DNA from: Armatimonadota bacterium
GTDB lineage: Bacteria; Armatimonadota; Fimbriimonadia; Fimbriimonadales; Fimbriimonadaceae
Length of the DNA: 64,000 bases
NCBI GenBank assembly: GCA_025360125.1
Contig: JANYCU010000018.1
Coordinates: 1 to 64,000, forward strand
Direction of reading: 5' to 3'
In this document: positions 1 through 64,000 of the stretch, piece by piece
Layout of the letters: the number at the start of each line of letters is the position of its first letter
How positions within the stretch are numbered: position 1 is the stretch's first letter
Position numbers and translations under genes: made by a program
The notes under the pieces: generated by a model
Databases searched by the model: none
The model's input: the letters and a program-made list of their open reading frames with translations, nothing else
What the model was told of the DNA's origin: nothing

Positions 1-2
1 CT

Positions 3-113
3 TCGCTGGAAACTTATATCCATGAAATCTACAACCAAGAAAGAATGCACTCGTCACTCGGCTACATCAGCCCACAACAATTCGAGTCGCGTCTAAACGG
101 AGAGACGCGATGA
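3..113 (+). CDS. IS3-family transposase OrfB, C-terminal end (partial)
   Basis: An open frame enters from the left edge and stops with TGA at 111-113. Its 36 residues include HSSLGYISPQQFE, the usual C-terminal signature of IS3-family (OrfB, rve integrase core) transposases, whose last part reads H(S/N)(S/A)LGYxSPxxF. The catalytic DDE residues lie outside the window, so whether the gene is intact cannot be judged. The AT-rich stretch just after the stop (about 114-140) may contain the right end of the IS, but without the left end this cannot be shown. Confidence 0.8.
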   Translation, partial: SLETYIHEIYNQERMHSSLGYISPQQFESRLNGETR

Positions 114-142
114 AGGTGTCCGAAATTTTCACCGCATTTCAA

Positions 143-197
143 GCCTGGGTCCCCTCCGAGGCTGGGAGGGGTGGCGCGTCGGTCAGCCCGAATTCTT
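143..197 (+). repeat. REP-like hairpin repeat, copy 1
   Basis: A 55-bp unit made of a CCTCC/GGAGG hairpin followed by GTGGCGCGTC and a CCCGA..TTCTT end. The same 55-bp unit occurs at 457-511 with about six differences. No open frame uses it. The 114-610 interval otherwise holds no gene that I can support. Confidence 0.6.
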
Positions 198-426
198 AGT
201 TATTTCTTGATCTGCGTGCCGGGTTTGATGATTCACCAATGTCCAACTCCCTATTCGCCTGACGAGGGGGCTGATTCCTTAACTAATAAGTAAGCCAACG
301 AGCGCCAGCGTCGACAATTCATCCGACCCTTGTGGCGAATCGAAGAGTTGCGAAGCAACCAGGTCGATTGAGCGTAGCGAATAAAATAACTGCTTCAATT
401 TCCAAATGGCCAGCGGCAAACGCCCT

Positions 427-546
427 AGTCCATTCCCTCATTTACGGTGCACAGTAGCCTGGCTCCCCTCCGAAGCTGGGAGGCGTGGCGCGTCAGTCAT
501 CCCGACTTCTTGGGACTTGTTTGGCCGACGCGACGGGGTGGATGAT
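427..546 (+). repeat. Dispersed repeat with internal hairpin unit
   Basis: Bases 427-464 match 3493-3530 almost exactly (one difference seen), and GACGCGACGGGGTGGATGAT at 527-546 matches 3531-3550. The copy here has 62 extra bases (465-526) that contain most of the second REP-like hairpin unit (457-511). GCGCGTC inside the insert and GACGCG after it can pair, so the whole stretch can fold. It lies outside the transposon that follows. Confidence 0.6.
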
Positions 547-601
547 ATCCCAACTCCCTACAGCTAACAGCTTTCTAAATCTGTCCCCAACGCGATACCT
601 C

Positions 602-610
602 TTTTTGAAA
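602..610. repeat. Target-site duplication, left copy
   Basis: TTTTTGAAA, identical to 3359-3367, sits immediately outside the left inverted repeat. Rejoining the flanks gives ACCTC-TTTTTGAAA-GAGAGGT, so the element landed in the loop of a short ACCTCT/AGAGGT hairpin. Confidence 0.75.
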
Positions 611-633
611 GGCAGTTATATACTAGCCTAACC
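611..633 (+). repeat. Left terminal inverted repeat of the IS1595-type element
   Basis: Begins GGCAGTTATATACTA and ends TAACC; it pairs with 3336-3358 at 19 of 23 positions. The Shine-Dalgarno of the DUF4145 gene (AGGAGG at 636-641) begins 3 bp inside it, which places that gene within the element. Confidence 0.8.
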
Positions 634-646
634 AAAGGAGGTAAGA

Positions 647-1315
647 TTGAATCTAAGCACAATTCTTGAATCTAATCCACTTGGTATCCGATGGATTGAC
701 GATGGGATTTTGTATCGAAAGCCTATGGAATTTATTAGTTCTTGGAGCCATCGGGGGTTGTCTGCCTACCAATATGTATGTGGGCATTGCGGACTGCACA
801 ACGTTTCTATTGTAGGATTTGTTGCTACTCATCGAGTGATGTCAGGCCCGTCTAACTTAGACCGAGAGGCATATATTTACATTTGCTCAAATTGTTCGCG
901 CCCAACGCTCGTGGTACCAGATCAGCCTTATTCACCTAGACCTAAACCGGGTGACAATGTTCCTAATCTTCCAGAACCAGTCGCGAAGCTATATGACGAG
1001 ATCAGGGCGAGCATTCAAGCCGGGGCGTATACAGGTGCAATTCTTCTTGCTCGGACTCTCATAAACCACGTAGCGTTTGATCAGTGCGGAACAGAGGGAA
1101 CTTTCAAGAAGCAGATTGAGGCTCTTGACAAGGAACGACTTTTACCGAAAGGGTCAAAGGAATGGGTTGATGAAATGAAAGACATTGGAAACGAGGTCAC
1201 TCATGAATTGAAGATTTGCGATCCTGAGACAGCCGAACACGTGCTTTCGTTCACTCACATGCTGTTATCGTTGGTCTATGACTTCCCGAACCGTGTGCCC
1301 AAGCCACCGATTTAG
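647..1315 (+). CDS. DUF4145 domain protein (transposon cargo)
   Basis: A 222-residue protein, TTG start chosen because AGGAGG at 636-641 ends five bases before it. The N-terminal half has two CxxC-type pairs (CGHCGLH near 46-52 and CSNCS near 81-85), likely a zinc ribbon. The C-terminal half (about 100-210) matches the DUF4145 helical domain: YDEIRASIQAGAYTGAILL, then RTLINH, a MKDIGNEVTHE block and a closing helix. DUF4145 is placed in the HEPN-like superfamily and often occurs in restriction-associated and other defence proteins. RTLINH has the spacing of the HEPN R-x4-H motif, but the second residue is not the usual polar one, so RNase activity is only a possibility. It converges on the DUF2335 gene with a 4-bp gap. 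Confidence 0.75.
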   Translation: MNLSTILESNPLGIRWIDDGILYRKPMEFISSWSHRGLSAYQYVCGHCGLHNVSIVGFVATHRVMSGPSNLDREAYIYICSNCSRPTLVVPDQPYSPRPKPGDNVPNLPEPVAKLYDEIRASIQAGAYTGAILLARTLINHVAFDQCGTEGTFKKQIEALDKERLLPKGSKEWVDEMKDIGNEVTHELKICDPETAEHVLSFTHMLLSLVYDFPNRVPKPPI

Positions 1316-1319
1316 ATAC

Positions 1320-1868
1320 CTACTTCTTGACTGAACCGGAAACCGATTCAGTTGAATTAGTTTTTCTAGCTTTAGCCAATTCCTTTGCTGCTTCCCTGAT
1401 TTTTGCCTTTTCCTCGCGCTCGACTCTTTGAAGATCGCGCCCTTTGATGAAGGCAACCGCAAGAGAAACGATGGTACTTCCGCCAAGAACGCTCCCGACG
1501 ATTGTTTGTCCCATGTATCCGAGTACGACTGTGGCGATCATCGCGAAAGTACAAAGTATGAAGGCAAAGTACTGACCTTTTGCCCGGGTTGATATGTCCG
1601 AATTAAGATGCAACCCTTCGATTGATATTCGATGTGCTTGTTGCTTTTCGGCCATCGTCAGAATGCGGTCAGCAGCACCCGGCACTGCCGATTCAAGGGT
1701 ATTTATTGCCTCTGACGTGAGAACTCCGCTATGAACTTCTTGTTTGACGCTGAGCATTCTCAGGTCAACATTTGTCAGTGGTCCAGATACTTGCGTCGAG
1801 CGCAAAAGGTCATTTTCGGCTTTTAGTCGCTGGTTTTCTTTTGTGACCCTACTTGTGCGCCCGTTCAT
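1320..1868 (-). CDS. DUF2335 family membrane protein (transposon cargo)
   Basis: A 182-residue protein with an N-terminal coiled segment (TKENQRLKAENDLLR), then AADRILTMAEKQQAHR, two closely spaced membrane segments (about 105-150) and FIKGRD followed by a charged helical tail rich in KAKIREAAKELAKA. The MAEKQxxHR block, paired membrane helices and FIxGR ending are characteristic of DUF2335, a family without a known activity. It starts 3 bp after the stop of the 75-residue gene upstream, so the two are very probably co-transcribed. The tail is cytosolic if the N-terminus is cytosolic. Confidence 0.7.
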   Translation of the reverse strand: MNGRTSRVTKENQRLKAENDLLRSTQVSGPLTNVDLRMLSVKQEVHSGVLTSEAINTLESAVPGAADRILTMAEKQQAHRISIEGLHLNSDISTRAKGQYFAFILCTFAMIATVVLGYMGQTIVGSVLGGSTIVSLAVAFIKGRDLQRVEREEKAKIREAAKELAKARKTNSTESVSGSVKK

Positions 1869-1871
1869 GCC

Positions 1872-2099
1872 TTACATTTCTAGAGATGGTTGAGAATTGT
1901 TCGCGGACTCTAGTCTTGCCGCTGCGTTTAAATCCCGCAGTACCAATAACCAATCCAGAGCGGATCCTGTTAGGTCTGCATCGGCAGGAGTTAGCGACTG
2001 GTTGTATTCCGACATCCAACCACCAAGGTCAATCGCTCGACCATACCCTTCCAAGAACGTTGGCTGGGCGTAAAGACTGGTTGCGGCATCTGTACTCAT
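1872..2099 (-). CDS. Small hypothetical protein in transposon cargo
   Basis: A 75-residue frame starting MSTDAATSLYAQ and ending before the DUF2335 gene with only GGC between stop and next ATG. The frame is open to 2189, but the upstream part is cysteine-rich and unlike the rest. TATAAT lies about 8 bases before the ATG at 2097-2099, fitting a leaderless start; no Shine-Dalgarno is visible. The sequence is polar with a GWMSEYNQSL block and an LRDLNAAARLESA helix. I do not recognise the family. Support is the tight coupling to the next gene and a plausible start. Confidence 0.45.
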   Translation of the reverse strand: MSTDAATSLYAQPTFLEGYGRAIDLGGWMSEYNQSLTPADADLTGSALDWLLVLRDLNAAARLESANNSQPSLEM

Positions 2100-2201
2100 A
2101 TGGTAATTATACGCACGAGATTGCCCGCAGGTTAGGCTTACAAGTGATTTTCGAACGCAAAGCCAGCAATTAGGTACAAGGTTAATCATTTTCGAATAGG
2201 T

Positions 2202-2363
2202 TCAACTGCTCAATTTCCGTTTCCGGTCTTCCGCTTCGCGTCTTTCTATTTCCGACTTTGGAATCTTTAGAATCCGCTTTGCCGCGTCCTCGAACGTCTT
2301 GAACTCCTGAGTCTTTTTTACGGCCTCGTCGGGGTCTTGGGGGGACGTATTCCTTTTCGACAT
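2202..2363 (-). CDS. Small protein translationally coupled to the transposase
   Basis: A 53-residue basic protein whose ATG shares a base with the transposase stop (TAATG). The frame is open further upstream, but there it runs inside the transposase gene, so the coupled ATG is the better start. Visible features are an N-terminal MSKRNTS, then EFKTFEDAAKRILKIPKSEI and a charged tail ERREAEDRKRK. The pattern (F-D/E-hydrophobic, then ILxIPKSEI) resembles small uncharacterised proteins I recall beside ISXO2-like transposases in soil bacteria; this recollection is not verified. A helper of the transposase or an antitoxin-like protein are both possible. Confidence 0.6.
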   Translation of the reverse strand: MSKRNTSPQDPDEAVKKTQEFKTFEDAAKRILKIPKSEIERREAEDRKRKLSS

Positions 2364-3313
2364 TACATTGCTCCACAGGCGGATAACACCTTGCCTGTAA
2401 GTTGATTGTACGTTAGTCGGCACCCCGCGATTTGACTAAGAGCCTTTACGAATCTGCCACCGTCATTCTCTTTGCGGTGGTTGAACCGGAATACCTGCTC
2501 GACAACATATCGTTGCAAGTGGTAAGGCTCTACGCTGACATAGGTTCCTTTCAAGCCTCGCTTAAGTAGGCTCCAAAAGTTCTCGATTCCGTTAGTATGA
2601 ACGTTGTCTCGAACGTACTCAGTAGCATGATGGATGACGCTATGAGCGTAGTAGAAACCCATTTGCTGATAGCTACCATGATCGTCAGTGAACAGCTTTG
2701 CATGACCGTCAACGTGCTTTAGAATGTTCTTCGTTGCACTCTTTTGGTCTGCTCGCTCGATTACCTTCGCTTTAACCTTACCGCCTCGCTCTAACATTCC
2801 GAAAACAACCGCCTTGCCTGCCGATCCGCGCGAACCATATCTCTCATTTCTTGCCATTCGTTCTGCATCGTGCATGTTGCTTGCCTTACCGCCGATGTAT
2901 GTCTCGTCAACTTCAACCGTTCCCTTCAGGGTTTCAATGGTTCCGTTCTCAAGTGCGAGTCGGATTCTATGATTCATGAACCAAGCAGTCTTTTGAGTCA
3001 CTTTTAAGGCTCTAGCTAGTTCGCATGAACTGATACCGTTCTTTGCGTTAACAATGAGCCACAGGGCAATGAGCCACTTATCTAGGCCAATTGGTGATGA
3101 CTCGAATATCGTTCCGACCTTGACGCTGAATTGCTTCGAACATCCTTTACACTTCCAACGCTTTTGAGTTGCAAGGTAATAGTTCTCAGAGCAACCACAG
3201 ACAGGGCATCCAATGACCCCGTCAGACCATCTTAACTTAGTCAAATAATCGTGAGCCTTGTCTACCGAGTCGAACATTCGAGTTGCTTCAAGTAGTGATT
3301 CCGGTGTTTTCAT
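2363..3313 (-). CDS. IS1595 family (ISXO2-like) transposase
   Basis: A 316-residue protein that catalyses cut-and-paste movement of the surrounding element. The N-terminal zinc ribbon is visible as CPVCGCSENYYL and WKCKGCSKQF (about 37-61), followed by TIFESSPIGLDKWLIALWLI. The DDE_Tnp_IS1595 core follows: VEVDETYIGGK supplies the first acidic residue, FTDDHGSY the second, and NGIENFWSLLKRGLKGTY the third-residue region, with the usual FRFNHRK end. Length matches full family members, and no disruption is seen. It starts just inside the right inverted repeat and overlaps the next small gene at its stop. Confidence 0.93.
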   Translation of the reverse strand: MKTPESLLEATRMFDSVDKAHDYLTKLRWSDGVIGCPVCGCSENYYLATQKRWKCKGCSKQFSVKVGTIFESSPIGLDKWLIALWLIVNAKNGISSCELARALKVTQKTAWFMNHRIRLALENGTIETLKGTVEVDETYIGGKASNMHDAERMARNERYGSRGSAGKAVVFGMLERGGKVKAKVIERADQKSATKNILKHVDGHAKLFTDDHGSYQQMGFYYAHSVIHHATEYVRDNVHTNGIENFWSLLKRGLKGTYVSVEPYHLQRYVVEQVFRFNHRKENDGGRFVKALSQIAGCRLTYNQLTGKVLSACGAM

Positions 3314-3335
3314 GAATCTAGTATGCCACGATTTT

Positions 3336-3358
3336 GGTTAGTTAAGTATATAATTGCC
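3336..3358 (-). repeat. Right terminal inverted repeat of the IS1595-type element
   Basis: Reverse complement of the left repeat with four differences; reads GGTTAGTTAAGTATATAATT and ends GCC. It lies 22 bp upstream of the transposase start, so transposase promoter elements must overlap it; TATAAT within it could serve as a -10 on either strand. Confidence 0.8.
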
Positions 3359-3367
3359 TTTTTGAAA
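3359..3367. repeat. Target-site duplication, right copy
   Basis: TTTTTGAAA directly outside the right inverted repeat, identical to 602-610. Confidence 0.75.
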
Positions 3368-3381
3368 GAGAGGTCGGTGAG

Positions 3382-3409
3382 CGATTTCGATTGAATTTAA
3401 TCGAAATCG
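3382..3409. repeat. Perfect 11-bp palindrome near insertion site
   Basis: CGATTTCGATT (3382-3392) and AATCGAAATCG (3399-3409) are exact inverted repeats around a GAATTT loop. It stands 15 bp outside the transposon, so it belonged to the target locus. No gene adjoins it; it could be a binding site or a hairpin. Confidence 0.55.
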
Positions 3410-3492
3410 TGAGCGAACCGGGAGAGTAGTGACGGCCATTGGGATAGGATTCCCAACTCCCAACGCCAACGGCCAACAACCTGAAGCTTCTT

Positions 3493-3550
3493 AGTCCATT
3501 CCCTCATTTACGGTGCACGGTAGCCTGGCTGACGCGACGGGGTGGATGAT
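3493..3550 (+). repeat. Dispersed repeat, second copy lacking 62 bp
   Basis: Matches 427-464 and then 527-546 with the intervening 62 bases missing, so the hairpin-containing segment was gained or lost cleanly. It lies on the far side of the transposon from the first copy. Confidence 0.6.
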
Positions 3551-3645
3551 GTTCAGGCTTCCAAATCTCCCAACCCCCAACGGCAAACTGCAAACGCATT
3601 CTGCACCCATACGGCTTTGCCCTATCAACTTGAAACATCAGGAAC

Positions 3646-3782
3646 TTGACCCCGGAGGGGTCACAGATAATAGCCAGGCGGTCGCAGTGACAATGAGCCC
3701 TAGCGAAATTGGAACGAAGACCCCTGGAAAGGTCAGAGTAGTCCCACGTCCAAGGAGCTTTGCGACCCGGCGATTATCGCCG
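3646..3782. repeat. Solo REP-like element related to the RAYT unit
   Basis: Reads TTGACCCCGGAGGGGTCA, then ATAGCCAGGCGGTCGCAG, then GACCCCTGGAAAGGTC, and closes with the palindrome CGGCGATTATCGCCG (3768-3782). The first three modules appear in the same order beside the RAYT gene (42565-42677), and inverted at 43131-43250 and 47684-47788. No transposase accompanies this copy. Confidence 0.55.
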
Positions 3783-3809
3783 ATCCCTGCGACTGCCAAC
3801 TGACAACAG

Positions 3810-3858
3810 CCAACGACCAACGACCAACGACCAACGGCAAACGGCAAACGGCAAACGC
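3810..3858. repeat. Heptanucleotide tandem repeat (CCAACGA type)
   Basis: Seven consecutive 7-mers: three CCAACGA, one CCAACGG, two CAAACGG and CAAACGC. Looser copies of the same motif occur at 3450-3480 and 3570-3597. The array ends one base before the stop codon of the DUF2961 gene. Together with the repeats listed above, this accounts for most of the gene-free 3368-3859 interval. Confidence 0.65.
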
Positions 3859-3859
3859 C

Positions 3860-4966
3860 CTAATCCGTCCCCCTCGCCTTACACCTCAACCGATGCATAT
3901 CAACCGTCCCAAACTCTGGCTTCGGCTTCCGCGCCGCCCGGTCAGCCAAAGCCGGAAACGGCTTCGACGGCAACGTTTGATACCAATATGCCACGCTCGA
4001 CAAGTCAAGCGCTAAACAATTCGCATGCCCATGCTCAATGCTCGCCCGTAAACCTTTCTTAAACCGAATCGGGTCGTCAAAGTGAAACCGATAGACGTGC
4101 GTCCGTCCCAACCAGCCGTACCGCGCCGAATCATTGCCTTTGCCCGGAGCCCGCGCCGTTCCAAAGTAAGGGTGCATATAGATCTCGTCCGGACACCAAC
4201 TCTGGTTGAAATAATCTTCCGTTCCCGTTCCGTGGGCGGAGCCTGGCCAGGCTTCGCCATCGACCAAAAACATGTCGTCGCCCTCGCCGTACCAAATCGG
4301 AGTATCCGACTGGATGAAGTAATTCACCCCAACGTAATGCCCCCTCCCCGAAATATCGCAGAACACATAGTTGTTCTTGTCCGACTGATTTTTCTGAAAC
4401 TCGCCAAACACTTCCCACTCGTTTTCCTTGCCCGTCCCGTCCTCCGGAGTGGTCAATTCTTGGTTGTACCAAGCGTGAAAACAAGCGGTATCCGCAGGCA
4501 GCGACGGATGATTTTCGTAGTCAACGTAGTAGTAAAAATGCTTCACGTCCACGTCGGAATCGTTCTCCAAGGTAATCCGAGCATTCTTATGAAATGGCAT
4601 CGGGAAGTAACAAACTAATGATCGTCCTTCAACTGGGGTTGCTGCAAGTGGGAGCGTTTGGTACACATATCGCGTCCCCCATCCTTGCCCAAAGAATTCA
4701 CCAATCGGCGATTCCACGCTCGCGTGCTCCTGGTCATCCCAGTACATCCGCAAAATCAAGTTTCGTCGCGAGTCGGGATCGTCGTGGTGGAACGTGCACC
4801 AAATGTGGGTGACGATTCCGGGGTGGTCCATTTCGGCCAGGGTAACCGTTGTCCCGGCCGGAATCGGAATATTATCCGCATTCCCGCCGCTGCGGTCGTA
4901 ACTAGAAATTCGATGCGTCGTCGCATCGACGAGCTTGGCAATATTCGCCAAAGGACCTTGACTCAT
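3860..4966 (-). CDS. DUF2961 / GH172-like glycoside hydrolase
   Basis: A 368-residue protein with the DUF2961 fold: an IPAGTTVTLAEMDHPGIVTHIW start, SPIGEFFGQG, the ACFHAWYNQE block, and GTGTEDYFNQSW near 246-257. DUF2961 proteins include glycoside hydrolase family 172, some of which cut difructose or arabinofuranose-type linkages; the glutamate of GTEDYF (E250) is a candidate catalytic residue. No signal peptide is seen, so a cytoplasmic sugar substrate is likely; which sugar cannot be told. No Shine-Dalgarno precedes the ATG, but CATATT stands six bases before it, suggesting a leaderless mRNA. Confidence 0.8.
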   Translation of the reverse strand: MSQGPLANIAKLVDATTHRISSYDRSGGNADNIPIPAGTTVTLAEMDHPGIVTHIWCTFHHDDPDSRRNLILRMYWDDQEHASVESPIGEFFGQGWGTRYVYQTLPLAATPVEGRSLVCYFPMPFHKNARITLENDSDVDVKHFYYYVDYENHPSLPADTACFHAWYNQELTTPEDGTGKENEWEVFGEFQKNQSDKNNYVFCDISGRGHYVGVNYFIQSDTPIWYGEGDDMFLVDGEAWPGSAHGTGTEDYFNQSWCPDEIYMHPYFGTARAPGKGNDSARYGWLGRTHVYRFHFDDPIRFKKGLRASIEHGHANCLALDLSSVAYWYQTLPSKPFPALADRAARKPKPEFGTVDMHRLRCKARGTD

Positions 4967-5118
4967 TTCACGAATATGTTACTCTGCCGGAGCGAAGGCG
5001 TCCCGCCTGCATCTTGTTATAGCCCCCGGCCGAGTGGGTAGGGAAAGTTTTCAACCCCAATGCAGGGCCGGGTTATGGGTGGCTGACATAAAGTGCAAGG
5101 ATTGATAACGTGAGATCG

Positions 5119-6564
5119 CTACTTAGAAAGGTCAAGCATATAAACGCCAAAGTGTTCAGTCTCCTCAATCGGACTAACTTTGCCATTGAGCCCAGCCACT
5201 CGTGACCTTCGGGTGAAGATAACTCGCGCTGCTATCGGGTACTTCACGTCACGCAATCCATTTGGCTTTGTTGGACTTGACCTCAATGGCATGGACTTCA
5301 ATGCCTCAAGGTCATCCGTCTCAACCACTGTATGATTCAAATACATGATCAACGACGGCAAATCCGTCTCCTTCAAATCAGTTGTCCCCGTCCCAAGGTC
5401 CTTCTCCTGCCGACCTATCTTATAAAAAGCCTCGATCTCAGGATGCTTTCGCACCAGGGCTTGCGCTTCATTTTGCCCTGACTTCACAAAGGCGAAATTC
5501 TGAACTGGATTCAAAATCAAAAGCAAGAAAATACTAATCCCCATCATCATTTCTGGCTGCCAACGAATCTTCGGATCTTGACTCATGCGCTTCGCCGCAA
5601 GCATCGCCATTGGCGGAATTACTGGCAAAACATAATGCACCAGCTTCGCCCCGCTCAAAGAGAAGAACACAAATATGACAATCGCCCATGTCGCCAGAAA
5701 CCGAGAAAATGAATCGTCAACATTCTCGCGCGAAAACGCCTTCCGCTCAATCCATCCCCAAGGGCAAATGGCCAAAAGAACGATCGGAATATAAAGTGGC
5801 AATCCAATGATCCCGAGAGAGTGAGCCTTGTCGCCCCCCAAGAATCGACCGACATTCTGCTCGATCAAGAATTTCTGAATGAACACGTCGCCGTTGGCAA
5901 GGTAACAGGGAACATACCAACAAGCAATCGTCGATGCCAAAACCACCGTCCCGACCAGCCAATACCCCTTTAATTGAGCCCGAATACTGGGGTCTCGCCA
6001 CACCGCGATTCCGGCAACCAAAACGAAGAGTAACAACGCAACTGGACCCTTGGCAAGGACTCCGAGTCCGAGGCAAAAGGCGGTAAGGATTCGCCATCGA
6101 CGGTCACCAACTAGCGACTCGTAAAAGCTAAGAAATGCCGTTGTCAGGGCAAGGTTTAGGGCAGCGTCGGTCATCATGAGCCGACCGAGACCGAGGACCA
6201 ACACGCTCGAACCAAGGCAGAAAATTGCCGAAGATTGAGCCTCCGTGTCATACCGTCGACGGGCAAAAAACCCGCAGACGACGAATAGCCCAATCGTGCA
6301 TAGGACCGACGGCAATCGCGGTCCGAAATCCGGACCAAAAAGCATCATGCACGGCTTAGCAAGCCAGTACAGCAAAATCGGCTTCTCGAACCATGGCTCT
6401 CCGTTAAAAAACGGAGTGATCCACTCGTGGCGACGGTTCATCTCAGCGACTACCGCACCGTAAAAGCCCTCGTCAATATCGAAAAGGCCCGTCATCCACC
6501 ATCCGAAAAGCGGAAGGCAGGCGAAAAAAAGGGCCAATCCTGGTGATAGCCCTCGATTCCTCAT
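5119..6564 (-). CDS. Glycosyltransferase family 39 / PMT_2 membrane protein
   Basis: A 481-residue polytopic protein of the ArnT/PMT type, which transfers a sugar from a polyprenyl-phosphate donor at the outer face of the inner membrane. After the first membrane helix (FFACLPLFGWWMTGL) comes FDIDEGFYGAVVAEM, containing the acidic DE pair typical of GT39/GT83 catalytic loops, then FNGEPWFEKPILLYWL. About nine to ten further hydrophobic segments follow, with a short soluble C-terminus. The acceptor (lipid or protein) is unknown. The start has TAGACT seven bases upstream and no Shine-Dalgarno. It lies alone between unrelated genes. Confidence 0.85.
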   Translation of the reverse strand: MRNRGLSPGLALFFACLPLFGWWMTGLFDIDEGFYGAVVAEMNRRHEWITPFFNGEPWFEKPILLYWLAKPCMMLFGPDFGPRLPSVLCTIGLFVVCGFFARRRYDTEAQSSAIFCLGSSVLVLGLGRLMMTDAALNLALTTAFLSFYESLVGDRRWRILTAFCLGLGVLAKGPVALLLFVLVAGIAVWRDPSIRAQLKGYWLVGTVVLASTIACWYVPCYLANGDVFIQKFLIEQNVGRFLGGDKAHSLGIIGLPLYIPIVLLAICPWGWIERKAFSRENVDDSFSRFLATWAIVIFVFFSLSGAKLVHYVLPVIPPMAMLAAKRMSQDPKIRWQPEMMMGISIFLLLILNPVQNFAFVKSGQNEAQALVRKHPEIEAFYKIGRQEKDLGTGTTDLKETDLPSLIMYLNHTVVETDDLEALKSMPLRSSPTKPNGLRDVKYPIAARVIFTRRSRVAGLNGKVSPIEETEHFGVYMLDLSK

Positions 6565-6600
6565 AAATGACAGTCTACCGGGACAGGATTGCCCTCAAAC

Positions 6601-6628
6601 CCCTCTCCCGTCAAGAAACGGGAGAGGG
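6601..6628 (-). terminator. Hairpin downstream of the amidohydrolase pair
   Basis: CCCTCTCCCGT and ACGGGAGAGGG form an 11-bp perfect stem around a 6-base loop. On the minus strand it follows the stop of the 896-residue gene by 8 bp. The T-run after it is short (TTTG), so it may be an mRNA-end hairpin rather than a strong intrinsic terminator. Confidence 0.45.
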
Positions 6629-6636
6629 AGAACAGC

Positions 6637-9327
6637 CTACTTCAGCCGTTCCATGTATTTATCGCGGAGCATCGTATGTTTGCTCACCAGCTTTCGCGGT
6701 TGACCATTGATGAACACGTACCGCATCGTCGTGGTCAGCTCAAGCGGATCGCCGTCGGTGACAATCAGGTTGCCCATCTTGCCCGCCTCGATCGAACCGA
6801 GTTTGTCCTCAACCCCAAAGATTTGCGCCGCATTGATCGTCAGAGCCTTCAGCGCGTCCTCGCGCGAAAGGCCATAAGCACAGTGCTCGCCAACCTTAAA
6901 TGGCAGCATCATCGTCTCCGCTCCGCCCCCGCTCGAGAAGCAGAACTTCACTCCCGCCTTCGCCAGCAATCCCGCTTTGACGTAAGGAGTATCGTACGGC
7001 TCCCACGGATTGTCGGTATTGTTCGCACCCAGCGTGCTCGCGCCCGCCGGAGAAATGATCACCGGAATTCCCGACTTCTTCAGAAGAGCCGTTTCCTTCC
7101 ATGCTTCCGATGCACCCGACAGTGCCGCCTTCAAATGATACTTTTGGGCAAAGGCAACGGCCGCGCGAATCGAGGCCGCGTTCCGAGTTGAAAGCACAAC
7201 CAACTTCTCACCCCGAAGATAAGGAATCATCGCTTCCATCCCGAGGTCAATCGGCGTCGCAGGATCAATCCTTCGGTTTCGCATGTAACTGATCGACTGA
7301 TCGAAATAAGCTTCAACCGCTCTATCATTCAAGCCCGCGCCACCCTGCGGAGGTCCAAAATCTTGAACGGGCAAACGACCACCAAGGTAGTCGTAATATT
7401 GCTCAAGCTGCGTTAAGGTTAACTTCTCGTCGCCAACCTTGCCGTCCATTTGCCCCGTTGCTCCAGCTCCGCCGAACAGAATCGACGTATCAACCACGTC
7501 GCAAAGGTCAAAATTGCCCCGACCACGTCCCGCCGAGAAGTTGACGATCAACCCAGCCTTCCGGGCCACGCCAAACTCTTCGGTTGTGTACCCATCCATG
7601 TTGATGATCGCGCCCTGGCCCGAAATCGTTCCCCCCGTAGGAGCGGAAAACGCATTTGTCACGCCGTTAAACCTTGCCGGACCAAAGTGAGCACTTTCGC
7701 ACCATAGGTTAGTCAGCGAGTCCAAGTCAGCGTTAAGCGTTCCAAATTCTCGGTTGTCGTTCATCACCGGAATCGGACTAATTTCCATCAATCCAATCGA
7801 CGATTGACCATCGATAAAGCCCGGATAGACGTGGAGTCCGTTTCCGTTCACCACCGAAGTCCCACCCGGAATCGAAACGTCCTTACCAACCGCCACAATT
7901 TTTCCGTCTTTAACGACAACCGTGCCGCCCACAATGTCTGGACCAACAATCGGGTGGACCGTAGCTCCCACGATTGCATATGCATTTGACCTCGAAGGAA
8001 TCCGATCATTTTCCGCCTTGTTCACCTTTCGGTCAAGCTTCTGCTTCGTGGTCGATGTCGCATCAATTCCAAACGCATCTCGTCGCTCGAAATAGACGTC
8101 GCCATCAATCATCGTCATCGCGCACTTCGAATAAACGCTCATTGGGTGACCATCCCACATCACGAGGTCGGCATCCTTTCCAACTTCGATACTGCCCGTT
8201 CGGTGGTCAATGCCAAGCTCCTTCGCCGGGTTAATCGTGATGGTTTGCAAAGCCTCTTCTTCGGTAAATCCGCCAAATCGCATCGTCTTCGCCGCATCAA
8301 CGTTGAGGGCGGTCGTTCCGCTCAACCCGTCCGTGTTGATCGAAACGTTAACGCCTGCCTTTTTGCAGATCGCCGCATTCCAAGGAATCGCGTCATATCC
8401 TTCTTGCTTGAACGACCACTCATCGACAAAAATCGAAATTCCGACCCCGGCCCTTGCCAACTCAGGAGCGATCTTATAAGCCTCTAAAGCATGTTGCATC
8501 GCGCCAATTTTGAATCCAAATTCTTGGCTCAACCGGACCATCATCAACATCTCATCGCTCCGATAGCTGTGGCATTGCACCCAGACTTTCCGGTCCAGAA
8601 TGTCTTTGAAAGTTTCCAGTCGGACGTCTCGCCGGGGTTTGACTGAACTCTTGCCCGAATTAAAGGCTTCCCAGTCTTTCTTATACTGCCGAGCCTCAGT
8701 AAAGGCGTGACGATAAAGCGACTCAACCCCCATTCGGGTCGAAGGGAAGCGAGTATTCGTAGAACTGCTCTTGCGAGTGACGTTTTCCCCAAGGGCAAAC
8801 TTGATCATTCGGGGAGCGTCGCCAATTTTTGCCTCCTCTCCCGTCTTGCCGTACTTGTACTTGATGACCACACTTTGGCCACCAACCGCATTCGCACTGC
8901 CATGCAGAATCAATGCCGAAGTGTGGCCGCTAGCGAGGGCTTGCCAGGCCGAAAGGGAAGACAAGTTGAGCAAATCTCCCATCCTCGTTTCCGCCGAAAT
9001 GCTTTCCGCGCCTTCATTGGTGCCATCCGCTGCTCGGTGCGAGTGAGCGTCGATAATCCCCGGTGCGATAACTTTGCCTTTCGCATCAATCGTAACCGTT
9101 CCCGAAGGAGCTATCAGTCCATGTCCAAGCTTTGCAATCTTCCCATTTTGTACAAGAATATCCGAGTCTTCAAGGGTTCCCTTAGTACCAGTAAGCACAC
9201 GGGCATGAGTAATCAAACAGTTGCCATTGGTAACCGTTTTCGGCTTCCGATGAGCCTCAAGCTCAAAGGGAAATTGTGCGTTGGCGATGGTCGAAAGACC
9301 AACAAAAGCGAGAGCAATAATTCTCAC
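6637..9327 (-). CDS. Secreted tandem amidohydrolase-fold protein
   Basis: An 896-residue protein with a signal peptide (MRIIALAFVGLSTIANAQ) and two consecutive amidohydrolase-like (imidazolonepropionase-type) domains. Domain 1 (about 35-420) keeps the metal-site pattern: IAPGIIDAHSH with H95 and H97, later QCHS, MQHALEA and NTDG. Domain 2 (about 450-890) has the same framework, but the HxH is replaced by FIDGQSS, and the NTDG-like position reads SSGGG. Domain 2 therefore looks non-catalytic. Family members hydrolyse C-N bonds in cyclic or peptide-like substrates; the substrate here is unknown. It overlaps the upstream amidohydrolase-like gene by 4 bp, so the pair is translated together and may form one complex. 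Confidence 0.85.
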   Translation of the reverse strand: MRIIALAFVGLSTIANAQFPFELEAHRKPKTVTNGNCLITHARVLTGTKGTLEDSDILVQNGKIAKLGHGLIAPSGTVTIDAKGKVIAPGIIDAHSHRAADGTNEGAESISAETRMGDLLNLSSLSAWQALASGHTSALILHGSANAVGGQSVVIKYKYGKTGEEAKIGDAPRMIKFALGENVTRKSSSTNTRFPSTRMGVESLYRHAFTEARQYKKDWEAFNSGKSSVKPRRDVRLETFKDILDRKVWVQCHSYRSDEMLMMVRLSQEFGFKIGAMQHALEAYKIAPELARAGVGISIFVDEWSFKQEGYDAIPWNAAICKKAGVNVSINTDGLSGTTALNVDAAKTMRFGGFTEEEALQTITINPAKELGIDHRTGSIEVGKDADLVMWDGHPMSVYSKCAMTMIDGDVYFERRDAFGIDATSTTKQKLDRKVNKAENDRIPSRSNAYAIVGATVHPIVGPDIVGGTVVVKDGKIVAVGKDVSIPGGTSVVNGNGLHVYPGFIDGQSSIGLMEISPIPVMNDNREFGTLNADLDSLTNLWCESAHFGPARFNGVTNAFSAPTGGTISGQGAIINMDGYTTEEFGVARKAGLIVNFSAGRGRGNFDLCDVVDTSILFGGAGATGQMDGKVGDEKLTLTQLEQYYDYLGGRLPVQDFGPPQGGAGLNDRAVEAYFDQSISYMRNRRIDPATPIDLGMEAMIPYLRGEKLVVLSTRNAASIRAAVAFAQKYHLKAALSGASEAWKETALLKKSGIPVIISPAGASTLGANNTDNPWEPYDTPYVKAGLLAKAGVKFCFSSGGGAETMMLPFKVGEHCAYGLSREDALKALTINAAQIFGVEDKLGSIEAGKMGNLIVTDGDPLELTTTMRYVFINGQPRKLVSKHTMLRDKYMERLK

Positions 9328-10619
9328 TTACCTCCCTCCTTCTTGGGTTCCAGAACCGCTTTACCCGTAATCCAAACGCGTTCGACTTTAGTTGCAGAGT
9401 CGGCGAAATCTCCCGACATGAGGACGAGATTTGCTTGTTTGCCCATTTCAATGGTTCCGAGTGAGTCACTGACACCGAGGATGGTGGCAGCGTTGCTGGT
9501 CATGGCCTTAAGGGCCGCATCCTTATCTAAGCCATGCTTGATAAGGTTTCGCACGTTGTCGAGAAATTGACCGGGCGAAGATCCGCTGGTAAGGGCGAAT
9601 TTAACTCCACTCTTGGCCAATACTCCGGCTCCGGCAACTTGCTCGGCCCATTTGTCATGTCGTTCCTTCTTGAACTCCACCGGAGTCTGGTCAGCCAATT
9701 CAATCGTTGACTTATCTGGATCGACCGACGGCTCGAAAAAGCCGTCAACCGAGTACAGGACGGATGACTTATTTGCCAGTAACTGAGCAGACATCTTGTA
9801 CGCGTCTCGTCCACCCGCAATCATCACCGGGAATCCAAACTCGGTACCAAATCGAAATGAACGTTCAATCTCTCGATCGATATTGGCTTCAAAAATCCCT
9901 GGTCGTTTGCCCGTAACGAGAGGCGCCAGATCTTCGAGCGATTTCATCCAAGAGGGCTTGGTCTTTTCTTTTGTCAACTCGACCCCTTCTGTCAGTGACT
10001 TTGCGTCGGCCAACACTTGTCGCATCAAAGCCAAAACGCCGAGAATGTTGGAAGGATAGCCTTCGCCTCCTCCGTTTCGGAACCCAAGTCCAAACCCGTA
10101 TTGGTTATTCAGAACTCGAGCCTTATCCGCCGCAGGGAGCAGGTTAACAATTGCGCAACTTCCCCGAACACATCCTTTGTTTGGAGCAAGCAAAGCCGTC
10201 GTAATGCCGTTCTCATACGAGCTTGTGTCCTTGTCAAAGTCGAGGTTTTCGGCCGCGCCGAAGTCCGAAAAAATGCCTTTTCGATTGCCGATCCACATAT
10301 AAGGCGGAGCCGACAGATTCAAATCTGGTTTGCCTTCGGTTTTAGGTTCCGGTGCCGATTTGGTCAATCGGGTCGAATAAGAGTCGATGAAGCCAGGATA
10401 AAGGAATTTGCCTTTTCCGTCAATCACCGTCAGCCCAGCTGGGGCCGCGGATGTCGAAACCGAGTCAATCTTTCCGTTTTTTACCACGACGGTTGCCCCG
10501 TCGAGGATTTGCCCGTCACCAACCACGACTTTCGCGCCAGTAATGGCGAAGTCAGTGGATTGCGCGAAGGCAATGTTAACCGTAAAGAGACCCGCGAGAG
10601 CGAGTAAATAAGGTCGCAT
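9324..10619 (-). CDS. Secreted amidohydrolase-like protein, metal site lost
   Basis: A 431-residue protein with a signal peptide ending near AFAQ (residue 20). The family signposts are present: DGKGKFLYPGFIDS, a GIFEANIDREIERSFRFGTEFG region, and the closing TSNAATILGVSDSLGTIEMGKQANLVLMSGD barrel end. Where active members have HxH, this one has DSYS (79-82), and the His/Asp positions later are also absent, so catalysis seems unlikely. It resembles domain 2 of the next gene, with which it shares ATGA. A structural partner of the larger protein is the simplest reading. A deaminase or imidazolonepropionase name would be unsafe. Confidence 0.8.
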   Translation of the reverse strand: MRPYLLALAGLFTVNIAFAQSTDFAITGAKVVVGDGQILDGATVVVKNGKIDSVSTSAAPAGLTVIDGKGKFLYPGFIDSYSTRLTKSAPEPKTEGKPDLNLSAPPYMWIGNRKGIFSDFGAAENLDFDKDTSSYENGITTALLAPNKGCVRGSCAIVNLLPAADKARVLNNQYGFGLGFRNGGGEGYPSNILGVLALMRQVLADAKSLTEGVELTKEKTKPSWMKSLEDLAPLVTGKRPGIFEANIDREIERSFRFGTEFGFPVMIAGGRDAYKMSAQLLANKSSVLYSVDGFFEPSVDPDKSTIELADQTPVEFKKERHDKWAEQVAGAGVLAKSGVKFALTSGSSPGQFLDNVRNLIKHGLDKDAALKAMTSNAATILGVSDSLGTIEMGKQANLVLMSGDFADSATKVERVWITGKAVLEPKKEGGK

Positions 10620-10858
10620 AATGCTAACGGCTTTTTACCCTATGGTGGGCATAACCTCAGCGATTGAGAAGGAAGTGCACAAAGGTCGAAGACTCTTAAT
10701 CCGTTTTTGAATCCCATATTAGGATTGATCCGTAGGATCGCAATATATCCGAGGAATGAAGTTCCCAATTCTCGAATACCCATAGGCGATGAAATGAGCT
10801 AAAAGTTTGCCTGGTTTGCTCAATTACCAATCCCTTTGTCCTTACAAAGACCGAGACC

Positions 10859-10877
10859 GACCCGGCGATTATCGCCG
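10859..10877. repeat. Dispersed 19-bp palindromic unit
   Basis: GACCCGGCGATTATCGCCG is identical to 3764-3782. The last 15 bases are a perfect palindrome around a central T. Here it lies 23 bp past the queE stop, where its hairpin could also help end transcription. The rest of 10620-10899 shows no gene. Confidence 0.55.
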
Positions 10878-10899
10878 CAAAATAAATGAGAAGAAGCTC

Positions 10900-11589
10900 C
10901 TAAGTTCCCCTCGTGTCTCCGAACAAGTCAATCTGCAAGCGAGGAGCCAATCGCCAATTGCGCTCCAATGCGACCGGCACCAACTTCTTCGCCGTCGCCC
11001 ACAATGACGCCTGATCCCGTCCTTCAGGCATCAACAAAATCCGATCAGCCGCAACTGGCCCAATTTCCGAAAGCAATAAATCGATTTCCGCAATCTCCGA
11101 CTCCAAACCCGTAACCACAAACTTTAGTTGCGAATTGTATGAATTCACCAACTTTCGTAACACTTCTGGCTGTAAGCGCAACTCCTCATGCCGTTTTTCC
11201 CATTGCGCATCCCCCACTGGTGTCGAGTGCCCAAGCTTCGGACTAATCGACATGAGATCGCATTCCATATCCCGATAAATTGTCCCCGCCGTCTCGACCG
11301 TGATCGTTTTCCCAAGGGCTCTCAACTCCGCTGCAAGATCAACAATCGGCTCAAAAAGCATCGGTTCACCGCCAGTTAAAACGACGTGATCTAGGTTCCC
11401 CGAGACCACTTTTTCGATGATTTCTTCGATGTTTATTGTTGGCCCTTCCGGCGACCAAGATGCGTACGGAGTATCGCACCAAACGCAGCGCAAATTGCAC
11501 CCGCTCACCCTCACAAACGTCGATGGCACCCCCGCCCAAATCCCCTCACCCTGAACGGAATGAAATATTTCGGCGATGCGGAGTTTCAT
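10900..11589 (-). CDS. queE: 7-carboxy-7-deazaguanine synthase QueE
   Basis: A 229-residue radical SAM enzyme that converts 6-carboxytetrahydropterin to 7-carboxy-7-deazaguanine in queuosine/7-deazaguanine synthesis. The N-terminus has the QueE signature EIFHSVQGEGIWAGVPSTFVR, and the 4Fe-4S cluster motif is C30-NLR-C34-VW-C37. VVLTGGEPML is the SAM-binding GGEP motif. SAM contacts continue in TVETAGT and SISPKLG. AAGGA precedes the ATG at good spacing. queC lies 219 bp upstream on the same strand, so both genes of the pathway are together; queD is not in view. Confidence 0.93.
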   Translation of the reverse strand: MKLRIAEIFHSVQGEGIWAGVPSTFVRVSGCNLRCVWCDTPYASWSPEGPTINIEEIIEKVVSGNLDHVVLTGGEPMLFEPIVDLAAELRALGKTITVETAGTIYRDMECDLMSISPKLGHSTPVGDAQWEKRHEELRLQPEVLRKLVNSYNSQLKFVVTGLESEIAEIDLLLSEIGPVAADRILLMPEGRDQASLWATAKKLVPVALERNWRLAPRLQIDLFGDTRGT

Positions 11590-11745
11590 GAGTTCCTTAA
11601 GATTATGTTTTCTTCAGCCCCGTAATTGTAGGGTGATCCTATATTGACGGTTTTGAATCTTAGGTTAGTCAAACTTACTTTCGACCTCATTACATTTTTT
11701 TGGCCTATTTGCAGGAACAGGCCCGCAGGGGCGCCAGTATGTCAG

Positions 11746-11764
11746 CCCAGCCCGGAGGGCTGGG
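11746..11764. repeat. GC-rich hairpin between queC and queE
   Basis: CCCAGCCC and GGGCTGGG form an 8-bp stem around GGA. No T-run follows on either strand, so it is more like a repetitive palindrome than a terminator. It sits in the 219-bp gap between the two que genes. Confidence 0.4.
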
Positions 11765-11808
11765 TGTGAATCCCAATAATCCGAGAGGGCTGTAAGTCCG
11801 AAATATTC

Positions 11809-12531
11809 TTAATTCCCAAATTTCACGACCAACGGATCCATCATTCCAAGGGCGGCAAACCCCTTCTCCCGCAACAAACAAGAATCACAATGCCGACAAG
11901 GACGCCCATCGTCCGACGGGTCATAGCAACTGCTCGTCATCTCATACTTAACGCCCATCTCCAACCCAAGCGCAATGATCTGAGCCTTCGTCAACGCAAT
12001 CAACGGAGTATGGATCGACATTCGCTGTCCCGTAACTCCCCGTTTTGTCGCCAAATTTGCCATATGCTCAAAGGCCGAAATGAATTCTGGACGACAGTCA
12101 GGATAACCCGAATAGTCGACGGCATTAACGCCAATGTAAATGTCATTTGCGCCTAACACCTCGGCCCAAGCCAATGCATACGAGAGGAAAACGGTATTGC
12201 GGGCAGGTACGTAAGTGATCGGAATCTCTGCGTCCATTTCCGCTTCGTCACGATCCTTGGGCACATCAATATCGGCGGTCAACGCAGATCCGCCGAACTG
12301 ACGCAAATCAACATTGACCGTGATGTGCTGGACCACATTTTGCTGCGTCGCCTGCTCGCCAGCGAGAGAAAGCTCGACCCTGTGTCGTTGACCATAGTCG
12401 AACGACATCGCGTAGCATTCGAAGCCAGTTTTATTGGCGTCGGCCAGAACCGTAGCAGAGTCAAGTCCGCCGGATAAGAGTATTACTGCCTTCTGTTTCA
12501 AGTCTAATGAAGAGGATAGACCAAACGTCAT
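11809..12531 (-). CDS. queC: 7-cyano-7-deazaguanine synthase QueC
   Basis: A 240-residue ATP-dependent enzyme that turns 7-carboxy-7-deazaguanine into preQ0. The ATP pyrophosphatase loop is [14 protein letters not shown] near the N-terminus, followed by [12 protein letters not shown] and [18 protein letters not shown]. The zinc site is visible near the C-terminus as SSCYDP...[13 protein letters not shown] with four cysteines. The frame is open 16 codons further upstream, but that would run into the divergent gene; the ATG at 12529-12531 leaves 9 bp between the two starts and has TACATT four bases before it, fitting a leaderless start. Confidence 0.93.
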
Positions 12532-12541
12532 AATGAATGTA
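12529..12541. promoter_or_regulatory. Interlocked divergent leaderless promoters
   Basis: On the plus strand CATAAT (12529-12534) stands six bases before the ATG of the rhomboid-like gene; on the minus strand TACATT (12541-12536) stands four bases before the queC ATG. Each -10-like box overlaps the start codon of the opposite gene. No Shine-Dalgarno is present for either. -35 boxes are not clear. Confidence 0.4.
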
Positions 12542-13284
12542 TGGCTGTCCAAGATCCAGTTCAGTGGTTTCGACGCCAATCTGCGCCAGTCTCAGTCGCG
12601 ATCTGCATCTTACTTGCCGTCGGCGCGTTCCTTGGAACATTTGCCAATAACCTCTCCGCTCAGGTTCTCCAGTTCGACGGCAATGTCTTTCCAAAATTCT
12701 GGACCCTTCTGACCTATCCATATATCGGATTCGTCTCCTTATTTCTCATCTTCGGAATCCTATGGATCTACTGGATCGGCTCGATGGTCGAGCGCGACTT
12801 GGGTAGCAAGAAATTCGCGATTGTCTGGCTGTTTAGTTCGGTTGTCGGCATCCTTCCCTTAGTCATTCTAAAAGCTCCAGTCTTCGGAATGTTGATTCCA
12901 GGAGCCATACTGGTCACCATTTGGGCCACGCGAAATCCCAACCAAATCGTGATGGTTTTCATGATTGTTCCGGTTGCGGCAAAATGGATCGGCATTGCGG
13001 CCGTACTCGGTGTCTTCTTAAGGTACTCCGGTGGCTCAAGCCAGCCCTTGGTCGGTTTGGCTGCCGTCGCTGGCTGTATTGCGGGCTTCTTTTTCGCTCG
13101 AAACCAACTTCCCGGTATGACTTATGGTCGAGCGTCGATGAACAAGCAAGCCAAGAGTCAGACCCGAGCCGCCAAGGTTTATAAGCAGGAATATTACGAC
13201 GATGTACGTCGTAGAGAAAAGGAAAGAGAAGAGAAGGAGCGATTGAGAAAGTTGTTTGAAGGTAGCTTGGAGGATAAGAAATGA
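12541..13284 (+). CDS. Rhomboid-like membrane protein without catalytic residues
   Basis: A 247-residue protein with about six membrane segments. The rhomboid framework is recognisable: [18 protein letters not shown] (as in W-x-LLTxxF), [21 protein letters not shown] (as in G-x-x-x-E-x-x-x-G), and a late glycine-rich helix. The serine motif GxSG would fall at [13 protein letters not shown] (about 114-126), which has no serine, and the late helix [13 protein letters not shown] lacks the catalytic histidine. It therefore looks like an inactive rhomboid homologue, as in iRhom/derlin-type proteins, or a distant TMEM115-like protein. The tail is basic and coiled. It overlaps the next gene by 4 bp. 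Confidence 0.6.
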
Positions 13285-13502
13285 ACGATAACGGATTGAT
13301 GGATCGAGGACCTGCGGTTAACGGAAAGAAATTCCTGATCGCTGTAATTGGGGGCCTTGTCGTCTTCGCGTTGGTCATGATGTTTCTGGAATTCGGCGTC
13401 GGAAATTACTTTGGGCATGTAATGAGCAAAAAGGCGATGGAGCACGACCGAGCCATCGAAACCCAAATAATGCGAAACAAGGAATCGAGCCAAAAACACT
13501 GA
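13281..13502 (+). CDS. Small single-pass membrane protein
   Basis: A 73-residue protein with one membrane helix (about 17-42, KKFLIAVIGGLVVFALVMMF) and a charged tail. Its ATG overlaps the stop of the rhomboid-like gene (ATGA) and its own stop overlaps the start of the nitroreductase gene (TGATG), so all three are translationally linked. No known family is recognised. Confidence 0.7.
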   Translation: MNDNGLMDRGPAVNGKKFLIAVIGGLVVFALVMMFLEFGVGNYFGHVMSKKAMEHDRAIETQIMRNKESSQKH

Positions 13503-14305
13503 TGTTTGACGAGCCAACCCAAGAGTCCTGGCGTCAAAGATTTGGCACCGAAGCCCCCAATATTCCTGGCGAACTCTCACCCTTCCTCAGCCACCGGTCA
13601 GTTCGACGCTATACCGAAGAACCCATTTCCGAAGAGATCCTTTCGGGGCTCATTGCTGCGGCCCAAAGCGCGGCGACCAGTAGCAACTTACAGTCCTGGA
13701 GTGTAATTTCCGTCAACGATACCGCAAAAAGGCAAGCCCTTTCCGAAGCATGCGATCACCAACGACAAGTTGTCTCAGCACCTGTTTTCCTCGTCTTTCT
13801 TGCCGATTTGAACCGAGTAGAAGCGTACGCCCACGCATCTGGCATCGAAACCGAAGGCCTGGACACAGCGGAAATGTATACCGTCGCAGTGATTGACGCC
13901 GCCTTGGCTGCCGAGCGATTTGTCTGTGCCGCCGAAGCGTTGGGATACGGAATCTGTTACATCGGTGCGCTTCGCAACGAACCGAATCGCGTGAAAGAAC
14001 TCCTCAATTTGCCCGACAAAACGTTTGGCCTCTTCGGACTTTGCGTCGGCAGGCCATCTGAATCGGCCCGAGCAGCAATCAAACCAAAGCTGAGTCAAGA
14101 TCAAGTCTGGTTCCGAGAAGAATATCCCGACGTCCTGGACAGCTCAGAATATGACCTTCGGATGGCTGAGTTTTTTAACGCTCAAGGAATGGCTAACCAA
14201 GAAACATGGTCAGCCAAATCCGGAAAGCGAGTGCAGGACTCCGGATTGTCAGGACGCGAGAAACTCTTGGAATTCTTGCGAGTCCAAGGCTTCTTGATAC
14301 GATAG
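13502..14305 (+). CDS. NfsA/FRP-type nitroreductase
   Basis: A 267-residue FMN-dependent nitroreductase-family protein. The FMN site begins with FLSHRSVRRYTEEPISEE (the family's RRSxRxF motif), followed by AAQSAATSSNLQSWSVI, and the AAERFVCAAEALGYGICYIGALRN block typical of NfsA-like oxygen-insensitive enzymes. Length and the long C-terminal excursion also match NfsA/FRP rather than NfsB. Likely substrates are quinones, flavins or nitro compounds with NAD(P)H; the physiological one is unknown. It is the third gene of the 12541-14305 operon and converges on the next gene with a 4-bp gap. Confidence 0.85.
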   Translation: MFDEPTQESWRQRFGTEAPNIPGELSPFLSHRSVRRYTEEPISEEILSGLIAAAQSAATSSNLQSWSVISVNDTAKRQALSEACDHQRQVVSAPVFLVFLADLNRVEAYAHASGIETEGLDTAEMYTVAVIDAALAAERFVCAAEALGYGICYIGALRNEPNRVKELLNLPDKTFGLFGLCVGRPSESARAAIKPKLSQDQVWFREEYPDVLDSSEYDLRMAEFFNAQGMANQETWSAKSGKRVQDSGLSGREKLLEFLRVQGFLIR

Positions 14306-14309
14306 CCTA

Positions 14310-15515
14310 TTACATCTCAACAACTTTGATGGCTCGAATCTTCTTGTCAAATCGCAACAAGTAGTACGGAGAGTTTCCTTGGATCAAATTGGTCGAAACT
14401 GACTTTCGCATGTAAACCATCGCGGTTTGACCTCGATAGGCAACTCGATCGATCGCATACGAGATGCTTGGAGCCAACTCGCCCATGTAAATCACTCCTA
14501 GATTTGATTTTCCGTAGTCAAAACCATTGATCGAGCGCGGTGTTAAATTAGCGTCACCGAATTCAACCTTTTGCCACTCTTTTTGGTTTTGAAACACAAA
14601 TGAACCTGATCTTTGTATCGGAAGGAATCGACCTTGTTCAACGAAACAATCACTACCACTGACTAAGTATTCGACACTATATCGCTTCGACTGGCGACTC
14701 ATCGACAGCAGGACATAGCTTCGCTGAGTAGGAGCCGAGCTTTGGCCGTTTCTTCGAACCTGGACAATCGTTTCGCTGCCTTGCAAGAAGATGTCGCCAA
14801 TCTGAAGCCCGAAACCAATACCATAATCTCCAGCGCTGATCAATACAAGTCGATTTTGACGAAAATCGATTTGGCCAGTCTGATAAGGAGCATCAAATCG
14901 ATTCTGATTGCACCAATCGAGAAATTCGCCCGAAGTATCGAAACCGAAACCGCAAGGGTCGGACCAAGATCCCCCGTAGCCATAACCACATGGATCCCAA
15001 GGGACAGGCGTAAAGGTCGATGTTGGTCCGACTTGAAAGGAAGGAAGGGAATTATCTTCGATTCGTTGAAATTGTGTACTCAGGTCCAAATAGGTTCGAT
15101 CAACAGCAATCATCACCCAAGGTGAAGTTTGACCTTTCGAGGCTTGGTGCCGTGGGCCGGGAAATTGTTCGTTCACAAAAATAGTTGCGGTTGACCCGCC
15201 TCCACCGACGACATTCGTCACTTGGGCAGAAAATCCGCCGGACTCTTTGGTGCCAAGAAAAATAATAACGCAGCGATCTTTACTGAAATCGACGATCGGT
15301 TGGCTCCGATTTTGCAACAATACTCTTTGCCAAACGCTATCTAATTCGTTTTGCTGGCTGGCAAGCTGCATTTTTTGCCGGGTTTCTGTGCTAGAACTAC
15401 CAGAAGCAACGGTTCTCCACCTCACTAATTGCGAGGTTGAGGGAAACTGAGAGGTTGCCATTGCCGTACAAATACTCAGAAGGAGGAAGCATATGAAAGC
15501 TCGTGACAATACCAT
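14310..15515 (-). CDS. Secreted protein with PrcB-like domains
   Basis: The frame is open to 15614, but the ATG at 15515 gives a proper signal peptide (MVLSRAFICFLLLSICTAMATSQ); the protein is then 401 residues. Two similar halves are visible: W-x-VLLQNRSQPIVDFSKDRCVIIFLGTKESGGF with TSPWVMIAVDR (about 60-160), then a CNQNRFDAPYQTGQIDFRQNRLVLISAGDYGIGF repeat (about 195-290). This pattern of D/F..sk..Vifi..G..sgGf and a tsPw/SYVLLSM strand resembles the PrcB C-terminal domain, found in protease-complex lipoproteins. It is probably periplasmic. Its 5' end overlaps the divergent acyltransferase gene by 23 bp. Confidence 0.6.
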   Translation of the reverse strand: MVLSRAFICFLLLSICTAMATSQFPSTSQLVRWRTVASGSSSTETRQKMQLASQQNELDSVWQRVLLQNRSQPIVDFSKDRCVIIFLGTKESGGFSAQVTNVVGGGGSTATIFVNEQFPGPRHQASKGQTSPWVMIAVDRTYLDLSTQFQRIEDNSLPSFQVGPTSTFTPVPWDPCGYGYGGSWSDPCGFGFDTSGEFLDWCNQNRFDAPYQTGQIDFRQNRLVLISAGDYGIGFGLQIGDIFLQGSETIVQVRRNGQSSAPTQRSYVLLSMSRQSKRYSVEYLVSGSDCFVEQGRFLPIQRSGSFVFQNQKEWQKVEFGDANLTPRSINGFDYGKSNLGVIYMGELAPSISYAIDRVAYRGQTAMVYMRKSVSTNLIQGNSPYYLLRFDKKIRAIKVVEM

Positions 15516-16872
15516 TTCTACTTCTTCTGACGTTGCCCGACGAAAAGGGTTACCTCCGAAAGGAGCAAAACGACGGAGAAAATTCTCCGAAGTTAGCACC
15601 AAGTTAGAATTCATCGAGGGAATGCGTGCCCTCGCCGCCCTCTATGTCGTCATTGGTCACTTCTGTTCGATGGTGGATGCGAAGTTTCTCGACACGGGAA
15701 AGAGCATCGCGACTCCCTTGCTCAAATCGCTGATGGCGCCGTTTTGGCACGGTCATTTGGCGGTCGCCGCGTTCATTGTCTTGAGCGGATATAGCCTGCA
15801 GTACGGACTATTCCAGAGAGGGGACGGGCGAGTCTATGGCCTAGGGAAATTCTTCAAGCGGAGGGCTATGCGAATTTTGCCCGCCTACTACGCCTGTCTG
15901 GTCATTTCGTACATTGTTTGCCAGTACGTGACCATCCCCCATGGCAACATCGCGCCATTTCGAAACTATGTTCCGATCACCAACGACAGCTTGTGGGCCC
16001 ATATTCTCATGGTTCACAACTGGTCACCCGATTGGATGTATAAGATCAACGGCGTGCTCTGGAGCATCGGAATCGAAGCCCAACTCTATCTACTATTTCC
16101 GTTTCTCATTCTGCTGATGCAAAAGGGAAGTCCCTTGCTACTGCTGGTCACTGTAACGATTCCAACCATTTTGGCGGTCAACTTCGTCCCTGGCGCAGGA
16201 AAAACCTACAGTTGGTTTGCGATTCTGTTCGTTTTCGGAATGATGGCCGCTCACTTCTCCTATCGACCGAGTCTTACTATTGGTCCAAAGGCCAAAACCG
16301 GAATCTTTCTGAGTCTCGTTGGAGCCCTTATCACGATCGGAATTGTAACCTTCAACATCAGCCAAGGAAAAACGACGGCCGCAACGCCCGTTCTGATTTC
16401 CTCCGACATTGCGTTTGGACTGGCTACGGCCACTTTTTTGTATGCGGCAACAGTTGCGCCAGGCTCCCTGCTTGAGCGATTCTTCTCGATGAAATGGCTC
16501 GTAAAGATCGGAATTTTTAGCTACAGTCTGTACTTGCTTCACCATCCGCTTTTACAAGTGTTCTATGTAAACAAACCTGCGACAATTCTCGGATCGGAAA
16601 ATACGATGATCTACCTGCTCGTGGTAGCTTTGCCGTCGATCATCCTGATTAGTTGGCTATTCTCACAAATTTTCGAGCGGCCGTTTGTCAAGTCGAGGCT
16701 TCCAATGGGAGTAGCGGCAGAGGCAGCCGTAGCTTCTATTGCATTGCCGCTCAAAGCGATCAAAGGTATTTCTTACCGATCCAAAGACTTTGCTTATATG
16801 GCGGGCGAAAAAGAAAAAGAGCCCTTGGGAAAACCCAAGAGCTCTCGAAAGAAACGGGCCAAACTCTACTGA
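15493..16872 (+). CDS. Acyltransferase 3 family (OafA/YrhL-like) membrane protein
   Basis: A 459-residue protein that by family O-acylates cell-surface glycans, taking acyl groups across the inner membrane. AGGAGGAAGC ends just before the ATG at 15493, a strong Shine-Dalgarno. After a basic N-terminal tail comes the signature FIEGMRALAALYVVIGHF, with the conserved histidine of this family, then RRAMRILPAYYACL. About ten membrane segments follow, ending in a cytosolic basic tail. The first 23 bases overlap the start of the divergent PrcB-like gene. The last codons overlap the final gene of the pil operon by 7 bp and contain that operon's likely terminator. Confidence 0.88.
   Translation: MKARDNTISTSSDVARRKGLPPKGAKRRRKFSEVSTKLEFIEGMRALAALYVVIGHFCSMVDAKFLDTGKSIATPLLKSLMAPFWHGHLAVAAFIVLSGYSLQYGLFQRGDGRVYGLGKFFKRRAMRILPAYYACLVISYIVCQYVTIPHGNIAPFRNYVPITNDSLWAHILMVHNWSPDWMYKINGVLWSIGIEAQLYLLFPFLILLMQKGSPLLLLVTVTIPTILAVNFVPGAGKTYSWFAILFVFGMMAAHFSYRPSLTIGPKAKTGIFLSLVGALITIGIVTFNISQGKTTAATPVLISSDIAFGLATATFLYAATVAPGSLLERFFSMKWLVKIGIFSYSLYLLHHPLLQVFYVNKPATILGSENTMIYLLVVALPSIILISWLFSQIFERPFVKSRLPMGVAAEAAVASIALPLKAIKGISYRSKDFAYMAGEKEKEPLGKPKSSRKKRAKLY
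16818..16845 (-). terminator. Intrinsic terminator of pil operon inside acyltransferase CDS
   Basis: On the minus strand GAGCTCTTGGG-TTTT-CCCAAGGGCTC forms a stem with one mismatch and a 4-base loop, followed by TTTTTCTTTTTC. It begins 20 bp past the stop of the last pil-operon gene (16866). On the plus strand the same bases code for the lysine/serine-rich tail of the acyltransferase. Confidence 0.65.
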
Positions 16873-17810
16873 AGAGAGTGGACCGTGAGGACCATTTTCA
16901 GGTCCAAAGATCGCTTTTCAAGATGATACGTAATCTTGACGATGCCAGCTTGGTTGTCGATAGAATCAACTAGCCAATCTGTTCGAGTCGATTGGTACGC
17001 TCGCTGAATTGGAGCGCCCCAAAGCGGACACCAATCGTCGATTGCACTAACGTCTTCAACTGTCTTCATTCGATAGTTTTGACCAATAAATTCATTGGTA
17101 TTTAAGAATCGATTAAAGACATCCCAGTTGTGGACGTATGAATCTGAGTAAACCGTTCTCCACGCGGTGAATGGCGTGGCCGTCGTTGACGTCACCGAAT
17201 TTGAATTCGTTGCCGTAAACGCCGTGGATGTGTCGTAGAAATCGTTGAAGTTGTGAGGAACAAAGCTTGAGTCTAAGTAAGTTCCTAGGCCCGTAAAGTT
17301 TGCTTCACCACCAACGTTTGCCCCGGCGGCAAAGCTCGCTGGTAACCATGTCTTCGTGACCACACCGCAGTCTGCGTTGTTGTCGCGTCGTCCGACCATC
17401 GTAACAGATCCATCAATCTGCTGGATGCCGTAGGTTTCGAGAATTTCAACCTTGTTCTGGCCACCGTTAATCTTATAGCTCAACGTATCCGTGAACTTCA
17501 AGGCAGGTGCTCCTTGGAACGTAACCGCACTTACTTGTCGAATCATCTGACCAGTGACTGGTCCTGATGTTTTCGACTTCAGTTTTGCTTGCTCGTCGTA
17601 ATCTTCTCGAAGCATCGTTCCACCAACGGTGAACTCCCATGTGTCGCCAGCTTTGTACGTTCGAAGTACAGAGCCACCATCAACACCGGGACCCGCAGGG
17701 AACAATGTCTTATCAAGGGGTGGATCGGGAAACCCTGAATTGAGTCCTGAACCTCCACAGCCAACGAGTAAAGTGCCGAGGGCGGCAATCATGAATCTTG
17801 CTTTTGACAT
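16866..17810 (-). CDS. Lipoprotein at the end of the pil operon
   Basis: A 314-residue protein with a lipoprotein signal (ALGTLLVGC, cysteine at about 18) followed by a short glycine/proline linker. The mature part begins LRTYKAGDTWEFTVGGTM and is rich in alternating beta-strand patterns. I recognise no family. AGGAGG precedes the ATG at good spacing and the gene starts two bases after the upstream stop, so it belongs to the pil transcript. A role at the outer-membrane end of the pilus machine is inferred only from position. Confidence 0.8.
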   Translation of the reverse strand: MSKARFMIAALGTLLVGCGGSGLNSGFPDPPLDKTLFPAGPGVDGGSVLRTYKAGDTWEFTVGGTMLREDYDEQAKLKSKTSGPVTGQMIRQVSAVTFQGAPALKFTDTLSYKINGGQNKVEILETYGIQQIDGSVTMVGRRDNNADCGVVTKTWLPASFAAGANVGGEANFTGLGTYLDSSFVPHNFNDFYDTSTAFTATNSNSVTSTTATPFTAWRTVYSDSYVHNWDVFNRFLNTNEFIGQNYRMKTVEDVSAIDDWCPLWGAPIQRAYQSTRTDWLVDSIDNQAGIVKITYHLEKRSLDLKMVLTVHSLQ

Positions 17811-17812
17811 TT

Positions 17813-18247
17813 TTATCCTCCTGTAGTTCCCGTAGATCCGGTCGAGCCAGTTGACCCTCCGCCCGCTCCACAGTCAAAGCTTCCGCCGTATTGAATTCCG
17901 TTCACGACGTAACTAAAGTTGCTCGATAATCTTCCGCTGCTCATGGTCACAGCACCGCCGATGATCATGTTTCCGCCTGCGGTAAAACTTCCGATTCCGG
18001 TAAGGTGGCCATTTTTGTCAATTTGGCCCCCCAACGATCCCGAAGTGAATTTGTTGGCAATCGTTCCGGTGAAACTGCCGTCAGCCGTGACGATTAGGGT
18101 TACAGCCCCGCCATCATTCGCATCAGAACTGCTCCATGATCCGGTCCAAGACCCTTGGTATAGGCTCGAAAGGTGACTTGTGTCCCCTGCACCACCGCAG
18201 CCAACGACGAGTCCAGCGAGAATCGCGACTAATCCATATTTTCTCAT
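17813..18247 (-). CDS. Small glycine/serine-rich lipoprotein in pil operon
   Basis: A 144-residue protein with lipobox AGLVVGC (cysteine at 17). The mature region reads YQGSWTGSWSS, then DGSFTGTIAN, GSLGGQIDKNGHLTGIGSF, repeated short beta-hairpin motifs of the kind seen in small secreted beta-sandwich proteins. It ends in a low-complexity GSTGSTGSTGTTGG tail. Shine-Dalgarno GAGGATAACC overlaps the pilQ stop. The family is not known. Confidence 0.75.
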   Translation of the reverse strand: MRKYGLVAILAGLVVGCGGAGDTSHLSSLYQGSWTGSWSSSDANDGGAVTLIVTADGSFTGTIANKFTSGSLGGQIDKNGHLTGIGSFTAGGNMIIGGAVTMSSGRLSSNFSYVVNGIQYGGSFDCGAGGGSTGSTGSTGTTGG

Positions 18248-18249
18248 GG

Positions 18250-21138
18250 TTATCCTCGTCCTCCTGGCAATCCAGTTTTATGTTTCATGATGTCTGAGTC
18301 CTTATTCATCGGCAAAGCCTTTGCCTGATCTGGTCCGACTACCTTTGCTGTCACGAAGATCACGAGTTCGGTTTTAATCTTGTCTTTGGTCGTTCTTCGG
18401 AAGAATTGACCAACGATCGGGAGGTCTTTGAGAATGGGTAGGCCGCTCAATTCAACAACATCTTGTTGCTGCATCAGGCCACCAATCGCAAAGGTTTCGC
18501 CGCCCTTCATCGTAATCGTGTTTTGCGCGGTTCGTTCGCTTGTCTGAGGCAATTCACCACCAATCTGAGGGACCGTTTTGAAGCCTTTGAGATAGGTAAT
18601 CGCCGTTCTAATGTCGAGGTTGAGCGTATCGTCTTTACCGATTCGAGGGAAGCAGACAAGGCGTACTCCTGCTCGAACGACGCCAGTTGTGACGCTTGGC
18701 CCGTTTTGGCTACTGATGATTGACTCAACGTATCGAATCGCATCTCCAACAAAAACTTCGCTTTCTCGTCCGTCATTGCAAAGAATGTTCGGTCGGGAAA
18801 TCAAGTTGGTTCCGTTCGAGATCGAGTCGAGGCTGGCTCCGACATCTCCCGAGATGTCTTTGCCTTGTATGGTTGCGCCAATCGTGTTTGACGGTGACGT
18901 TTGGGCATTATTGAGACTGATGGTCTTGATCGCACCGCTCGTAAAGAGCTTCCAATCAATACCGAGTTTAAGCATTTCCTCTCGGCTCAGTTCCATGACT
19001 CTCATTTCCAGCGCAACTTGCTTAGGAGCGACGTCGGTGGTTCGAATGAGGTCCAAAGCGTTTTGTACTTGTGCTTTTGAACCCTTCAAGATGAGGCGCA
19101 TCGGAAATGCAGTTTTCTCAAAGCTTTCGAATGGCAGGGTAATTCCTGAATCAGCCATATCCTTCGAAACCTTTGTCTCACCCGTTTGCCCAGCCTGTTG
19201 GCTGCCTTGCTGTTGTTGACCCTGACTACCATTACCACCTTGCGTACCGCCTCCTTGAGGGGCAGGTTGGTTGGTACCACGTTGTTCGCTCTGCGTTCGC
19301 ATTGCGTCTGGTACATAGGTCTGCGAGTTCATAACTCCACTAGGAGCGATGACGCAGGTTATCCCTGGTACTTGGGCGACAATAAATTCTCGAACTGATC
19401 GAGGATCAGAGTATTGCAAGTCAACAACTTGAATCTCTCGTGTCTCGGCAGATTCTTCTCCGTCGAGTTGGCCAAGAGCCTTCACAACATTTTGAACCTC
19501 ATCGTCCCGACCTTTGACAATAATTGCCTGTCGAGAAATGCTTCCCGTTGGGGTCGATCGAAGCTCTACGTTACCGATTGTTGATTTACCTTTTCCGGCC
19601 AATGCATCAACTAAGTCAGATGCCGATCCACCGTGAACAAAGTACGTTGTGAGTACTTGGCTATTAGTGGAAGGAACTTTCACTCCGAGCGCACGACAGA
19701 TATCTCGATCGATTCCCTGAACCAGTTGCTCGACCTCGTCGAGGCGGCCCGGAGAACCAATTAACATGACGTAGGCATCGCTCGAAGCTTCAGTAGTCTG
19801 AGTTGCGATGTTTGTGCCGTTCTTGTCATCATCCTTCTTGTCTTGGGCGCCAACTTTTTGGGAAGCGCTAACGGTTGACTTTTCGGATGGAAGGACAAGT
19901 TCAAATCGACCAAATGCATTCTCGGAGGAAACTGATTTGAGAACTGCTACCTTGATCTGATTTCCTTGGCCACTAAAGATCGGAACAACTCGCGAAAGAG
20001 TCATCTCTTCTTGAGCGCCTTGAACACTTCGCATTGTTTCAAGAAACTTTGCGGGTGAAGTGACGACGAAAGTCCGGCCAATTTGGGCAAATCGAAGACC
20101 AGCCAACGATGTGACAAGATTCAACGACTCCTTGATCGACACATTTTCGACCTTAATCGAAAGCTTGCCTGTAACGTCTGGTGACGTTACGATGTTCGCG
20201 TTGGTTTGTCGGGCTAATGACTTGAGAATCTGAACGACGTCGGTATTGACGAAATCCAAAGACACCAAGCTTTCTTTAACCTTGACACTTCCGGTAGAAG
20301 CGATTGCATCAGCTATCGGAGACTTAACTTCTGGCAAAGGTTTGGTGACCGCAACCGCTGGTTTCTTATCTGCTGATTTCTTGTCAGCTGGCTTCGGCAC
20401 AGTAGCTTTGACAATCGTTACCTTCTTTTCGGAAGTTGACTTTACGATAGTCTTCTTTTCTTTAGACTTCGTTGGAGTGACGCTACTAAATGGCTGAGCC
20501 GCTACGATGGATGAAATCGTGGCTTTTGGAAGTGCCGTGGTGATTGCGCCTGGCAATCTCTTAAGCGTATTTTGCGAGTTAACCGTTGGCTTGCTTTCAA
20601 CTGTTGGCTGATTCTGAAATTCCAACATCATCGATGTCGGAATTGTTTGGAACGCAGTCAAGAACATGTTATGAGCCAACCCAAAGTGAGTTCCCACTTC
20701 GGCTTTTTGTGTGCGATCTGGATTCTGTGAAGCGGCCTTGGTGGCAAGCTTCATGTCACTCGCTTCAAATGAAACTTTAAACCCATTGTCGACCTTCACA
20801 ATCGAAGCGTTGACACCCTTCGTAAATGTGAAAACAAACTTGGTTTTCGGACTCTTTGAATCGGGTTTTGATGTTTGAACGGTTTGAAGTCCATTCATCC
20901 ACACCTGAATCTTCTCTTGCTTTCCAGAGAATGGGGCGTCGAATTCAAGAGTGTAAACTTTATCTGATGTTTCGAAATTTGCCTTAGGACTATTCAATCC
21001 TGATCCTTGGATCAGAACCTCAACTCCGTTTGGTTGCTTCGAGACCGAGATTCCGTTAACACGACCTTGAGCAGCAACCATTGCGGTTGCCACAACAAAG
21101 AGCCCACTCAGGGCCACTCGTATCTTTTTATTTTGCAT
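18250..21138 (-). CDS. pilQ: Type IV pilus secretin PilQ
   Basis: A 962-residue outer-membrane secretin through which the pilus exits. The frame is open six codons further up, but GGAGG lies 8 bases before the ATG at 21138, which decides the start. Order of parts: signal peptide (VALSGLFVVATAMVAAQG), an AMIN-like domain (about 25-130), a lysine/serine linker, an STN/N0 domain (VNTDVVQILKSLARQTNANI), two N1/N3-type KH-like modules, a low-complexity G/Q stretch, and the secretin domain (about 680-930) with VALEMRVMELSREEMLKLGIDW and FAIGGLMQQQDV. The gene overlaps pilP by 11 bp. Confidence 0.92.
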   Translation of the reverse strand: MQNKKIRVALSGLFVVATAMVAAQGRVNGISVSKQPNGVEVLIQGSGLNSPKANFETSDKVYTLEFDAPFSGKQEKIQVWMNGLQTVQTSKPDSKSPKTKFVFTFTKGVNASIVKVDNGFKVSFEASDMKLATKAASQNPDRTQKAEVGTHFGLAHNMFLTAFQTIPTSMMLEFQNQPTVESKPTVNSQNTLKRLPGAITTALPKATISSIVAAQPFSSVTPTKSKEKKTIVKSTSEKKVTIVKATVPKPADKKSADKKPAVAVTKPLPEVKSPIADAIASTGSVKVKESLVSLDFVNTDVVQILKSLARQTNANIVTSPDVTGKLSIKVENVSIKESLNLVTSLAGLRFAQIGRTFVVTSPAKFLETMRSVQGAQEEMTLSRVVPIFSGQGNQIKVAVLKSVSSENAFGRFELVLPSEKSTVSASQKVGAQDKKDDDKNGTNIATQTTEASSDAYVMLIGSPGRLDEVEQLVQGIDRDICRALGVKVPSTNSQVLTTYFVHGGSASDLVDALAGKGKSTIGNVELRSTPTGSISRQAIIVKGRDDEVQNVVKALGQLDGEESAETREIQVVDLQYSDPRSVREFIVAQVPGITCVIAPSGVMNSQTYVPDAMRTQSEQRGTNQPAPQGGGTQGGNGSQGQQQQGSQQAGQTGETKVSKDMADSGITLPFESFEKTAFPMRLILKGSKAQVQNALDLIRTTDVAPKQVALEMRVMELSREEMLKLGIDWKLFTSGAIKTISLNNAQTSPSNTIGATIQGKDISGDVGASLDSISNGTNLISRPNILCNDGRESEVFVGDAIRYVESIISSQNGPSVTTGVVRAGVRLVCFPRIGKDDTLNLDIRTAITYLKGFKTVPQIGGELPQTSERTAQNTITMKGGETFAIGGLMQQQDVVELSGLPILKDLPIVGQFFRRTTKDKIKTELVIFVTAKVVGPDQAKALPMNKDSDIMKHKTGLPGGRG

Positions 21139-21727
21139 TTGGGTTTCCTCCGACATTGAAGGTCAATGTCTCTGCGTTAAACTTGACGCGAACTGTATCG
21201 CGTGTAATGTTGGTAATGGTCGCGCTTGGGCCAATTCCTTGGCCGACTTCGACGAGTTGCTGATTGCCTTTGCCGTCATCAAAAACTGCCATCGGATGAG
21301 CTCCGTTGACAATCCCGATAAGGGTGTAGCCAAAAACAGGTTTTGGTGGAGCAAGGGGAGTTGTTGTTCCCTTTTCAAAAGGAAATGGAATTGGTCCGTC
21401 ACCACTGGTTACCCCTGTGAGCGCATCTTTGCCTGGCTTATTGAGGGGATGAGCCACAACCGGATCTTTCGGCTTTTCTGCTGGCTGCGGAATGCTGCCC
21501 GAGACGAACGAAGCCGTCTCAAACGGATCCTTGGCTGGCAATGGATCAAAAGGATATTTCTTTATTGGCTTTGCATCCTTTTCCCCTTCCGTGCCTGGCT
21601 TGACAACTTTTGGACCAGATGGTGCCGGGGCAGCATCGGGTTTTCGCATGACTTGGAACGCGCCGACACAAAGGATGAGGCCGACGAGAACTCCGACTAC
21701 GACTAACTGTTTCTTATCACGATTCAT
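21128..21727 (-). CDS. pilP: Type IV pilus PilP-like protein
   Basis: A 199-residue protein with one N-terminal membrane helix (VVVGVLVGLILCVGAFQVM), a long proline-rich linker (about 28-130), and a small C-terminal beta domain that starts FGYTLIGIVNG and includes LVEVGQGIGPSATITNITRDTV. This layout fits PilP or a GspC-like link between the inner-membrane PilMNO complex and the secretin; canonical PilP is a lipoprotein, but here the helix seems to be the anchor. GGAGG precedes the ATG; the start overlaps the pilO stop by 11 bp. Confidence 0.8.
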   Translation of the reverse strand: MNRDKKQLVVVGVLVGLILCVGAFQVMRKPDAAPAPSGPKVVKPGTEGEKDAKPIKKYPFDPLPAKDPFETASFVSGSIPQPAEKPKDPVVAHPLNKPGKDALTGVTSGDGPIPFPFEKGTTTPLAPPKPVFGYTLIGIVNGAHPMAVFDDGKGNQQLVEVGQGIGPSATITNITRDTVRVKFNAETLTFNVGGNPNAK

Positions 21728-22361
21728 GTTTGCCTCCGACTTTGGTTGCGGCTGCTGTCTTGGTTTCCTTGGAATCTTTCTTGTCGTCCTTAAACGCGTA
21801 CGCTCTCAACTCAAGCTCGAGTTCGAGGATTGGTTTGCCGTACTTCTTCGCGTTGTTGTCAGCGTGAGGCGACAAGGAAACGGTTCGTACCGCGACGATC
21901 TTAGGAAAGACCTTGAGGGCCTCCAAGAACTTCAGTGAGTTCTCGTAGGTTCCACGACCTTTGACATTGATATTCTGCTCTTGGTAAGCCGATTTGCGCT
22001 TGTCTTCTTCCTTATCCTTTCCGGGTGTAACCGGAGTGACCAGGGGCGTCACTTGGGTAATTTCGAGGTTGTTTTTCTTTCCAAATTGTTCGAGTTCTTT
22101 CAACATCGTTGGAATGTATGCAAAGTCTTGAACACCCGCTTCAAGGTGGACGAGTTTGAACTTCAGGTCTTCGACCTTCTTTTTCGAATCCTCAAGCTCT
22201 TTCAGAACTGTCTTTTCATCTCGCACTTCTTTCTTCAGAGTTTCGATATGCGAGGTCTGGCTCGAAATGGAAGAGTTTGTCATCCACATCAGTCCAGAAC
22301 CAGCAAAAACAACAACTCCGGTCAGAGCATAAAAGCTCTTTGGGGTTAGGTTTAGCTTCAT
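21717..22361 (-). CDS. pilO: Type IV pilus inner-membrane protein PilO
   Basis: A 214-residue bitopic protein: short cytosolic start, membrane helix (YALTGVVVFAGSGLMWMT), a long coiled coil (about 33-75, with LKKEVRDEKTVLKELEDSKK) and a ferredoxin-like C-terminal domain (INVKGRGTYENSLKFLEAL). This is the PilO arrangement; it pairs with PilN to form the alignment complex. ATGA overlap with pilN and AGGAG before the ATG show coupling. Confidence 0.88.
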   Translation of the reverse strand: MKLNLTPKSFYALTGVVVFAGSGLMWMTNSSISSQTSHIETLKKEVRDEKTVLKELEDSKKKVEDLKFKLVHLEAGVQDFAYIPTMLKELEQFGKKNNLEITQVTPLVTPVTPGKDKEEDKRKSAYQEQNINVKGRGTYENSLKFLEALKVFPKIVAVRTVSLSPHADNNAKKYGKPILELELELRAYAFKDDKKDSKETKTAAATKVGGKHES

Positions 22362-22963
22362 ATCTTCTCCTCTTTGTCCATGTTGATGGCCTTCTTTTTC
22401 TTCTCTGCGGTGTCGACGATGTCGCCACCCATTTCGAATTCAATTCCAGAAACCTTTTCGAAAAGCTTTTCTTGGGATCCAACCAAACTCACCCCTTCAA
22501 GATCGAATGAGTTTTGGGTTCTCATCATCATTTGCCCCACGTCCGTCTGGGTTCGTCCCACGCCGTTAAACGTGATGTGAATTGGCTTTTCGGGGTCTGG
22601 GGCGGCTGATCTGAAGGATGTCAACCACACGTCGTTAGGCGTATTGACCGACAAGTGCCCCATCAGATTTGCCCATCGGTTCGTGAGTACTCTGGCTTTT
22701 TCGAGAGTTTGCAGTTTGGGGTCAAGATTTGATTCCTCTTTCTTAAAAGCATCGATCTGCTCCTGAAGTGGCTTCATTTTCTTTATCTTCTTCTCGATTT
22801 CATTTTGTTGGCCATTGAGACCGACACCCTGAGCGATAAGCGCAAAGTAGGAAAGCCCAATGATTGATGCAGCTCCGATGAAGGTGTACTTACTAATTCG
22901 TAGCTGGCTGCCTTCTCGCTTTTTCGATAGAATCTGCGTTTCAATTAAGTTAATTAATGGCAT
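22358..22963 (-). CDS. pilN: Type IV pilus inner-membrane protein PilN
   Basis: A 201-residue bitopic protein. The N-terminus reads MPLINLIETQ, the PilM-binding motif of PilN (INLLP-like), followed by a membrane helix (FIGAASIIGLSYFALIAQG), a coiled coil with KKIKKMKPLQEQIDAF, and a C-terminal domain with PNDVWLTSFRS and HITFNGVGRTQTDVGQMM. AAGGAGAA before the ATG is a good Shine-Dalgarno, 11 bp after the pilM stop. Confidence 0.88.
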   Translation of the reverse strand: MPLINLIETQILSKKREGSQLRISKYTFIGAASIIGLSYFALIAQGVGLNGQQNEIEKKIKKMKPLQEQIDAFKKEESNLDPKLQTLEKARVLTNRWANLMGHLSVNTPNDVWLTSFRSAAPDPEKPIHITFNGVGRTQTDVGQMMMRTQNSFDLEGVSLVGSQEKLFEKVSGIEFEMGGDIVDTAEKKKKAINMDKEEKI

Positions 22964-22974
22964 CGTTTTTCTCC

Positions 22975-24048
22975 TTAAGCTGCGCTGAGCATGGGCCTCA
23001 TTGCCAATCCGGTTGCGACGGCGAGATCAACGCCTGACCCAGTGATTCCGCCAAATTGAGTAACGATCGGATTGTCAAATACTCCAATGGTCGTGACCGG
23101 AATTCCGAGCTTGGCTTGAATGTACTGATCGAGCCCTTTCAACTTTGCTCCTCCGCCACAGAGATACATTCCGTCGATCTCGGTGCTCCGAGAGGAGTCA
23201 GATGCATGATTCTGGGTTTGAAGGTAATTCATGGATCGTCGCAATTCTCGAATGAGTTCGTCGATTTGGGTGATGATCACTTTTAGGGGCGGACTTTCAG
23301 ATCCACCAGTCAAACATTCACTGAGATCGAGGGCTCGCTTTCCAGCTTCGGCATCAACCGATTCAAGCTTAAATGCGGATTTAAGTCCGTCGGTCCAAGT
23401 GTTTCCGGCCGTCGGCATTGATCGATGCATGACATAAATGCCCGACTCAATCACGCTGACGGTGGTGCTGCTGGCGCCAATGTCCACAAGGATGTAAGTC
23501 TTGGAAGAAGCTTGTTTTGAGGTGTCTGATTCAAGCAAAGCTCGATAGGTTGCGAAAGTTTCGATTTCGACGACCTTTACGTCGAGACCAGCGGCATTGC
23601 AAGTTGCAATGCGCCCATCGACAACATCTTTCGGAGCGGCGGCAAGTAATACGTTCATCTGGCTCTCGCCAAGATTGCCAACCACTTCACCTTCGACGTA
23701 TGACTCTTCGATGGAGCCGGGGACATATCGGCTTGCTTCAAACCGAATAGATTCTCTGAGCATCTGAGTGTTCATCTTTGGGAACGGCACAGAGCGAACA
23801 AATACGGCTCCACCAGAAGCGGCAATAACTGCGTAATGTGCATGGATGTGCGCATCTTTCATGGCCTGTTTGATCGCTAGACCAACCTGCTCCGGATCTC
23901 GGACGAGGCCATCGCGAATGGTATCTACCGGTGTTGCGGTTTCGGCCACCTTGGCAACTCGAACACCAGCAGCAGTTTTCTCTGCCTGCACTATTCGGAT
24001 ATTCATGTGCCCAATGTCAATTCCGACGTATGAATTTTTATTCGCCAC
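22975..24048 (-). CDS. pilM: Type IV pilus ATPase-like protein PilM
   Basis: A 357-residue actin-like cytoplasmic protein that binds the PilN N-terminus. GTG start with GGGAGGG seven bases upstream. Phosphate-1 loop VGIDIGHMNIRIVQ, phosphate-2 VDIGASSTTVSVIE and adenosine motif LCGGGAKLKGLDQYI are clear. It opens the operon pilM-N-O-P-Q plus two lipoproteins. The pilin, PilB/PilT motors and PilC are not in the window. Confidence 0.92.
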   Translation of the reverse strand: MANKNSYVGIDIGHMNIRIVQAEKTAAGVRVAKVAETATPVDTIRDGLVRDPEQVGLAIKQAMKDAHIHAHYAVIAASGGAVFVRSVPFPKMNTQMLRESIRFEASRYVPGSIEESYVEGEVVGNLGESQMNVLLAAAPKDVVDGRIATCNAAGLDVKVVEIETFATYRALLESDTSKQASSKTYILVDIGASSTTVSVIESGIYVMHRSMPTAGNTWTDGLKSAFKLESVDAEAGKRALDLSECLTGGSESPPLKVIITQIDELIRELRRSMNYLQTQNHASDSSRSTEIDGMYLCGGGAKLKGLDQYIQAKLGIPVTTIGVFDNPIVTQFGGITGSGVDLAVATGLAMRPMLSAA

Positions 24049-24270
24049 TATTGCCCTCCCTTTTCAAAGCGCAAATTTGCGACTTCCGTGCGTTTCTTTC
24101 GTTTGTTAAACATATCAATCGTCACGCAGTGATGCTATGACCCCGTAAAAATAATAGGGAGACCCGCCAAACTTCCTTAGGTGTATTTGCGGGGGAATTG
24201 CCTATTTCTTTGGGACTTGCGGCGATAGGTTCGTCCGACTGTCGCGTTCTCTGTCATAATCCAGCCTAGG

Positions 24271-24801
24271 ATGGATGCCGTTATCCTTGATGCCGAAGAT
24301 ATCAAACGAACACTGGGTCGGATGGCGCATGAGATTCTTGAAGATAACCAAGGTGCGCAAGACTTAGTTGTTGTTGGAATCATGAAGCGCGGGTATCCGA
24401 TCGCCAAACGCTTAGCCTTCCTGATGACCCAAATTGAAGGGGTCACCGTGCCTTGTGGCAAGCTCGATTCACGCGCATTTCGCGATGATCGTCCGACCAA
24501 ATCGGACGACGAATCCGAGATTCCCTTTGAGGTTTCTGGCAAGCGGGTAATCCTTATCGATGAACTTATTTTTACGGGCCGAACGATTCGAGCTGGACTC
24601 GATGGCCTCATGAAATTTGGACGACCTAGCTCTGTTCGACTTGGCGTTTTGATTGATCGGGGGCACCGCGAGTTGCCAATCCAGCCAGACTATTGTGGGA
24701 AATTTATCGCGACCGAGCGATCAGACCATGTTTTGGTTAAAGTAAAAGAGTTTGAAGGCGAAGACTTGGTCGAACTGAGAACCGGAGGGACAACAGAGTG
24801 A
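24271..24801 (+). CDS. pyrR: Bifunctional PyrR regulator / uracil phosphoribosyltransferase
   Basis: A 176-residue phosphoribosyltransferase-fold protein. The PRPP-binding loop VILIDELIFTGRTIRAGLDGL (110-130) is the PyrR form, and LVVVGIMKRGYPIAKRL matches its substrate-side strand. It heads the pyrimidine operon and overlaps pyrB by 4 bp. Family members bind pyr mRNA or work as UPRTases; no PyrR-type anti-antiterminator is apparent in the 222-bp gap upstream. A CATAAT box stands 10 bases before the ATG, implying at most a very short leader. Confidence 0.92.
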   Translation: MDAVILDAEDIKRTLGRMAHEILEDNQGAQDLVVVGIMKRGYPIAKRLAFLMTQIEGVTVPCGKLDSRAFRDDRPTKSDDESEIPFEVSGKRVILIDELIFTGRTIRAGLDGLMKFGRPSSVRLGVLIDRGHRELPIQPDYCGKFIATERSDHVLVKVKEFEGEDLVELRTGGTTE

Positions 24802-25712
24802 ACCGAAACCTTATCGCGATTCGAACGATGCCGAACGATGAAATAACGGGGCTGCTCGATTTGGCTGCGGAATTTAAAGCCAAAATTAACGCGGGGGAAG
24901 ATGTTCCTTCAATGAAAAAGACAGTCATCGGACTTCTTTTTTTTGAGAACTCAACGCGAACGAGAGTGAGCTTTGAGCAAGCGGCGTTCTACCTCGGTAT
25001 GCGATCAAGCAATTTCGCAACATCGGCCTCTTCGATGACCAAAGGCGAAACCCTGAAAGATACGATTTTGACTCTGCGCCATGAACGAATCAACGGCTTG
25101 GTGATGCGGCATAAATCCAGCGGTGCGCCGATGCTGGCTGCAAAGCATTTTGGCGGCCCTGTATTGAACGCCGGGGATGGTCAGCATGAACATCCGACTC
25201 AGGCTTTGGCCGATGCCTTGACCATATTAGAGCGAAAAACGTCACTCGAAGGATTGAATGTGTCGATTGTCGGAGATGTGGAGCATTCGCGGGTTGCTCG
25301 TTCCAATGCTTGGCTGCTGGATAAACTTGGTGCCAATGTTCGGCTGGTCGGCCCGAGAACATTGCTTCCGCCTCATCCATCCATGTTGCCCGGCGAGTGC
25401 TACGACGAACTCGAAGAGGGAATTTCGGGAGCGGATGTCATTATTTGCCTACGCCTTCAACGTGAAAGGATGGCGGAAGGCATGATCAGCTCGATCGGCG
25501 AGTACGCCAGCCTCTATCAGATCAACGCCGACACGCTACGCTTTGCCAATCCCGGCTGTCTGGTAATGCATCCTGGCCCGATTAATCGAGGGGTTGAGAT
25601 TGACGATGTCACGGCTGACGGAGATTCGGCCGTGATCAATCAACAAGTTGAGAACGGAGTCTTCGTGCGAATGGCGGCTTTCTACTGGTGCTTTGGAGGT
25701 CAACAATCATGA
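24798..25712 (+). CDS. pyrB: Aspartate carbamoyltransferase catalytic subunit
   Basis: A 304-residue enzyme that makes carbamoyl aspartate, the first committed step of pyrimidine synthesis. GTG start inside the pyrR stop. Carbamoyl-phosphate site FFENSTRTRVSFE (50-62), ASSMTKGETLKDT loop, and aspartate-site HPTQALADALTI and RLQRER are all present. No regulatory pyrI gene follows. The gene overlaps pyrC by ATGA. Confidence 0.95.
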   Translation: MNRNLIAIRTMPNDEITGLLDLAAEFKAKINAGEDVPSMKKTVIGLLFFENSTRTRVSFEQAAFYLGMRSSNFATSASSMTKGETLKDTILTLRHERINGLVMRHKSSGAPMLAAKHFGGPVLNAGDGQHEHPTQALADALTILERKTSLEGLNVSIVGDVEHSRVARSNAWLLDKLGANVRLVGPRTLLPPHPSMLPGECYDELEEGISGADVIICLRLQRERMAEGMISSIGEYASLYQINADTLRFANPGCLVMHPGPINRGVEIDDVTADGDSAVINQQVENGVFVRMAAFYWCFGGQQS

Positions 25713-27031
25713 AAACACTTTTGCGAAACGGCAGAATTCTCGATCCATCCCAAAACATGGATGAAATTGGGAGTGTTCTGATTGAAAACGACCAAGTGGT
25801 TGAAATTGGAAAAATTGAAGATTTAAGCGATATTGACGAAGTCTACGACTGCACCGGCTTCTGGATCACTCCGGGCCTCGTCGATATGCACGTTCACTTG
25901 CGCGAGCCAGGGGACGAACATAAAGAAACCATAATCTCGGGTACTCAGGCGGCGGCGGCGGGTGGATACACAACGATTTGTTGCATGCCCAACACTAGCC
26001 CTCCGCTCGACAACCCGGCAATTGTTGATTTTATTTTGGATCGAGCGGCGTCACCCGAAGCAGGCGGCGTGTTTGTTGCCCCAGTTGGAGCCATAACCAA
26101 GGGACTCAAAGGCGAAGAACTCTCAAATCTCGCGGCAATGAAAAGAGCGGGAATTGTGGCGGCCAGCGACGAAGGCTTTCCAATTCAGAATTCGCAAATC
26201 ATGAATCGAGCGATGGTTTTTTGTAACCAAATCGGCTTGCCAATCATGGCTCACTGCGACGACTCGAACCTGAGCAAAGGCGGATCAATGAATGAGGGGG
26301 CTGTAAGCGCCATGCTCGGGCTACAAGGTATTCCTCGAACCTCCGAAGAAATTGCCACGATGCGCAACTGTCTACTCTCCCTCCACACTCGGTGCCCGGT
26401 CCATATCATGAGGGTCAGCACTTGGGGTGCAGTTGAAATCATTCGACTCATCAAGTCGCTCGGCGCGCCAGTGACCTGCGAAGTCTGCCCAATGCACTTC
26501 GTCTTTACCGAAGACGACATCGGAGAATTCGACACAAAATTCAAAATGCAGCCACCGTTGCGAACCAAAGTTGACGTGGAATTGCTCCTGCAAGGACTGC
26601 AAGATGGAACCATTGACTGCATCGCCAGCGACCATTCCCCGCACGCTTCCCATGAAGTCGATGTACCGTTTGACGAAGCGCCATTCGGAGCTTCGACGAT
26701 TGAGGCCACGTTAGGCGCAACCTTGACTTATCTAACTCATCGCGGAATATTGAGCCCACTCGAGACGATCCGCAAGCTCAGTACCATGCCAGCCTTTATT
26801 TTAAATCTTGATGGCGGAACTTTGAAACCTGAAGACCTTCCGGTTGCCCAAGTCACGGTTATTGACCCGGACGTGGAGTGGACTTTTGATCGAAATAAGT
26901 CATTTAGTAAGAGCAAAAATACGCCGTTCCACAAGATGAAAATGAAAGGAAAGGCGGTCTTGACCTTCTCGGGAAGCGAAATCTATCGCGATGCGATTTA
27001 TCCGGCCGAGCGGTACGCAATTTACATCTGA
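25709..27031 (+). CDS. pyrC: Dihydroorotase
   Basis: A 440-residue type I dihydroorotase. GGAGGT lies seven bases before the ATG at 25709, which overlaps the pyrB stop; the longer open frame is rejected for that reason. Metal-site motifs: WITPGLVDMHVHLREPGDEHKET, the AAAAGGYTTICCMPNTSPP loop, MAHCDD, CEVCPMHFVFTE with a histidine ligand, and CIASDHSPHAS with the catalytic aspartate. It catalyses cyclisation of carbamoyl aspartate. Confidence 0.95.
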   Translation: MKTLLRNGRILDPSQNMDEIGSVLIENDQVVEIGKIEDLSDIDEVYDCTGFWITPGLVDMHVHLREPGDEHKETIISGTQAAAAGGYTTICCMPNTSPPLDNPAIVDFILDRAASPEAGGVFVAPVGAITKGLKGEELSNLAAMKRAGIVAASDEGFPIQNSQIMNRAMVFCNQIGLPIMAHCDDSNLSKGGSMNEGAVSAMLGLQGIPRTSEEIATMRNCLLSLHTRCPVHIMRVSTWGAVEIIRLIKSLGAPVTCEVCPMHFVFTEDDIGEFDTKFKMQPPLRTKVDVELLLQGLQDGTIDCIASDHSPHASHEVDVPFDEAPFGASTIEATLGATLTYLTHRGILSPLETIRKLSTMPAFILNLDGGTLKPEDLPVAQVTVIDPDVEWTFDRNKSFSKSKNTPFHKMKMKGKAVLTFSGSEIYRDAIYPAERYAIYI

Positions 27032-27717
27032 TGGCAAAGTTTCGATTGGCATTATTTGGCCTGGTTCTCATTGGATGTGGGCAATACCCAAATCCGAATG
27101 ACCTGATTGCGATTCGCTCTGAGTTACGAGTTGAAATAGCCTATAAGCGACTTGAAGCGGCAGAAACAACTCTGCAATTCAAAGTCGATTCCAAGGAAAT
27201 CGATGATAACCGACGAAACGAGCTCATTGGCGATTTAGCCAGCGATATGCTGAAGAGTATTGAGCAAAACACGGTGCCCGAGCCTGACCAATGGAAGTAT
27301 GCGGCCCTTCTCCGAGTTACCAATCAATGGCCAGCCACCGAGGTTGCCCTGAAGCGAGCGGTTGTTGTGGCCGCGACTCAGGAGCGAAAGATCAATGACT
27401 CGCTCAAATTGGCTCAAGCTGAAGCCCAAAATGGGGAGATTGATGAAGCCTTGGCAACCGCAACATCGGTTCTCAATGCTGGGGACAAAGATGCTGCTCC
27501 TATTTTGCCCGCAGTCTTATACGAAATCGTACCCGCAGTCGAAGGAAAGGGACGGGATAAGGAGTTGACGGAACTCTTAACCAAGGCAATCGAGTGCCAC
27601 AAGCGAGTGAAGATCGACAGTACGACGGAATCTGGCCGGGCCTTTCTGATTGCCAGAATGTATCATATTAATCGAGCGACCAGAAAGATTTCGGATCTAA
27701 TGGGTTCGAACATTTGA
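27031..27717 (+). CDS. Lipoprotein with TPR-like helices
   Basis: A 228-residue protein with lipobox FGLVLIGC (cysteine 16). The rest is helical with repeated alanine-rich pairs (WPATEVALKRAVVVAAT, NGEIDEALATATSVLNAG) that look like TPR or Sel1-type repeats. It starts at the pyrC stop (TGATG) and is followed 1 bp later by the hydrolase gene, so it is in the pyr transcript though unrelated to pyrimidines in any visible way. Confidence 0.7.
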   Translation: MAKFRLALFGLVLIGCGQYPNPNDLIAIRSELRVEIAYKRLEAAETTLQFKVDSKEIDDNRRNELIGDLASDMLKSIEQNTVPEPDQWKYAALLRVTNQWPATEVALKRAVVVAATQERKINDSLKLAQAEAQNGEIDEALATATSVLNAGDKDAAPILPAVLYEIVPAVEGKGRDKELTELLTKAIECHKRVKIDSTTESGRAFLIARMYHINRATRKISDLMGSNI

Positions 27718-27718
27718 C

Positions 27719-28900
27719 GTGAAAGCACTTCGAATTCTCATAATTCTGATTGTTGCCAACTTAACCGCGCTCGGCTTGGCCCAATTCGAAGTCCCCAAGA
27801 TTCAGTTTGATAAGTGGATTTCGACCGAACAGACCGAGGACTTCGACGCCTATGTGGCTCGATTTCCTAGCGCATTCACGACCCATTACGCTGAAAACGA
27901 CATGGTTCAGCTCCATGTCCAACTCCCGGTTGACGTCGAAAAGCCGCCCATTGTCTTGATCCTGCACTACTGGGGTGCTCCGGGCTTAAAGGTCGAGAGG
28001 TCTCTTGCGCTTGAACTCAACCAACGGGGAATTGGTGCGGCAATTATGACCCTCCCATACCATCTGACCCGTACTCCCAAAGGAGCTGTTTCCGGGGCCA
28101 TGGCGATCCTTCCTGATCCGGAAAAGTTGAAAGCAACCATGACCCAATCGGTGATGGACGTGCGCCGGTCTCTCGACTTTATCCAATCTCGGTCGGAATG
28201 CGGTCCAATCATCGGAATCTATGGAACGAGTCTCGGCGCCATTGTCGCATCACTTTCCTATGCAGTTGACGATCGTATTCAGAACGCAGCATTTCTTTTG
28301 GGTGGTATCGATCTCGCAAAGCTGATCTGGCGCTCTTCGCTCATGGTCACCGTAAAAGAGACCTTGCGGAGCAAAGGATATAATGAGCGACGGTTGACCG
28401 AGGCCCTCCAAAGCGTCGAACCTTCAACGTACTTGAAGGGGCAAAAGAATGGAAAGACGTTCATTATTCGGGCTAAATATGACACGGTAATTCCCGCAGA
28501 ATGCTCCGATGCACTCGTCCAAGCATTGCCGAATTCGAAGCTGTTGACCATCGATTCGGGGCATTACGGCGGGGTTTTTATCCAAGAAAAGCTACTCCGG
28601 GAGGTCGCTAATTTCTGGGAGAGTCTCGTAGCAAATCGGGAATATTCGCCACCACTCAAGATCGTTTCTCCGACGGTCCGAGTGGGAATTACACTTGAAA
28701 TGCCATCGAAATTTGACATTGCTGCTGGCTTTGATTTGATCAAACTTGATAAGCCAGGTAAGAGCTATGTGAGTTTATTGTTGACTCCAAAGAATCCGGT
28801 ACTCTGGATTGGGACCGACGTCTTGTCGGGTTTTAGTGCCGGAGTGGGAATTTCCAACCGGCGAGTTGGGTTTGGGTTGTTTTGGAGCATCGTCCTTTAA
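27719..28900 (+). CDS. Secreted alpha/beta hydrolase
   Basis: A 393-residue protein, GTG start, with signal peptide (LRILIILIVANLTALGLAQ). An alpha/beta hydrolase core spans about 75-300: VLILHYWGAPG oxyanion strand, IYGTSLGAIVAS as nucleophile elbow (serine in GTSLG), KYDTVIPAEC with the acid residue, and DSGHYGG with the histidine. The sequence resembles ABHD18-like hydrolases more than classical lipases. The C-terminal 90 residues form an unassigned beta-rich extension. Co-transcribed with the pyr genes. Confidence 0.75.
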   Translation: MKALRILIILIVANLTALGLAQFEVPKIQFDKWISTEQTEDFDAYVARFPSAFTTHYAENDMVQLHVQLPVDVEKPPIVLILHYWGAPGLKVERSLALELNQRGIGAAIMTLPYHLTRTPKGAVSGAMAILPDPEKLKATMTQSVMDVRRSLDFIQSRSECGPIIGIYGTSLGAIVASLSYAVDDRIQNAAFLLGGIDLAKLIWRSSLMVTVKETLRSKGYNERRLTEALQSVEPSTYLKGQKNGKTFIIRAKYDTVIPAECSDALVQALPNSKLLTIDSGHYGGVFIQEKLLREVANFWESLVANREYSPPLKIVSPTVRVGITLEMPSKFDIAAGFDLIKLDKPGKSYVSLLLTPKNPVLWIGTDVLSGFSAGVGISNRRVGFGLFWSIVL

Positions 28901-29628
28901 CCGATCGAGAGATCGTGGAAACTTGTTGTCTCAATATGGCGGAGACATACTTTGCCTTAGCGAGATCGGCCGCTGGGTCTTGTCGATTCGAAGACGAGGG
29001 GATTATTGGATGTCGGAGTGAACTGGATCACCCGGCGGCGAATTTTGCAATCGTCGCTCGCCCAACCTTAGGTTCTATTGTGGGCCTATTCCAGAACGGT
29101 CCCCGAACTGCGTACGTCATGCCCACTGACCAATCTGGTTCGGTGATCCAAATGATGCGAGGGTCGGGATTTAAGGAAGGTTCTCCCTTGAGCCTTTTGT
29201 TTATGAGACGGCCCGAGGGTGGCGTTGACTTGGATTTAGAAACCGTAACCGGATTTTCCGATCGGTATGACCACACCATGTTTTTGGCTCGTCAATTTTT
29301 TTCGTCGTCAGGCGGCTCATTCTGCAACGATATTTCAACAATGACTGCGCACGCGGAACGTTGCGAGTTACTAAGGTTATCCGGCAAATTGGGTTCAATT
29401 GCCGGAGCAATGGTGGTGCAGACAGGCAATTCATTGGGGCTTTATAACATTACGGTTTCGCCTGAAAACCGGCACAGTGGTCTCGGTTCAGAACTCGTCC
29501 GATCTCTGGTGGGGATTGCCGCCTCACGAGGCTGTACTGCTACGCTGCAATGCAATGATTCGCTGGTGCCGTGGTACGAACGGCTGGGCTTCCGGAAGTA
29601 CGGCGAAATCGTGATGATGCGGCGGTAG
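28882..29628 (+). CDS. GNAT-type N-acetyltransferase
   Basis: A 248-residue protein with a C-terminal GNAT domain: LYNITVSPENRHSGLGSELVRSL is the beta4-alpha3 acetyl-CoA pyrophosphate loop, and LQCNDSLVPWYERLGFRKYGE the usual end. The N-terminal half may be a second, degenerate GNAT lobe. The frame opens with a TTG at 28882 that overlaps the hydrolase gene by 19 bp; no good Shine-Dalgarno is present, and a later ATG (28936) is possible. Substrate unknown. Confidence 0.75.
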   Translation: MEHRPLTDREIVETCCLNMAETYFALARSAAGSCRFEDEGIIGCRSELDHPAANFAIVARPTLGSIVGLFQNGPRTAYVMPTDQSGSVIQMMRGSGFKEGSPLSLLFMRRPEGGVDLDLETVTGFSDRYDHTMFLARQFFSSSGGSFCNDISTMTAHAERCELLRLSGKLGSIAGAMVVQTGNSLGLYNITVSPENRHSGLGSELVRSLVGIAASRGCTATLQCNDSLVPWYERLGFRKYGEIVMMRR

Positions 29629-29682
29629 GGCGAGGGCGAAGGATGAATCCGAATTCCATCTCACCTCGTATTCTAATTATTA

Positions 29683-29943
29683 ATGACAGCTAGAAAGGCG
29701 TTGATTTGGAATGCGGTGCTTGCGATAGGTATTGTTCTTCGGTTCTTGGTTGGTCGACCTGCTTGCCTCCAGAAGGACTACGTTGGTATCTGGGACACTC
29801 CCCAATATTTCCAGGCCGTCGTCTTTTCCCTGGCCGCGTGTATGGGTATGATTGGCTTCGTGATGGCATTGCCCATGACGATGCAAATGTTTGCTGAAAG
29901 AAGGGCCAAAGCTGCTGCATCCTCGGGCTCCAATTTCTTGTAA
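29683..29943 (+). CDS. Small membrane protein
   Basis: An 86-residue protein with two hydrophobic segments (ALIWNAVLAIGIVLRFLVG and FQAVVFSLAACMGMIGFVMAL) and a short basic tail. It is directly followed, in the same frame, by the GTG of the next frame. No family recognised; confidence rests on composition and linkage. Confidence 0.5.
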   Translation: MTARKALIWNAVLAIGIVLRFLVGRPACLQKDYVGIWDTPQYFQAVVFSLAACMGMIGFVMALPMTMQMFAERRAKAAASSGSNFL

Positions 29944-30351
29944 GTGAATACGTTGAAACGCGACCGCCAAGCACTTTTGGATGACTTAGAGGATCAGCGG
30001 CTTGAAACCGACTGGGATCGGAAGCTCGGATTTTTCCATGGGTTTGCTTGGTACATGCTCGTCCTCTACGGGCCGGGGCCGTTTGTCGTGGCATTATTAC
30101 CTTTTGACAAAGACTTCAAGATGGCACTTTGGGTTTTTTCTCCGCTACCATTCGGAGTCATAGCATCGTTTTGGTAGCGACGCCAAAATGGTGAAAGCAA
30201 TATCGTGTTTGACCGAAATGGATCTTATTTCGCCAAACGCGGCATCATAAAACGCTTTCTGCCATAATTCGTGCAGGTTGATGACTACAATGCCAAAATT
30301 GTCATCATTGAGACATGGCAAGTGCCGCAATGGACGGCGTCGACTAATTAA
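29944..30351 (+). pseudogene. Membrane protein gene with in-frame stops
   Basis: A GTG-started frame gives 77 residues with two membrane helices (FAWYMLVLYGPGPFVVALL and MALWVFSPLPFGVIASF) and then TAG at 30175-30177. Reading on in the same frame gives RRQNGESNIVFDRNGSYFAK, a TAA at 30265-30267, then FVQVDDYNAKIVIIETW up to a final TAA at 30349-30351. Both continuations look like protein, so I read this as a formerly longer gene with two stop mutations. The alternative is a real 77-residue protein followed by chance codons. Confidence 0.45.
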
Positions 30352-30586
30352 GCACCATTAACCAAAACAGGTCAAGATTCCTGCAGATGCGATTTTTGCA
30401 AGAAGGAAAAAAGCTGTTTTTGCGGAAGAAGCGGACGTGCGCTGTCTTCACCAGAAGCCTCGCTAAGGTAGTAATTGGGTGAATTTTGCTATGGAAGGCT
30501 GGACTTCCGAGGCGAGAGATTAATCGAAGATCAAGTTTACTCGGCATCCCGTATAAGTTGACATTTAGGCCCGGCCCGGAACTTTC

Positions 30587-31522
30587 TTACCAAACCTTTG
30601 AAATTTTACTGGGATCAAGGCATCCCGCAGGCATTTGGACCCCAGGATCTCTTTGGTTATGCTCTGTAATGCAATCACCAATATACAGTTGATAGATTAC
30701 GGCTTCATTCCATCTGATTACTCCGTCCTTTGGAGTTACGGTTTCCTCCATCCTTTGTGTCTGCCTGTTTAGTTTCGTTGATCGGATCATATAGTCCTCG
30801 GGATCAATAGCAAAGAATCTCACATTGAACCCTTTAAACGCAGATTCCGACCAACCTCGAACGAAGGTTGATGGTTTGTTAGGGTCACTTATCACTTCAT
30901 TCCTGATTTGTACACTAAAGTCAGTAGGAACAGATTTTGGAAAGAGCCAATTAGATACATTTTCTGCAGTGGAGAATGAATTTTCAAGATCGTATTTTCC
31001 TTTGCCGCACTCAACCGAAATGTAACGCAAGGTGTCGGACCCTTTTTCAAAAGCAGCAACAATCGTCATATCGGAAGCTTTTGTCTCTCCTAGTTTCTTA
31101 ATAAAAGGTGCTTGTTTTTCAGTCTTGAATATTGGGCCAGAGTAAAATTGATATACAGAATAACGCTTGCCATTAGTGTGTCCACCCATCATTCCATATG
31201 CATCTGGCTTGACATCGGGTTCGTAACCTTCAGCATCGCGTAAAGTATCGATAGGGTCCCCAATTTTGTCAAGTACTGTATTTCGCGGTTGACCCAACAG
31301 ATTTACCAGTTCAGTTACCAATGTCCATGCGGGGGTTTTAGACGTTGCCGCCGTAGTTCCGCTTGCCGCACCTTCTGGATACATGGCATCCGATCCGACC
31401 TCTGAATTGTTTGATGGCAACGATCCTATTTTCTTTTCTTTGTTGCAAGCGCACAAGAAAAGCACAGTAAGAATACAAACTATCAATTGGAACTGGCGCT
31501 GGACAAGATTTGTTCGACTCAT
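30587..31522 (-). CDS. Lipoprotein of unknown function
   Basis: A 311-residue protein with lipobox LTVLFLCAC (cysteine about 26), a serine/threonine-rich linker, then a globular domain beginning WTLVTELVNLLGQPRNTVLDKIGDP, the start of an SmpA/BamE-like or DUF-type 'LGxPxxxVxxxxGxP' motif. The remainder alternates beta and charged segments. No enzyme motif is seen. It stands alone, with 235 bp on one side (30352-30586) in which no gene is supported. Confidence 0.7.
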   Translation of the reverse strand: MSRTNLVQRQFQLIVCILTVLFLCACNKEKKIGSLPSNNSEVGSDAMYPEGAASGTTAATSKTPAWTLVTELVNLLGQPRNTVLDKIGDPIDTLRDAEGYEPDVKPDAYGMMGGHTNGKRYSVYQFYSGPIFKTEKQAPFIKKLGETKASDMTIVAAFEKGSDTLRYISVECGKGKYDLENSFSTAENVSNWLFPKSVPTDFSVQIRNEVISDPNKPSTFVRGWSESAFKGFNVRFFAIDPEDYMIRSTKLNRQTQRMEETVTPKDGVIRWNEAVIYQLYIGDCITEHNQRDPGVQMPAGCLDPSKISKVW

Positions 31523-31623
31523 TTAGCTCTTGCTCACTTTACCACAGCGAACAAATCACTTTCATGCACTTACGATTTCAACACAGATTCGTGATGTTAC
31601 ATGTCAAGTAGCACCGTATAACT

Positions 31624-32637
31624 TTAGGACTGACGCGCGATGACGTAGTCTGCGACGGCGTGTAGCATGTCCCTCGCGAGGCTTTCGTCAAGCTCGTCCA
31701 GGCGGTCGTGGGCGGTTGAAATGTGCTCAGTACCCAGTGCTTCAGCCTTGGCGAAGGCACCACGTGTATCCATCCAGTCGCAGATCATTCGGATTTCGTC
31801 TTCGTTGACCGAGCCGCCAAAACGGCGTCGGGCGATGTGGCTTTCGGCCTCACTGAGGTTGTCGCGTAGGTAGATCAGGGGCAGGGTCGCTTGCCCATCT
31901 CGGAAGTCGGTGGCGATTGGCTTTCCGGTCTTAGCTTTGTCGCCTCGATAATCAAGCAGGTCATCGGCGATTTGGAACGCCATTCCTGTGTGTTGACCAA
32001 AGCGGGCGAGAGATTCTCGCTGGGCTTTTGTGGCCCCGGCTACAATGGCTCCAAGCTCGCAACAGCATCGAATGAACGACGCAGTTTTCATCTGTAGGAT
32101 TTCAAGGTGATGCTCTTCGTCGAGGTCAAAGTCGCCCCGAGCCTCAAGCTCAATGACTTCACCTTCGGCAATTTCGCAAACCGCATCGGCTACGGTTCGG
32201 AAGACTTCGACATCGCCGTCTGCGGCAAGCAAGGACATTGCTTTTGCGAGAAAAACGTCGCCCGACATGATCGCGGTCGTGTTGCCAAAAGCGGCGGCAG
32301 CGGTCGGCTTGCCTCGTCGTGTTCCGGCAGAGTCAATAACATCGTCATGAACGAGGGTCGCCATGTGAATAATTTCCATGCACGCGCCTAGCTTTCGGAG
32401 GCGGTCCATGTCGGCATCTGGATTCACGACCTTGCCCGATAGGATGACGAAGGCAGGTCGAATTCGCTTTCCACCCGCATCAAGGATTTGCTTCGATACT
32501 TGCCGAATGAGGTCAACCCGCGAATTCGTGCTTTCGCGAATGATCTGTTCGATTTCGGCGACTTCTTCGCTGACTTTGCGAAGAAGTTGAGCTTGAATTT
32601 CGGGATTCTTGAGCAGGGAGAGTGATTGAGCGGTCAT
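31624..32637 (-). CDS. Polyprenyl diphosphate synthase
   Basis: A 337-residue trans-prenyltransferase that builds the isoprenoid tail of quinones. The first aspartate-rich motif is LVHDDVIDSAGTRRGKPT and the second is FQIADDLLDYRGD; GKRIRPAF supplies the IPP-binding residues. Chain length cannot be read reliably. The ATG at 32637 overlaps the ubiE stop (ATGA), and the pairing with ubiE indicates menaquinone synthesis, as in hepT-menG clusters. Confidence 0.92.
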   Translation of the reverse strand: MTAQSLSLLKNPEIQAQLLRKVSEEVAEIEQIIRESTNSRVDLIRQVSKQILDAGGKRIRPAFVILSGKVVNPDADMDRLRKLGACMEIIHMATLVHDDVIDSAGTRRGKPTAAAAFGNTTAIMSGDVFLAKAMSLLAADGDVEVFRTVADAVCEIAEGEVIELEARGDFDLDEEHHLEILQMKTASFIRCCCELGAIVAGATKAQRESLARFGQHTGMAFQIADDLLDYRGDKAKTGKPIATDFRDGQATLPLIYLRDNLSEAESHIARRRFGGSVNEDEIRMICDWMDTRGAFAKAEALGTEHISTAHDRLDELDESLARDMLHAVADYVIARQS

Positions 32638-33350
32638 GGTTTGGTACCCCAATGGATGCAGATGTTTCCGAACATGAGGTCTTGGTAATTCACATCGGTG
32701 AACCCCGCGGCTTGCATGATTTGGACTAATTCTTGTCGAGTCTTAAATCGTTTTGAACTCTCGTTCAGATAGCGGTAGTCGTCCTTGCTTTTGAGCGATC
32801 TGCCGAGAATACCGGTCAGGGCGGTGCGACCGATGCCCGTAAAACTGCGGACAATTTGGCTTTTCGGCTCGGCGCAGTCTATCGAGACGAACATACCTTC
32901 AGGTCCGAGAACCCGAAACGCTTCGTTATGGGCTCGCTGGATGTCGGGCACGTTGCGCATTCCCCAGCCGACGGTCACTCCGTGGAAATAGCCATCTTCG
33001 AAGGGGAGATTGCAAGCATCACCGAGGACCAGCTTTGATGTTTCATCTTTTGCTGAAGCTTGGTCCAGCATGGGCTGGCAGAAGTCGAGTCCGACTAGTT
33101 CGCCGTCGGTGTCGATGGCTTTTCGGAGGGGGATGAAAAAGTCTCCGGTTCCGCAACAGATGTCGAGAGCCCGGTCTCCAGGTTTGAGATTTAGCTTCGA
33201 AACGGCGAGTTCACGCCATTTCTTGTCGCGGTTGAAGCTGAGGATTCGGTTGGCAAGATCATAGTTTTTCGCGATTCGCGAAAACAGACCATGTACGGCA
33301 AGACCCTTCTCTTCGTTTTGAGTCTCCCATATTGGAATTTGTTGTTTCAT
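32634..33350 (-). CDS. ubiE: Demethylmenaquinone / ubiquinone C-methyltransferase
   Basis: About 238 residues. The UbiE/MenG signatures are clear: VHGLFSRIAKNYDLANRILSF at the start, SAM-binding LDICCGTGDFFIPL, GDACNLPFEDGYFHGVTVGWGMRNV, and a LNESSKRFKTRQELVQIMQAAGF end. It methylates demethylmenaquinone or the ubiquinone intermediate; with the adjacent prenyl synthase, menaquinone is more likely. The frame also has an ATG three codons earlier (33359); AGGA is too close to that one, so 33350 is preferred. Confidence 0.92.
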   Translation of the reverse strand: MKQQIPIWETQNEEKGLAVHGLFSRIAKNYDLANRILSFNRDKKWRELAVSKLNLKPGDRALDICCGTGDFFIPLRKAIDTDGELVGLDFCQPMLDQASAKDETSKLVLGDACNLPFEDGYFHGVTVGWGMRNVPDIQRAHNEAFRVLGPEGMFVSIDCAEPKSQIVRSFTGIGRTALTGILGRSLKSKDDYRYLNESSKRFKTRQELVQIMQAAGFTDVNYQDLMFGNICIHWGTKP

Positions 33351-33376
33351 CTCAACCATTTCCTGTCTATGTATAC

Positions 33377-33397
33377 CTGAAATTGTAGAAATTTCAG
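33377..33397. promoter_or_regulatory. Palindrome between ubiE and phosphatase genes
   Basis: CTGAAATT and AATTTCAG are exact inverted repeats around GTAGA, in the 75-bp gap between two divergent starts. It could be an operator shared by both genes; no known regulator motif is recognised. Confidence 0.35.
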
Positions 33398-33425
33398 AAT
33401 ATATTGAAAGTTACTACGGATAAAC

Positions 33426-34211
33426 TTGGCTGTGCGTTTCTATTCCTGCTATGCCTTTGATTTAGATGGAACATTGTATCGGGGGAGCCAGGTCGTTCCG
33501 GGTGCGCCCGAGGTGATTCGCGCAATTAGGGAACGAGGAGTGAGCGTCTTGTTTGTTACTAATAATTCGGGAATGACTCGGGCCGAATATGTTCGAAAGC
33601 TGGCTTCAATGGCGATCGAATCCACGCTCGACGAAGTCATCACCAGTGGAGCGGCCGCCGGAAATTATGCTCAAAAAGAAGGCATTCAGTCGGTTTTTGT
33701 CGTCGGTGAACCCGGATTAGTGTTTACTTTGCGAGAGTTGGGGCTTGATGTGGTTAATGCAGGACCGGATGGTCGAGTTAATTTAGATACTGGCGGAGCC
33801 CAGGCGGTTATCTCGGGAATTTGCCGTGAGGCGTTCTCGTATGACTTGCTGGATGCGGCGATGCAGGTGGTGATGCGAACGAAGCAGTACATTGCCTGCA
33901 ATGCTGACCTAACCTATCCAGTCGAAGACGGAGTATTTCGTCCTGGTTCGGGAGCAATTGTTGCCGCCCTTGAGGCATGCAGCGGAGTGCGGGCGACGGT
34001 TGTCGGAAAACCTGCTCCCGACATGCTCATTAACGCCCTCAAGGCTTTAGAAATAGATCCGAAAGACACTCTGATGGTTGGAGATCGAATGGATACAGAT
34101 ATCGCATGCGGAAAGGCGGCCGGAGCGGACACCTGCTTGGTCTTAACTGGTGTCAGTCAAGCGGTTCCCGCAGGGCAATGGTGCGTTGACTCGGTCAAAG
34201 ACCTTGTCTAA
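33426..34211 (+). CDS. HAD-IIA (NagD-like) phosphatase
   Basis: A 261-residue cytoplasmic phosphatase. TTG start with GGA six bases before. Motif I YAFDLDGTLYRG (10-19), motif II VLFVTNNSG, a C2 cap in the middle, motif III in VGKPAPDM and motif IV MVGDRMDTDIACG. It resembles NagD/p-nitrophenylphosphatase-type enzymes; physiological substrates vary between sugars, nucleotides and phosphoglycolate. Converges on the next gene with a 17-bp overlap. Confidence 0.88.
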   Translation: MAVRFYSCYAFDLDGTLYRGSQVVPGAPEVIRAIRERGVSVLFVTNNSGMTRAEYVRKLASMAIESTLDEVITSGAAAGNYAQKEGIQSVFVVGEPGLVFTLRELGLDVVNAGPDGRVNLDTGGAQAVISGICREAFSYDLLDAAMQVVMRTKQYIACNADLTYPVEDGVFRPGSGAIVAALEACSGVRATVVGKPAPDMLINALKALEIDPKDTLMVGDRMDTDIACGKAAGADTCLVLTGVSQAVPAGQWCVDSVKDLV

Positions 34212-35007
34212 GTTCTTCTTCGGCTTGTCGGATTGTCCGAATCTCTGACATCGTCACGTCAAGCATTCCCCCCGGAATGTCAGCTGGGGAAAACATCGCT
34301 TCACTCTCGCCTTTGATCGTCATTTGTTCCAATTCAATTCGCATCTGCTGAAGCTTATCGGCGATCTTAAATGCAGCATCAAAACCAATGTCGCCACCCG
34401 GAACGGGCTGCTTTTGGACCTTCAAAAATGTTTCGAGGGCCTCATTCAGATAGTCACCTGGTTTACGCCCATGAATCTCGGTTGGGATCGTGGCTCGAAA
34501 CTGAAGGACGGCGTCCATCATGGCTTGGTCGGTGGCAGTGATTGCCTGGTCTCGCAGTTGACAATAAGTGTCCGGCAAGGTGGGTTGCCGCCAATACGGC
34601 GATTCGAGAAGCTGCTTGGTTTCTAAGCGAGTTCGGGAGATCTCATTCAGCAGAGTCAGGGTCGATTCGCTGAGGTCACGATGAAGGCGATTCAGGGTCA
34701 GCATCTTGCGCATTGCGCCAAATAGGCGATGGGCTTCAAGGCGAGATTCTATTTCGGGCGTGTAGAGCTCGGCCTTTTTGGTCTTCATTAAAACTATGGC
34801 AATGGACCCAAGTACAGCCGATATGACAATTGCTTCTGACCATCCCAGGATCGGCCAAACGACGCGGAAGAACAGAGGGAAACCAAAAGCTCCCGCAATG
34901 ATCTTGCCCCATCGCTGATGAAAGTCCTTGAAAATAACCAGGCGCTCCGTTTCTCGGAGGTAGGCGACGAGGTGCGGGTATTGCTCACCCTTATTTCCGA
35001 AAAGCAT
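34195..35007 (-). CDS. Membrane-anchored helical protein, unknown
   Basis: A 270-residue protein with two adjacent membrane helices (about 36-72, AGAFGFPLFFRVVWPILGW and AIVISAVLGSIAIVLM), then a long helical cytoplasmic part with LEAHRLFGAMRKMLTLNRLHRDLSE and a C-terminal segment of heptad character (LQQMRIELEQMTI). I do not recognise a family. Its last 17 bp lie inside the 3' end of the convergent phosphatase gene. Confidence 0.7.
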   Translation of the reverse strand: MLFGNKGEQYPHLVAYLRETERLVIFKDFHQRWGKIIAGAFGFPLFFRVVWPILGWSEAIVISAVLGSIAIVLMKTKKAELYTPEIESRLEAHRLFGAMRKMLTLNRLHRDLSESTLTLLNEISRTRLETKQLLESPYWRQPTLPDTYCQLRDQAITATDQAMMDAVLQFRATIPTEIHGRKPGDYLNEALETFLKVQKQPVPGGDIGFDAAFKIADKLQQMRIELEQMTIKGESEAMFSPADIPGGMLDVTMSEIRTIRQAEEELRQGL

Positions 35008-35071
35008 GGACTCTGAATGAAGTTTACGCTCATTTGCCGTTTGGGTTGCAGGGTTTACTAGAAGCTACAGT

Positions 35072-35653
35072 ATGTTCACGGGCATTATTCAAGCAGTTGG
35101 CCGAATCACAACCTTTGAAGCAGGGGTTCTTGTGATCGATGCCGGAGACCTCGATATTAAAGGCTTGCAGATTGGCGAATCGATTGCGGTTAACGGCGTT
35201 TGCCTCACCCTGGTTAACTCGGTGTACCCCAAGCTAACCTTCGAATTGTCTGAAGAGACCATTTCTCGGTCGTCCTTTCAAGATGTTGCGGAGGGTGACT
35301 CGGTCAATTTGGAAAGGGCAATGCTGGCTAGCGACCGATTTGGCGGACACATTGTTCAGGGTCACGTCGACGGTGTGGGTTCGATTGTTTCGATACGCGA
35401 GGAGGGGAACTCAACCGTTTTTCGGTTCCGGGTTCCGGCCGAGCGATACATTATCGAAAAGGGCTCCGTGACCATGAATGGAATCTCATTGACCGTGGTT
35501 GAGCCGAACGGGCAAGAGTTTGATGTTTGGGTGATCCCTCACACGATTGAAAACACAAACCTTGGTCACCTAAAGCCTGGTTCAAAAGTTAATGTCGAAT
35601 ACGATGTGATCGCCAAGTATGTTGAGAAACTCGTTTCGCCTCATTTAAGCTAA
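35072..35653 (+). CDS. ribE: Riboflavin synthase (alpha chain)
   Basis: A 193-residue enzyme that dismutates two 6,7-dimethyl-8-ribityllumazines into riboflavin. Two lumazine-binding repeats are visible, MFTGIIQAVGRI with AVNGVCLTLV (about 1-90) and GGHIVQGHVDGVGSI with TMNGISLTVVE (about 91-190). The TGII start and the length are standard. No FMN riboswitch is seen in the short gap upstream, and no other rib gene adjoins. Confidence 0.95.
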   Translation: MFTGIIQAVGRITTFEAGVLVIDAGDLDIKGLQIGESIAVNGVCLTLVNSVYPKLTFELSEETISRSSFQDVAEGDSVNLERAMLASDRFGGHIVQGHVDGVGSIVSIREEGNSTVFRFRVPAERYIIEKGSVTMNGISLTVVEPNGQEFDVWVIPHTIENTNLGHLKPGSKVNVEYDVIAKYVEKLVSPHLS

Positions 35654-35663
35654 TATTCTGATT

Positions 35664-36571
35664 GTGATGAAGGAGCCGAGGCCGAAGAAAGGTCCACAAC
35701 GAGGAACTCAATGCCTCAATTGCGGATTAGCCCTCGACACTAACTATTGCCCCAACTGCGGGCAGCACAACACCAGCCACAACCACGGTCTTGGACAGTT
35801 CTTGCACGAGTTCTTGGACGAATTTCTGCACCTTGACTCGAAAATCTTGCGCACCTTGATTCCTTTGTTTACTAAGCCAGGGTTTTTGACTCAGGAATGG
35901 ACGGGGGGAAAGCGGATTCGCTACATCACGCCACTGAAACTTTATCTGACCCTGAGCGCCTTTTGCTTTCTCGCGATGTCTTTGAAAGGAACACTCTATG
36001 GCGAGCAGAAAACGGACCTGAAGTTCAATGTGACTGCGCCAAGTGCGGTCAAGGCACCTTCCCCGAACGATTCGGCCCTCGATTCACTGTTTCGGAGGAA
36101 ATTTGGGACTCCGACCCAAAACAACATGTTAGTAATTCGGGATAAGTTTGTTAGTGAATTACCAACAACGAACTTCATCCTTATGCCAATCATCGCGGGG
36201 ATCTTTGCCTTACTGTATGTTCGGCGCAAGCGATTCTATGTGGAGCATCTCGTGTTCACGCTTCACTATTTTCGTTCATCTTCATGGTGCTTACGGTGAC
36301 CTCACTCTTGCCGCCTCACTTCTTGGTCACCAAGATTCTGTCGGTTGTTGGCTTTTTATGGGTGATGGCCTATCTGCCGATGGCATTGGTTCGAAACTAC
36401 CAGCAGGGCTATCTCAAAACGATTGCGAAGCTGGTGGTTTTTGGCTTCATTTATGTCTTTGTGATTGCTTTTGCTCTCTTTTGGACGCTCGTCGTGGCGG
36501 CTTTGACCTCGCCGGACAAGCCAGCGGTAGAGAGTACTAACGTTCCAGTAACGAAGGCTCTCAAGAATTAA
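35664..36571 (+). pseudogene. DUF3667 membrane protein with a frameshift
   Basis: The 5' frame (35664-36299) encodes a zinc ribbon (CLNCGLALDTNYCPNCGQ) followed by HEFLDEFLHLDSKILRTLI and FTKPGFLTQEWTGGKRIRY, the DUF3667 N-terminus, and reaches EHLVFTLHYF before going out of frame. The following membrane part continues in another frame (about 36270-36571: SFIFMVLTVTSLL, then MAYLPMALVRNYQQGY). One lost T in the run TATTTTCG near 36268-36275 would join the two. The position in a T-run means a sequencing error is as likely as a real mutation. Confidence 0.8.
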
Positions 36572-36596
36572 GCTCCCCTTTTATTGTGGGGAGCTT
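36570..36596. terminator. Bidirectional hairpin between convergent genes
   Basis: AAGCTCCCC and GGGGAGCTT form a 9-bp stem around a 9-base loop, immediately after the DUF3667 stop and 39 bp from the stop of the convergent gene. Short T and A runs flank it. Confidence 0.6.
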
Positions 36597-36634
36597 TCAA
36601 TGCCTGGGGCAGACCTCTGCCTCAGCGAAATGGT

Positions 36635-38032
36635 CTAACGACCGTATTTGTATTTGATTTGTACCCGGCCCTGGTCATCAGCTTTTGCATTGGGCGGAAT
36701 CATCTCCATCACCAGATGGACGTTGTACTCTTCTTTGATCACATCCTTAGCGCTACGGGGCCCCATGCCGCAGACCACCATCCAATCGGGAATGAGCTTA
36801 ATGGTCGGCTTCTCGAGGTTTAGCGACCATTTGAAATCCTTGTCATCCGTTGTAAACGATAGGGTAATTGTCTTTGGTTTCCAAGGTTCGATCTTGGAAG
36901 GAATGAACCAGATTCCATGAGGAATTTGCCCATCACGGAGACTTACATACTCTGAGGGAACCTTTGAATTGGCATTGCCAACGTACGGCTGGAAACCGAT
37001 CCCCGGGCCACCATCAGACGCAAAGTAGGTTGTTCCTAGTGTATCGTTCGCCTTCAACTGCACTCGGAATGGCGCAGGGGGAATGACGTTGGTGCGATGA
37101 TAGGTGTCCCAGTATTCGCTCTCTTGCGCGGCAGTTTGACCATCGGTGTAGACCACGAAAATATGACCACGCTCGTTCACGGCGATGTCTCGAATGGCAA
37201 CTTTGCCATGGCTCGTTTGGAATTCGGTGATCGGCTTCTCGAGCTTGGCAGCCCATTTAGCCTTTAAGTTTTGAACGTCCACAATTGCCGCCGTTGCGGG
37301 AAACTTCGGCTCAAATTGCTTGGCATCGATGTTTGAGTTGAATTTGAAAGTGGAATAGCCTGAGATTTCCCAAATTCCTTTCCGCTTGGTAGCCTGAGTC
37401 ATTTTGATCGGCATATGGGTGTTTGGATCGGCATAAATAATCGCTTGAGTTGGCCATGTCGATTGCTCGATGGTGAGGATTTCAACGGGCTTTCCTTCCA
37501 GGGTTCCTGAGCTGAAAGTCGTTTTGTCTTTCCAACCAAACCGGGTCCCATCTTCAACCATTGCCATGACGGAAAAGCCGCTTGAGTTGTGTGAAAATGG
37601 CCCATTTGGCCGGAACTTCTTGATGACCTGGTTCAATTCAGGGTCATAGTTCCACAAAGTCTGATTGGAGTAAATCTGGGTCGTGCCGTGATATTCGATT
37701 CGCCATTTTCCTTGGGAATAAATGGTGGTCCGATCGGGATGAAATTGTCCATCCTTACCTAGTTCGAAGCCTTCCATGATGGCGGATTGGCAATCGCTCA
37801 TTGATCCGTCAATGCGCCGCATGCCGTATAGTGCGTAGGCTTTTGGACCCGCAACAACGGCGCTGGCAATCACCGCAAATGAAGCAATCGAACCAATAAT
37901 GGCGCGTCGAGTGCGGACTTTGCCTTGATGGCGGGCATGCAGTGACGAGGTTCGATTTTGCACTTCTTGCCGAAGTGAATCGCTGATTTCTGAATCTGGA
38001 AATGCCAGGTGAATAAGGTTATTTTCTTGCAT
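36635..38032 (-). CDS. Putative anti-sigma factor with RseB/LolA-like domain
   Basis: A 465-residue protein with a short cytosolic start, one membrane helix (AIIGSIASFAVIASAVVAG, about 44-62) and a large extracytoplasmic part. Residues 75-240 (RTTIYSQGKWRIEYHGTTQIY, ...TLWNYDPELNQVIKK, ...ILTIEQSTWPTQAIIYADP) follow the strand pattern of LolA/RseB-like domains that sense lipoproteins. Overlap of 14 bp with the upstream ECF sigma gene suggests a sigma/anti-sigma pair. The N-terminal region is short and has no visible ZAS zinc motif, so the assignment is an inference. Confidence 0.6.
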   Translation of the reverse strand: MQENNLIHLAFPDSEISDSLRQEVQNRTSSLHARHQGKVRTRRAIIGSIASFAVIASAVVAGPKAYALYGMRRIDGSMSDCQSAIMEGFELGKDGQFHPDRTTIYSQGKWRIEYHGTTQIYSNQTLWNYDPELNQVIKKFRPNGPFSHNSSGFSVMAMVEDGTRFGWKDKTTFSSGTLEGKPVEILTIEQSTWPTQAIIYADPNTHMPIKMTQATKRKGIWEISGYSTFKFNSNIDAKQFEPKFPATAAIVDVQNLKAKWAAKLEKPITEFQTSHGKVAIRDIAVNERGHIFVVYTDGQTAAQESEYWDTYHRTNVIPPAPFRVQLKANDTLGTTYFASDGGPGIGFQPYVGNANSKVPSEYVSLRDGQIPHGIWFIPSKIEPWKPKTITLSFTTDDKDFKWSLNLEKPTIKLIPDWMVVCGMGPRSAKDVIKEEYNVHLVMEMIPPNAKADDQGRVQIKYKYGR

Positions 38033-38564
38033 CTTGCACCGTGAGAAAGTCGTTGTGATCGTGGCGCAGGGTTTCCCGCGCTCGTTGGAGAAGTGCCTTC
38101 ACGCTGGTCCGAGATCGCCGCATGACTTGGGCGATCTCCTCCACCGAAAGGTCTTCGAGGGCTTGGAGCAGAAAGGCTTCGCGCTGATGTTGAGGCAACG
38201 CCTCGATGGACCGTCGAAGGGCAAGCGATGCTTCGAGATTGGAAGGATCAGCCATATTCGGGTCAATGTTTTCGTGTCGGCGACGCTTTCGTAGGGCGTC
38301 CGCCAATTTGCGGCGAGCGATTCCGTAGAGCCACATTCTTGGCGCCACTCCGCGAGGGCACCGTTTGAGTACAGCGGCAGCAAAGGTCTCCTCGGCTACA
38401 TCTTTGGCATCGTCGGCATTGTTGAGGCGGCGGGAAAGAAATCGAAAGACCGCGTCGAAATGCTCTTCGAAAAGAGAATCGAGCGGGTCAGCCTTTTTCT
38501 TGGTGAGCGATGGCGCGGGAACGATTTCCAGCGGCATTGCTTCAGTGATTTGAATTGACTCCAC
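38019..38564 (-). CDS. ECF RNA polymerase sigma factor
   Basis: A 181-residue sigma-70 family protein. Region 2 is FEEHFDAVFRFLSRRLNNADDAKDVAEETFAAA (about 33-65) with RMWLYGIARRKLADALR (2.4), and region 4 is ALPQHQREAFLLQALEDLSVEEIAQVMRRSRTSVKALLQRARETL (about 124-168). The frame opens with GTG at 38564; an ATG ten codons in is an alternative. Group cannot be assigned exactly. It is followed directly by the membrane protein that probably holds it. Confidence 0.9.
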   Translation of the reverse strand: MESIQITEAMPLEIVPAPSLTKKKADPLDSLFEEHFDAVFRFLSRRLNNADDAKDVAEETFAAAVLKRCPRGVAPRMWLYGIARRKLADALRKRRRHENIDPNMADPSNLEASLALRRSIEALPQHQREAFLLQALEDLSVEEIAQVMRRSRTSVKALLQRARETLRHDHNDFLTVQDARK

Positions 38565-38673
38565 GATTGCTTATTCGTTCCAGGGGGCAAAATGGACTGG
38601 TCGCCCTGATAATTTGTGCGGAAATTAATGGGTCTTTCTTCATTGGACCTGGTTATAGCGTACACCTAACCCA

Positions 38674-39348
38674 ATGATTGCAGCCCTTCTGATGTTAAGC
38701 CAGCTTGGTAAGGTACCAAAGATTCTATTTGTTGGTAACAGCCATACCTACGTGAATAACGTTCCGGAGATGGTTCGTCAGCTGTTGCTGAGTGATAGGG
38801 TTGCCCGCAACGCGAATGTTAAGTCGGTATCAGTATCGTTGTTGGAGAACTCGGGGCCAGAAGTTGACCAAGCCATTCGATCCGATAATTGGGATGTGGT
38901 GGTGTTGCAAGGGGCGCTCGTCAGCAGCAGCCATAAATATCGATACGCTCAGACAAAGGCGATTAGCTTTGCAAACCTTGCCTTGAGCCGGAAGGCCAGG
39001 GTTCTGTTATGCACCGAATGGCCACGGCGAGGCTGGGACGAATCGGAATATCAACTTGGGGTCTACCGAGAAATTCAGGCGGCAACTAAAGGCTCGGTGA
39101 TCATTCCAATTTGTGAAGTCTGGGATGCGTCGCGAGCAAAGCTCGGAGGCATTGACCTCTGGCAAGCCGATGGAAACCATGCGAACTTCAAGGGATCTTT
39201 CCTTTCTGCTTGCACCATTTACCGATATCTGACCGAGGACCTCGTTGCCAAACCAGGATGGACACCGTCCGGCGTTCTGCCAAGCGAAGCAAGTACGTTT
39301 CACGAATGCGCGGTTCGAAGCTTGAAATCACAATCCGTTGTCAAGTGA
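38674..39348 (+). CDS. SGNH-hydrolase-like protein
   Basis: A 224-residue protein with a hydrophobic N-terminus and the SGNH pattern: ILFVGNSHTYVNNVP supplies the serine, DVVVLQGA the block II/III region, and DGNHANFKGSFLSA the C-terminal D-x-x-H. Such proteins remove acyl groups from glycans or lipids. The GDS motif is altered to GNS, common in distant members. Starts without clear Shine-Dalgarno. Confidence 0.75.
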   Translation: MIAALLMLSQLGKVPKILFVGNSHTYVNNVPEMVRQLLLSDRVARNANVKSVSVSLLENSGPEVDQAIRSDNWDVVVLQGALVSSSHKYRYAQTKAISFANLALSRKARVLLCTEWPRRGWDESEYQLGVYREIQAATKGSVIIPICEVWDASRAKLGGIDLWQADGNHANFKGSFLSACTIYRYLTEDLVAKPGWTPSGVLPSEASTFHECAVRSLKSQSVVK

Positions 39349-39372
39349 AGCAAAGTAGGTTAAACTTCGCGC

Positions 39373-42120
39373 ATGTTTCGCGTTCGAGCGTTTGCCGTCG
39401 TTGCTCTTGCCCTCGTATGTAGTGGAGGGATTCTCGCCCAGGACCAGACAAAGCCAGCTGGTGTAGCTACGACCCAGGCGCCAAAAAGGAACCTGACGGT
39501 TGAGGACTTTAAGCAATGGGAAAGGATTGGTCAAGTTGCCATTTCCAACGATGGTCGGTCCCTGATTTATTCGGTAACGAAAACTGATGCAGATGGGTAT
39601 TCGGTTGTTCGTAATGTAGACGGTCCGGAGAAGTCGTTGCTTCCGATTGCGTCAAGACCCGCAATTTCCGACACTTCTAGGTATGCGGCGTACATTTATT
39701 CGCTCCCCAAGGCTGAGGTCGAAAAAAATACGGAAATGAAGCGGCCAAGCCCAACGAAGCTTGGTATTCGTAATTTAGAAAACGGCGACGAACGGACGAT
39801 GGACGATATTGCCTCGTTTAGCTTTCTCAAGGATCAGGAAATGATGGTGGCGATCCGACCCAAATCGGCTCCTGGACCAGGCGGGAACGACTTGCTCATC
39901 TTTAACGCCGCGGGTGGGGAGCCGACGATTATTTCGAACGTTCAGTCGTACGGAATGAACGAGAAAGAGACCCTCATTGGCATTCACATCAACTCTGGCA
40001 CGGGATACCAAGCGTTCGAGGTTTTCGACACTCAAACCGGAGTCATGCAACCTCTTTATAGCGGCAAAGAAGAAGTCGCTTCCTTTAGTTGGGCCAAGAA
40101 GGCCGATGTCCTTTCATTGGTCATTGCCAAGCCCGACGAAAAGAAGGAAGGCAATAACCATCTAATTTGGCGAATTTCCGGATTTGGAGGGGGCAGCTTT
40201 CTACAACAAGTACTCGATCCGATGACGATTGCGGGCTTTCCGGCGGGAATGAGGATCAGTGAAGGGATGCGCATTGGACCATCCGAAGACGGATCGAAGA
40301 TTGCCTTGACGATTCAGCCTTGGGCCGACAAGGCGAAGCCAGGAAATCCGAAGGACAAAGCTGGTGTTGAGATTTGGAATACTAAAGATACGCGGGTGAT
40401 GCCGCTTCAAAAGAAGTCGTATGCGTCGGATAAGTCGAAGGGAATCCTGTATGTTTGGAATCCATCGGACAATTCGCTCAAAAAAGTCTCGCCTGGCAAA
40501 GACAACTCGATTCCAAGTTTCGATACCACGACTTACCTGTCAAAAGGCATGGACATGGCGATCATTGCCGATGGAACGCCATATACCAATGCGATTACGA
40601 ATGGCCTAAATTATTCGGACATTTGGATCAAGGACCTCAGAACTGGAGAGAACATCGAGGCGGTGCATCACGACCAATTCGGCGCGGTGCCAAGCACCAC
40701 CATGCGCTACCTCGCGTATTACTCCGAAAAGCTTTGGTGGATTTATGATTTGCGCGAGAAACGGGCAAGAGCCTTGCATCCGGATGGATTTGCCAATTTT
40801 GAAAACGAATTAGATGACCACACCGTGCCCGTCAAACCGCCTGCGGCAACTCCAATCTGGCTCGATAATGATGAAGGAGTCATCATTCATGACCAATTTG
40901 ATTGTTGGCTCGCCAATCCCAAAACGGGAGCGATGAGACGGCTGACAAATGGTCGAAAGGATAAGGTTCGATATCGCTATCTCAACACAACTCCGTACGA
41001 AGACACTCCGAAATTGACCTACCCAATGTACTTTGATGCCTTTAACACCGAAACAAAAAAGGATGGCGTCTTTGTTTTGAATGCGAAGGGAGAAGGAAAT
41101 ATGGCGATTTCCGACGACGTGCTTATTCGCCGATTGACTAAAGCGAAAAATGCCGATCGGATGATTTTCACGCTAGAGTCATTTGCCAAATCGGCCGATG
41201 TCTTCGTTACGAACGAGGCCTTTACGGCCGCGAAGCCCGTGACGAGAACGAATCCTCAGCAAAAGGACTTTAATTGGGGGCATACCGACCTTATTTCGTA
41301 CAAGAGTCGGTTTGGGGTTGACCTCAACGGAACCCTGATTTATCCGGCGGATTACGACCCGAAAAAGAAATATCCGATGGTGACGTACATTTACGAGCGG
41401 CTTTCGGACGAACGAAACGCCTATCTTTATCCGGTCGAATGGTCGGCGTACAACCAGCAGTATTTCAGCCAAAACGGCTATTTCGTATTCATACCCGATA
41501 TCGCATACAAAGGCAACCGTCCGGGAGAATCTGCGGTGGATTGTCTTGAACCTGCGGTAGATGCGGTCTTGAAAAAGAACGTAGGAGTTGACCCGAAGAA
41601 GGTCGGACTCATCGGTCACTCATGGGGTGCCTACCAGACGGCGTTCGTGACGACGGTCAGCGACCGGTTTGCGGTTGGCGCATGCGGCGCTCCTCTGACT
41701 GAACTCACGAGTATGTACAACTCGTTTTACTGGAATGCGGGCATTACCGACCAGGTCATTTTTGAGACTTCGCAAGGTCGAATGAGGGTGCCGTTTTGGG
41801 AAGACCCCAAGCCGTACATCGATAACTCGCCCGTGTGGCAGTCGGCCAAGCGTAAGGTGCCGTTGCTGATAGCTCAAGGGGATGCGGATGGTGCGGTTGA
41901 CTTCCATCAGGCGCAATATTTGTATAACACGTTGCGGCGAATGGGCAAGAACTGCGTGCTGCTGATGTACGCAGGCGAGAACCATAACTTCACGATGCGA
42001 CCGGACCAGTTGGACTACGCGAAGCGACTTCGGCACTGGTTGGACGTGTATCTGAAGGATGCCAAGCCGGAGGCTTGGGTGAGCGAAGGCGTTCCGTACA
42101 CGAAGCAAGCGGGTGGCTGA
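39373..42120 (+). CDS. Secreted S9 family peptidase
   Basis: A 915-residue prolyl-oligopeptidase-type peptidase. Signal peptide VVALALVCSGGILAQ. The N-terminal two thirds (about 45-640) form a beta-propeller with PD40-like strands; the C-terminal third is the alpha/beta hydrolase with catalytic serine in GHSWGAYQTAF (S750), aspartate in GDADGAVDF (about D839) and histidine in GENHNF (H871). Short peptides are the expected substrate. TAAACT stands six bases before the ATG with no Shine-Dalgarno. Confidence 0.9.
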   Translation: MFRVRAFAVVALALVCSGGILAQDQTKPAGVATTQAPKRNLTVEDFKQWERIGQVAISNDGRSLIYSVTKTDADGYSVVRNVDGPEKSLLPIASRPAISDTSRYAAYIYSLPKAEVEKNTEMKRPSPTKLGIRNLENGDERTMDDIASFSFLKDQEMMVAIRPKSAPGPGGNDLLIFNAAGGEPTIISNVQSYGMNEKETLIGIHINSGTGYQAFEVFDTQTGVMQPLYSGKEEVASFSWAKKADVLSLVIAKPDEKKEGNNHLIWRISGFGGGSFLQQVLDPMTIAGFPAGMRISEGMRIGPSEDGSKIALTIQPWADKAKPGNPKDKAGVEIWNTKDTRVMPLQKKSYASDKSKGILYVWNPSDNSLKKVSPGKDNSIPSFDTTTYLSKGMDMAIIADGTPYTNAITNGLNYSDIWIKDLRTGENIEAVHHDQFGAVPSTTMRYLAYYSEKLWWIYDLREKRARALHPDGFANFENELDDHTVPVKPPAATPIWLDNDEGVIIHDQFDCWLANPKTGAMRRLTNGRKDKVRYRYLNTTPYEDTPKLTYPMYFDAFNTETKKDGVFVLNAKGEGNMAISDDVLIRRLTKAKNADRMIFTLESFAKSADVFVTNEAFTAAKPVTRTNPQQKDFNWGHTDLISYKSRFGVDLNGTLIYPADYDPKKKYPMVTYIYERLSDERNAYLYPVEWSAYNQQYFSQNGYFVFIPDIAYKGNRPGESAVDCLEPAVDAVLKKNVGVDPKKVGLIGHSWGAYQTAFVTTVSDRFAVGACGAPLTELTSMYNSFYWNAGITDQVIFETSQGRMRVPFWEDPKPYIDNSPVWQSAKRKVPLLIAQGDADGAVDFHQAQYLYNTLRRMGKNCVLLMYAGENHNFTMRPDQLDYAKRLRHWLDVYLKDAKPEAWVSEGVPYTKQAGG

Positions 42121-42123
42121 GCC

Positions 42124-42483
42124 TTGAAATGGTTTGCGATAATCGGCGTGATATGCCTTTTGATCCTTGGCGGCTCAGTTTGGTGGGCGTCCAGGGAGCC
42201 CATAGGCCTAATTGAAATGAACTTGGAGATCGCCGGATGCGCTTCGACCTACCATAAGAACCACGGCAAGTGGCCCGAGAACTTCGAGCAAGTCAGGGGT
42301 TCATGTGAGCCAGCAGAACTTCGGATCATCCGTGAAGTCCAGGACGACCAAAAATTGGCGATTGTCACGGAGCCACTTGTTGATGGGGTACGGATAATCG
42401 TGACGGGTCAGTATCGTGGCGACTTCAAGAACACACGTGAGTACCACTTTTCTGGCGACTCAATGACAGTGGTTAAGAAGTGA
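42124..42483 (+). CDS. Small membrane-anchored hypothetical protein
   Basis: A 119-residue protein with a TTG start three bases after the peptidase stop, an N-terminal helix (FAIIGVICLLILGGSVWW) and a small domain with two cysteines (IAGCASTYHKNHGKWPENF, VRGSCEPAEL). The KNHGKWPENF stretch recalls small secreted proteins of pilin-like or DUF type, where 'YxxxxGxxPxxL' is common. No function is visible. Confidence 0.6.
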   Translation: MKWFAIIGVICLLILGGSVWWASREPIGLIEMNLEIAGCASTYHKNHGKWPENFEQVRGSCEPAELRIIREVQDDQKLAIVTEPLVDGVRIIVTGQYRGDFKNTREYHFSGDSMTVVKK

Positions 42484-42564
42484 CGCGGAGTTCGAAGCAA
42501 TAGTTGAGTTCAAAGTGGGTTGTAACGTTCTCCAATACGAGAGCCCAAGTAGCCGATGCACACC

Positions 42565-43250
42565 CTGACCCGGAGGGTCTAAGAAGGTAGCCAGGGTGTC
42601 GGAATGAGTGGAACGAATGTAGACCCCTGGATAGTCGGTCCCTTCTCCCCGACCCAGCGGGTCGCAGAAGCGGATAGAATTCGAGCAATGCCATCAACCT
42701 ATTACAGCCTGACGGCACACATCGTTTACAGCACGAAAAACAGAGATCGCTTTCTCAACGCTGACATCATTCAGGAAACCCATCGATATCTTGGCGGAAC
42801 GATCAAGGGGCTTGGCGCAGAACCACTGATCGTAGGCGGTGTCGAAGATCACGTGCACTTACTTGTTGGGTTCAAAACGCCCCATTGCTTGGCGGATATC
42901 GTTCGGGAAGTGAAGAAGTCCTCGAACAATTGGCTAAGACATGAAATTCCAGGTTTTTCTTGGCAGGAGGGAGGAGGAGTCTTTTCTGTCAGTCCAGAGA
43001 GAATTCCTCAGGTTCGAAAGTACATTGAGAATCAAGTGGAACACCACAAGACCAAAACATTTCGAGAGGAATATATCGAGCTTCTTCGATTCGCTAAGAT
43101 CGAATTCGACGAGTCGCAGTTTGACTAAATCTATCCGCTTCTGCGACCCATCCGGGTCGGGGAGATGTAGATGGCACTCCAGGGGTCAGTTTTTTCGCGC
43201 CTCGGCGCAAAACTGACACCATGGCAACTTTATTTGACCCTCCGGGTCAG
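42565..43250. mobile_element. RAYT gene flanked by large inverted REP-like arms
   Basis: Left arm 42565-42677 and right arm 43131-43250 are imperfect inverted copies. Outer ends read CTGACCCGGAGGGTC and GACCCTCCGGGTCAG; inner ends GGGTCGCAGAAGCGGATAG (42659-42677) and its exact complement (43131-43149). In between each arm has a CCCCTGGA module. The transposase gene fills the middle almost exactly (10 bp from the left arm, 2 bp from the right). Confidence 0.7.
42688..43128 (+). CDS. REP-associated tyrosine transposase (RAYT, Y1_Tnp)
   Basis: A 146-residue HUH-type transposase of the IS200/RAYT group. The start MPSTYYSLTAHIVYSTKNR is the standard Y1_Tnp opening, GGVEDHVHLLVGF contains the HUH metal motif, and VRKYIENQVEHHK holds the catalytic tyrosine. 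The frame runs 28 codons further up but only through the repeat arm. TAGAAT lies seven bases before the ATG, overlapping the end of the arm, so the arm may provide the promoter. RAYTs cut single-stranded REP hairpins; here such hairpins flank the gene. Confidence 0.92.
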   Translation: MPSTYYSLTAHIVYSTKNRDRFLNADIIQETHRYLGGTIKGLGAEPLIVGGVEDHVHLLVGFKTPHCLADIVREVKKSSNNWLRHEIPGFSWQEGGGVFSVSPERIPQVRKYIENQVEHHKTKTFREEYIELLRFAKIEFDESQFD

Positions 43251-43299
43251 GGAAACCTTGGCTGCCGTCTTTTGAGGCATGAACATACTTCGATATTCG

Positions 43300-43535
43300 G
43301 CGAAACAGGTTCTGGGAACTTCGTTCCTCCAGGCCAAAGCGCGAACAGGTTCGCGCACTCCATACCTACGCGAAGCTCTTCACCGATTGGATTACGTGGC
43401 TGACCTGCTCTGTGTCAAGTGGGGTGGATTTGCAGGCTCGGAACCTGCTCTGCTAAATTTCAGCGAAACAGGTTCTGGGAACTTCGTTCCTCCAAGCCAA
43501 AGCGCGAACAGGTCCCTGGGAACTTCGTTCCTCCA
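43300..43535 (+). repeat. 51-bp direct repeats with a third partial copy
   Basis: 43300-43350 and 43463-43513 are nearly identical over 51 bp, and the 20-mer CTGGGAACTTCGTTCCTCCA occurs a third time at 43516-43535. GCGCGAAC-AG-GTTCGCGC (43339-43356) is a perfect palindrome inside the first copy. No protein is encoded. Between the copies lies the aminotransferase remnant. Confidence 0.7.
43372..43450 (-). pseudogene. Remnant copy of the aminotransferase 3' end
   Basis: About 79 bp on the minus strand match the last 27 codons of the DegT gene (43559-43640): SLQIHP-type residues, GAGCAGGTCAGCCACGTAAT and GTGAAGAGCTTC are all recognisable. One base is missing after the ATCCACCCC segment, which breaks the frame. 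The fragment has no start and is non-functional. Confidence 0.65.
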
Positions 43536-43553
43536 CTCCCAAAAGTTTCGTGG

Positions 43554-44654
43554 CTAAAAGAAGCTCTTTACTGACTCAATTACGTGCGTGACTTGCTCCG
43601 GAGTCAGGTGGGGGTGGATCGGCAGGCTCAAAACTTGCTTCGAAACTTCCTCGGTCACATCCAACGACCAAGTTGGAGTAAACGAAGCGTACGGCGTGTG
43701 GTGATGGATCGGAACCGGATAATAGATCATCGACGGAACGCCTAAATCTCTCAAGTGCGCTTGGAGTTCATCGCGTTGCGACGTTTTCACCGTGAACTGG
43801 TGGAACGTGTGATTGTTGCCCGGCGACGTGATTGGCAACGTCAAACCGTCGATTCCGGCAAGCTCGGACAAATATCGATTTGCGGTAACGAGTTTCTTCG
43901 CACCCCACTCGCCAAGCTTGGTCATTTTGACGGTCAAAACCGCAGCTTGAATCTCATCGAGTCGTCCGGTGTAACCCAAGTGGTCATAGTAGTACCGCTC
44001 ACGGCCCATGCCGTGAACTCTTATCGAGCGACATTTCTCGTCGGTTTCATCGTCATTAGTGGTGATCATGCCTCCGTCGCCTGCGGCGCCGAGGTTCTTG
44101 GTCACATAAAAGCTATATCCCGCAGAAATTCCGAAATTGCCCGCCGGAGTTCCGTTGTGGGTCGATTCGATGGCTTGCGCCGCATCTTCCAGAACAATCA
44201 AGCCGTGCTTCTTGGCGATCTCATTGATTCGAACTACGTCGAAAAGCTGACCGAAAAGGTGAATAGGAAGGATCGCTTTTGTCTTGGAAGTAATGGCCGC
44301 TTCGATTTTCGAAGCATCGAGCATGAATGTGGCGGGATCAATGTCCACAAAGACTGGAGTCGCGCCCGTTTGAACGATTGTTTCCACGCTGGCAACAAAT
44401 GTAAATGCGGTGGTGATGACTTCGTCGCCTCGACCGATTCCCGCGGCGTCCATCATGATTCGCAAGGCATCGGTCCCGCTATGGACGGCGATGGCGTGTT
44501 TGACGCCGTGAAGCTTGGCAAACGCTTCTTCAAACGCCTTGTTGTGTGGGCCCAAGACGTAATTCCCGCCGGAAATTACGTCATGAACGACGGCGTCGAG
44601 CTCACTCGCAAGGTCCGTGTATTGGGCCTTAATGTCGTAAAACGGAACCTGCAT
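43554..44654 (-). CDS. DegT/DnrJ/EryC1/StrS aminotransferase
   Basis: A 366-residue PLP-dependent sugar aminotransferase. MQVPFYDIKAQY is the usual start; an upstream GTG (44675) is possible but less typical. AVHSGTDALRI is the phosphate site, FVDIDPATF and VLEDAAQAIE (D157) the cofactor region, and YVTKNLGAAGDGG holds the PLP lysine (K186). Family members aminate nucleotide-bound 3- or 4-keto sugars for glycans. The oxidoreductase gene upstream on the same strand probably makes its keto substrate. Confidence 0.92.
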   Translation of the reverse strand: MQVPFYDIKAQYTDLASELDAVVHDVISGGNYVLGPHNKAFEEAFAKLHGVKHAIAVHSGTDALRIMMDAAGIGRGDEVITTAFTFVASVETIVQTGATPVFVDIDPATFMLDASKIEAAITSKTKAILPIHLFGQLFDVVRINEIAKKHGLIVLEDAAQAIESTHNGTPAGNFGISAGYSFYVTKNLGAAGDGGMITTNDDETDEKCRSIRVHGMGRERYYYDHLGYTGRLDEIQAAVLTVKMTKLGEWGAKKLVTANRYLSELAGIDGLTLPITSPGNNHTFHQFTVKTSQRDELQAHLRDLGVPSMIYYPVPIHHHTPYASFTPTWSLDVTEEVSKQVLSLPIHPHLTPEQVTHVIESVKSFF

Positions 44655-44682
44655 GATGTGATTCCATTTTGACACTTTTTTG

Positions 44683-45693
44683 TTAACCTAAGCTTGAGAC
44701 TTTGACTGGTGCTCCGCCTTGCTCCATCGATTTCCAGGCGGCCTCGGTGAGACGAATGACCTCGAGTCCGCACTCGAACGGAGATTCACACTCGATTCCC
44801 TTGGTGATGCAATCGATAAAGTGTTGGTCGGGGGTCTGGCCGCCCGCAATTTCTTCGTAAACGACCTTGTCCCGGCTCAAATTTCGAACTGTGAGCTTGC
44901 CGTCTCGAACAAAGAAGCCTAGCTTAGTGCCCATGATCGTCATGTCCTCGTGCCAGTTTGTGGCATCGCCGATGATCGAAATGGTGCCGACTGCGCCGTT
45001 GCTAAATCGAATGGCGAGGGCCGAGTCGATGTCGACCTGGGTTCCTCGGTTGTCGCCGATGGCCGAAACCGTTTCTGCTTTTAGGCCAGAAGTGTAGAGA
45101 ATAATATCGACAAAGTGCGAGCCAGTGTCGTTGAGTTGGCCACCTCCACTGAGGCCAGGGTCTTGGCGCCAAGTGCCTTTCGTGCCGACTTTCCACTCCT
45201 GACAGTTGAGACCCGCAATGAATTGAATTTCGCCCGCCTCTCCGCTCTCGATCATCGATTTGATCTTCTTGTAAATGCCTTCAAAGTGCCGCTGATAGCT
45301 GACCATTCCGACTTTGCCCGCTTTGTTGCGAGCCGCGATGACCTTGTGGGCATCGTCGACGGTGGTGACCATTGGCTTCTCGACGCAAGTGTGTTTGCCC
45401 GCGTTGAGCGAATCAAGGATTTGGGATACGTGCTGGGTGTGCGGAGTCATGATCATGACCGCATCGACGTCGCTTTGTTTGAGGAGGTCCTTGTAGTCGG
45501 TGAATTCATTCGCTCCGGCCGTTGCCGGATGGGTCGATTTCATTTGCGCGATGTTGTCCGCGCTCGTATCCGCCATCGCAGTGACCGTCGCTCCCTTCAC
45601 CTTCAAAAGATTGCCCACGCGGTAACGCGCAAAGCCTCCAACGCCAATAAGTCCAACTCGAACCTGATCCATTTCAGAAGGTAGTTTAGCCAT
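44683..45693 (-). CDS. Gfo/Idh/MocA family oxidoreductase
   Basis: A 336-residue NAD(P)-dependent sugar dehydrogenase-like protein. The Rossmann start VGLIGVGGFARYRVGNL, TPHTQHVSQI, and the EKPMVTT motif with the conserved lysine are present; YQRHFEGIYKK and GGGQLNDTGSHFVDI (with the DxGxH pair) complete the active site. Together with the DegT aminotransferase 28 bp downstream it resembles 3-keto-sugar amination pairs such as WlbA/WlbE. The actual sugar is not known. Confidence 0.9.
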   Translation of the reverse strand: MAKLPSEMDQVRVGLIGVGGFARYRVGNLLKVKGATVTAMADTSADNIAQMKSTHPATAGANEFTDYKDLLKQSDVDAVMIMTPHTQHVSQILDSLNAGKHTCVEKPMVTTVDDAHKVIAARNKAGKVGMVSYQRHFEGIYKKIKSMIESGEAGEIQFIAGLNCQEWKVGTKGTWRQDPGLSGGGQLNDTGSHFVDIILYTSGLKAETVSAIGDNRGTQVDIDSALAIRFSNGAVGTISIIGDATNWHEDMTIMGTKLGFFVRDGKLTVRNLSRDKVVYEEIAGGQTPDQHFIDCITKGIECESPFECGLEVIRLTEAAWKSMEQGGAPVKVSSLG

Positions 45694-45804
45694 TCATAAA
45701 TTCAAATTCGTCGATTTTGACAAAAGATTTTTGAACATCGCTCTGTCGTGTCAAACTTTCAATACAAGACCCGTGTTTGTGCGTCCAAAAAGGGGAAGAA
45801 TTTC

Positions 45805-46674
45805 ATGTTTTTAGCTACCACAATCATCGCCCTAGCGGCGATCCAGCCATCTCTGGTGTTCGTTGCTCGTTTCTATAAGCCGGGAAGTGCAAAGAGTCAG
45901 TTCGAACTCTATGTTTCCGATTTGGCAGGAGGAAATCGCAAATTGCTTAAAACTACCGAGGAACCTGTTTCAGTTCAATGGGTTGGGCACGATCGGTTGC
46001 TGTGGCTAAGCGAAAGTGCTCTTTGGACCAGTAAATTGTCGCCCTGGAAGCCCTTGCTAGTCAAGAAGTCAACGACCCTTCACTTTGAAAGGTCCCGAGA
46101 TCGGATCAGTGCTCCAGGCATGCCGGAATTAATCGAGGATTTTGATCGAACCAAGGGCCTGTATGGGTTCAACGTTGAGACGCTGAAGGTTGATCAAATG
46201 GTGGAGACTCCCCACCACACCGATATTGACTTTCCGGAGGACGGTGACTTTACGATTCCTGACCCCAATCATGACGACCACCCGATCAAAGGGAAGCGAT
46301 TTGACGGGTTTAGTTACTTCGATAAAGGGAAGGAAACAAAGTCGGAATGGGATATTTTTCGAGCCTGGCGCACTGATGGCAACTCAAAACTCTGGGCGCT
46401 CATCGGTTCGCACACATCGTCATCTGGGGATATTAACGGCATCATGTTGTTCGAAAAAGGGAAGTCACCGAGGACCATTTTTGAAGATGGAAATTGTTTC
46501 GACTTTTGGCCCGAGCGAAGCACGTTCGCTTATTGCACCAGCCGCGATACTTCTAATTTGGGCAAGAAGCAGGTCTGGACGAGTGCGCTTCATGTCGGAG
46601 ATTGGAAAAAAGGGACGAACAAGACAGTTCTCAATGGTGTGATCTGGGTTCCGAGTGTGAGTATAAGACCATGA
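45805..46674 (+). CDS. Secreted beta-propeller-like protein
   Basis: A 289-residue protein. AGGGGAAG a few bases before the ATG at 45805 decides the start; the frame is open upstream. N-terminal signal (MFLATTIIALAAIQ). The rest has repeated strands with TolB/PD40 flavour: FELYVSDLAGGNRKLLKT, SVQWVGHDRLLWLSESALW, WPERSTFAYCTSRD. No catalytic site. Overlaps the TlpA-like gene by ATGA. Confidence 0.65.
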   Translation: MFLATTIIALAAIQPSLVFVARFYKPGSAKSQFELYVSDLAGGNRKLLKTTEEPVSVQWVGHDRLLWLSESALWTSKLSPWKPLLVKKSTTLHFERSRDRISAPGMPELIEDFDRTKGLYGFNVETLKVDQMVETPHHTDIDFPEDGDFTIPDPNHDDHPIKGKRFDGFSYFDKGKETKSEWDIFRAWRTDGNSKLWALIGSHTSSSGDINGIMLFEKGKSPRTIFEDGNCFDFWPERSTFAYCTSRDTSNLGKKQVWTSALHVGDWKKGTNKTVLNGVIWVPSVSIRP

Positions 46675-47681
46675 TCATTCCGCTGGCGATTGTTATTGGG
46701 CTGCAATCTCCAATTTTAAAGAGTTCACCACTAGAACGACGATTTCGTGAAGCCGAGGACTTATTTCGGCATGAGGTAACCGGAGATCGTTATATGCTTT
46801 CAAAAGCCCCGCCGGATTATCCAGCGGATGAAGCAACTTCCAAAGACTTTGAGGATATCGCGGTGAAGGCAGGCAAAACGACCCTGGCAATAAAGGCCTG
46901 GACATTGGCCCTAATCTCATCAAAGCCGAACCTAGTTCGAGAAAATAAGCTCATCGATCACGTTGCGACGATGAAGGTTACAACCGATGATCAACGGGTT
47001 TTCGGCTTGTTCTGGGCTCGGGTGCTTGCTGGCTTTTCAAATAAATTTGAAGCTCGAGATCGATTGCCAAAGGTGTTCGATCCTTTTATTCAAGGAAGCA
47101 ATTCGAAGGCGACGACTTCGTCGATGCTCCTTTACAAGGCCTTTTCGATGCCTGACATCTTAGATCTTAAATGGGACGTATACAACCGTTTGGTTGAGCA
47201 ATATCCGGGAACGGATGGAGCAAAAGAGGCTCGGAATCTTCTTCTCAAGAAGAAGAACCTTCAGCCGCACGACGAATTCCCCGACTTCGTCTCAAAGGAC
47301 TCCGATGGTAAAAAATTCCAACTCTCAACCCTGCGTGGCAAGGTTGTCGTGCTTGAGTTTTGGGCGAATTGGTGTCCCTCGTGCCAGCGCACGATTCCGG
47401 TGATGCAGGGCGTGGAGAAGGAGTTCGCCGGACAGCCAGTCGAGTTCATCGGCATCAATAGTGATGGCGATGCACCAGTTGTGAAGGAAATTCAAGCGAA
47501 ATGGGGAATGACGACCCGGACTCTTGTCGATGGTTCGCCAACCGGACCGATCTCAACCCGATACGCAATTATGGCGTGGCCAAGCTTTTTTGTCATTGGC
47601 AAGGACGGCAAGGTCGTTTTTCGTTCGTCGGGAATCGATGCTGATGGCATGACGAGAGCGATTCGGGAAGCGTCGAAGTAG
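46671..47681 (+). CDS. TlpA-like thioredoxin protein
   Basis: A 336-residue protein whose ATG overlaps the upstream stop. A hydrophobic N-terminal segment (MIIPLAIVIGLQS) is followed by about 190 residues of helical repeats and then a thioredoxin domain of the AhpC/TSA/Redoxin type: DFVSKDSDGKKFQLSTLRGKVVVLEFWANWCPSCQ, containing the CPSC redox pair, then FFVIGKDGKVVFRSSG with the cis-proline region. Probably reduces extracytoplasmic disulfides. The frame continues 23 codons upstream, but only inside the preceding gene. Confidence 0.85.
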   Translation: MIIPLAIVIGLQSPILKSSPLERRFREAEDLFRHEVTGDRYMLSKAPPDYPADEATSKDFEDIAVKAGKTTLAIKAWTLALISSKPNLVRENKLIDHVATMKVTTDDQRVFGLFWARVLAGFSNKFEARDRLPKVFDPFIQGSNSKATTSSMLLYKAFSMPDILDLKWDVYNRLVEQYPGTDGAKEARNLLLKKKNLQPHDEFPDFVSKDSDGKKFQLSTLRGKVVVLEFWANWCPSCQRTIPVMQGVEKEFAGQPVEFIGINSDGDAPVVKEIQAKWGMTTRTLVDGSPTGPISTRYAIMAWPSFFVIGKDGKVVFRSSGIDADGMTRAIREASK

Positions 47682-47683
47682 AT

Positions 47684-47788
47684 CTTCTGCGACACCCTCC
47701 GGGGTCGGAATGAATTGTGGCTATCCAGGGGTCTCCGCTCGTGCCTCGCTGCGACGCCCTGGCTACCATCTTTGACCCTCCGGGTCAG
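47684..47788 (-). repeat. Solo REP-like element related to the RAYT arms
   Basis: Read on the minus strand, it carries the same modules as 42565-42677: GACCCGGAGGGTC, AAGATGGTAGCCAGGG, GACCCCTGGATAG and GTCGCAGAAG. It starts two bases after the thioredoxin-gene stop. Two further hairpins follow, CCTTCCCA/TGGGAAGG (47813-47833) and CGCCTGTCA/TGACAGGCG (47839-47877). Together they fill most of the 312-bp gap up to sdhA. Confidence 0.6.
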
Positions 47789-47993
47789 GACTTGGAACGA
47801 GTAAGACCTTATCCTTCCCAAAGCATGGGAAGGTGGATCGCCTGTCATTCCTTAACTACTTTTGCCGCTGACAGGCGAGACGGAAGGGATGGTTGAAGTC
47901 CGTTCATGCAACAAAACCAGTGAGATCATGTCAACACAATCGCCGACAACCTTGGCGAACCCAAGCCCAAACTGCGTAGAATAGAAGACTGAT

Positions 47994-49904
47994 ATGGCAG
48001 CACAACGGACAGTCGTCGTGGTAGGCGGCGGGTTAGCCGGACTTATGGCAGCAATGAAGCTGGCAGAAGCGGGAAACAAGGTTAAGATTTTTAGCATCGT
48101 TCCTGTGAAACGCTCACACTCGGTGTGCGCCCAAGGCGGCATCAACGGAGCGGTTAATCTCCGGGGCGAGGGCGACTCGCCTTACCTTCACTTTGAAGAC
48201 ACGATTACGGGTGGCGACTTCCTCAACCATCAACCACCAGTCATGCGAATGGCTGAGCGCGCTCCTGCGATCATCTATCTTCTCGATCGCATGGGAGTTC
48301 CGTTTAATCGAACCAACGAGGGGCTACTCTCATTCCGACGATTTGGCGGAACCCTGAAGCACCGAACCGCTTATGCTGGTGCTACAACGGGCCAACAATT
48401 GCTTTACGCCTTGGACGAGCAAGTCCGCCGATGGGAAGTCGACGGCCACGTCGAGAAGTACGAAGGCTACGAATTCCTTGGCATTGTGAAGGATTCGGAA
48501 GGTCGCTGCCGCGGCATCACCGCCCAGAATCTGCGCAGCATGGAAATCGAATCGTATGCGGCCGATGCAGTCGTCATGGCTACGGGCGGAAACGGACTTA
48601 TCTTTGGAAAGTCGACCAACTCGATCATCAACACAGGCGCCGCCGTTTCGATTTGTTACCAACAGGGAGCCACGATGGGTAACCCCGAGATGGTTCAGAT
48701 TCACCCTACCGCGATTCCGGGCGAGGACAAGTGCCGACTCATTTCCGAATCGGTTCGCGGTGAAGGCGGACGAGTCTGGGTTCCCCGAGATCCAATGGAC
48801 GCTCGCAAGGCCGTCGACATTCCCGAGGCAGATCGCTGGTACGTCTGCGAAGAGATGGATTCCAAGTACGGAAACCTTCTCAGCCGGGACATCGTCAGTT
48901 TCATCATTTATTGCGTCTGCCGAATGGGCAAGGGAGTCATGGGGCGACAACAGGCTTACCTCGACATTACTCAGCTTCACCAAGCCCGGGGCGGGCCCTA
49001 CACTCGCGAACAGATCAATGACAAGCTTGAAGGAGTTCTCGAGATTTACGAGAAGTTCATGCGGGAGGATCCGATCGAGACTCCGATGCGCATCTATCCG
49101 GCGGTCCACTACACGATGGGTGGCCTTTGGGTTGACTACGAAACCAATGGCGACAACACATGGGATGCCGAAAGTCCACGGAACCAGATGACCAACATTC
49201 CAGGTCTGTATGCGGCGGGTGAGTGCGAATATCAGTATCACGGGGCTAACCGACTTGGGGCAAATGCTTTGTTGGCCTGCTTGGTGGCGGGTGAGATTTC
49301 GGCTCAAAGCGTCATCGCGTATATGGATAAGGGCGATGTTGCAGCTGATGGTCTTTCAAGCACCGTTTTAGCGGAAGCGAAAGCCGAAAAACAAGCAGAA
49401 TACGACTCGCTGAAGAAGAGCAACGGCACGGAGAATCCGTACAAGGTCCACCAAGAACTTGGCGAAACGATGTGGAACAACTGCGGTATCTGGCGAGTTC
49501 AAAAAGACCTCGAAAGTGCACGCGTCAAGTTGAACGAATTGACGGTGCGAATCAAGCAATGTGGGCTAGTCGATGACAGCGGCTGGGCGAACCAAGCGGT
49601 TCCGTTTACACGCGCGGTTGTGAATATGATCGAACAGTCGAAAGCGATTGTCGATGGCGCGATCCAACGCGACGAAAGCCGAGGGGCTCACTTCAAGATG
49701 GATACTCCTGAGCGAAACGATACCGATTGGCTGCGCACTTCCCTGGCGACGTGGACTCCAACCGGAACCAAGTTCGCCTACGAACCGATCGATTGCCGAT
49801 TTATTGCTCCTCGAGCGAGAAAGTATGCGGTCAACCAAATTGGCATCGTCAAGAAATTGATGGGCGAAAACTTCCTCGAAGGCTTCCAGTCCGCCGCGAA
49901 GTAA
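47994..49904 (+). CDS. sdhA: Succinate dehydrogenase flavoprotein subunit
   Basis: A 636-residue FAD protein. The dinucleotide loop is VVVVGGGLAGLMAAMKLAEAG; HSVCAQGGINGAVN contains the histidine that binds FAD covalently, in the Bacillus-like form. ATGGNGLIFGKSTNS, HPTAIPG, SESVRGEGGRVWV and YTMGGLWVDYE are the remaining family motifs. AGAAG precedes the ATG, and TAGAAT about 15 bases upstream could be the -10. Neither the iron-sulfur nor the cytochrome subunit gene adjoins, which is unusual. Fumarate reductase is an alternative name. Confidence 0.93.
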   Translation: MAAQRTVVVVGGGLAGLMAAMKLAEAGNKVKIFSIVPVKRSHSVCAQGGINGAVNLRGEGDSPYLHFEDTITGGDFLNHQPPVMRMAERAPAIIYLLDRMGVPFNRTNEGLLSFRRFGGTLKHRTAYAGATTGQQLLYALDEQVRRWEVDGHVEKYEGYEFLGIVKDSEGRCRGITAQNLRSMEIESYAADAVVMATGGNGLIFGKSTNSIINTGAAVSICYQQGATMGNPEMVQIHPTAIPGEDKCRLISESVRGEGGRVWVPRDPMDARKAVDIPEADRWYVCEEMDSKYGNLLSRDIVSFIIYCVCRMGKGVMGRQQAYLDITQLHQARGGPYTREQINDKLEGVLEIYEKFMREDPIETPMRIYPAVHYTMGGLWVDYETNGDNTWDAESPRNQMTNIPGLYAAGECEYQYHGANRLGANALLACLVAGEISAQSVIAYMDKGDVAADGLSSTVLAEAKAEKQAEYDSLKKSNGTENPYKVHQELGETMWNNCGIWRVQKDLESARVKLNELTVRIKQCGLVDDSGWANQAVPFTRAVVNMIEQSKAIVDGAIQRDESRGAHFKMDTPERNDTDWLRTSLATWTPTGTKFAYEPIDCRFIAPRARKYAVNQIGIVKKLMGENFLEGFQSAAK

Positions 49905-49916
49905 GGATTCTCTAGC

Positions 49917-50001
49917 TCCCCTTCTCCCATTCGGACATGCCTTATTTTGCGCTGAATGGTGGCTTTTTTTTCTGTTTGGCATATCCGAATAGGAGAGGGG
50001 A
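49917..50001. repeat. Long imperfect hairpin between sdhA and the SGNH gene
   Basis: TCCCCTTCTCCCATTCGGAC at the left and GTCCGAAT-like ATCCGAATAGGAGAGGGGA at the right pair over about 24 bp with a few mismatches, around a 36-base loop that contains a T-run. Most of the sdhA-SGNH gap is this structure. It could terminate sdhA transcription or be a small miniature element. Confidence 0.45.
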
Positions 50002-50024
50002 AAGAAAGATGGTAAAACCATTTC

Positions 50025-50723
50025 ATGTTTGCCTTATTGAGCTTTCTTGTTGTGACTCAAGCATCAAACGATGCGACTATTCCTGTTCCTCGACCCGATG
50101 AATGGTGGCAGAATCGGCATAAAGCAGAGGTCGAACGAGCGAAGAAAGGAGACTCAGATTTAGCTTTCATCGGCGACTCAATCACCCATGGTTGGGGAGG
50201 CGGACCCGAAGCGGGCGAGCGGTTCAACCACGAGACATGGGATAAAGCGTTTGGCAAATACAAGCCGATCAATCTTGGATTCAGTGGCGACCGAACGCAG
50301 CATGTACTTTGGCGACTTCAGCACGGCGAACTAGACGGCGTGAAGCCAAAGGTCATGGTCATCATGATCGGCACGAACAATATCGGCGGAAATTCCCCGG
50401 AGCAAATTACCGCTGGAGTAGCGAGCATTCTTGATTGGCTGCACTCACACCAGGGTCAGGCGAAGGTCGTTTTGCATGCAATTTTCCCTCGAAGCCCGAA
50501 CCCAGACAACCGAGCAAGACGATTAGTTGAAGCAACCAACCGATTGCTTGAACCATTAGCTCAGCAAAAAGGCGCAATCTTCCTTGATATCAACGCCAAG
50601 TTCTTGGATGAATACGGCGTCTTAAGCCCAACTATCATGCCGGACTTTCTCCACCCAAATCTCGATGGTTACAAGATTTGGGCAGATGGATTGACGCCGA
50701 CGCTGAAGAATCTGCTCGGTTAG
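50025..50723 (+). CDS. Secreted SGNH/GDSL hydrolase
   Basis: A 232-residue esterase of the platelet-activating-factor acetylhydrolase type. Short N-terminal signal (MFALLSFLVVTQAS). Block I LAFIGDSITHGWGGG with the serine, block II NLGFSGDRTQHVLWRL, block III VIMIGTNNIGG, block V DFLHPNLDGY with the catalytic Asp-His. Ester of a glycan or lipid is the likely substrate. Its stop overlaps the end of the convergent barrel gene by 4 bp. Confidence 0.88.
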   Translation: MFALLSFLVVTQASNDATIPVPRPDEWWQNRHKAEVERAKKGDSDLAFIGDSITHGWGGGPEAGERFNHETWDKAFGKYKPINLGFSGDRTQHVLWRLQHGELDGVKPKVMVIMIGTNNIGGNSPEQITAGVASILDWLHSHQGQAKVVLHAIFPRSPNPDNRARRLVEATNRLLEPLAQQKGAIFLDINAKFLDEYGVLSPTIMPDFLHPNLDGYKIWADGLTPTLKNLLG

Positions 50724-51634
50724 AACTTGGTGTAGATGCCAAAGGTAAGCAGTCCGGATTCGGATTGAGTGCCGTTGAGTCGATGGATCACTGGGATTTG
50801 GTACGAAGCAATCAGTCCAGTTTGGGGTCCCATTTCGCGTCGATAACTAACCGATAGGTAACCAAAATGCCCGCCGGAGTCTGGATCAAGGTCTCCGGTG
50901 TCGGTTCGATCGTGGGCCGCCAACCGACCATTGAGTTCGAGCACCAAGCTAGACGCCGAATTCAGGTCTTTCGAGACACCGATGTTATAGAAAGCTGCGT
51001 TGCCATAGTGGTAGCCAGTGCCGTTACGACCGTTCCAGCGGCCGCGTAGGCCCGCAAACCAGAGATTCTTTTGGTGGTCCTCAGTAGTCGCGAGAACCCC
51101 GAGCGATAGATCAGTTGAGCCTGTACCGAGTTGAGTATGTTCGTCCATCCGACCGCTGCCATCACTCAGGGCATTTCGTCCGGTCGGAAGCTTGACATCA
51201 ATCAGCGTTCCAAAAAGGACTTTATCTTTCACTCCCGCCTTAAATTGGTAGGTTGCTCCAAGGTCGATGTCGCCGAGACCGCGAGTATTGATCGGACTAT
51301 CACCCGTGACTGTTAGGCTCTTGGTGACATAGGGAATGGTGGCAGTGAGCATCACTTGGTCATTGATGCCCGCCATGAGGTCAAGCGAGTATTGATTTTG
51401 AGTGTGCTTCTCGGTCGTGCCCGGTAGTTCCCCAGCCTGAGATTTATTGAATGACGAATAGGAGATGCCCATCACGATTCCGCCTTTGTGAAGGGTTTGG
51501 GCTCCGAGGGCTTGGAGTCCGGCTCCGATGGCGTGAGCGATGCATATCGAGCAAGCATTCGCCGAGGATACGACGAGCACAGCAAGGGACGAAAGAATGA
51601 GTTTTTGGTTGTTAAGTAAGGACATGGATTTCAT
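50720..51634 (-). CDS. Outer-membrane barrel (phenol MetA-type) protein
   Basis: A 304-residue protein with a signal peptide (SSLAVLVVSSANAC) and a long series of amphipathic strands ending YTKF, the terminal aromatic of outer-membrane barrels. LMAGINDQVMLTATIPYVT, GLGDIDLGATYQF and LIDVKLPTGRN are signposts of the 'MetA-pathway of phenol degradation' transporter family. An unusual CSICIAH motif directly follows the signal peptidase site and could bind metal. A start three codons later is possible. Confidence 0.75.
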   Translation of the reverse strand: MKSMSLLNNQKLILSSLAVLVVSSANACSICIAHAIGAGLQALGAQTLHKGGIVMGISYSSFNKSQAGELPGTTEKHTQNQYSLDLMAGINDQVMLTATIPYVTKSLTVTGDSPINTRGLGDIDLGATYQFKAGVKDKVLFGTLIDVKLPTGRNALSDGSGRMDEHTQLGTGSTDLSLGVLATTEDHQKNLWFAGLRGRWNGRNGTGYHYGNAAFYNIGVSKDLNSASSLVLELNGRLAAHDRTDTGDLDPDSGGHFGYLSVSYRREMGPQTGLIASYQIPVIHRLNGTQSESGLLTFGIYTKF

Positions 51635-51694
51635 TTGAAAGGGACATTAACACGGGCAAGCTTGTCCGTATCGAAGCAGTCGAAGGGATGCTTA

Positions 51695-52123
51695 TCAGAT
51701 GAAATTGGGCGGCGGAATAAACGGTTCAGATGGGTAGCCGACGGGTGAGACGACTCTATACGAATACTTGCAGCCAACGGTGATCAGATTTTCGTGATTA
51801 AACCTCTGGGCAGTCAGCGGTAAAAAATCGAATCGCTCACCCTGCCCCACCAGCGTTACTTTCTCCGCTTCTTGTTTCCCAGCTTTCTTCTCGGCGCACA
51901 GGCACTGCTTGAAACCAGGTTCTCCTAGTCTTGGCGATCTCAGGATGACCATCGGCGGACAGCACTTCTTGTTGGCAACAACTTCCTGCACGAATTGCAC
52001 TTTGGCTGTAGGACAATGGACTCCGATCTTGGTCGGAGTGACAAAGCTGGACGAAGATGCAACGATCATCAATCCCACTTGTAAGATTACAAGTAGGTTG
52101 AAAAATCCCTTTGACCTAAGCAT
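51695..52123 (-). CDS. Small exported cysteine-rich protein
   Basis: A 142-residue protein (ATG at 52123; the frame is open eight codons upstream) with a hydrophobic N-terminus (FFNLLVILQVGLMIVASS). The mature part has VHC, KKCCPPM and QCLCAEKK, and ends EPFIPPPNFI. The order H-C, CC, then a proline pair near the end recalls the HYC_CC_PP small proteins of other phyla, although HYC itself is not exact. It lies directly upstream of the barrel protein that carries a CxxC motif, so a metal-related pair is conceivable. Confidence 0.5.
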   Translation of the reverse strand: MLRSKGFFNLLVILQVGLMIVASSSSFVTPTKIGVHCPTAKVQFVQEVVANKKCCPPMVILRSPRLGEPGFKQCLCAEKKAGKQEAEKVTLVGQGERFDFLPLTAQRFNHENLITVGCKYSYRVVSPVGYPSEPFIPPPNFI

Positions 52124-52307
52124 TTGTCGAAAAATGGTCACTAGCAAATCGAGGTTACCATTCGTACAAAGTAAAAGCCGACCCAGAAGGGATTGGCTCT
52201 TTGAATTTAGCTATGTGAACCCACCGTTTGGCGATCAGGATGGTGATGTCACCCTTGTCGTTGTCGCCTGCTCCGATTGACTTGATATTGTTGGTGGTTA
52301 GTTGCGG

Positions 52308-54497
52308 TTACGGTTCCGGTTGATAGGCACCAAGGACGTTGACGTAGTCATCGGTCCAGGCTCTGACCTTAGCTGGGATGTCGATATCGTTCCAAAACGT
52401 GGGCCTCCATAGAAGGTCTTTATCACCTGGGTCGCGCAAGATTACCAACCATTTCGATTGGGTCTTGCCCAGCTTCTCTTCATCGGATCCGGCTGCAGGC
52501 GCATCGGTTTGCTCAAAGGCCCATAAATTTGCCTTTCGGCACGTTAATGCAACCACAGGTGCCAGCTCCAAGTAGCGGTTTGAGATGTGCATGGCAATCA
52601 CGCCGCCTGGAGCAAGCTTTTTGGCGTACATTTCGATAGCTTCGAGGGTGAGCAGGTGAGTCGGAATAGCGTCGCTGCTAAAGGCGTCGAGAACCAGTAA
52701 GTCGTAAGAATGATCCGGTTCTCTTCCTAGAGTCAAGCGCGCATCGCCCAACACATAGCGCATTTTTGCCTTAGCGTCCTTGAGAAACGTAAAGTAGCCA
52801 GAGTCGCGAGCGAGATACAAAACCTCGGGATCAATTTCGAAGTAAGTGAATTCTTGTCCTGGCTTGCCGTAAGCGGCCAGTGAACCAACGCCAAGGCCCA
52901 CCAATCCAACCTTCTGAACATGTTCCATAACTGGTGCCTGCGTGAAGATTTGCCCAATCGGTCCGTTTGGATAGTAATAGGTCAACGGTAAGTTTTGATA
53001 TTGTGGAATGGAGGACTGCCGACCGTGCGTCGTGTTGCCATGGACTAATGATAAATAGTCTTTGCTTTTCAAAACGCGGTGAACACCGAAGAAAGAACGG
53101 CGAGTGGCAAGAACTTGCCCGGGGGCGGCAATCTGGAAGAAATTAACTCCAACGAAAATGAGTCCGAGCCCAGCGGCAAATACTTTGACTCGATCCATTG
53201 CGGCAAAGACCGCGACGAGGGGAATTCCGATTGCGAGTCCTGCCCTCAGCTGTCCAGCCGGAAGCGCGTTCTTAATTGTGAGCATCGCGACCATGGAAAT
53301 GCCAGCGATGACCGCAAACCAAACACCATCCTTTGCGAGAGCTTTCGGCTGAGGTCGAACCAAGCAAGTAAGAACGATCGCGAGCGGGTACTCAGCGTAG
53401 GTGGCAAAGATATGGGGCGCAATCAACGAGTTAAAGAGCCCACCGATGGCACCACCGACCGACAGCCAAAGGTAAAACTCGGTCAGCTGAGTTGCGGGTG
53501 GCCTTTGCTCGGCAAGTAGTGAATGGCACATCCAGCCCGCCGCAAGAAGGATAACTACATGGAACGAGGCAAGGAGGACCAGTGGCTCGGTAGCTTCGAT
53601 GCATTGAGTGAAAACCAAAGGAACCACGAGGATTGGCAAGACTCTGGCGAGCATCGACGAAGTCACGAGCGGTTTTGACGCAAAGGCAAGGGTAAAGGAG
53701 AGCAAGTAGATCGCAAGCGGAACCACCCAAATGAGGGGAACCGGAGCGATATTGCTGGAGATATAACTGGTGGCTCCGAGCAACAGGGAACTTGGGACTG
53801 CCGCGTAGAATATCCACTTTCGACGCTGTGCCCAAGAGATTGGTGTCGGTGGTTCAGATTTGCTTTCAGCGGAATCCGCAGTTGTCCCCTTCACCATAAA
53901 GGTACATATCCCGAAGAGGACAACAAGAAACAAGAATCCGTTTCTCCATAGTACTGCTTGCTCGGCGAGGCCAAAGCGGGGCTCGATAAGGAAGGGGTAA
54001 GCGAAGAGTCCGATCATGGAGCCGACATTACTGAGGGCGTAAAGGAAATACGGGTCTTTCGCGTTCGGGTCGTTGGTGGTTGCGAACCAGCGTTGCAGTA
54101 CTGGCGATCCGCTGGACACGATGAAGTATCCGGCCCCAACGGTTAAGAGCAATAGCTCGAAGACGAGGAGAGCTGGTTGAGAGCTTTCGGTTGCTCTGGC
54201 TTCGAATGAATGAAACAGAAGGCTCTTATTTGAAACGGGCAATGTGAAGAGGGCAAGAATCAGGACCGCGATCTGAACGTATTTCTGTTTCGTTGGTCCA
54301 AGTTTCAGGTTGGAAAAGTGGGCAAACGCGTAGCCAGCAAGAAGCGAGACCTGGAAGAAGAGCATTGCTGCCGTCCAGACAGCAGGAGAACCGCCGAAAA
54401 TGGGCAGCAGCATTTTGGCTGCCATCGGTTGGATCAGGAACAGCATGGCTGAACCAACAAACGTTGCAAGCGAGAAGAAAATGCGTTGTGCTCGCAC
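52308..54497 (-). CDS. Membrane-fused spermidine-synthase-like protein
   Basis: A 729-residue protein. Residues 1-450 contain about a dozen membrane helices (opening FFSLATFVGSAMLFLIQPMAAKML), and residues 490-729 form a spermidine-synthase-like methyltransferase-fold domain: VGLVGLGVGSLAAYGKPGQ, FTYFEIDPEVLYLARD, VLGDARLTL, and YDLLVLDAFSSDAIPTHLLT. Such fused proteins are common and not proven to make polyamines. The DAFSSDAIPTHLL strand replaces the usual D-S-S-D-P-x-G motif of real spermidine synthases, so the substrate may differ. Confidence 0.85.
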   Translation of the reverse strand: MRAQRIFFSLATFVGSAMLFLIQPMAAKMLLPIFGGSPAVWTAAMLFFQVSLLAGYAFAHFSNLKLGPTKQKYVQIAVLILALFTLPVSNKSLLFHSFEARATESSQPALLVFELLLLTVGAGYFIVSSGSPVLQRWFATTNDPNAKDPYFLYALSNVGSMIGLFAYPFLIEPRFGLAEQAVLWRNGFLFLVVLFGICTFMVKGTTADSAESKSEPPTPISWAQRRKWIFYAAVPSSLLLGATSYISSNIAPVPLIWVVPLAIYLLSFTLAFASKPLVTSSMLARVLPILVVPLVFTQCIEATEPLVLLASFHVVILLAAGWMCHSLLAEQRPPATQLTEFYLWLSVGGAIGGLFNSLIAPHIFATYAEYPLAIVLTCLVRPQPKALAKDGVWFAVIAGISMVAMLTIKNALPAGQLRAGLAIGIPLVAVFAAMDRVKVFAAGLGLIFVGVNFFQIAAPGQVLATRRSFFGVHRVLKSKDYLSLVHGNTTHGRQSSIPQYQNLPLTYYYPNGPIGQIFTQAPVMEHVQKVGLVGLGVGSLAAYGKPGQEFTYFEIDPEVLYLARDSGYFTFLKDAKAKMRYVLGDARLTLGREPDHSYDLLVLDAFSSDAIPTHLLTLEAIEMYAKKLAPGGVIAMHISNRYLELAPVVALTCRKANLWAFEQTDAPAAGSDEEKLGKTQSKWLVILRDPGDKDLLWRPTFWNDIDIPAKVRAWTDDYVNVLGAYQPEP

Positions 54498-54653
54498 GAG
54501 ATTTAGAATAGCTCAAATTGCGAGCCAAGAAGCTTTCAGCGGGGAAGCGAAAGAAGCGAGAGAAGACGAAGATGAGAAGGAAGGGCGAGGGCAAGGGCAA
54601 GAAAGAAGCTCCAACTCCAAACTCCTGACGGCAATTTATCGTATAAGTAATCA

Positions 54654-55655
54654 ATGAGACAACATCAGATTGGATCGAAATCCTTTGGCCGAATCGGCCT
54701 GGGCTGCATGGGCATGAGCTGGGCATACGGTCCGAGTTCTGACGATGCCAATTTTGAAGTTCTTGACCGAGCGATTTCCCTGGGTGTCAACCATTGGGAT
54801 ACGGCGGACCTTTATGGAGCAGGTGACAATGAAACGCTCCTTTCCCACCGCACTGAGAAGTATCGCGACCAAGTGTTTCTTGCAACAAAATTTGGCAACG
54901 TATTTGATCGGTCCCTTACGTCTCACCAAGATCAGGTCGAAGCAAATTCGCCTTGGATTGTTGACGGGACTCCCGAATACATCTTCAAATGCATCGATAA
55001 CAGTCTGTCGCGGCTGGGAGTGGATTTCGTCGACCTTTACTACCAACACCGGGTAGACCCGTTTGTACCGATCGAGGAAACTGTTGGAGCCCTCAAGACG
55101 TTGATCGAGCAAGGAAAGATTAAGCATTATGGCTTGAGCGAAGCATCAGCAGAAACGATCAAGCGGGCGAACAAAGTTCATCCGGTTGGAGCCGTGCAAA
55201 GCGAACTGTCGTTATGGACCCAGGACTATGTCCATGATGTGGTTCCGACGTGCTACGAACTGGGAATTTCTTTTGTTGCTTATTCTCCACTCGGGAGAGG
55301 CTTCTTGACCGGACGTTATCAATCGCTGGATGATTTTGCCCCAGAAGACTTTCGACGACGCCATCCTCGGTTTGCCGAGGAAGCGTTTGCTGCTAATCTG
55401 GCCATTGTCGGGCACGTGAAGATCGTTGCTGCTCGTCATCAATGCACTCCGAGTCAAATCGCTTTAGCTTGGGTCTTGGCTCAGGGTGAGCACGTGGTCG
55501 CAATTCCAGGAACAAAGCGATTGCAATACCTTGAAGAGAATGCGGCGGCAGTCAACATCCGCCTTTCAGCAGACGACTTTGTGGAACTAGGAAAGATCAA
55601 GCCGCCATCTGGTGAGCGGTATGAGGCGACGGGCTTGAAGTTTGTGAACCTTTGA
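54654..55655 (+). CDS. Aldo/keto reductase
   Basis: A 333-residue NADPH-dependent oxidoreductase. IGLGCMGMSWAYG start, NHWDTADLYG with catalytic Asp and Tyr, FLATKFGN with the lysine, and LYYQHRVDP with the histidine give the tetrad. The close IPGTKRLQYLEENAAA is the NADPH site. It resembles the AKR13/YakC subgroup. TATAAG six bases before the ATG and no Shine-Dalgarno suggest a leaderless mRNA. The 80 bp upstream are purine-rich. Confidence 0.93.
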   Translation: MRQHQIGSKSFGRIGLGCMGMSWAYGPSSDDANFEVLDRAISLGVNHWDTADLYGAGDNETLLSHRTEKYRDQVFLATKFGNVFDRSLTSHQDQVEANSPWIVDGTPEYIFKCIDNSLSRLGVDFVDLYYQHRVDPFVPIEETVGALKTLIEQGKIKHYGLSEASAETIKRANKVHPVGAVQSELSLWTQDYVHDVVPTCYELGISFVAYSPLGRGFLTGRYQSLDDFAPEDFRRRHPRFAEEAFAANLAIVGHVKIVAARHQCTPSQIALAWVLAQGEHVVAIPGTKRLQYLEENAAAVNIRLSADDFVELGKIKPPSGERYEATGLKFVNL

Positions 55656-55795
55656 AGCGGTACGGTGCGCTTCGCTAGGGCAAGGCTTGTGCTGGCTAGA
55701 ATTTCTTTCTGCCACCTGTCAACCCTTGTACCTTGCCCTCGCCCTCGCCCGTAAAACGGGCACCACCCCTTCGTCTTCGGTGTTACTATTTGTTG

Positions 55796-56467
55796 ATGAA
55801 GCGTCGGCGGTGGAATTGGATTTGGCTCTTCCTCGGCGTGATTGTGATCAGTGCTTCGTGCGGCTTCGGTTACGAACTCAAACGGGCGAGGACCGAATTT
55901 GAGCTAGCAAAGGATGCCTTTGCTAAGAAGGATTGGGACCAAGTGATCGCAAACCTCTCGGAAGAACAATATAATCCTCCGTCGACGAAATACGTAGCGT
56001 TTCTCCACAAATATTTGGATCCGATTCTGGCCTCGGGCGAGATTAAGCTTCATTTCGAAAAGACTCCATCGCCATACGTGCCTCTTGAGAATGAATACGT
56101 CTCCTACCGATCATCAGAAATTCATGCTCGACCCTTGGCTATGCTTTCGTACCGAGATCGATTGGCGTGGGTAACGGTTCCGTTTGTCAAACAGCGGATT
56201 TGGTTTTTTAAGGGGAAACAATCGGGAATGCTGTTCATCAGGGACTTCTATGGAGTGGCCGCTTTTCGTTATCCACATACAGAAAGGCGAGATCGTTGGA
56301 AGTCGGTTGTGGAATTTGTCCAACACGAAAGTCGGCAGCTAGACGACTTGGGGATTACGCCCCATGATCTGAATTCGCTGGCAAAGACTTGGGAGGATTT
56401 TGTGAAAGAGCGAATCGAAATAGGCAAAAAATATCCTTTTGCCGAATTTCCGATCCGCGTTCATTAA
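55796..56467 (+). CDS. Membrane-anchored protein, unknown
   Basis: A 223-residue protein with an N-terminal membrane anchor (WNWIWLFLGVIVISASCGFGY) and an extracytoplasmic part; the frame is open 21 codons further, through a repetitive CCCTCG stretch that is unlikely to be coding. FELAKDAFAKKDWDQVIANLSE resembles a TPR-like helix pair. No catalytic motif or known family. Confidence 0.65.
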   Translation: MKRRRWNWIWLFLGVIVISASCGFGYELKRARTEFELAKDAFAKKDWDQVIANLSEEQYNPPSTKYVAFLHKYLDPILASGEIKLHFEKTPSPYVPLENEYVSYRSSEIHARPLAMLSYRDRLAWVTVPFVKQRIWFFKGKQSGMLFIRDFYGVAAFRYPHTERRDRWKSVVEFVQHESRQLDDLGITPHDLNSLAKTWEDFVKERIEIGKKYPFAEFPIRVH

Positions 56468-56739
56468 CCAAATCGGTCTCGATTTGCAAGGGGATCGCAA
56501 AAAAGGGGAAGAAATCGTCGCGACCCTTTGGAATTATGTGAGGATCGATTTGGCGATTTCGCCGCGATAAATCGAATCTTGCCAACAAAAACCTACAAAG
56601 AATTCACAAAGCTTGGAGAGTTGATTTTTGGTCTGCAATTAGCATCGCGGTGATGCTAAATAATTAGGCCCGCAAAAGATTCAAGACGCCCTTAAATTCA
56701 GGAAAGATTCGAGTTTTTCCACTTATTTTGAATTTAGGG

Positions 56740-56769
56740 TTGACTCTCGTAGTTCAAATGAGGAACAAT
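56740..56769 (+). promoter_or_regulatory. Candidate 16S rRNA promoter
   Basis: TTGACT (56740-56745) and AACAAT (56764-56769) are 18 bp apart, about 210 bp upstream of the mature 16S end. Further down AGATCTTTGAAA (56796-56807) resembles an rRNA boxA antitermination site. Upstream, TTAGCATC/GATGCTAA (56639-56659) and a nested hairpin at 56544-56577 are the only other structure in this gene-free stretch from 56468. Confidence 0.4.
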
Positions 56770-56978
56770 ATCCCCTGCGACGAGAAATCGAAGCAAGATC
56801 TTTGAAAGCGGAATAAAGAAGAAGAACAGTCAGATTTGACGGTTGAATTCGAAATACTCAAGAATCAACCTGTCATGATCTCCATGCTTTCAGCAATGAT
56901 AGCATGTTAGAGATCGTTCAAATGAGTTAAAAAAGAAAAGAATCAAATCCTATTTCGATAGGTAATTTGATCAACACT

Positions 56979-58490
<1,512 letters not shown>

Positions 58491-58581
58491 AAAGATAAGC
58501 ACTCGGCTTTGCACTGCAAAGCTCGACATATCTAGGTCGAAACTGTCTTCTTCTCCGCTTTTAAAGAACAAAAAAAGAACG

Positions 58582-58608
58582 AGGCCCCCGCAAGGAGGTC
58601 TTTTTTTT
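58582..58608 (+). terminator. Intrinsic terminator after 16S rRNA
   Basis: AGGCCCCC-GCAA-GGAGGTCT forms a stem with one mismatch and a GNRA-type loop, followed by eight T residues, 91 bp past the 16S 3' end. Nearer the gene, GCTTTGC-ACT-GCAAAGC (about 58506-58522) makes a further hairpin, possibly used in rRNA processing. Confidence 0.75.
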
Positions 58609-58643
58609 GCCTGAAATTTGGCATAATGCCGTAGACTCGCATT

Positions 58644-59159
58644 GTGAGGTGGTTTGCGCGGTTTCTTTTGCTTGCGTTCTGCTTCTCTCTACTTTCATGT
58701 AGCGCGCTAAGTGCCATCTTCTTGCACAATGACACCCAGGAATCATTCGACTACCGGATTACAGCGAAAGGCGAACGAAAGGATGATGGACCTATGGAAG
58801 AATCTGGGGTCCTGCTTGCTGGCGACGTGAAGGAAGCCTTGCGATACTATTCCAACTCAATCAAGCAAGTTGATATTGAAGTCACTCAGAAGGGATCGAC
58901 ACGCAAGCAAACATTTCTGGACAAGGACCTGCCGGATAGCTTGCAAAGTGCGTCAAGCGGAGGGAATTGGAGCCATATCAAAGTAAGCGGCGAGGGATTT
59001 TCGATTAGCAAAGGTAGCGGTATCTGGTTCCAAGACTTTCAACATAGCTTCGGACTCATGTGGATCCCAATCGTGTGGATGACGAGTATCGTTGGCATGA
59101 TATTGTTGGTCACCTTCGTGAAGAAAAGATTGAAACGAATTGCAAAGACTCAGTCGTGA
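58644..59159 (+). CDS. Lipoprotein with C-terminal membrane helix
   Basis: A 171-residue protein, GTG start, with lipobox-like LAFCFSLLSC (cysteine 19). The middle part is polar beta-rich, and a C-terminal helix (IPIVWMTSIVGMILLVTFV, about 140-160) is followed by KKRLKRIAK. A lipoprotein that also has a C-terminal anchor is odd; the cysteine may instead be in a plain signal anchor. Family not known. Confidence 0.6.
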   Translation: MRWFARFLLLAFCFSLLSCSALSAIFLHNDTQESFDYRITAKGERKDDGPMEESGVLLAGDVKEALRYYSNSIKQVDIEVTQKGSTRKQTFLDKDLPDSLQSASSGGNWSHIKVSGEGFSISKGSGIWFQDFQHSFGLMWIPIVWMTSIVGMILLVTFVKKRLKRIAKTQS

Positions 59160-59716
59160 TGGTAGGTCGAAAAATCCTTCACTCCGAAAAACCAGTCGAT
59201 GTCGCGAGGGTTGATGAACTCATTTCGGCCATGGACCCCGGGTTTGTGATCAAGAATCTTTGAAAGATTGGCGTCAAATGTACTTAAGGAAATGCAAGTA
59301 GCGGGTCTAATGGCAAAGAACTTTATTGAGCCATCTCGTTGCTTGAGTTTTATAGCCTCAACCTCAAATAGTAGGCACGGAGCCGCCCACATTGGTTCCT
59401 TAAGGTCATAAGAAACCGCCATTTGACCTTCTATTTGAGACAGTCCCCGAAAAGAATTCAGCCAACTCAGCCGCCTATTGATCCGCTTAACTTCGTTGCC
59501 ACCTAAGGCACCTATGTCCTCGCAATTAAGAGACGCTTTATGAGTCATTACTGGCTTTCCAAGTTCAAACTGAAATCCAGAAAGGGAAATATTCACCAGT
59601 TCTCTTCCTTTGCCGAGCCCTTCAAGGCTAAGGACTCGCTCCTTAGCTAGGTCGTCTTCCAACGTTCGATTTTTAGCAGCTGAAACCGAAGTAGCGACCA
59701 GAAGGACAATGCACAA
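59150..59716 (-). CDS. Secreted protein of unknown function
   Basis: A 188-residue frame starting from TTG at 59716; the first 17 residues (MCIVLLVATSVSAAK) look like a signal peptide without the usual positive charge. In another frame just upstream, an ATG near 59755 reads MRKSHFIGGLVACACALS, a textbook signal peptide, so a one-base shift near 59710-59720 may have split the true start. The mature part has a WAAPCLLFEVEAIKLK segment and no recognised domain. Its last 10 bp overlap the convergent lipoprotein gene. Confidence 0.55.
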   Translation of the reverse strand: MCIVLLVATSVSAAKNRTLEDDLAKERVLSLEGLGKGRELVNISLSGFQFELGKPVMTHKASLNCEDIGALGGNEVKRINRRLSWLNSFRGLSQIEGQMAVSYDLKEPMWAAPCLLFEVEAIKLKQRDGSIKFFAIRPATCISLSTFDANLSKILDHKPGVHGRNEFINPRDIDWFFGVKDFSTYHHD

Positions 59717-59790
59717 GCACAGGCTACTAGGCCGCCAATAAAATGAGACTTCCGCATTGCAAATTCATTTTAGCCCGACAATCAATCGAT

Positions 59791-61269
59791 CTAGGCCAGC
59801 CATTCGATCCAGCGGCCATGGGGATCGACGTTTGCCAACGGAATATCTGTTCGCTCGCCATTGCGAGAAATCGTCGCATGAAGATGCGGCTCGATGCAAT
59901 TGTGAATATGAATCACGTCGCGTTTCGTACCAAAGTCTTCGATGATCTTCAGAAGGTGTGACCTCTGATCTTCCGACAGTTGGTTGGCAAAGAACGTGTG
60001 GTAAACGACGGGAACGTCGGTCCCAGGGACGTCTGCAAGTACCTGAGGCAAAAGCTCGATGGCATCGCCCTTTATCATTTCGACGGGGTTCACCATCGCG
60101 ATTCGGATGGCTTTGTTCAGCCGGGCCTTGCGTTCAAAATGCTCGGGCCATATCAACGCTTGTAACCACAGAATTTCATTCCTATCCATTAAGTCAATCG
60201 GATTCAAATCAATGCCTATTCGACTGTTGATGGCGGGCTTCGGGCCAGAAAAATCCGGACGATTATCTCCGCGAAACGAACTCGGAACGGTGAGACTGGA
60301 ACCCGCTGATCCGATCGGCTCGTCGTCGCCATATTGATAGAGATAGTAGTCCCACAACAGGTTAAATCCTGCACTACAACCAAGCTCGATAAGAGCAAGC
60401 GGCTTTCCTTCTACCAATCGACAAGCGGCTAGGAACGCCGGATAGAGAAACGCTGATCGAGTGACTTCGTTAGTCTGAACCAATTTGGTCCTCATAATTT
60501 CTTCGATTTGCTCCTCATGGGTGAGAACAAACTTTCGGAATGCCGGGTATGCGTGGTCGGGCGTTTCGGCATCGATGGTCATGCTTGGATAATAGCGTAC
60601 AAGGGGGTTAGGCTTTCCACTCAATAACAGCAAGTGAACCGCGCCGAATAGTAGATTTGGCGGCAATTGTCCGGGCTGGTACTTCGAAGCAACCGCCAAT
60701 AAATCGTTGTCCTCAGCAATCTTCAGGGTCAAATATCCGTAGAGCTCGCTAGAACCGTCGCAATACTCGGCAAACTTCCGAAATTCCTCGGCAAGCTCAG
60801 GATAAGGATTGAGAGTGTTGACTTCAGCGCTTTGGCCGATTGAATCGAGTGACCTTGATTCAAATTCATTGCCTAACGAACCCTCGAAAACAATAGCCCA
60901 TATATTGGTGTAGCCAAGTTGCTCGAGCGCGGCCAAGCGGTGACTTCCGTCGAGCAGATGGAGCTTGCCTTCGCTTGAATGTCGCGCAAATACTGGAGGA
61001 AGGTCATTCAGTTTCGGTTGCTTCGAAGCAATTGCATCAACTTTTTTGCGCCAATTATCCGCATCCTCAGAGAATTTGAAAGTAGGGATTGTCTCCTCAA
61101 ATTCAGACAAACTGACCAAAGTCGGTCCGGGCCAAACGATTTTTTGACTCTGGGCTCGTCGGGCTAAGGAAGGGTTCTCCCACTCTGGGGAACGGAGTAG
61201 ATTATCTACCCACTCTTGGTAGGATTGACTATCCATTGCAATCATACAGGATTCAATTCCCCATTCCAT
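59791..61269 (-). CDS. ParB-like domain fused to a DUF2332 methyltransferase-like domain
   Basis: A 492-residue protein. Residues about 45-150 look like a ParB/Srx-type domain (LNDLPPVFARHS, then LHLLDGSHRLAALEQLGYTNIWAIVF, the DGxHR element). Residues about 160-492 are DUF2332: FAEYCDGSSELYGYLTLKIAED, NLLFGAVHLLLLSG, ALIELGCSAGFNLLWDYY (SAM-binding-like glycine loop) and a HTFFANQLS end. DUF2332 normally stands alone, near 330 residues. TATAAT stands just before the ATG at 61269, so that start fits a leaderless mRNA; one three codons earlier is possible. Activity unknown. Confidence 0.75.
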   Translation of the reverse strand: MEWGIESCMIAMDSQSYQEWVDNLLRSPEWENPSLARRAQSQKIVWPGPTLVSLSEFEETIPTFKFSEDADNWRKKVDAIASKQPKLNDLPPVFARHSSEGKLHLLDGSHRLAALEQLGYTNIWAIVFEGSLGNEFESRSLDSIGQSAEVNTLNPYPELAEEFRKFAEYCDGSSELYGYLTLKIAEDNDLLAVASKYQPGQLPPNLLFGAVHLLLLSGKPNPLVRYYPSMTIDAETPDHAYPAFRKFVLTHEEQIEEIMRTKLVQTNEVTRSAFLYPAFLAACRLVEGKPLALIELGCSAGFNLLWDYYLYQYGDDEPIGSAGSSLTVPSSFRGDNRPDFSGPKPAINSRIGIDLNPIDLMDRNEILWLQALIWPEHFERKARLNKAIRIAMVNPVEMIKGDAIELLPQVLADVPGTDVPVVYHTFFANQLSEDQRSHLLKIIEDFGTKRDVIHIHNCIEPHLHATISRNGERTDIPLANVDPHGRWIEWLA

Positions 61270-61367
61270 GATTTCCATTATAGGATTAAGACAATCATAA
61301 ATTAAGTACTTTTGGCAGGATGACTATCCTAATTAACGAAGACAAGTGACCGAAGCTATAATTGAGA

Positions 61368-62192
61368 ATGGACAGCTTGAACCCCGAAGTCGCCATCCAT
61401 TACGGCGAAGGAAATGAGCATGATCGCTTGACGTCGCCCCATGGACGACTCGAGTTTGAGCGTTCCAAAGATATCATTGCCCGCAATTTATTCCCTCCTC
61501 CAGCGAAGATTCTCGACCTTGGTGGCGGAACGGGGCATTATTCTTTTTGGCTCGCAAACCACGGCTATGAAGTCCACTTGGTGGACGCAATGGAATCGCA
61601 CATTGACTTGGCAAAGCGTATTGTTCAGTTCAATTCTCTTGCTTCAATCTCAGTTGGCGACGCCAGAAGTACGAAGTTTAGCGATGAATCATTGGACATC
61701 GTTTTGATGTTCGGGCCACTCTATCATCTCACCGATAAGCGGGATCGTATGAAGTCGCTCGAAGAAGCGAAGCGAGTTCTGAAACCAGGCGGTCGACTGA
61801 TGGCAGCCGCAATTTCGAAGTTTGCGTCACTGCACGATGGCTATCACTCTGGATTCATCGAAGACGAGCAATTCAAAAACATCGTCGATCATGACTTGAT
61901 TGACGGTCAGCACCGAAACCCCGAGTACCACCAGAACTACTTCACCACGACCAAGTTTCACGAGCCTTCGGAATTCCGCGCCGAAATCGAAGAGGCAGGA
62001 TTTGAAGACACGAAGCTCTTCGCAGTTGAGGGATTTGCTGCTCATATTCCCGATCTTGCGGAGCATATGAAGTCGGAAAAAATGCGAACCATGTTTGAGT
62101 ACTTGCGAAAGACCGAAAATGAACCGAGCCTCATGGGTTCGTCGCCGCATATTATGGCGGTCTCGCGAAAGTGGTTGAAGCCGAGGGAGTAG
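61368..62192 (+). CDS. Class I SAM-dependent methyltransferase
   Basis: A 274-residue protein. KILDLGGGTGHYSFWLANHGYEVHLVDA is motif I and post-I, VGDARSTKFSDESLDIVLMFGPLYHL motif II, and RVLKPGGRLMAAAISKFAS motif III. It belongs to the small-molecule methyltransferase type (Methyltransf_11/25). TATAAT at 61357-61362 stands five bases before the ATG, a clear leaderless arrangement. Divergent from the ParB/DUF2332 gene, 98 bp apart. Substrate unknown. Confidence 0.88.
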   Translation: MDSLNPEVAIHYGEGNEHDRLTSPHGRLEFERSKDIIARNLFPPPAKILDLGGGTGHYSFWLANHGYEVHLVDAMESHIDLAKRIVQFNSLASISVGDARSTKFSDESLDIVLMFGPLYHLTDKRDRMKSLEEAKRVLKPGGRLMAAAISKFASLHDGYHSGFIEDEQFKNIVDHDLIDGQHRNPEYHQNYFTTTKFHEPSEFRAEIEEAGFEDTKLFAVEGFAAHIPDLAEHMKSEKMRTMFEYLRKTENEPSLMGSSPHIMAVSRKWLKPRE

Positions 62193-62206
62193 GCGTAGAA
62201 ATAAAA

Positions 62207-62235
62207 ATAGCCGAGGTGATATTCACTTCGGCTAT
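62207..62235. terminator. Bidirectional terminator
   Basis: ATAGCCGAGGTGA and TCACTTCGGCTAT form a 13-bp stem (one G-T pair) around TAT, with an A-run before and ATTT after. It lies midway between the convergent methyltransferase and protease genes. Confidence 0.75.
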
Positions 62236-62249
62236 ATTTGCGCCAACGA

Positions 62250-64000
62250 TTAAGGATTAATCTTGCCGTTTTTGCCAACCTTCGGAACGGTCTTATAGAC
62301 CTTCTTCGGTGGTAATTTGGCCAGTTCATCCATCAGGTACTTCACCGCAGCTTCGAGCTGAGGATCTTGTCCAAGAGCGACCAAATCTGGTCGCATATCG
62401 ACGTCCATATCTGGATCGATACCCTGGTTCTCGGCGATGATGTCGCCGGTCTCTGGGTTATAGATTGCGAATGATGGAGCCGTTAGGTTTCCTCCATCGA
62501 CGAGGTTGTAGCCGCCGCTTATTCCAACAAGTCCACCCCAGGTTCGCTTGCCAATCAGTGGACCGCGCTTTGCTTGGCGGAACATGTAGGGGAAGAAGTC
62601 TCCACCCGAACCCGCATACTGGTTGATCATGAGAGCCATTGGACCTTCGATAACCGGAGCTTCAGGTTGGTGAGCGCCGTAGCGCGGCTCGATCATTGCC
62701 TTCTTCTTTCGTGAAAGGGTATCGACGAACCAAGGTTGAATATATCCGCCACCATTCCAACGCTCATCGACCAGCATCGCTTCTTTGTCTGTTTGAGAAT
62801 AGAATCCTCGGACAAAGTCACTTGAACCAGGTCCAGCGGTGTCTTCGATGTGCATATAACCGATTCGTCCACCAGACAGTTTCAAAACCGTCTTACGGTT
62901 GTTCTCGATGAACTCGTAGTAGCGAGCCGCCATATCTGAAGCAATCGGCTTCACCCTGACTTTTCGGGCACCCGTCAAAGACGGTACGCCATTGATACTC
63001 AATGTCACCGTTTTACCGACCTTGCCGATCAGGAATTGGCTAGGATTGGTCTCGGCCGTAACTGGCTTTCCGTCAATCGCGACCAAATATTCGCCATCTT
63101 GCACATCAATTCCCTGCAATCCCAGAGGAGTTTGATACTGCTCAAAGTCATTTGAGCCTCGAACGATTCGCTTGAACGCGACCATTCCATTCTTGACTTC
63201 ATAGTCAGCACACAGGGTGCCGACGGCAGTTCTTGGTAGCGGAGCACCAATGTCGCCAGGGGCTTGCACGTAAGCGTGTCCCGTCCCGAGCTCAGCAATC
63301 ATCATTCCCAAAATGTAGTTGACATCGGTTCGATGATTGGCCCATTGCAGATAGCCCTCATATTGCTTGAGAACCGCATTCCAATCCACACCGTTCATAT
63401 TTGGATCGTAAAAATTATCGCGCTGGTATCGCCAAGCATCGACCAAGATTTGGTGCCATTCCTCGCGAGGGTCAATAATCGCCTCAAGGTTGGAAATATC
63501 TGCTCGCCCTGGGGTCGCGGCCGATAAACCAGGCTGGACCGTAACGACTTGAATTCCGCCAGGAACCATGACTGCCAACTTAGATTTCGAAGCATTGAAA
63601 GCGAATGATCCAATGTTGTCATAAATCAGTGCAGGTGCCTTTGTGCCCATCGTGTACTGGTAAAGGTCACCCTCCATAACGTAGAAGAATCCGTTATCAG
63701 TGCCACTGAGACCACTATACTGGCTGACTCCCATGGGCAGGGCGATGATTCTGTTCTCAATTCCTGCGAAATCAATGTCTGGCCCAGATTTTGCCTTCTC
63801 TTCTTCCTTTTTGGCTGGATCAGCTTCTTCGTCGTTCTTGTCAAGGAATGGATTTGGAGTATCGGCCTTCAGCGAAATCGCGTACAGTCGTTCGGTCGCA
63901 TCAACCTTAAGGCTAAATTCATTTTTGCCAAAGGTTGGGGCAAAGACTCGACTAGAAGTGAAGTAGAGCCATTTCCCGCTCTTATCGAAACATACATCGT
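62250..64000 (-). CDS. Tricorn-type S41 protease, C-terminal part
   Basis: The frame continues without a stop to the right edge, so the gene is cut off at its 5' end; 583 residues are visible. The N-terminal visible part has TolB/PD40-like propeller strands (FDKSGKWLYFTSSRVF). Then come a tricorn core-like helix domain (DAWRYQRDNFYDPNMNGVDW), a PDZ-like domain (GIDVQDGEYLVAIDGKPV) and the S41 catalytic domain with YAGSGGDFFPYMF (serine) and GKRTWGGLVGISGGY. Acts as a housekeeping peptidase on short peptides, probably secreted. The acidic linker KKEEEKAKSGPD precedes the core. Confidence 0.9.
   Translation of the reverse strand, partial: DVCFDKSGKWLYFTSSRVFAPTFGKNEFSLKVDATERLYAISLKADTPNPFLDKNDEEADPAKKEEEKAKSGPDIDFAGIENRIIALPMGVSQYSGLSGTDNGFFYVMEGDLYQYTMGTKAPALIYDNIGSFAFNASKSKLAVMVPGGIQVVTVQPGLSAATPGRADISNLEAIIDPREEWHQILVDAWRYQRDNFYDPNMNGVDWNAVLKQYEGYLQWANHRTDVNYILGMMIAELGTGHAYVQAPGDIGAPLPRTAVGTLCADYEVKNGMVAFKRIVRGSNDFEQYQTPLGLQGIDVQDGEYLVAIDGKPVTAETNPSQFLIGKVGKTVTLSINGVPSLTGARKVRVKPIASDMAARYYEFIENNRKTVLKLSGGRIGYMHIEDTAGPGSSDFVRGFYSQTDKEAMLVDERWNGGGYIQPWFVDTLSRKKKAMIEPRYGAHQPEAPVIEGPMALMINQYAGSGGDFFPYMFRQAKRGPLIGKRTWGGLVGISGGYNLVDGGNLTAPSFAIYNPETGDIIAENQGIDPDMDVDMRPDLVALGQDPQLEAAVKYLMDELAKLPPKKVYKTVPKVGKNGKINP

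Follow-up and report, generated by a model that had tools for sequence, protein, structure and literature searches.

Passenger-carrying members of the IS1595 family, known as 'transporter IS', have already been described (Siguier, Gagnevin and Chandler 2009, cited through PMC3129680). As far as the citing paper conveys that account, these elements share with the one reported here an ISXO2-like transposase with a zinc ribbon, short inverted ends, a target duplication and passengers unrelated to transposition, and the group mapped in this study adds a conserved gene coupled to the transposase, cargo composed of genetic-conflict genes and, in some elements, insertion into hairpin loops. No earlier description of these three features in IS1595 was found in the literature searched, where the 2009 account is represented by its citing paper, and no publication joining IS1595 with HEPN or defence cargo was found. 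Similar cargo is known from other mobile elements. Tn3-family transposons repeatedly and independently recruit and exchange small toxin modules, one of which is a HEPN-MNT pair in TnSod9, but they have a different transposase family, with a resolvase, and their cargo consists of classical type II pairs (PMC7157771). The cargo of Tn7-like transposons is enriched in defence, toxin-antitoxin and HEPN genes, whereas these transposons are larger and use a multi-protein transposition machinery instead of one transposase within some 2-4 kb (PMC8649781). HEPN proteins also ride small mobile units in the form of integron cassettes, although both the mobile element and the HEPN families are different (Anantharaman et al. 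2013, PMC3710099).

The window, i.e., the whole 64,000-nucleotide stretch analysed, belongs to a genome of 4.13 Mb, probably of the phylum Armatimonadota judging by its genes and the style of its repeats, and contains at positions 611-3358 a complete IS1595-type transposon of 2,748 bp, with inverted ends, a 9-bp duplication and an intact transposase. Three cargo genes, a 53-aa gene and the transposase gene all lie between the ends, and the features of the locus are as follows:

596-610, unstranded: left half of the target hairpin, ACCTCTTTTTGAAA, which together with the sequence from 3368 on makes up a repeated two-hairpin intergenic element
602-610, unstranded: left copy of the 9-bp target duplication, TTTTTGAAA, identical to 3359-3367
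611-636, plus strand: left terminal inverted repeat, agreeing with the right end at 22 of 26 bases; ends such as GGCAATAATATACTTGACACAC are common to related elements
647-1315, plus strand: DUF4145 protein with a zinc ribbon and a predicted HEPN fold, 222 aa (PF13643, E 1.3e-11; PADLOC PD-T7-4, E 3e-7; phrog_1305, E 3.5e-23)
1320-1868, minus strand: DUF2335 membrane protein, 182 aa, second gene of its module (PF10097, E 2.6e-9; phrog_3996, E 1.6e-26; hydropathy)
1872-2099, minus strand: 75-aa protein, first gene of the same module, its stop lying 3 bp before the DUF2335 start; in nine further loci of the phylum, a relative directly precedes DUF2335
2202-2363, minus strand: 53-aa accessory gene, its start codon overlapping the transposase stop (TAATG); homologues from 13 other IS1595 elements align with it
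2363-3313, minus strand: IS1595 (ISXO2-like) transposase, 316 aa (PF12762, E 2.7e-38, full length; PF12760, E 2.5e-12; NF033547, E 1.3e-54)
3333-3358, minus strand: right terminal inverted repeat, pairing with the left end
3359-3367, unstranded: right copy of the 9-bp target duplication, identical to 602-610

The left end at 611, GGCAGTTATATACTAGCCTAACC, and the reverse complement of the right end at 3358, GGCAATTATATACTTAACTAACC, are identical at 19 of 23 bases, and the exact 9-bp direct repeat abuts both. Within the 64-kb window, this is the sole combination of a 9-bp repeat with inverted ends of at least 15/23 matches at a spacing of 0.6-6 kb, and the best pair per shuffled window had 12-15 of 23 matches (n = 20 windows). 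The terminal inverted repeats begin with GG, as tested for the IS1595 family (GGCAGTTATATACT / GGCAATTATATACT). The family typically generates a target duplication of 8 bp. Among the 33 related elements that were mapped, the window element included, the duplication is 8 bp in 27, 9 bp in five and 7 bp in one, and for two of these elements (L038 and L039) the 9-bp duplication falls within a tandem repeat and could be artefactual. The transposase matches positions 2-153 of the 153 in the PF12762 profile (ISXO2-like DDE transposase), carries the PF12760 zinc ribbon at its N-terminus and scores 185 bits against NF033547, for which the cut-off is 75. Both the IS1595-type transposon and the presence of passenger genes inside it, claimed earlier from the sequence, are thereby confirmed. 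No Rfam family was detected in the first 6 kb of the window, and a promoter scan gave no excess over chance.

When joined without the transposon, the flanks read ATACCTCTTTTTGAAAGAGAGGTCGGTGAGCGATTTCGATT, with which a two-hairpin intergenic repeat begins; it folds 4.8 s.d. better than shuffles, and the transposon is inserted in the loop of this repeated hairpin. The same genome has uninterrupted copies of the repeat, at 93% and 84% identity, and others are present in congeners; they provide the comparison with an empty site that the earlier note had proposed, as paralogous copies, while no orthologous empty allele was found. Together, the ends, the duplication, the intact transposase and the empty-site paralogues mark a genuine insertion. 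It is virtually out of the question that the passenger genes were residents of the host, with a transposase merely inserted nearby: a single pair of inverted ends, flanked by the direct duplication, encloses every gene, the insertion occupies a hairpin in a repeat that is uninterrupted at its other locations, and no point supporting resident genes was found. A hairpin stem of at least 7 occurs at the insertion site in four of the 33 mapped elements, compared with 1% of random sites; general targeting of hairpin loops by related elements was rejected, since such insertions were found in a minority only.

The 53-residue gene had been counted as part of a four-gene cargo, a claim that does not hold. 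Both the 53-aa and the 75-aa frames are real genes, judged by conservation, and frames of the 53-aa type (48-69 aa, motif KKILKVPKxExDRR) are recognisable in 14 aligned IS1595 elements including that of the window, which assigns the gene to the transposon itself. The accessory frame mostly overlaps or abuts the transposase stop and lies elsewhere within the element in a few cases; as a guess, its product might regulate the transposase or act as its partner. The DUF4145 gene stands on the opposite strand, tail to tail with the other genes of the element, and the cargo therefore forms two transcription units. In addition, the DUF4145 gene and the 75-aa/DUF2335 module were not found together elsewhere, nine other 75-aa/DUF2335 loci of the phylum being without DUF4145. 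A single four-gene module was consequently rejected in favour of two cargo modules, DUF4145 and 75-aa/DUF2335, plus the transposon's accessory gene. The search for DUF4145 and DUF2335 between IS1595 ends in other genomes, suggested in the earlier note, yielded no second element with such cargo, and none of the other genomes among the 113 of the class contained a DUF4145 relative.

The DUF4145 gene lies directly inside the left end and has a TTG start with a GGAGG ribosome-binding site. Its product scores 44.8 bits against PF13643 (Pfam cut-off 23.1) and contains two CxxC pairs, C45xxC48 and C80xxC83, that form a zinc ribbon. In a structure search with model residues 106-219, a helical bundle from a low-confidence model (pLDDT 60), the best 24 matches, at Z 7.4-9.7, all had the fold of HEPN proteins or of nucleotidyltransferase partners; the highest-ranking were HEPN toxins and such partners, with AbiA, AbiV and Csm6 among the top ones. 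The HEPN-like nature proposed earlier for this protein is thus supported by both profile and predicted fold. PD-T7-4 is an anti-phage protein (Vassallo et al. 2022, PMC9519451) whose PADLOC profile matches residues 39-207 of the window protein, over the zinc ribbon and the putative HEPN region (profile positions 10-175 of 211); however, the match is weak, at 28 bits for a profile that gives no cut-off, and an arginine of the family motif is replaced. The motif RxxGNxxxH is present in all five relatives read, whereas the window protein has KDIGNEVTH (KxxGNxxxH), in which the histidine and GN are kept and arginine has become lysine, so RNase activity may be lost. Relatives of the protein were found in seven phage records, the closest of them adjoining terminase genes, and none was found in IMG/VR at the sensitivity used. 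Searches by sequence retrieved no solved structure for either DUF4145 or DUF2335.

The DUF2335 protein, whose PF10097 match exceeds the Pfam cut-off, has two transmembrane helices predicted from hydropathy near residues 99-141. DUF2335 is almost absent from the literature searched. Its relatives occupy ten loci in nine other genomes of the phylum, and in nine of the ten a relative of the 75-aa gene lies directly upstream on the same strand; the two genes form a conserved, old operon. A small gene followed by DUF2335 is also present in 209 of 5,426 E. coli genomes; both loci inspected there have a prophage integrase on one side of the pair and potC, the gene on the attachment side, on the other. 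A Leptospira plasmid shows a similar gene arrangement. The small proteins align to the window 75-aa protein with 20% identity in Leptospira and 12% in E. coli; at 12%, the likeness to E. coli is one of gene arrangement, not established homology. A search of plasmids found no relatives of the 75-aa gene. The prophage location in E. coli, together with the filing of phrog_3996 in PHROGs as 'moron, membrane protein', would agree with superinfection exclusion, in which the 75-aa/DUF2335 operon, as a prophage moron, would change the envelope and keep phages from entering, the transposon merely transporting it. This explanation is nevertheless unlikely: the pair also occurs on the Leptospira plasmid, and some of its other copies lie in chromosomal loci without visible prophage genes.

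The search for related elements covered 113 genomes of the class and 291 of the phylum, and the 33 mapped elements with inverted ends, which include one on a viral contig, range from 1.7 to 4.4 kb. Nearly every one carries different cargo; even a second element in the genome of the window (L034), with a 58% identical transposase and perfect 22-bp ends, has other passengers. Seventy cargo proteins and 70 flanking proteins were compared by their Pfam families at E<0.001. The cargo families include SocA_Panacea (Panacea antitoxin-like, three times), HNH (twice), HNH_5 (three times), DUF3800 (twice), an EcoRI methylase, N6 and C5 methylases, as well as GmrSD, PIN, DUF5615, PemK, DUF4145, KilA-N, P63C, DUF6941, DUF7689 and others. 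No metabolic family is among the 25 cargo families listed, while the flanking proteins belong to ordinary housekeeping families in a control that is small and covers the 25 commonest families. PADLOC families gave 90 matches in cargo and 12 in flanks, a rough contrast because many models match one protein. Judged by these profiles, the identifiable cargo is mostly of restriction-modification, toxin-antitoxin or HEPN-like type, unlike the flanking genes.

Such varied cargo, with many proteins matching no identifiable family, could be taken as neutral passengers caught by chance between the ends and without any role for the element, yet this is quite improbable, given that most cargo frames are intact, that the families which can be identified lean strongly towards conflict genes, and that some rare families of cargo turn up again on different transposases. 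Alternatively, the modules may serve addiction only, as toxin-antitoxin-like units that stabilise the transposon or replicon, any effect on phages being secondary. The compact two-gene organisation of 75-aa/DUF2335, with its conserved order, points in that direction, as do the Panacea, PIN, PemK and DUF5615 families of other elements, the PIN/VapC genes carried by two alphaproteobacterial plasmid IS1595 elements with complete ends, and the toxin-antitoxin pairs that Tn3 transposons carry within their transposition module (PMC7157771). However, DUF4145 stands alone with no visible antitoxin, and the restriction-modification and methylase cargo of sister elements is not simple addiction; pure addiction is considered fairly unlikely.

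The transposase tree does not predict cargo. A cargo pair of a 326-aa protein and a membrane protein is found on two transposases from different main branches of the tree; across the 291 genomes, the 326-aa family has no occurrence outside these two IS1595 elements. DUF7689, DUF3800 and Panacea cargo likewise recur on separate transposase branches. Another family, labelled HEPN-like, has six occurrences in the 291 genomes. Four of these lie next to an IS1595 transposase, three within elements mapped in full and one at the end of a contig. The label HEPN-like is based on an RNxxxH-type motif, with the histidine in six of six aligned sequences and the arginine in five of six, and on sub-threshold Pfam matches, since profile comparison of the family with DUF4145 is weak (E 0.07). 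The presence of the same cargo on distantly related transposases suggests that similar compact IS1595 transposons swap cargo among themselves.

Passenger-carrying IS1595 elements are thus a known kind, to which the present data appear to add a modular set in this phylum with identifiable cargo dominated by genetic-conflict genes. On balance, the window element is probably a member of a compact passenger-carrying group that moves and exchanges small defence or addiction modules. Several observations weigh against this reading: the lysine for arginine and the 28-bit PD-T7-4 match of the DUF4145 protein, the absence of its two cargo modules together elsewhere, the single copy of the window transposon in its own genome and its imperfect ends, and, in the wider group, the many cargo proteins without an identifiable family and the small flank control. 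The small defence or addiction module proposed in the earlier note stands in that such cargo recurs in related elements and DUF4145 weakly resembles PD-T7-4; it falls as a single unit of a membrane protein and a HEPN partner. From family resemblance and gene neighbourhood, the window cargo would most likely serve in phage defence or addiction, by way of a HEPN protein together with a membrane module. The zinc-ribbon HEPN protein may use nucleic acid to sense a signal of phage or stress and then cut or bind RNA, halting translation. The 75-aa protein would restrain or load the two-helix DUF2335 protein, whose site of action may be the inner membrane, as with phage morons. The modules would keep the element in its host by protecting against phages or by punishing loss.

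Searches for defence genes usually target islands, prophages and large elements. The ends of a small transposon fix which one to three genes travel together, so that unknown neighbours become testable minimal units; DUF2335, for instance, is now tied to a partner gene, the 75-aa gene. The named cases of cargo swapping could show how transposons acquire genes. More broadly, and with chances that we put a little short of even, these IS1595 elements may form a widespread single-transposase group, with a dedicated coupled accessory protein, that works as a compact vehicle shuttling anti-phage and addiction modules. Their cargo would then offer a ready supply of defence systems not yet described, among them the 75-aa/DUF2335 membrane module and a HEPN-like family that in this phylum resides mostly on such elements.

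The following repeats lie near the IS1595-type element (window 611-3358):

Window 150-190, and again 462-500: a hairpin with the sequence CCCCTCC-GGAGGGGTGGCGCGTC or a near variant.
Window 426-464, 3492-3530, 522-546 and 3526-3550: near-identical intergenic repeats flanking the element on either side (97% and 96%).

The repeats of the second line are members of an intergenic repeat family in the genome. L034, the genome's second IS1595 element, sits within the loop of an apparent copy of the CCCCTCC-GGAGGGGTGGCGCGTC hairpin. Low-complexity runs, such as CAACGGCAAACGGCAAACG, occur in the intergenic sequence at window 3700-3870. A frame at window 1-111 has an end (HSSLGYISPQQFE) resembling an IS3-type integrase C-terminus and is probably what is left of a further insertion at the edge of the window.

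Among the related elements elsewhere, one genome has two distinct IS1595 elements (L038 3541-5587; L039 1581-4256) that both went into a 7-bp tandem repeat of one type, TTTACCA / TGGTAAA. Two elements share a two-gene cargo (L072 5228-6768; L046 8472-9948), a 310/326-aa protein and a membrane protein, which matches no known family, and their transposases fall on different main branches. In the element at L074 5354-6298, a DUF6932-type gene, to which the DUF6932 match was assigned by inference, immediately precedes a HEPN-like gene whose PF05168 match (E 0.0055) falls short of the cut-off, and the two resemble a nucleotidyltransferase-HEPN pair.

In E. coli, the small gene and DUF2335 gene occur together at L133 6024-6672 (strain E24377A) and in 208 further genomes, with at least 99% identity in most copies, and a prophage integrase adjoins them in the two loci inspected; there, the two genes are an uncharacterised, putative moron pair.
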